From Planctomycetaceae bacterium (GTDB lineage: Bacteria; Planctomycetota; Planctomycetia; Pirellulales; Pirellulaceae): DNA of 21,427 nt. The notes under the pieces were generated by a model, which saw only the letters and a program-made list of their open reading frames with translations, was not told where the DNA came from and searched no databases. Positions 1-21,427 of the stretch are shown here, piece after piece. The position numbers and the translations under genes were made by a program. The first letter of the stretch is position 1. Each line of letters begins with the position of its first letter. The DNA lies in assembly GCA_002708345.1 (NCBI GenBank), contig PANG01000102.1:1-21427 (forward strand), written 5' to 3'.

Positions 1-1014
1 AAGAAGAAACCCCCCCGCCGAGTCTGCCAGGGATGGGTCAAGCCCTGGGACCTGCCCACCAATGGCGAAATACGAGAGCAGCTGCTCTCCTTCTCCCGCA
101 CGCCCATGCAGACCCAGCCGGACGACCAGCTGCAGGTCATGCGCATCACCGCCCTGGCCCTGATGCAGAGGCTCAGCGCTTTCCGGCCCCGCCTGGTGGG
201 AAGCGTGCTGGCCGGACAGGTCCGGCAAGGTTCCGATATCAACCTGCACCTGTTCGCCGCCAGCCTCGAGGCAATTACCTCGATCCTGGACGAGGACCTG
301 GCCAGCTACGACGTGGATCAAAAGACCATTCACAAGGAGGGCCAGGCACGGCACTACGTCCACGTCCATCTCCAGGGCACCTTCCCCACGAAACTGACCG
401 TCTACCCTCATAACGTCGCCAACGTTACACTCACCTGCCCGATCACCGGCGGCCCCATGCAGCATGCCAGCATCGCGGAACTGGAACTGCTGATCGAAAG
501 AGAATACCCCGAGCTCGACCTGGAAGAGCAGCTCGCGGACCTGGACGACGCACCCGACCGCTTCGCCCTCTACCTGGCCCTGCTCCTGCCCCTAGAAAAT
601 GTCCGCCAGAAGCCCTCGCTGCATCCAGAGGGCGATGCGCTTTACCACAGCCTGCAGGTCTTCCAGCTGGCGAGCCAGGAGCGGCCCTACGACGAGGAGT
701 TCCTCACCGCCGCACTCCTGCATGACCTGGGCAAGGCAATCGACCCGGACGATCCTCTGGCTGCCGCGATGGAGGCGCTGGAGGGATTCATCACCGAACG
801 GACCACCTGGCTGATCGAGAACCTGCCCGACGCCCACCGCCTGGCCGAGGGAACAATCGGCAGCCGCCATCGCAAGCGGCTCGCCGCGGACGAAAGCTAC
901 GAGGAACTGGTGCTGCTGGCCGAGTGTGACCGTAACGGACGCCAGCCGGGAGCGGAAGCACCAGAGCTGGAAGAAGCACTCGATCAGTTAAGAGAGCTGG
1001 ATCAGCAAACCTAG
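1..1014 (+). CDS. HD-domain protein with degenerate nucleotidyltransferase-like N-terminus (5' partial)
   Basis: The reading frame is open from the first base of the window, so the true start lies upstream; the first ATG inside is at 106. The visible 337 residues start with a basic stretch (KKKPPRR). They continue with a nucleotidyltransferase-like segment (G67-S68 followed by G-S-D-I-N at 77-81) and then an HD phosphohydrolase-like region with H216, H241-D242 and a later D310 in ECDRNGR. The order recalls tRNA nucleotidyltransferases and related NTase-HD proteins, but the second carboxylate of the D-x-D motif is Asn81, so the N-terminal half may not be catalytic. HD domains usually hydrolyse phosphoesters with metal ions; the substrate cannot be told. 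It converges on the BMC operon, and its TAG stop shares the CTAG at 1011-1014 with the stop of the dehydrogenase. The frame and HD motif are clear; the function is open. Confidence 0.8.
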   Translation, partial: KKKPPRRVCQGWVKPWDLPTNGEIREQLLSFSRTPMQTQPDDQLQVMRITALALMQRLSAFRPRLVGSVLAGQVRQGSDINLHLFAASLEAITSILDEDLASYDVDQKTIHKEGQARHYVHVHLQGTFPTKLTVYPHNVANVTLTCPITGGPMQHASIAELELLIEREYPELDLEEQLADLDDAPDRFALYLALLLPLENVRQKPSLHPEGDALYHSLQVFQLASQERPYDEEFLTAALLHDLGKAIDPDDPLAAAMEALEGFITERTTWLIENLPDAHRLAEGTIGSRHRKRLAADESYEELVLLAECDRNGRQPGAEAPELEEALDQLRELDQQT

Positions 1015-1958
1015 CCGCCACTGGCCACCCGAGCCAGCACATCGGTAAGCGTCTGCCGCAGCACGTTCCCACTGTTGCGAATCCCCTGCACTTCCTTCGG
1101 CCAGAGCTCGATCTCCAGCCGGTCCACCACCCCACAGCGTCCCATCACGGTGGGCACCGAAAGGGAGACGTCCCGGATCCCGTAGCAGCCATCCTGCACA
1201 CTCGAGACCGGCAGCACCTGCTGCTTGTCCAGGGCGATCGATTCGATCACGTCGCGGATGGCGATGCCGACGGCAAACCCAGCCCCACCCTTCTTGCTGA
1301 TCACCTCGGCACCACTTCCACGGGTGCGGGCGAAAAGGTCGTTGGACAGGTTCGGCGTCCAGTTCGGATGCTGCTCAAGCGGCAAGCCAGCAAAGGTGGC
1401 ACTGGACCAGATCGGTACCATGCTCTCGCCATGCTCGCCCAGGATCAGTGCCGAGAGCTGCGTCGGCGGGATCTGGAGGTGCTGGGCAATCAGGCTGCGA
1501 AAACGGATCGTATCAAGCTGCGTTCCCAGCCCGATCACCTGCGTGGCGGGCAGATCGAGCCGGTCCTTGGCCAGGTAAGTAAGAATATCGACCGGGTTGG
1601 AGACCACGAACACGATCGCCGAGGACTTGGGATTCGCCTGCTGGACCTGGTCCAGGATAGAGACAAACAGGTCAGTGTTCCGGTTGATCAGGTCCAGGCG
1701 GCTTTCGTCAGGCCCACGCCGCAAGCCAGCGGTGATGCAGATCACATCACTGTCGGCAATATGCTCGTAACCACCCGCCACGATCCGCTGGTCCGCGGTG
1801 CTCGGCCCACCGTGCAGCAGGTCCAGGGCATGCCCCTCGGCCGTCTCCAGATTCAGATCCAAAAGCGCGATCTCGCCAACCACGCCGCCACACTGCAGGG
1901 CAAACCCGGCGCTCGATCCAACCAATCCCCCGCCACCGATAATACTGACTTTAAACAT
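1011..1958 (-). CDS. L-lactate/malate dehydrogenase family protein, last gene of the BMC operon
   Basis: A 315-residue NAD-dependent 2-hydroxyacid dehydrogenase of the LDH/MDH family, of normal length. Visible features are the N-terminal Rossmann glycine motif (IIGGGGLVG, 6-14), D34 at the end of strand 2 (favours NAD over NADP), N121 in VVSNPVDIL, D149 and R152 in the LDTIRFR segment, and catalytic H176 in GEHGES. The substrate loop reads AGLRRGPDESR (77-87), with R87 as the conserved substrate-contacting Arg. The residue aligning with the discriminating position 102 is Arg81, as in malate dehydrogenases, not the Gln of lactate dehydrogenases. In PVM operons this gene is normally annotated lactate dehydrogenase and proposed to act on product lactate or in NAD recycling. 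No extra terminal helix is visible, so lumen targeting is not supported. A strong GAGGAG ribosome site lies 5 bases before ATG. It is the last gene of the operon. Confidence 0.93.
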   Translation of the reverse strand: MFKVSIIGGGGLVGSSAGFALQCGGVVGEIALLDLNLETAEGHALDLLHGGPSTADQRIVAGGYEHIADSDVICITAGLRRGPDESRLDLINRNTDLFVSILDQVQQANPKSSAIVFVVSNPVDILTYLAKDRLDLPATQVIGLGTQLDTIRFRSLIAQHLQIPPTQLSALILGEHGESMVPIWSSATFAGLPLEQHPNWTPNLSNDLFARTRGSGAEVISKKGGAGFAVGIAIRDVIESIALDKQQVLPVSSVQDGCYGIRDVSLSVPTVMGRCGVVDRLEIELWPKEVQGIRNSGNVLRQTLTDVLARVASGG

Positions 1959-2004
1959 TGTTTCTCCTCATTCTCTTTCTAACGGTTCCTGTTGATTATT
2001 CTGT

Positions 2005-2886
2005 TCAGGCAACATCCTGGCTAACCAGGGCCTGCATCACGCGATCGGTAATCATTCGTACCAGATCCTCCTCGGACCCGGTCGCCGTGCTGGCCGCCGT
2101 ACTGGTTGGGCAATTCGCCCCCTCGCTCATCACCGGCGGCGGTTCAAAGGCCCGCTGCTCGACACCTGCCTCTTCCCAGGTATCGCGAAAAATGGAGTTC
2201 GCACAGACGTCACATTCCTTGTAGTCGCTGGTATTTCGCGGGTCGCCAAATCCCCACTGCTGTTTCAGATCCAGAAGTTCGCGTTCCTTGTCCTCGCTAA
2301 AGTAGTGAATTTTCCCCAGGCTCTTGGCCAGCATCAGGATCCGGCAGTAGGCGTCCAGGATCTCGGTCCACCAGAAGGCCCGTTCGACCGACTCGCCATA
2401 ACTGACGGTTCCGTGGTTCGCCAGGATGATCACGTTGGTGTCCTTGACGAAGGGGATGATCGTATCGGCAAAAGCCTGCCCGCCGGGCGTCTCGTAACGT
2501 GTGATCGGCACGTCCCCCAGGAAAACCTCAACCTCCGGAAGCACGCACTGCGGGATCGGTTCCCGGGCCACGGCAAAGGCGGTGGCATGTGGTGGGTGAC
2601 AGTGCACCACGCTCCTCAGATCCGGCCGCTGGCGGTAGATCTCCAGGTGCAACAGCGCCTCACTCGAACGCTTCTTGTTACCGGAGATCTGCTTGCCCGT
2701 GCCGTCGATCGTGGAGATGTCCTCGGGCGTGAGAAAGCCCTTCGAATGCATCGTCGGCGTGCAAAGAAACTCGTTATCGCTGACCTTGACGGTGATATTT
2801 CCGTCATTGGCCGCCACGAATCCCTTGTCGTAGATTCGTCGGCCGATCTCACAGATTTCCTGCTTGAGTTTGTGTGCGTTATTCAT
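2005..2886 (-). CDS. Class II aldolase (L-fuculose/L-rhamnulose-1-phosphate aldolase type) with C-terminal encapsulation peptide
   Basis: A 293-residue class II aldolase. Zinc ligands and the catalytic acid are visible: E76 in SSEALLHLEIY, H95 and H97 in VVHCHPPHATAF, and H158 in ANHGT, matching the FucA layout. Known FucA reaction: L-fuculose-1-phosphate to DHAP plus L-lactaldehyde; PVM aldolases are thought also to accept L-rhamnulose-1-phosphate. It is about 80 residues longer than E. coli FucA (215). The extra C-terminus contains a CxxC pair (C225, C228), a Ser/Thr/Ala-rich linker (about 255-270) and a final amphipathic helix (about 271-289, pattern EEDLVRMITDRVMQAL) typical of BMC encapsulation peptides, so it is probably a lumen enzyme supplying lactaldehyde inside the shell. 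The gene follows a BMC-P gene after 26 bases. Its ribosome site is weak. Aldolase family is certain; the exact sugar phosphate is inferred from the operon. Confidence 0.93.
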   Translation of the reverse strand: MNNAHKLKQEICEIGRRIYDKGFVAANDGNITVKVSDNEFLCTPTMHSKGFLTPEDISTIDGTGKQISGNKKRSSEALLHLEIYRQRPDLRSVVHCHPPHATAFAVAREPIPQCVLPEVEVFLGDVPITRYETPGGQAFADTIIPFVKDTNVIILANHGTVSYGESVERAFWWTEILDAYCRILMLAKSLGKIHYFSEDKERELLDLKQQWGFGDPRNTSDYKECDVCANSIFRDTWEEAGVEQRAFEPPPVMSEGANCPTSTAASTATGSEEDLVRMITDRVMQALVSQDVA

Positions 2887-2912
2887 CGTTGGCTGCTACT
2901 TTCCGTAAAAAA

Positions 2913-3200
2913 CTACCTTTTTTCCAAGTCGACGCTATCCAGTAGCGCCGCACTGTAGGCGTCCACCGGTTTAAGTTGTGGTTTGAATGGCTCAGCTGCT
3001 TCGCCTCCCTCGCTGACTGCAATCAGTCCGCCGTTGCCGGCTCCCAGTTCATCCCAGACCACCAGGGTTTCGGTCTCTGGAAGCTTGTCACTCTCCAGGT
3101 CCTCGGCCATCAACGGCACTGCCAGTCGCAGCGATGCCGACTCGAAGCTCGGCAGGCAGCGATTGAGCGTGACCGATCCCAGTACCCGTGCGATTCTCAT
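2913..3200 (-). CDS. BMC-P pentameric shell vertex protein (EutN/CcmL family)
   Basis: A 95-residue EutN/CcmL-domain protein. Pentamers of this family cap the vertices of microcompartment shells. It starts with the typical strand MRIARVLGSVTLN, has the conserved hydrophobic VPL segment near residue 28, and the family turn GAGNGGLIAVSEGGEAA (about 53-69). In the other two BMC-P copies this turn reads GAGTGETVMITSDGQSA and GAGVGDYVLITMGSSA. This copy is the most divergent of the three in the operon, with VAVPLMAEDLES in place of the LLIVQPYEV-type strand and a C-terminal tail to residue 95. The stop codon of the upstream 84-aa gene lies within the Shine-Dalgarno region (TAGGGAGAAAG), suggesting translational coupling. 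Family assignment is firm; its position in the shell relative to the other two pentamers is unknown. Confidence 0.92.
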   Translation of the reverse strand: MRIARVLGSVTLNRCLPSFESASLRLAVPLMAEDLESDKLPETETLVVWDELGAGNGGLIAVSEGGEAAEPFKPQLKPVDAYSAALLDSVDLEKR

Positions 3201-3219
3201 CGTGCTGTTTTCTTTCTCC

Positions 3220-3474
3220 CTAGCCCGCCAGCGGTCGGCGAGTCAGGGTAATCTCATTTTCCTTGAGGTAGTCGACGACCAGCGGCGTAACCACCGCTCG
3301 TTCACAGACCACCAGCTGACAGGTGTTCTCAAGTTTTCCTTCCAGGAAGTCCATCGTGATCACCCGACCGGGGATCACGGTCTCGCTGCTGGATGCTGCT
3401 GGCTGAAGCTCGTTCTCGGCCAGCAGCCGCCGGACCACTTCATCGACAATCGCTTGTATATCCTGTTTCTGCAT
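3220..3474 (-). CDS. Unknown 84-aa BMC-operon protein with N-terminal encapsulation-peptide-like helix
   Basis: I do not recognise an established function. The ATG at 3474 is chosen because it sits 11 bases after AAGGA and just past the upstream stop; a TTG at 3498 would add eight residues but overlap the BMC-P gene by 20 bases. The 84-aa protein has three parts. First is an amphipathic helix (residues 1-19, MQKQDIQAIVDEVVRRLLA) resembling encapsulation peptides. Next is a short polar Ala/Ser linker (about 20-35). Last is a compact segment with the pattern VIT...L...L....L-V...AVVTPLVVDYLKENEITL. That segment resembles, from memory, the N-terminal leader of EutT adenosyltransferases (VIT/FIT...LTPSARELL...LRI), but no EutT catalytic region follows. 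It is embedded between two shell genes, so a cargo, adaptor or assembly role in the BMC is plausible. The gene is real by context and coupling; the role is inferred. Confidence 0.85.
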   Translation of the reverse strand: MQKQDIQAIVDEVVRRLLAENELQPAASSSETVIPGRVITMDFLEGKLENTCQLVVCERAVVTPLVVDYLKENEITLTRRPLAG

Positions 3475-3478
3475 GGTT

Positions 3479-3745
3479 CTATTCGTCCTTAATTCCAATC
3501 ACTGTCCAACGCACCGGGGTGATATCGGTGTCGAGTATCGTCCGGGCACTCTGCCCGTCACTGGTGATCATCACCGTCTCCCCGGTCCCTGCGCCAACCC
3601 GATCGACCGCGATTTGCGGATAGCCATCGGGCGTGGTGCCGTCAACCTCGTAAGGCTGCACGATCAACAACGTGCTACCAACCATCGATGGATGCTTGAT
3701 CGTCGTGGTCGCAGTTCCAAGTACTCGTCCCAGTAACATCTTCAT
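3479..3745 (-). CDS. BMC-P pentameric shell vertex protein (EutN/CcmL family)
   Basis: An 88-residue EutN/CcmL-domain protein, close to the minimal family length. It shows the N-terminal strand LLGRVLGTATTTIKHPSMVG, the strand STLLIVQPYEV (about 24-34), and the signature AVDRVGAGTGETVMITSDGQSAR (about 46-68) followed by ITPVRWTVIGIKD. It should form pentamers that close shell vertices. The start is well supported: the ALDH stop TAG and the ribosome site overlap in TAGGAGAA directly before ATG, so translation is probably coupled to the aldehyde dehydrogenase. Only four bases separate its stop from the start of the 84-aa gene. It is one of three paralogous BMC-P proteins in the operon, a multiplicity typical of PVM microcompartments. 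Confidence 0.95.
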   Translation of the reverse strand: MKMLLGRVLGTATTTIKHPSMVGSTLLIVQPYEVDGTTPDGYPQIAVDRVGAGTGETVMITSDGQSARTILDTDITPVRWTVIGIKDE

Positions 3746-3750
3746 TTCTC

Positions 3751-5208
3751 CTAGCGACCCAGGATGCAGAGATCATCGATCAGGCTACATCGCCGTTCCC
3801 GGGTAAAAGTCATCGGGGTCGTCACTCCCTCACCGGTCGGTCCGGCGATCGAGAATGACAGGTAACCCTCTCCGCCCAGTCCGAGTCCCGCCATGCTGGG
3901 CCCGTTCTTGACGAAGATCGTCGTTTCCAATGATCGCCCCATTCGTGTCATGTTTCGAACGTTGTTCGAGTGAATGATGCTGGTGTGCCGAAAACCATGT
4001 TCATATTCCTTGGCCCAGGCAATCGCCTGGTCCACATCGGGACAGCGAACGAAGGGGAGGAAAGGCATCATCTGTTCGACCGTGACAAAGGGGTGCGTAT
4101 GGGGCGTCTCGCCGTAAAGCAGGTCCGTCCCGTCCGGTGCGCTGGTTCCGGCTGCCGCCGCCAACTTGGCCGCGTCCTGTCCCAACAGCTCCTTGCTCGC
4201 CACGTCGTGCCGGTCGGCTCCCTCGCCCACCTGGACCATCGCCGCGCTGGTAAGTTTTTCGATCTGCTGGTCATTGAGCCGCATCGCCCCGGCCCGGCTC
4301 ATCGCTTCCATCATCTGGTCAAACACGCTCTGGACCACGAAGACTTCCTTCTCGCCGATACAGAGCAGGTTATTGTCGTAGGCTGCCCCGTCGATAATGG
4401 CCCGGGCTGCCCGGTCCAGGTCGGCGGTCTCGTCGACCACCACCGGGGGATTCCCCGGCCCAGCGACAATCGCCCGCTTGCCGCTGTTGAGCGCCGCACG
4501 TCCCACGGCCGGTCCGCCGGTGACACAGATCAGGGCAATATCCCGGTGCGAGAAGATCGCATCGGCCGACTCAAGCGTCGGTTCTTCGATCACACAGATC
4601 AGGTTATCGATCCCCAGGTCCGCATGAATCGCCCTGTTAAAGCGGCGTACGCCCTCGGCCGCGACGCGTTTGCCGCTTGGATGGGGGTTCACCACCAGTG
4701 TGTTTCCTGCGGCGATCATGCTGACCGCGTTTCCGGTAATCGTGGGAAGCGAGTGGGTGACAGGTGTGATCGCGCCGATCACGCCAAAGGGGGCATGTTC
4801 GATCACGGCCAGTCCCCGATCGCCACTAAAGACCTCGCTCCGCATGAACTCCACGCCGGGAGTTTTCTCGCCCAGCGTCTTGAGCTTTTCGATCTTGTGG
4901 TCCAACCGCCCGATCTGGGTCTCTTCCATTTCCATCGTGCCCAGCTCAACGCACTGGTCGATCGAGATGCGGCGGACATGGTCGATGATCCGCAGTCGGT
5001 CTTCCATCGAGCAGTGGCACAATTGCTCATAGGCCTCGCGGGCTGCAGCAACGGCCTTGTCGACGTCGCTAAAGACACCGTTGCTGCCGATATGGCTGGT
5101 AGCTGCCACCACGGGAGCGGGGCCGACCTCGGTCACCACCGGCGCCGGGCCGACCTCGGCCAGAACCTGTGCCACCACGTCACGGATAAGTGTTTCATTC
5201 ACTTGCAT
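3751..5208 (-). CDS. pduP: CoA-acylating aldehyde dehydrogenase (PduP/EutE-like) with N-terminal encapsulation peptide
   Basis: A 485-residue aldehyde dehydrogenase of the BMC CoA-acylating branch, which turns an aldehyde, NAD+ and CoA into acyl-CoA and NADH. In this operon the expected substrate is L-lactaldehyde. The catalytic Cys is C283 in AAYDNNLLCIGEKEVFVV, the motif found in PduP/EutE. Other family landmarks are FGVIGAITPVTHSLPT (141-156), NPHPSGKR (174-181), VTGGPAVGRAAL (229-240) and PGNPPVVVDETADLD (251-265). Residues 1-18 (MQVNETLIRDVVAQVLAE) form an amphipathic helix like known encapsulation peptides, joined to the enzyme by a Pro/Val/Ala linker that contains a duplicated nine-residue unit (18-35). 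The ribosome site AAAAGGACAATC precedes ATG. It lies between two BMC-P genes. The symbol is by homology class; substrate assignment rests on operon context. Confidence 0.95.
   Translation of the reverse strand: MQVNETLIRDVVAQVLAEVGPAPVVTEVGPAPVVAATSHIGSNGVFSDVDKAVAAAREAYEQLCHCSMEDRLRIIDHVRRISIDQCVELGTMEMEETQIGRLDHKIEKLKTLGEKTPGVEFMRSEVFSGDRGLAVIEHAPFGVIGAITPVTHSLPTITGNAVSMIAAGNTLVVNPHPSGKRVAAEGVRRFNRAIHADLGIDNLICVIEEPTLESADAIFSHRDIALICVTGGPAVGRAALNSGKRAIVAGPGNPPVVVDETADLDRAARAIIDGAAYDNNLLCIGEKEVFVVQSVFDQMMEAMSRAGAMRLNDQQIEKLTSAAMVQVGEGADRHDVASKELLGQDAAKLAAAAGTSAPDGTDLLYGETPHTHPFVTVEQMMPFLPFVRCPDVDQAIAWAKEYEHGFRHTSIIHSNNVRNMTRMGRSLETTIFVKNGPSMAGLGLGGEGYLSFSIAGPTGEGVTTPMTFTRERRCSLIDDLCILGR
5108..5161 (-). 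repeat. 27-bp tandem duplication in the ALDH linker
   Basis: Two adjacent 27-base units (5108-5134 and 5135-5161) encode EVGPAPVVT and EVGPAPVVA at ALDH residues 18-26 and 27-35. The first 25 bases of the units differ at three positions. The duplication is in frame and lies exactly in the flexible linker between targeting helix and enzyme, where length change is likely tolerated. Confidence 0.85.
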
Positions 5209-5255
5209 GATTGTCCTTTTCTCCCTGAACCAATCTGGATTGTCGGATTGTTTGA

Positions 5256-5579
5256 TCAGTCGCCTGTATTCTCATCCCGGTTATAAACGCAGTTCTGCTC
5301 GACATGCACGTTGTCAACGATTCCCACAACCACGGTGTCGATCGGTAACTCGCGGGTATCTTCAGTCATGCGGGCACTGGACCCCATGGTGATCAGCACG
5401 TAGTCGCCCACCCCGGCTCCGAGCGTGTCCACCGCTATAAACGTCCGCCCGGTGGTTGCCAGGCTTTTCCGCTTTTTCGCTTCCACACGGTAAGGTTCCA
5501 CGACGAGCAACTTGTATCCCACCATCGATTCCACTTTCTGCGTGGAGACCATCGATCCGGTCACTTGTGCAACAAACAT
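5256..5579 (-). CDS. BMC-P pentameric shell vertex protein (EutN/CcmL family), long form
   Basis: A 107-residue EutN/CcmL-domain protein. It has the N-terminal strand MFVAQVTGSMVSTQKVESMVG, the strand YKLLVVEPYRVE (about 22-33), a charged insert KKRKSLATTGR (about 35-45), and the signature AVDTLGAGVGDYVLITMGSSAR (about 49-70) followed by LPIDTVVVGIVD. After the fold there is a polar tail (about 91-107) ending in NRDENTGD, which makes it longer than the 88-aa copy. It should cap shell vertices. Only three bases separate its start from the upstream acetate-kinase stop, and 47 bases separate its stop from the ALDH start. The family call is firm. Confidence 0.95.
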   Translation of the reverse strand: MFVAQVTGSMVSTQKVESMVGYKLLVVEPYRVEAKKRKSLATTGRTFIAVDTLGAGVGDYVLITMGSSARMTEDTRELPIDTVVVGIVDNVHVEQNCVYNRDENTGD

Positions 5580-5582
5580 CGT

Positions 5583-6767
5583 TTATCCTTCCAGTAGTTG
5601 GCATACCTGCCTGGCCACTATCAATTCCTCGTTGGTGGGGATCACCCAGACCTTGGTCCGGCTCCCCGCATCACTGATACATGATTCCCCGTCGGCTGCC
5701 CCGTTGGCATTTTCATCGAGCTGGATTCCCAGCTCCTCGAGATCCTGGCAGATATTCGCCCGGACCTGCTGCTGGTTTTCTCCGATCCCCCCGGTAAAGA
5801 CGATCACGTCCGCACCTCCCAGTTCGACCAGCAGCGAACCGAGGTAGCGGCGAATGTCGGTGGTAAAGACCTCCAGTGCCAGCCCTGCACGGGAATTTCC
5901 CTCGTCAGCTGCCTTCTGGATATCCCGCAGGTCCCCGCTGACTCCGCTGATCCCCAGCAGTCCGCCGCGGCATGCCAGGTCCTGGAGCACCTCGTCAAGC
6001 GATTTCCCCGTGGCCTCCATGATCAACGGCAGGTTATAGGGATCCATGTCACCCACGCGGTTATTGTGTGGAATACCGCTCTGGGGACTCATCCCCATCG
6101 AGGTAGCCACGCTTTTTCCGTTCCGGATGGCACACAGACTGCTACTCCCACCCAGGTGGCAGGAGATGATCCGCAGGTCATCGCGACCGAGCAACTCGGC
6201 GGTGCGGTTGGCAATATAGCGGTGACTGGCACCATGGAATCCCCAACGACGAATTGGCAGCTGGTCTGCCCACTCGTGGGGAATCGCGTAATGCCGGGAT
6301 CGTTCCGGAATGGTCTCGTGAAAGCCAGTTTCGAAAGCTGCCACCAGCGGGATCCCGGGCAGACGCTCATGAAGCTGCCTCATCGCCGCGATATAGGGGG
6401 GGTTGTGAGCCGGTGCAACCTGGCTCATTTCCTCCATCGCCGAGAGCAGTTCCTCGTCCACCCGTTTGACACCGCTTGTGCGGCCGCCGTGAACCGCCTT
6501 GAAGCCGATAGCAGCCACCTCGGATGCATCCGACAGGCAACCCTGGTCCGGGTCGGTCAGCTGCGTCAGGCACTGCTCAACCGCAGCAGCGTGGTCCGGC
6601 ACCTGGAGCGCAAGCTCGCGCTGCTGTCCGTCAATCTCGACGACAGCGCGACTTTCCGCTTCACCGATCCGCTCGATCCCACCGACGGCAAGTTGCCTTT
6701 CGGTGGACATATCAAGCAGCCGGTACTTGAAGCTTGTCGAACCCAGGTTGGCTACCAGAACTTTCAT
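5583..6767 (-). CDS. ackA: Acetate kinase family protein of the BMC operon, with altered active-site residues
   Basis: A 394-residue acetate/propionate kinase homologue of the ASKHA fold and of normal family length. It would take acyl-phosphate from PduL (expected lactyl-phosphate) plus ADP to carboxylate plus ATP. Conserved features are the N-terminal phosphate motif N7-x-G-S10-T-S12-x-K14, VHGG (92-95), H121 in [15 protein letters not shown] with H178, CHLGG with H204, R237 in [17 protein letters not shown] (324-331) and PTNEEL (377-382). Three positions that are nearly invariant in characterised acetate kinases are changed. The FDTAFH aspartate is E146, the GHRVVHGG arginine is K90, and the HLGNG asparagine is G207. 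The enzyme may therefore be specialised for another acyl-phosphate or be slower. No terminal targeting helix is visible. It sits between BMC-H and BMC-P genes. The family call is sure; substrate and activity are inferred. Confidence 0.92.
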
Positions 6768-6782
6768 TCCCAGACTTTCCTT

Positions 6783-6795
6783 TCACGTGCCGTGA
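6783..6795 (-). other. Small inverted repeat just after a BMC-H stop codon
   Basis: The 13 bases directly after the stop of the BMC-H gene at 6796 read, on the minus strand, TCACG-GCA-CGTGA: a perfect five-base stem with a three-base loop, immediately before the ribosome site of the kinase gene. There is no T-run, so it is not a classical terminator. It could act as an mRNA end-stabilising or partial attenuation hairpin. It is short and may be chance. Confidence 0.3.
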
Positions 6796-7065
6796 CTAGG
6801 CCAGGTAGGCTTCCATCAGGCCCTCAGCGGGTCGCGGAATCACATGGCTGCTGACCAGCTCGCCGATCTGGGACGCTGCCGAACCGCCGGCCTCGACCGC
6901 AGCTCGCACGCTGCCGACATCGCCACTAACAATCGTGGTAACCAGCCCGCCACCGATATCGACGCGCTTGATTACTTTTACATTCGCTGCCTTTGCCATG
7001 GCGTCGGTCGCTTCGACCAGCCCGACAAGGCCTTTCGTTTCAATCAGACCAATTGCACTATCCAT
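6796..7065 (-). CDS. BMC-H hexameric shell protein (short form)
   Basis: An 89-residue single BMC domain protein (PduA/EutM/CcmK type). It has the signature AIGLIETKGLVGLVEATDAMAKAANV (about 4-29) and the expected fold through VSGDVGSVRAAVEAG (about 46-60) to SSHVIPRP (about 72-79). These proteins form the hexagonal facet tiles of the shell. The pore-loop motif preceding LVTT is D-I-G-G-G (about 36-40), unlike the K-V-G-A-G of the neighbouring BMC-H, so the two hexamers probably have pores of different character. The ribosome site AAAAGGAAGAAACC precedes ATG. It lies 54 bases downstream of the other BMC-H and 28 bases upstream of the kinase. It is the minimal BMC-H of the pair and lacks a C-terminal extension. 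Confidence 0.96.
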   Translation of the reverse strand: MDSAIGLIETKGLVGLVEATDAMAKAANVKVIKRVDIGGGLVTTIVSGDVGSVRAAVEAGGSAASQIGELVSSHVIPRPAEGLMEAYLA

Positions 7066-7119
7066 GGTTTCTTCCTTTTCAAAAATTATTTAACAGGATT
7101 CTTGATTCAACGCGGATGC

Positions 7120-7425
7120 CTATTTCTTGGGCTCCGCCTTGACGATCTTCGCTGACAGGACACATCCCAGGTCCTCGTGGGGACGCGGGATGACCTGCAC
7201 ACTCAACACCTCGCCAACTCGTCCAGCTGCATTGGCACCTGCATCGGTGGCTGCTTTCACTGCCGCGACATCGCCTGTCACGAAACTGGAAACCATGCCT
7301 GCACCGACCTTGTCCCAACCCAGGAAGTCGACGTTGGCAGCTTTCATCATTGCGTCGGATGCCTCGATCAGGGCCACAAAGCCCTTCGTCTCGATCATTC
7401 CGAGCGCTTCCATTGCCTTTGCCAT
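7120..7425 (-). CDS. BMC-H hexameric shell protein (long form)
   Basis: A 101-residue BMC-H protein. The start is taken at the ATG at 7425, because AAGGAGAG lies seven bases upstream and the protein then begins [16 protein letters not shown], as in PduA/EutM. An upstream in-frame start at 7476 would add 17 residues with no family match. The domain contains [17 protein letters not shown] (about 18-34), the pore loop [10 protein letters not shown] (about 38-47), [18 protein letters not shown] (about 50-67) and [12 protein letters not shown] (about 73-84). A short extension with a Lys-rich end (KIVKAEPKK) follows. It should be a main facet protein. It is the first shell gene of the operon and has the best ribosome site of the shell genes, consistent with high output. 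Confidence 0.96.
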
Positions 7426-7460
7426 TTTCAGACTCTCCTTCAAACAAAACACAGGGGAGA

Positions 7461-7473
7461 CGGCACCATGCCG
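7461..7473 (-). other. Small inverted repeat between pduL and the first BMC-H gene
   Basis: On the minus strand the bases read CGGCA-TGG-TGCCG, a perfect five-base stem with a three-base loop, in the 62-base gap between pduL and the BMC-H gene. A short T-rich stretch (TGTTTTGTTT) follows some ten bases later, just before the Shine-Dalgarno. It may stabilise the downstream shell mRNA or be a weak attenuator; the stem is too short to be sure. Confidence 0.3.
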
Positions 7474-7487
7474 CATCTACCCAAACA

Positions 7488-8189
7488 CTACTCGTGGCAA
7501 CCGCAGTCACCGTCCGGGCGGAGAAGTTCCATCCGGGTCGCTGCCTGCAGGTGGCACGCATTCGCCTCATCTGTATCGATATGGACCTCGAGCTTGCTCG
7601 TATCATCTGCCCGGACAAGCACATCCTCCATCACCATCGTGCAGTCGGGGGATTCGATCCTTAGTTTCATCAGGTCGCCACCGGTCACACCAAAATGCTG
7701 GCAATCCTGGTGGTTCATGTGTACATGCCGGGCCGCACGGATCAGGCCCTGGTCCAGGTGGACAACTCCGGCGGGACCCACCAGCACACAACCCGGCGTT
7801 CCATCGACATTGCCGCTGTGGCGTATTGGGACGTCCAGGCCAATGGATATGGCGTCGGTCAGTGACAGCTCAACCTGGCTAAAGGCGCGAGTCGGGCCCA
7901 GGACCCGGACATTGGGGAGCATCCGGCGTCGTGGCCCCACCAGCATGAGAGTCTCCTCGGCGGCAAAAAAGCCGTCCTGGTAAAGCGATCGCATCTCGGT
8001 CAGTGTCGCACCGGGACCGAAAAGCCGTTCCACGTGTTCATCGCACAGGTGAATATGCCGGGCCGAGACGTTTACCCGTAATTCCGGGGCGGCGCCTGGG
8101 GCCACCGGTGCCGGGATGGACTGGCCGCTGACGTATTGCCGGACAATACGCTCGACCATCGTTCGATCCAGTGTGGAAGAAGTTATCAT
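7488..8189 (-). CDS. pduL: PduL-type phosphotransacylase with N-terminal encapsulation peptide
   Basis: A 233-residue PduL-family (PF06130) phosphate acyltransferase, unrelated to Pta. It moves the acyl group from CoA to phosphate, regenerating CoA inside the shell for the aldehyde dehydrogenase. The two family repeats are visible: [19 protein letters not shown] with H45 and H47, and [13 protein letters not shown] with H155 and H157. The C-terminal [12 protein letters not shown] has H203. These histidines match the zinc ligands of PduL. Residues 1-20 ([20 protein letters not shown]) form an amphipathic helix followed by a Pro/Ala linker, as expected for an encapsulation peptide. The ATG at 8189 is preferred: it starts at this helix and lies 17 bases past the regulator stop. 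A TTG at 8264 would add 25 residues and overlap deoR. The protein ends in an unusual Cys pair (DCGCHE). Confidence 0.95.
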
Positions 8190-8206
8190 CGTTTTCTGTT
8201 TCCCTT

Positions 8207-8971
8207 TTATTCGGTCGGGGCTGTTACCAGCCGGATCCCTGCCTGTTTCACTCGCTCTTGCCAACTTTCCGGTAACTGGTCGTCGGCGACCAGCGTGTCG
8301 ACTTCTCCAAGCGGACAGAGTTGTGCCAGGCTGGAACGGTCAAATTTTGTACTGTCTGCCAGGATCACCACCTCGTCGGCCGATGCCATCATCGCCCGTT
8401 CGGTTTCCACCAGTAGCAGGTTACTGTTGTAAAATCCCTTCTCGTTAATTCCGGCCACGCTCAGCAAGGCACGCTCCACGTTGAGGCTTTCAATTGCATC
8501 GCGGGCATAGGGCCCGATGCAGACGCCTGTCTTGCTATGCACGTAACCGCCGATAAATACCAGGTCCGCGGCGTCGCTTGTCATAAACAGCATGGCAACC
8601 GGAAAGGAATTCGTAACGACCTGCAGCGGCCGACCCACCAGTTGCTGTGCCAGTTCATAGGTTGTGCTCCCCCCGTCAAGTAGAACCGTCTCCCCGTCCT
8701 GGATCAGGCCTGCTGCGGCTCGAGCGATCTGTTTCTTTTGCTCCCATCTCTGGTTTTGCCGCCGGTCAAAATGAGCCGACTTGGGTGAGGGTCCGGTGTA
8801 GAAAACGCCCCCGTGGGTGCGCCTGGCAACACCAGATTCCTCAAGGTAATCTAGGTCGCGCCGTACGGTTGATTCGGAAACTTTTACCTCTTTAGCTAGA
8901 TTCAATAATGAGGCAAAGCCACTTAACCGGATTATTTCCACTAACCGGTCACGTCGGGCCTGGGTCTGCAT
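8207..8971 (-). CDS. DeoR-family transcriptional regulator of the BMC operon
   Basis: A 254-residue DeoR-type regulator. The N-terminal winged helix-turn-helix spans about residues 1-57, with [39 protein letters not shown] as the recognisable core (split here only for description: helix pair 20-37, recognition helix around STVRRDLD). The C-terminal sugar-phosphate sensor domain (DeoRC) shows [24 protein letters not shown], the FIGGYV strand and a late [14 protein letters not shown]. DeoR proteins usually repress and are released by a phosphorylated sugar intermediate; here a fucose/rhamnose pathway phosphate is a reasonable guess. The ATG at 8971 is chosen over TTG at 9010 because GAGG lies five bases upstream. 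It is the first gene of the operon, 17 bases before pduL, and probably autoregulates through the inverted repeat at 9017-9040. Confidence 0.94.
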
Positions 8972-9016
8972 AACCACCTCACGGTCAGCCGATAGCTGAA
9001 GAACGGACAATCAAAC

Positions 9017-9040
9017 CAGAAAACGGGCGACGTTTTTCTG
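9017..9040 (-). promoter_or_regulatory. Candidate operator: near-perfect inverted repeat at the predicted transcription start
   Basis: On the minus strand the arms read CAGAAAAACG and CGTTTTCTG around a five-base spacer, with one extra A in the first arm; the inner six bases (AAAACG/CGTTTT) pair perfectly. It begins about eight bases after the candidate -10 box, so it would overlap the start of transcription, a good place for a repressor. Binding by the DeoR-type regulator encoded just downstream is inferred. Confidence 0.5.
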
Positions 9041-9047
9041 TCTCTGT

Positions 9048-9075
9048 ATGATAGTTATCTTTCACTCCGTTGCAA
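9048..9075 (-). promoter_or_regulatory. Candidate sigma-70-like promoter of the BMC operon
   Basis: On the minus strand TTGCAA (-35, 9070-9075) and TATCAT (-10, 9048-9053) are separated by 16 bases, each with four or more matches to consensus. The pair lies in the only sizeable gap before the BMC operon (8972-9139), about 75 bases upstream of the regulator start. No other promoter-sized gap exists inside the operon. Confidence 0.5.
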
Positions 9076-9079
9076 GCTA

Positions 9080-9098
9080 CTGCGCACGCATTACGCAG
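9080..9098 (-). promoter_or_regulatory. Inverted repeat upstream of the -35 box
   Basis: CTGCG and CGCAG arms flank nine bases, directly upstream of the candidate -35 element. It is a plausible site for an activator or a second repressor contact, but the arms are only five bases long and differ from the repeat at 9017-9040. Confidence 0.25.
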
Positions 9099-9139
9099 AA
9101 TCGGCTAGAACAAGGGGAATAGGGCTCTTTTTAGCGGTG

Positions 9140-9778
9140 TCATTCAGGTTGGATAGCAACCTGGCCCTGCTCGATCGATACCTGCCCGGCCGCAATCCAG
9201 CCGATAACCTCGGGATATGCCTCGCATTCCACGTCAAAAACGCGGGCCGCCAGGCTCTCGGCCGTATCCTCCGGTTTCACAACCACCTGCCGCTGCAGGA
9301 TGATCGGACCGTGATCGTACTGGTTATCAACGAAATGGATTGTGCAACCGCTCGTTGTCTCGCCCGCGTCTATCACTGCCTCGTGCACATGGTGCCCATA
9401 GAATCCCTTCCCGCAATAGGCAGGAATCAGGCTGGGATGAATATTGATCACACGGTTCTCGAAATCCGCCGGGATCAACAGGTGCTTCAGGAAGCCTCCC
9501 ATCACGACCAGCTCGACCTCCGCGTCCCTGCAGGGCGTGAATACCTGTTCGGTGAACTGGTCGAGCGACCCACTCTCCGCCCGTGCGACGACCTCGCTTT
9601 TGACCCCGGCCTCCCGGGCATAGGCCAGTCCACCGGCCTCCGCGGTGCTCGACACCACCAGCACGACACGTGCATGGAGCTTTCCCTTGCCGATGACTTC
9701 CAGGATATTCCGCAGCGTCGTACCCCCTCCTGAGATCAGGACAGCGATCCGAAGCGGTTCCCCCTGGGCCCGGCTCAC
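9140..9778 (-). CDS. purN: Phosphoribosylglycinamide formyltransferase
   Basis: A 212-residue GAR transformylase, which uses 10-formyl-tetrahydrofolate for the third step of purine synthesis. The catalytic triad of the family is visible: N112 and H114 in [12 protein letters not shown], and D155 in [13 protein letters not shown]. The N-terminal phosphate loop reads [13 protein letters not shown] (14-26) instead of the common SGNGSNLQ, and the segment after the folate motif ([11 protein letters not shown]) is also somewhat divergent, but the fold order and length are normal. It starts at GTG, and the bases GTGA at 9775-9778 serve as both the purN start and the ileS stop, so translation is probably coupled to ileS. 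It ends 168 bases before the BMC regulator, and no clear terminator hairpin follows, so some read-through into the BMC operon is possible. Confidence 0.94.
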
Positions 9779-12700
9779 GATGTCGATTCCTCCACCCGGG
9801 CCACGTAAATCCGGGTTACCACCTCGTTGACCTCCCGCTCAACCGGTTCCACTCCCTCGAGCGATCCGGAAAGTAATTCCACCGCAAGCGTCTCTCCGCG
9901 GATCATCTCTCCAAACTGCTCAACCGCCTGCTTAACCTCCGCATCCTCTGTCTCCACCGCCACCTGGATGCGGTCAGTAAATTCACAATCAAGTTCCTTC
10001 CTGCGGTCCTGGACCAGCCGCACCAGGTCCCGTGCCAGTCCCTCCCGAACCAGTTCCTCGGTCAGTTCCGTGGCAAGGATGATCACCGAGTGATCCCCCT
10101 GCGCCGCAGCCCAGCCCTCCCTGGCCTGCAACCGGACCTGAATATCCTCCTCATCCAGCCGGACCGTTTCACCATCCACGTCCAGTTCCACCGCTCCGGC
10201 ACTGGTCAACTGTTCCAGCAATTCACTCCCATCGGCCTCAGCGAGCAGTTTTTTCAATCCCGGAAGCAGTTTTCCCAGTCGCGGGCCGAGGCGGGGAAAA
10301 TTCGGTTGCACCTCGTATTCGATATACTCATCCGCCTGCTGAATGTAGTTAATCTGCTTGACATTCACTTCCTGTTTAAGCAGTTCATCGTGCTCCTGGA
10401 GCCACGCCTGGTGTGTGCTCTCCGCCAACACCACTTCCATCGCCGAGAGTGGCTGCCGCACTTTCAGGCGGGCTTCCATGCGGGCGCTTCTTCCCAGCGA
10501 GGCAATCTCTCTGAGCAGCGCCATTTGTTCGGAAAGTTCCCCATCCACCACTGCTTCATCCCTCGAGGGGTAATCACAGAGGTGAACACTCAGGGTCGCT
10601 CTCTCCCCATACACCCCGGCCAGCGTCTGCCAGAGCAGCTCGGCCAGGTAGGGAGTGAAGGGAGCAATCAGGCGTGCAGTCACCAGCAGGCATTCATAGA
10701 GAGTCCAGTAGGCATCCTGTTTTTCCGTCGAATCGACCTGGTCACTCCAGAATCGTTCCCGACTTCGACGCACGTACCAGTTGCTCAGTGAATCGACGAA
10801 ACGGTTCAGTGTCGACGCCGCGGTGTAATTGTCATAGGCATCCATGCTCTCCACGACCTTTCCGGTCGCCTTGTGCAGTTCACCCAGGATCCAGCGATCC
10901 AGCTCCCCCCTCTCCGCCACCGGTCGATAGCCCCCGGCCCCGGAGAGCGTTTCCGAATCGAGCTGTCCGACTTCTCCCTCAAGCTGCCCTTCCGGCTCAA
11001 ATCCATCGATATTGGCGTAGATCCCCAGGAAGCTAAAGACATTCCAGAGCCGCAGGAGAAATTCCGGAATACTCTCCTTGATCGATTGTTCCTTGTAGCG
11101 GATCGGGGTCCAGGCCGCCTGGTTGGCAAAAAAGTACCAGCGCAGGGCGTCGGCCCCGTAACCTTCAAAGATCTCGCCGGGATCCCGGTAATTCCGTTTG
11201 CTCTTGGACATCTTCTGGCCGTCCTCACCGAGCATCAGTCCCAGCACAACACAATTGCGGAAGGGGTGTGGGAACTCGCAGCTCTGATCCCCCTCGTTTT
11301 CCTCTCCAAACAGCATCGTGCTGATTGCCAGCTGGCTATAGAACCAGCCCCGTGTCTGGTCGATCGCCTCGCTGATAAAGTCCGCGGGAAACTGTTCCCT
11401 GAACCGATCCGCTCCCGTATGCGGGTAACCCCACTGGGCAAATGGCATCGCCCCGGAATCATACCAGCAGTCAATCACCTCGCTGACCCGCTGCATCCGG
11501 CCCTGATCATCAAACGGCGACTGGTAGGTGACCGCGTCGATATAGGGCTTGTGTACCTTGAGGTCTTCCACCAGGTCCGGGTTCGCTTCCCGTGCCTGAT
11601 CCCAGACCTCGGTCCCCTGCACCCCCGGTTTATCCAGCAGTTCCTGGTAACTTCCAATCGCTTCCTTCTCACCGGTCCTGTCACACACCCAGATTGGCAG
11701 CGGCGTTCCCCAGTAACGTTCCCTCGAGAGTGCCCAGTCGACATTACTCGCCAGGAAGTTCCCAAACCGTCCATCCCGGATATGTTCCGGCAACCAGTTC
11801 ACCTGCTGGTTATTGGCCTGCATCTGGTCCTTGAACTGGGTGGTCCGGATAAACCAGCTTCGCCGCGGATACTGGATCAGCGGATCCTCCTCGGCCCGCC
11901 AGCAGAAGGGGTATTCGTGCAGGACCTGGTCCAGGTGGTAGAGCGTCCCCTCCTCGCGCATCCGCCTGGAAATATCCTTGTCCGCTTCCTTTACCCAGCG
12001 GCCGGTATAATCGGGTGCCTCGCTGGTGAACGTGCCATCCGGCGCGACTGCGCAGATCAGCTCCGGCCCCTCTCCCTCGACAAACCGTTGCTGTTCTTCT
12101 AGCAGCACATCGTAGTCCACCTCGCCGAAGGCAGGTGCCTGGTGCACCACGCCGGTGCCACTCTCGGTCGTCACGAACGATGCCCGCACCACTAGCCAGG
12201 CCTTCACCTGGCTTCCCCCGTCCCGCAGCTCGCCCTGTTCCTCACCCGACGTCGCCCAGTAGTAATCAAACGGCGGCTGGTACCGCTTTCCAACCAGTTC
12301 CTCTCCCTTCAGGGTCCCCACCACCTCAAGCGGCCGCTTCACCTTCTCGGCCACCGACTCAACCAGGTCCGAGGCAAGCACGATCTCTCCCCCCAGTTCC
12401 TCGTCCTTCACGATCGAGTACTCCAGTTCCGGGTGGACCGCCGCGAACTGGTTACTCGGTAAAGTCCAGGGGGTGGTCGTCCAGACCAGCAGGGAGCGGC
12501 CGGGATCTTCCAGTAGCGGCAAAAGCACATAGACGCTTGGATCCGCCACCTCGCGGTACCCCTGCCCCACCTCGCCCGCACTCAGTGCCGTTCCTCCCTG
12601 TGCCCACCACCAGACGATCTTGTGTCCCTGGTATAGCAGGTCTCTTTCAAAGAGGTTCTTCAGTGACCACCAGACGCTTTCCACATACGACTGGTGGTAA

Positions 12701-13149
12701 GTAACATAGGCGTCTTCCAGGTGAATCCAGAAACCAAGTCGTTCGGTCAGCTGTTCCCACTCCTGCATGTAGCGCCAGACGCTCTCCTGGCAGCGATGGA
12801 TAAATGCCTCCACCCCGTACTCTTCAATTTCCTCCTTGCTGTGGATACCGATTTCCTTGCAGACTTCCACTTCCACCGGAAGCCCATGGGTATCCCAGCC
12901 CCCCTTCCGCTCACAGAGAAATCCCTGCATCGTCCGGTAGCGGGGAAAAAGATCCTTGATTGCCCTTGTCAGGCAGTGCCCTGGGTGAGGCATGCCGTTG
13001 GCCGTGGGTGGGCCCTCGAAGAAGACAAACCGGCTAGCGTCCTTGCGCTGCTCAAGCGAGCGGTCATAGATCTTCTCGTCCCGCCAGAATTGCAGAACCT
13101 GCAATTCGAGTTCAGGGAAGCTAGGGTTACTGGGAACCGGCTTAAACAT
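9775..13149 (-). CDS. ileS: Isoleucyl-tRNA synthetase, eukaryote-like (type 2) form
   Basis: A 1124-residue class I aminoacyl-tRNA synthetase that charges tRNA-Ile. The HIGH motif appears as H55-P-G-H58 within [16 protein letters not shown], followed by [13 protein letters not shown]. The KMSKS motif is at 646-650 in [14 protein letters not shown]. The NYRDP context after KMSKS, the length, and the lack of the C-terminal Cys zinc finger of E. coli-type enzymes place it with the eukaryote-like type 2 IleS, a form often insensitive to mupirocin (known for the type, not shown here). A connective editing domain lies between (for example [15 protein letters not shown] and [17 protein letters not shown]). 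The start ATG at 13149 has AGGAT a few bases upstream and fits the family N-terminus. The gene is 41 bases after the acidic-protein gene and overlaps purN by four bases. Confidence 0.97.
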
Positions 13150-13190
13150 GCATCCTGCCCATCCTGGTGCAAGGACTGCTCCATGGTGTC

Positions 13191-13616
13191 TTATTTATCG
13201 CCGTCTTTTTTGTCTCCATCCTTTTTCCCGTCGCCGTCGCCATCACCGTCATCGTCATCGTCCCCATCTCCATCCCCATCTCCATCTCCATCACCAGCGA
13301 ATTCCGAATCATCCAGTTCGGGTTCCTCACCGTCCGCTTCGCCCCCTCCTTTGTCCTTTTTCTTCTCGCCCTCTTTCTTGCCGACGGTCGACGCGACTCC
13401 GCTACTGAAATCATCCCCGATGACCTCGTATTCATCCTCGGATTCTTCCTCAAAGTCATCGTCGAAATCGTCATCAAAGTCGACATCATCGAAGTCATCA
13501 AAACCGCCCTCGTCTTCATCCGCCTGTTCCGCTGGATTCACATTGACCACCCTGTCCCCCAGGGATTCCTCGCTGGAAATCCCGGTATCGATTGCAAGAG
13601 AACTCGCCAGTGTCAT
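13191..13616 (-). CDS. Small Asp-rich acidic repeat protein, function unknown
   Basis: A 141-residue, extremely acidic, low-complexity protein. Residues 1-30 are ordinary ([20 protein letters not shown]...). Residues 40-62 are an Asp/Phe/Glu tract ([19 protein letters not shown]), and 80-90 is a Lys-rich patch. Residues 108-130 are an almost pure Gly-Asp alternation, and the end is a repeated [12 protein letters not shown] good ribosome site (GAGGAC, six bases before ATG) supports translation. Acidic DDFDDDF-type proteins are common in planctomycete genomes, often without known role; charge shielding, metal or protein binding are guesses. There is no signal peptide or membrane segment, so it is probably cytosolic. 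It lies 41 bases upstream of ileS on the same strand. The coding of the tail rides on a trinucleotide/hexanucleotide microsatellite that can change length. Confidence 0.75.
13194..13295 (-). repeat. Microsatellite-like repeat encoding the Gly-Asp and KKDGD tail
   Basis: The plus strand here is a run of ccatct/ccgtcatcg-type units (period three and six) that codes on the minus strand for alternating Gly and Asp, then Lys-Lys-Asp-Gly-Asp repeats. All units keep frame. Such runs are prone to slippage, and units of three preserve the reading frame. Confidence 0.8.
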
Positions 13617-13688
13617 TATTGCGTCCTCGAAAGAATATCCCGTTTCGCATATGGCAGGCCAGGACCACCTGGTGCCGGCAAGAAAGCT

Positions 13689-13717
13689 AATCTAGGCTCT
13701 TCCCTGAAGAAGTTCAA
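13689..13717 (-). promoter_or_regulatory. Candidate promoter for the acidic protein-ileS-purN unit
   Basis: On the minus strand TTGAAC (13712-13717) and TAGATT (13689-13694) are 17 bases apart, each with four of six consensus matches. They lie in the 131-base gap between argJ and the acidic-protein gene, 72 bases before its ATG. The gap shows no other clear structure. Confidence 0.35.
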
Positions 13718-13747
13718 CGGCAGTCAGCACCGGAAAAGCGGATGTTC

Positions 13748-14944
13748 TCAGGTATGGTAATCCGAGTTGAAAGTAACGTAGTCCACCGTCAGGTCGCTGG
13801 TCCAGAAACTGGCTCTTCCCGGTCCGTCACCAAGGATCACGAGCACGTGAACCTCGCGTGAGTGGCGCATCGTTTCGGCCGCCTGCTCGGCATCAAAAGC
13901 AACCGGGCTGCCCTCCTTAAAGAGCGTGATCCCGTTAAGCTCGAGTCCCAGCTGTGTCGTCTCCAGCGGCACACCCGCATAGCCCACGGCCGAGATAATT
14001 CGGCCCCAGTTCGGGTCACACCCGGCAATCCCGGTTTTCACCAGGTTACTGTTGGCTACGGTGCGGGCGACTAGCCTGGCACCCTGGTCATCCCCCGCCC
14101 CGAGCACCTCCACCTTGACCAAGTGGCTCGATCCCTCTCCATCATCAGGAATCATTTTTGCCAGCTGCAGGCATCCCTCACTGAGCTCCTTCCGGAAAAG
14201 CTGCAAATCATCCCCCACCAGCGGGTTCCCTCCGGCCGCCCCGTTGGCAAAGAGCAGAACCGTGTCATTGGTGCTGGTATGTCCTTCCACGCTGATACAG
14301 TTAAAACTCTCATCGACCGCATCCTTCAGTGCCTGCTGGGCATCGTCACCCCCGATCGCCGCATCGGTAAGAAAAACAGCCAGCATGGTTGCCATGTTCG
14401 GGCCGATCATGGCAGCTCCCTTGGCCATCCCCGCCAGTTGACACGAACCCCCGCCGCAGTTCATCTCTGCGGTCATTGTCTTGGGTCCGTTATCGGTAGT
14501 GAGAATTCCCCGCGAGGCCGCGTCGAACGCATCGGCACCGGCAGCCAATTCCGAAGCGGCCCGATCGATCCCGCCCAGGATCTTCTCCATCGGCAGAAGC
14601 TGACCAATAATCCCGGTCGAAAGCACCAGGCCCTGGTCCTCCTCGACACCCACCGCCCTCGCAGCAGCAGCGACCATCGCCTCCGCATCGCTCATTCCCT
14701 GCTTACCGGTACAAGCATTGGCATTACCCGAGTTCACCACGACCATCCGCCCCCGCGTCGTCGGCGTTCGCCCGCGACAGAGAACAACCGGGGCCGCAGC
14801 CACCAGGTTCTGCGTGTAGACACCGGCAACCGTCGCATCCCGGTCACTGGTAATCAGCGAAAGGTCCCTGGTCCCCGCAACGCTCTTGACGCCGCTGGCG
14901 ACTCCCGCGTACTGGAAGCCGAGTGGCAAAGCTGGCTCATTCAT
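13748..14944 (-). CDS. argJ: Bifunctional ornithine acetyltransferase/N-acetylglutamate synthase
   Basis: A 398-residue ArgJ. It transfers the acetyl group from N-acetylornithine to glutamate in the cyclic arginine pathway and may also make N-acetylglutamate from acetyl-CoA. The precursor cleaves itself between A185 and T186 within KGAAMIGPNMATMLAVFLTDA (the family motif, here at 175-195), making T186 the nucleophile of the beta chain. The oxyanion T110-G111 lies in LSTGIIGQ. Also typical are VNSGNANACTG (70-80), VEGHTSTNDT, GCDPNWGRI and the C-terminal DLTVDYVTFNSDYHT, so the gene is complete. Its ATG overlaps the argC stop in ATGA (14941-14944), so the two are translationally coupled. Whether it is bifunctional or only transfers acetyl groups cannot be told from sequence alone. 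Confidence 0.97.
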   Translation of the reverse strand: MNEPALPLGFQYAGVASGVKSVAGTRDLSLITSDRDATVAGVYTQNLVAAAPVVLCRGRTPTTRGRMVVVNSGNANACTGKQGMSDAEAMVAAAARAVGVEEDQGLVLSTGIIGQLLPMEKILGGIDRAASELAAGADAFDAASRGILTTDNGPKTMTAEMNCGGGSCQLAGMAKGAAMIGPNMATMLAVFLTDAAIGGDDAQQALKDAVDESFNCISVEGHTSTNDTVLLFANGAAGGNPLVGDDLQLFRKELSEGCLQLAKMIPDDGEGSSHLVKVEVLGAGDDQGARLVARTVANSNLVKTGIAGCDPNWGRIISAVGYAGVPLETTQLGLELNGITLFKEGSPVAFDAEQAAETMRHSREVHVLVILGDGPGRASFWTSDLTVDYVTFNSDYHT

Positions 14945-15969
14945 GCCCTCGCTCCATCCACCAGGGCAGTCGTTTCTTCCAGTCCCATCAGCAGGTTAAA
15001 GTTCTGCACCGCTACCCCGGAAGCTCCCTTCACCAGGTTATCGAGGCAACTGACAAGCACCGCCCGGTCACCCACGCGGCGGGCAGTCAGGTGACAGTAG
15101 TTCGTCCCCACGACGTGACTGGTCGCGGGCAGATGCTCCACTACCTGGACAAAGGGTTCCTGCTGATAGGCACCCCTGAGGGCATCCATTAATTCCTTTT
15201 GACTAGCATCTGCTGCCAGCGGCGCATAAATGGTCGTCAGGATTCCCCGGTTCATCGGTACCAGGTGGGGCGTAAAAATCACCTCCACGCCCGATCCCGC
15301 AGCCGCTGAAAGCAGTTGGTTTATCTCTGGTGTGTGCCGGTGGGCGCCCACTCCATAGGCCGAGATGCTCTCGTTGCATTCCGGGTAGAGCGTGCCCAGT
15401 TTCGGCGTCCGTCCGGCACCACTTACCCCACTCTTGGAATCGACAATGATCCCTGATGTGGAAATCAACCCGGCCGAGAGCAGCGGGGCCAGCGGCAGGA
15501 TCGCCGAGGTGGGATAGCAACCGGGATTGGCAACCAGCTCGGCGCCAACGATCTGTTCCCGGTAAAGCTCCGGCAAACCATAGGGGACCTGCCCAACACG
15601 GCCCGGATCCGGGTGCTCCACCTCGTACCACTTTTGGTAAATATCGATGTCATCCAGCCGGTAATCGGCACTGAAATCAATCACCCTGACCCCCGCATCG
15701 ACCAGCTTGCAGACGACCTCGGCCGAGGCAGCATGGGGAAGGCAACTAAAAACAACGTCCACTCGGCCAGCAACGGAATCCAGCTCAAACGGCTCTAGTC
15801 CCAGGTCCAGCCGACCGGCCAACTGCGGATGCACCTCGCTGATCTGGGGCTGTTCCTCCAGGCGGCTGGTTAGCACCGTGATCTCCGCCGCCGGGTGACG
15901 AAGAAGGATCTTGATCAATTCCAGCGCCGCGTAACCGCGCGCCCCGAGGATCCCCACGCGAGTAACCAT
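14941..15969 (-). CDS. argC: N-acetyl-gamma-glutamyl-phosphate reductase
   Basis: A 342-residue ArgC, the NADPH-dependent reductase that makes N-acetylglutamate semialdehyde in arginine synthesis. The N-terminal dinucleotide motif is RVGILGARGYAALELIKIL (4-22). The catalytic cysteine is C151 in VANPGCYPTSAILPLAPL, and H212 in AHRHTPEI is the partner histidine. SKSGVSGAGR (178-187) is the family signature after the active site. The ATG at 15969 is chosen because it begins at the conserved VTRVGILGA and has GGAAAG upstream; an earlier in-frame start at 16020 would add 17 residues unlike the family and run up to the Nudix stop. The gene is 52 bases after the Nudix gene and overlaps argJ by four bases. 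Confidence 0.97.
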   Translation of the reverse strand: MVTRVGILGARGYAALELIKILLRHPAAEITVLTSRLEEQPQISEVHPQLAGRLDLGLEPFELDSVAGRVDVVFSCLPHAASAEVVCKLVDAGVRVIDFSADYRLDDIDIYQKWYEVEHPDPGRVGQVPYGLPELYREQIVGAELVANPGCYPTSAILPLAPLLSAGLISTSGIIVDSKSGVSGAGRTPKLGTLYPECNESISAYGVGAHRHTPEINQLLSAAAGSGVEVIFTPHLVPMNRGILTTIYAPLAADASQKELMDALRGAYQQEPFVQVVEHLPATSHVVGTNYCHLTARRVGDRAVLVSCLDNLVKGASGVAVQNFNLLMGLEETTALVDGARA

Positions 15970-16021
15970 GATTGTTTCTTTCCGGCAATAATATTCTCTT
16001 TGGGCGAACCAGTTTAACAAC

Positions 16022-16654
16022 TTAGCCCACCGCTGAGCAGTCCAACCCGTCGACCAGGGCTATCAACTCGGCAAGGATCATGCAGCTGGCGCCCCAGACC
16101 TTTTCTCCCTCGGCAGTCACATGGGGAGTGGAGAAACTCAACCCTCCTCGCTGGATCAGGTGATTCCCCCAGTTCTCCGGGCGCCGAACCTCACTGAGTG
16201 ATACCCGTATGACCCGCTTAACCTCGGCCGGGTTCGCGGTCAACGAGGGCCAGGCACTGGCGCTGGCAAGCAGTGGCGTAACGATAAACTTACTTGCGAA
16301 AACATTCACGGTCGTCATTCGCCCGATTATTGACACGCTCTCCGGATCGACGGCAATTTCTTCCATCGCCTCTCGCAGCGCACACTGCTCGAGCGACTCA
16401 TCATCTTCCTGGGCACCCCCCGGAAAACAGGTCTGCCCGGCATGCTGGGTCATTGTCTCTGGTCGCACGATCATCGGAACCTGCCAGCCCTCGTCCGATG
16501 CACAGACAAGTACCAGCACCGCCGCCGACCGCATTCCCACCAGCGGTGGCCCCCGGTGACGGCCGTATGTCAACTGCGGCGCGGCGGATCGCTGTGCGGC
16601 GTGGCCAGGCAAACCCTGCCCCAGTCGCTCACGTAATTGCTGCTCCAGGTTCAT
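16022..16654 (-). CDS. Nudix hydrolase, CoA pyrophosphatase (NudL)-like
   Basis: A 210-residue Nudix protein. The Nudix box runs from G80 to V102 (G-x5-E86-x7-R94-E95-A-M-E98-E99-I-A), with Ala instead of the usual Gly near its end. Directly upstream is the segment RPETMTQHAGQTCFPGG (64-80), which matches the RxETxxxHxGQxxFPGG motif that, with the box, marks the CoA diphosphatase branch. Such enzymes cut CoA or oxidised CoA to phosphopantetheine and 3',5'-ADP. The catalytic glutamates E98 and E99 are present. It lies three bases after the membrane-protein stop and 52 before argC, suggesting one transcript with them. Family assignment is strong; the CoA substrate is inferred from the motif. 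Confidence 0.9.
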   Translation of the reverse strand: MNLEQQLRERLGQGLPGHAAQRSAAPQLTYGRHRGPPLVGMRSAAVLVLVCASDEGWQVPMIVRPETMTQHAGQTCFPGGAQEDDESLEQCALREAMEEIAVDPESVSIIGRMTTVNVFASKFIVTPLLASASAWPSLTANPAEVKRVIRVSLSEVRRPENWGNHLIQRGGLSFSTPHVTAEGEKVWGASCMILAELIALVDGLDCSAVG

Positions 16655-16657
16655 TCT

Positions 16658-18277
16658 CTAGGGCTCCAGCCGGTAGACTTCAAAAAGCGAATAAACCCCA
16701 TCGGCCGGATAAACACGGTCCATCAACAGGGATCGAAAACGGGATCCGTGGGAGGTCACCAGGTACTCTGCTCCATAGTGCCGCATCCGTTCTTTCAACT
16801 TATCCATCTCTATCGAGTAGAACCCGTACTCCAGGTCCGGGATCAATTCCTCCACCCGCTGCCACCATCCAACCAGGTCCGCTGCCCCCTGGGGAACATT
16901 TTTCCAGTTCACCACCTCGCCACGCTCTGCATACCACTTGAAGGTCTGTTGACTGCGGGGTGTGACAAACAGTGCATCAGGCTCGGTGTTCCCACGGATC
17001 CAGTCGCAGGTGTTACGCCACTGCCAATAAATCTCGTTTCGCTGCCGTGCCACCGCCTGGTTCCCCGGCAGAGTCAGTCGATCCGCATCCGGCCGGGGGT
17101 CATTTATCCGCCCCGCGAGTGTCCCCAGGCAGTGAGACAGTACCAGCAGCAGGCACCCCATAACCACAACGCGCGCCATCCGTTGCGAATGCTGACGGAA
17201 CTGCACCGCCAGTTGCACCAGCAGCAGCGAAACCAGCAGCGGCACCATCGCATCAGAAAGCCGGAACCAGTAGAAGCGAAGCAGGCCCGCCTCCAACTCT
17301 CCACGCGGCAGCAAAAGATCCAGCAGCGCACCGACCACGGCAATCAACACGGCCGCACCGGCAAACAGGCAGAGTCGGCGAAGCGGGCCGCTTGTCCAGC
17401 CTCGTAGGCCCACGACAAGGATCCCCGCGACCAGCAGCGCTGCCACGTGCCGCAGGACGAGGAGCGTTTCAAACCGGCTGACAAGGAGGTGATGCGAGAG
17501 CCTCTCATAGACGTAGATCATGCTGGCCTCGCCGGCCGTCGCCGCATCCACGCCACCTGCCAGGGCCAGCGCCGGCAGCACTCCAACAAGCGAGACTGCA
17601 CCGCCTGCCACAAGCGATGGCCACATCTTTCCGAGTGGCATCCGGTCGCGACTCGCCACCCAGCAAAGCAAGGCTGCAAGCGTGGCCCAGCCCCCCACCA
17701 GCACGTGCACAGCGGCGGCGGCTCCGGTCCATGGCCAGACCCGTCGCCAGCGGCCTTTTACCAGTTCGGCCATTCCATAAAAGACAAGTGCATAAGCGAA
17801 CGACTTGGCCTCCACTCCTCCCACAACCCATTCCCCTGCCATGTGCGTCCACTTCAGCAGTGTCACGTAAAGCGCGACAACCAGCAGCGCCGTTCCGGGC
17901 TGTCGATGCAGGGTCCAGCAGAGTCGGACAAGGCTGTCAGCCAGCAGCAGGGCCGCAGCGAATCGGCCGATCCAAGCCACCGCGGGGAGCGACAGCCACT
18001 GCGTGAGCCAACCGATTGTCCAGAAAAAAACATGGTGTGCATCCTGCGATTGCAGGAAGAAATCACCCCCACACCAGCCCGGATTCCAGTAGTGCCTGGC
18101 CTGCACCAGGTAATGCGCCTCGTTCACACCAGGCGCCGGTCCCCCGGTCAACAACATCAGGCAGGCCGCAGCCAAGGCGCATTCAAGCCAACGGCCCTTG
18201 CCACTGGCACCGTCAGCTGGCACGCTTTCCGGGTTATTGTTGTCTGGCAGGCTGGTCATCTTCGATATCAGGGCCAT
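16658..18277 (-). CDS. Polytopic membrane protein, DUF6798-like, function unknown
   Basis: A 539-residue protein with about nine to eleven predicted hydrophobic segments, by eye (around 33-46, 82-100, 104-120, 129-142, 160-172, 183-207, 221-241, 271-292, 302-323, 343-360, 367-386). A soluble C-terminal domain (about 395-539) follows. The motif RFYWFRLSDAMVPLL (334-348) and the C-terminal DWIRGNTEPDALFVTPRSQQTFKWYAER region resemble planctomycete proteins annotated as DUF6798; this is from memory and unchecked. The layout (multi-spanning N-terminus with acidic and His-rich first loop, soluble tail) recalls GT-C-type glycosyltransferases, but no function is claimed. The ATG at 18277 has GGAG five bases upstream and lies 12 bases after the xylB stop; a second ATG at 18259 is also possible. 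Probably co-transcribed with xylB and the Nudix gene. Confidence 0.85.
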   Translation of the reverse strand: MALISKMTSLPDNNNPESVPADGASGKGRWLECALAAACLMLLTGGPAPGVNEAHYLVQARHYWNPGWCGGDFFLQSQDAHHVFFWTIGWLTQWLSLPAVAWIGRFAAALLLADSLVRLCWTLHRQPGTALLVVALYVTLLKWTHMAGEWVVGGVEAKSFAYALVFYGMAELVKGRWRRVWPWTGAAAAVHVLVGGWATLAALLCWVASRDRMPLGKMWPSLVAGGAVSLVGVLPALALAGGVDAATAGEASMIYVYERLSHHLLVSRFETLLVLRHVAALLVAGILVVGLRGWTSGPLRRLCLFAGAAVLIAVVGALLDLLLPRGELEAGLLRFYWFRLSDAMVPLLVSLLLVQLAVQFRQHSQRMARVVVMGCLLLVLSHCLGTLAGRINDPRPDADRLTLPGNQAVARQRNEIYWQWRNTCDWIRGNTEPDALFVTPRSQQTFKWYAERGEVVNWKNVPQGAADLVGWWQRVEELIPDLEYGFYSIEMDKLKERMRHYGAEYLVTSHGSRFRSLLMDRVYPADGVYSLFEVYRLEP

Positions 18278-18289
18278 GCCCTCTCCGCG

Positions 18290-19810
18290 TTAACTCTCCA
18301 GGGCACTGATCTGTTTAAAGTCACCCTTGAGCGACTGGTAGAGTTCCTGGAAGAGGGGGAAACACTGGTCGTACTTCCGTTTGCTGGCGCGATCCACCAC
18401 GGTTTCGGAAACCACCTTGATGGTCGCCGCGCAGGCTTCGCTGATATTCTTGTATTCCCCGGCACCGACAGCGGCCAGCAGGGCAACCCCGTAGGCTGGC
18501 CCCTGCTCGGTATTGATGGTGACCACTTTCTTGCCAAACACATCCGCCTGCATCTGTCGCCAGAGCGCACTCTTTGCACCTCCACCGGACGCCCGCACCT
18601 GTCTCACCGGCACACCCATCGATTCGATAATCGCCAGGCTGTCTCGCATTGCATACGTGACACCTTCCATCACCGCCCGGGTGACATGGCCGCGGGTATG
18701 CTTGAGAGTCAGGCCGACAAGGCTACCACGTGCGTCCGGGTCGGCATGTGGAGTTCTCTCCCCGGCCAGGTAGGGCAGGAACAGCAATCCCTCGCTCCCC
18801 GCCGCGATCTTTGCTGCCTCGCGGTTCAGCACCTTGTAGGGATCCTGTCCATTTTTTGCCAGCTGGCTGCAGAGGTTGTCCACAAACCACTGGAGGGAAC
18901 CGCCCGCAGTCAAGCTGACTCCCATCATGTGCCACTTACCCCGCACCGCGTGGCAGAAGGTATGCAGGCGGCCACGTGGGTCCACTTCCATTTTGTCACT
19001 ATGTACGAACATCACTCCACTCGTGCCTATCGAGCTGGAAAGCACTCCTGGCTTGACCACCCCGGTTCCGACTGCCCCTGCCGCACAGTCCCCGGCACCG
19101 CCGACCACCTTGCAATCGGTTGTCAGGCCGAGCGTGCGAGCGGCTGCTGCCGTCAGGGTGCCGGTCACCTCCTCCGACTCGTAACAGCGACCAAAAAGAT
19201 CCGGGTCCAGTTCCAGCCTGGAAAGCAGCGTGGAAGACCAGTTGCGGCGACGAACGTCCAGCAGCAGCATCCCGCTGGCATCGCTCACGTCGGTGGCATA
19301 CTCCCCGGTCAGCCGCCTGCGGACATCGTCCTTGGGAAGCAGGATTTTGCGGGTCCGCTCAAACAGTCGCGGCCGGTTATTGCGTAACCAAAGGATCTTG
19401 GGAGCGGTAAACCCGGTCAGCGCCGGGTTGGCCACCATCTGGATTAGTTTCCTCCGCCCCCCAGCACGACTCTCGATCTCCGCGCACTCCTGCGCCGTAC
19501 GCTGGTCATTCCAGAGCAGCGCCTTGCAAAGCACCTTGTCATTCCTGTCCAGGAAGACCGAGCCATGCATCTGGCCCGAGAGTCCGATTGCCCTGATCTC
19601 GGCCGGCCGGGTTCCCGTCTTGCGAACCACCGCGCGGACCGTCTTGACCGTCGCCTTCCACCAGTCCTCCGGATCCTGTTCGCTCCAGAGCGGGCGGGGA
19701 TGGTAACAGGGATAAGTGGCGCTCGCCTCGGCAAGGATCTTGCCGGTGGCGTTCACCAGCAGGGTCTTGGTGCCCGACGTACCAATGTCAATTCCCAGGA
19801 ACGCGCTCAT
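18290..19810 (-). CDS. xylB: Xylulokinase (FGGY family)
   Basis: A 506-residue FGGY sugar kinase that phosphorylates D-xylulose with ATP. It matches XylB closely: [16 protein letters not shown] (4-19), [13 protein letters not shown] (39-51), [10 protein letters not shown] (76-85) with the substrate-contacting M81-H82, [36 protein letters not shown] carrying the catalytic Asp (named here in parts), [14 protein letters not shown] and [17 protein letters not shown] near the C-terminus. The ATG at 19810 is chosen because the family N-terminus begins there and GAAGGA lies ten bases upstream; the frame runs on upstream for 59 codons into the divergent promoter region with no family match. No xylose isomerase is in the window. 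It is followed at 12 bases by the membrane-protein gene and is divergent from a solute-binding lipoprotein. Confidence 0.95.
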
Positions 19811-19871
19811 GAATTTCGTGTCCTTCCGGCAGGCCGGCTGTCGATAAATAAGAGGTAACGAGGAAACGCTG

Positions 19872-19901
19872 ATTGTACTGCCTTGTAAAAACCTGCTGCA
19901 A
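19872..19901 (-). promoter_or_regulatory. Candidate xylB promoter
   Basis: In the 171-base divergent gap (19811-19981), the minus strand carries TTGCAG (19896-19901) and TACAAT (19872-19877) with 18 bases between; the -10 box has five of six consensus matches. It lies about 60 bases upstream of the xylB ATG. No equally good promoter was found for the plus-strand lipoprotein. Confidence 0.45.
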
Positions 19902-19981
19902 CGAGACAGAGCGAACGGTTCCCGCCACAGACACGTATCAATGCTGTTGCCACCGACGCCCCACCTTCCAGGTTTCCACCC

Positions 19982-21427
19982 ATGCATGATAGCCTTTCCA
20001 TTGCCAACAGGACTCCTGTACAGCTGCTTGCAGGCCTGGCACTGCTGCTCATGGCGGGTTGTTCCAGCAAGGGCGTGGAGGAAGACCCTGGCCTTAAGGA
20101 AGTGACGCGGCCCCTTCCACTGCGAGTGGTTGTGGTCGATTCTCCGGCGCTGGCCCAGTCAATCCGGACCCAGTGGTTGGCACACGATGGGGATGAAATC
20201 CAGCTGCGAGAACGTTCTCTCGAGGAGCTACTCGGCACCAAGCGATTACTGGCCGACGTAGTCGTCTACCCCAGCGCAATGATCGGCGAACTGGCCATGG
20301 CGGGACACCTGCAGCCGCTGTCATTTCAAAAAGGGGAAACAGGCTGGAGCGGCGAGGCGGTACTCGACAACCAGCGGGTGGTGGAAGCCAGCTGGGGGAG
20401 TGACCTTTATGCTGTCTCCCTTGGTTCCCCCCAGCCCATGCTGGCCTACCGGCGGGACATCTTCCAGGAACTCGGGGTCCAGCCGCCGGCCACCTGGACC
20501 GACTACCTGGAGGTCTGCCGGAGGCTGGAGGCATTTCGCAGCGAACAGCAGGACGCCATTTTCCCGGGCGTCGTGGCCGAACCAACCGGCAGTGGTGATG
20601 CAGCGATCACGCTGCTGGCCCGCGCCGCCAGCTATGCCCGACACCGCAACCAGTATTCCGGCCTGTTTGATTTCATCAGCATGCAGCCGTTGATCGCCGG
20701 CCCCCCCTTCCGGCGAGCACTGGAGGAACTGGTGGAATGCCACCAGTTTCAGGCCGGTGATGCAGAACTCACCTCACCGCAGGCCTTTGGCAGGTTGCTC
20801 GCAGGGGAGTGCCTGATGGCGATCAGCTGGTCAGTTCGCGATCCTGCGTCGATCCCGGCGCCCGATCAGACGCCGCTGCCCATCGTCGCCATGACCGAAC
20901 TGCCGGGATCGACCGAGGTCTACAACATCAACAACACCAGCTGGGAAAACCGGCAGACAAGTGAATCGGTTCATGTCCCGCTACTTGCCTCCGGAGGACG
21001 ACTCGGCTCGGTCACCGAACTGGCGCATGACCGGCTGGAGGCGACCGATTTCCTGATGCTTGTCACCTCCTCGAAAATAGCTCACCTGGTATGCCGGCCG
21101 AGTCCACATACTTTCCCCTTTCGAAACAGCCATGTGGATAACCCCCGCGACTGGCTGCCGGAACAACTCGATGCGATCGTCGCCACGTCGCTCGGCCGAG
21201 CCACGAAAAATGCGGGAGGACGGAACAATTATCTCTTTGCTCTACGGATTCCCGGACGGCAGCAGTACCTGGCAGCCCTGGACGAGGCAGTCCTGGCGGC
21301 GCTCGCCGGCGAATCATCGATCACGGCGCTCCAGACGGCCAGCGACCGCTGGCAGCAGATCACCGAGAAACTGGGGGCCGACAGGCAGAAAGCAGCCTAC
21401 CGCTTGAGCCTGGGCCTTGAGAACTAG
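19982..21427 (+). CDS. Extracellular solute-binding lipoprotein (ABC transporter substrate-binding type)
   Basis: A 481-residue protein complete up to its TAG, which is the last codon of the window. The N-terminus has a signal sequence with a hydrophobic core (about 14-25) and a lipobox LMAGC, so cleavage before C27 and lipid attachment are expected. Met at the -3 position is slightly unusual. The mature part has features of family 1-type solute-binding proteins: a first strand [81 protein letters not shown] in sequential blocks, and [12 protein letters not shown]. Such proteins usually bring sugars or peptides to an ABC permease; none is in the window, and the ligand is unknown. The ribosome site is weak (only CCAGG about ten bases upstream). 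It is divergent from xylB, so a sugar ligand is possible but unproven. Confidence 0.88.

Follow-up and report, generated by a model that had tools for sequence, protein, structure and literature searches.

The locus and its 84-residue gene

The window (the whole stretch of DNA that was analysed, 21,427 nucleotides) carries on its minus strand, in the order of transcription, genes for a DeoR-family regulator, PduL, two BMC-H proteins, AckA, a BMC-P protein, an aldehyde dehydrogenase (AldDH), a second BMC-P protein, the 84-residue protein studied here, a third BMC-P protein, an aldolase and a dehydrogenase (Table 1). By gene content, the locus is assigned to the PVM (fucose/rhamnose) type, as described in the available text of PMC4207490 and PMC8217296. 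For PduL, a TTG start at 8264, inside the DeoR gene, was passed over in favour of the ATG at 8189, which suits the targeting helix better. Elsewhere in the window (13191-13616, minus strand) there is an ORF of 141 aa with an extreme acidic low-complexity composition (Asp/Gly/Glu repeats), flanked by genes at 9775-13149 and 13748-14944 that look IleRS-like and ArgJ-like by eye.

Table 1. Features of the locus and of the 84-aa protein, in window coordinates.
Feature	Position	Strand	Basis
Lactate/malate-type dehydrogenase	1011..1958	-	PF00056 + PF02866
Class II aldolase	2005..2886	-	PF00596 E 5.6e-49
BMC-P (vertex) gene, downstream neighbour	2913..3200	-	PF03319 (EutN_CcmL) E 7.5e-16
Mini-linker gene (putative), ATG start, 84 aa	3220..3474	-	ORF and start backed by equal-length relatives
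Shared module, residues 31-80, beta-alpha-beta-alpha-beta	3235..3384	-	AF2, hhalign, module alignment A5
Flexible linker, residues 23-30	3385..3408	-	pLDDT <50 at 23-27
Encapsulation-peptide-like amphipathic helix, residues 4-22	3409..3465	-	AF2 and profile comparisons
BMC-P (vertex) gene, upstream neighbour	3479..3745	-	PF03319 (EutN_CcmL) E 1.1e-23
Possible ribosome-binding site AAGGAC, within 3' end of upstream BMC-P gene	3485..3490	-	by eye
CoA-acylating-type aldehyde dehydrogenase (AldDH) with N-terminal helix	3751..5208	-	PRK15398 E 1.1e-188
Third BMC-P gene	5256..5579	-	PF03319 E 2.6e-27
Acetate kinase (AckA)	5583..6767	-	PF00871 E 2.4e-112
BMC-H shell protein	6796..7065	-	PF00936, single domain, E 7.1e-27
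BMC-H shell protein	7120..7476	-	PF00936, single domain, E 1.5e-26
PduL phosphotransacylase with N-terminal helix	7488..8189	-	PF06130 E 3.4e-69; start by eye
DeoR-family regulator	8207..9010	-	PF00455 E 2.3e-46, PF08220 E 2.5e-14

The initial annotation had placed the small ORF between two vertex-protein genes; the gene is real, and both neighbours are indeed BMC-P genes. It starts 4 nt after the stop of the upstream one and ends 19 nt before the start of the downstream one, hence there is no space for a hidden C-terminal part. A phmmer search yielded 16 proteins, fifteen of them with 84-86 aa and 64-96% identity, the sixteenth being a 52-aa fragment. In the alignment of the fifteen full-length relatives (A1) both ends agree within two residues, which supports the start and the length of the gene, and 24 columns are invariant among these close relatives.

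Anatomy of the protein and relatives of its two halves

The protein consists of three parts, the helix, a disordered linker and a βαβαβ module, the latter with predicted strands at residues 31-34, 53-57 and 76-80 and predicted helices at 41-44 and 64-72. The AF2 model (mean pLDDT 76, pTM 0.50; module block pLDDT 78-89) was computed from an alignment of 122 sequences (A3), comprising 121 of the 127 proteins found and leaving out P0016, P0018, P0028, P0086, P0088 and P0103; in the long form L001, module residues 41-80 were modelled at a block pLDDT of 96-97. The 84-aa protein has zero matches in Pfam, the search for an unrelated known domain gave no confident match, and none of the solved structures matched the module confidently. 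For the proteins compared with it below, sequence matches to solved structures comprised only the cupin portion of EutQ, none for EutT, and a single one for PduM, a DksA/TraR-type protein (E 0.038).

The strongest match to a named family was observed between residues 30-84 and EutT 8-50 (hhalign, four-sequence EutT alignment, P 7e-6), followed by EutQ 3-46 (three-sequence profile, P 1.3e-4; a relationship of sequence only) and the C-terminus of PduM, residues 136-163 (P 4.6e-4), compared with P 0.035 for the best of the 40 decoys, which were drawn from the same regions of E. coli, with the positives somewhat favoured as small alignments tested against single-sequence decoys. Thus, the EutT-leader-like segment proposed in the initial annotation is confirmed, as is the lack of the catalytic part (no PF01923 match), and the profile comparison with EutT and BMC-associated families suggested there additionally matched EutQ and PduM. 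Two eut proteins taken as single sequences were near the decoy level (P 0.021 and 0.0073). For the short proteins short_Cet and short_Ace, P was 3.7e-7, a value flattered by their preselection in a family-profile search before hhalign.

Matches to NCBIfam, all below threshold, converge on the same protein parts, namely the C-terminal ends of PduM and TIGR02536 and the N-terminal ends of EutQ (found from P0024 and P0025) and EutT (from L006). Among 610 ORFs of eut, pdu and cut regions, the top nine by family profile (E up to 0.056) were all operon proteins: a PduL-type fusion, PduM and EutT from two species each, two short proteins, the Enterococcus EutQ and a TIGR02536-type protein. The K-12 proteins ranked below these nine (EutQ, E 1.8; EutT, E 9.7), residues 2-37 of K-12 EutQ aligning weakly with the module. 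In the module-only alignment (A5, 27 rows) a common pattern is visible, with T-P as the sole nearly invariant pair. The module of the 84-aa protein has a conserved turn, T63-P64-x-x-x-D68. This alignment includes L062 and L053, so that their matches to its profile arise by construction, and excludes the other 24 Verrucomicrobiota aldolases and L054, L055, L056 and L058; L110 is the same genome as L062. Among the proteins tested, the module falls under a single Pfam model, PDU_like, which describes PduM over its whole length.

The N-terminal part has the make-up of a BMC encapsulation peptide, i.e. a terminal amphipathic helix of 15-20 residues with a flexible linker: the helix occupies residues 4-22, and disorder is predicted at 23-27. 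The whole family profile and PduM aligned over 32 positions, both starting from residue 1 (hhalign, P 2e-4). The best decoys of this comparison were PduE (1-40), PduB (1-17 to 2-18), EutS and EutE (1-26), at P 0.0065-0.035. The N-terminus of PduE serves in targeting or linking. The same function has been published for the N-termini of EutE (PMC12487888) and PduB (PMC9132943).

With a profile of residues 1-24, searched against 14,683 six-frame ORFs from the 68 AldDH-anchored loci described below, the best eight non-target matches were the N-termini of five AldDH, all from closely related loci, and three PduL. The E-values were weak (0.05-3.6), the segment being short, and an unlabelled ninth match equalled the eighth. 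In a shuffle test none of 500 shuffles reached the score of PduM, EutE, the PduL of the window (5.6 bits) or the C-terminus of L136; the ends of the window's AldDH and aldolase, PduD, PduP and EutQ did not stand out from their shuffles. The earlier comparison of the helix with the targeting helices of ALDH and PduL thus holds up, though more weakly than the EutT resemblance. The N-terminus of the window's own AldDH has no match to the helix profile, so the AldDH half of the comparison rests on a looser amphipathic pattern.

Distribution, long forms and enzyme fusions

A profile search found 28 proteins. A broader profile (A2), built from 17 of the 29 sequences then available (the window's and these 28), was scored against 7994 candidates, of which 1030 matched at E up to 10. 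The best 120 of the 1030 had no Pfam domain and 'hypothetical protein' as their sole source name; 118 of these 120 are 81-126 aa long, a figure from length-limited candidates that gives no proportion of short to long forms.

The module is present in 61 of the 68 loci anchored on the window's AldDH. The gene thus recurs across PVM loci, contrary to the lack of conservation that the initial annotation had named as a refutation. These comprise 54 homologues in planctomycete-type loci, five variant loci (L053-L056, L058) with the module gene between AldDH and aldolase, a Gemmatimonadaceae locus with two module proteins (L066) and a Verrucomicrobiales locus with the module on the aldolase (L062). 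In six of the seven loci without the module the contig breaks off at AldDH or BMC-P or shortly past it, and one of the six, L042, still shows the initial residues of a long form. The contig of L040 stops 171 nt past BMC-P, with no start of a long form visible; in L048 the 1.8 kb visible past AldDH (after 10479) contain neither BMC-P, linker nor aldolase. The loci L053-L056, L058 and L067 are PVM-like variants in which phmmer labelled a third gene as BMC-H-like and none as BMC-P; their BMC-P genes may be situated elsewhere or be too divergent.

Among 56 hits, BMC-P genes lie on both sides in 48, and BMC-P precedes with nothing labelled after in five (L035 at a contig end; L038, L039, L043 and L044 not). 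One of the other three lies between BMC-P and aldolase, and two (L066) lie by BMC-H. In the phylum sample, which partly overlaps the 68 loci, the family occurs in 29 of 294 genomes, all of them within the 94 genomes with BMC-P (1.4e-16), and in 24 of the 29 loci a BMC-P gene is found within about 1.5 kb.

The 84-aa gene lies downstream of AldDH with a BMC-P gene on either side, and the same place is taken by its direct homologue, the PVM long form, which shares the helix and the module with it. Most planctomycete versions carry an extra C-terminal pseudo-RpiB domain, absent here and in a few other lineages, so that the long forms have 103-175 more residues past the module (247 in L005); L059 and L061 match the 84-aa family in the module only. 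Alignment A4 holds 32 of the 39 ATG-start long forms and P0088. The pseudo-RpiB domain has lost its catalytic motifs, and an RpiB fold was predicted in the one case modelled. Module-RpiB fusions with the same module occur in other BMC-bearing genomes (L091, L092, L094, L095, L097, L098), every one of which has BMC-P. Four of these fusions (L091, L092, L095, L098) share the helix region too, their matches starting at model position 3-7. The RpiB part is complete (PF02502 E 6e-48 to 5.5e-52 in the four tested), and the three motifs DHGG, GxGxG and HN..N are intact in all six. An RpiB (PF02502) with these motifs is absent from the 84-aa gene, and the best E elsewhere in the window is 4.7.

The relatives with pseudo-RpiB or complete RpiB behind the same front end support the suggestion that the protein is a remnant of a larger enzyme, as far as ancestry is concerned. 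One might go further and regard it as a decaying, functionless leftover of a helix-module-RpiB fusion, as the C-terminal domain lost its catalytic motifs in the PVM long forms and is missing altogether here. However, relatives at 64-96% identity have kept their length and invariant columns, the short forms require four changes on the AldDH tree (computed without L066), at least two of them forced by supported branches, and short proteins prevail among the best 120 profile matches, albeit from length-limited candidates. Such repeated and well-kept short forms would not be expected of a decaying gene, and we consider this explanation highly improbable.

In Verrucomicrobiota, 26 of 194 genomes match the module-only profile, and 25 of these 26 are among the 37 genomes with BMC-P; the other 12 of the 37 do not match this profile. 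In 25 of the 26 loci the aldolase frame begins with the module or has it close to its beginning, beside at least two BMC-P genes, with AldDH on the far side in 23 (L111 and L120 lack it within the fetched stretch). A distance of 4-139 nt separates the nearest two BMC-P matches in each of these 25, hence a separate linker gene is missing.

In Gemmatimonadota, 46 of 64 genomes match, and the typing is based on 30 loci fetched from them: 16 DHDPS-type fusions, seven RpiB fusions and seven proteins of about 160-175 aa. BMC genes are found within about 1.5 kb in 25 of the 30, the remaining five being RpiB fusions. The DHDPS-family aldolases with an N-terminal module (L066:13283-14869 and 16 of the 30 loci L136-L165) adjoin BMC-H genes, and such an aldolase is probably the signature enzyme of a Gemmatimonadota compartment. 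In L136 (the same gene as L066:11435-11917), L148 and L160 the module comes first, followed by a Cys/His-rich middle with a pattern like DHPD..xGC.TEEFGSGFVEPS.C..C, possibly a metal site. These proteins of about 160-170 aa have an encapsulation-peptide-like C-terminus, with 0/500 shuffles for L136 and a score at the shuffle level for L148.

Further, L104:9771-10673 is a PduL/EutD-type phosphotransacylase (PF06130 E 3e-73) whose C-terminus carries the module, and in L096 the module adjoins an ACT domain. Stand-alone module proteins of 88/89 aa, with a tail that by eye resembles two helices, are encoded at L105:11233-11499 and L104:10712-10978. They come from Cetobacterium (88 aa, beside a EutN-type gene) and the Gram-positive Acetoanaerobium (89 aa). 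Cetobacterium is a Gram-negative relative of Fusobacterium.

A putative shell-cargo linker and its counterparts

Given the neighbourhood of the module genes, the module could dock on BMC-P pentamers, so that the linker would mark vertices or aid shell closure. BMC-P lies on both flanks in the 48 hits noted above and in 23 of the 29 phylum-sample loci, pduM immediately precedes a BMC-P gene in all three pdu loci fetched, the Cetobacterium 88-aa protein comes immediately after BMC-P, and in 25 of the 26 loci from Verrucomicrobiota the aldolase with the module has BMC-P beside it. Gene neighbours need not be binding partners, however; in Gemmatimonadota, the DHDPS-type and ~160-aa module genes adjoin BMC-H genes, and the partners reported for EutQ are EutM and EutL. 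Docking on vertices therefore seems to us rather improbable.

In Salmonella EutQ, according to the available text of PMC12487888, residues 9-41 go with the shell and residues 62-99 with cargo peptides, and residues 1-99 target a reporter. The segment aligned with our module (EutQ 3-46; 2-37 in K-12) covers helices H1/H2. PduM has been located between the core and PduB, a shell protein, and proposed as a core-shell connector (PMC9132943). In the same source it remains with the cargo upon shell separation. This would suit a protein that only organises the core, the helix binding encapsulation peptides and the module binding cargo, e.g. the aldolase, with the shell never touched; the module on the aldolase in Verrucomicrobiota and on the DHDPS-type aldolase in Gemmatimonadota would fit as well. 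On the other hand, an enzyme-fused module would have no need to bind that same enzyme, and the EutQ deletion and binding data put the matching part on the shell (PMC12487888). We thus find a purely core-bound role unlikely.

Since the matching EutQ helices bind the shell (PMC12487888), the protein is probably a minimal PVM shell-cargo linker, with the helix in the core and the module on the shell, derived from a cargo fusion with an RpiB-type isomerase. The N-terminal helix would join the enzyme core in the manner of the PduL and AldDH encapsulation peptides, and the C-terminal module would dock on the interior of the shell, as the EutQ shell side uses it and PduM carries it. We infer both binding events and their allotment to the two halves, shell docking by carrying over the EutQ data and core joining from the resemblance of the helix to encapsulation peptides. 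The ancestor may have been a cargo fusion of helix, module and RpiB-type isomerase. The isomerase domain would first have been stripped of its catalytic motifs in PVM loci and then been dropped here, leaving the two linking parts. Of the roles offered in the initial annotation, a cargo-shell adaptor is accordingly the one best supported, by analogy with the shell-binding part of EutQ, which contains the same module (PMC12487888).

It is about as likely as not that the module serves metabolosomes in general as a shell-docking domain, overlooked on account of its shortness, with the 84-aa protein as its smallest two-part form. Its carriers would then be, with the same evenly balanced confidence, EutQ, EutT, PduM, the PduL-type enzyme, the BMC RpiB isomerases, the Verrucomicrobiota and Gemmatimonadota aldolases and the 84-aa protein. 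If so, attachment to the shell would reside in a domain that can be transferred, and the same dock would have been taken up by enzymes from different pathways. A shared module would allow one to predict the enzymes positioned along the shell, would account in the same way for the core-shell tie of several compartment types, would identify a likely linker for the PVM type and would provide a natural tether of 84 residues for engineering. The kind of system is already known; what is new is a minimal variant of the shell-cargo linker and a pointer to a common docking module.

The core-shell tie of metabolosomes is apparently best described in the literature for Salmonella Pdu and Eut, and in the available text of PMC4827028 and PMC12487888 the linkers of the two are not connected to each other. 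The Pdu operon seems to lack a EutQ homologue (available text of PMC4827028), and PduM has no occurrence in that of PMC12487888. The latter source also reports that EutQ of Gram-positives lacks the first three helices; the stand-alone module proteins of Cetobacterium and Acetoanaerobium may supply this missing N-terminus and are thus a candidate answer to the puzzle.

Compared with known linkers, the EutQ N-terminal domain (1-99) has the module (H1/H2, shell side), flexibly joined to cargo-side helices (PMC12487888). In EutQ the cargo helices H3/H4, to which the helix profile gave no hit, follow the module and the chain continues into a cupin (PF06249), whereas in the 84-aa protein the helix is in front, the chain ends four residues past the module and the cupin is absent. 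EutT has a leader in common with the module, but also an adenosyltransferase domain (PF01923) that the 84-aa protein lacks. PduM shares the N-terminal helix and the C-terminal module, and pduM adjoins a BMC-P gene, but PduM has about 80 extra residues in the middle and a PF15953 match, neither of which is seen here, and the 84-aa protein scores 11.7 bits against TIGR04493 (PduM), with a cut-off of 50. Thus, by analogy, the 84-aa protein would act like the EutQ N-terminus or a short PduM, while belonging to neither family, as its parts are in the reverse order relative to EutQ.
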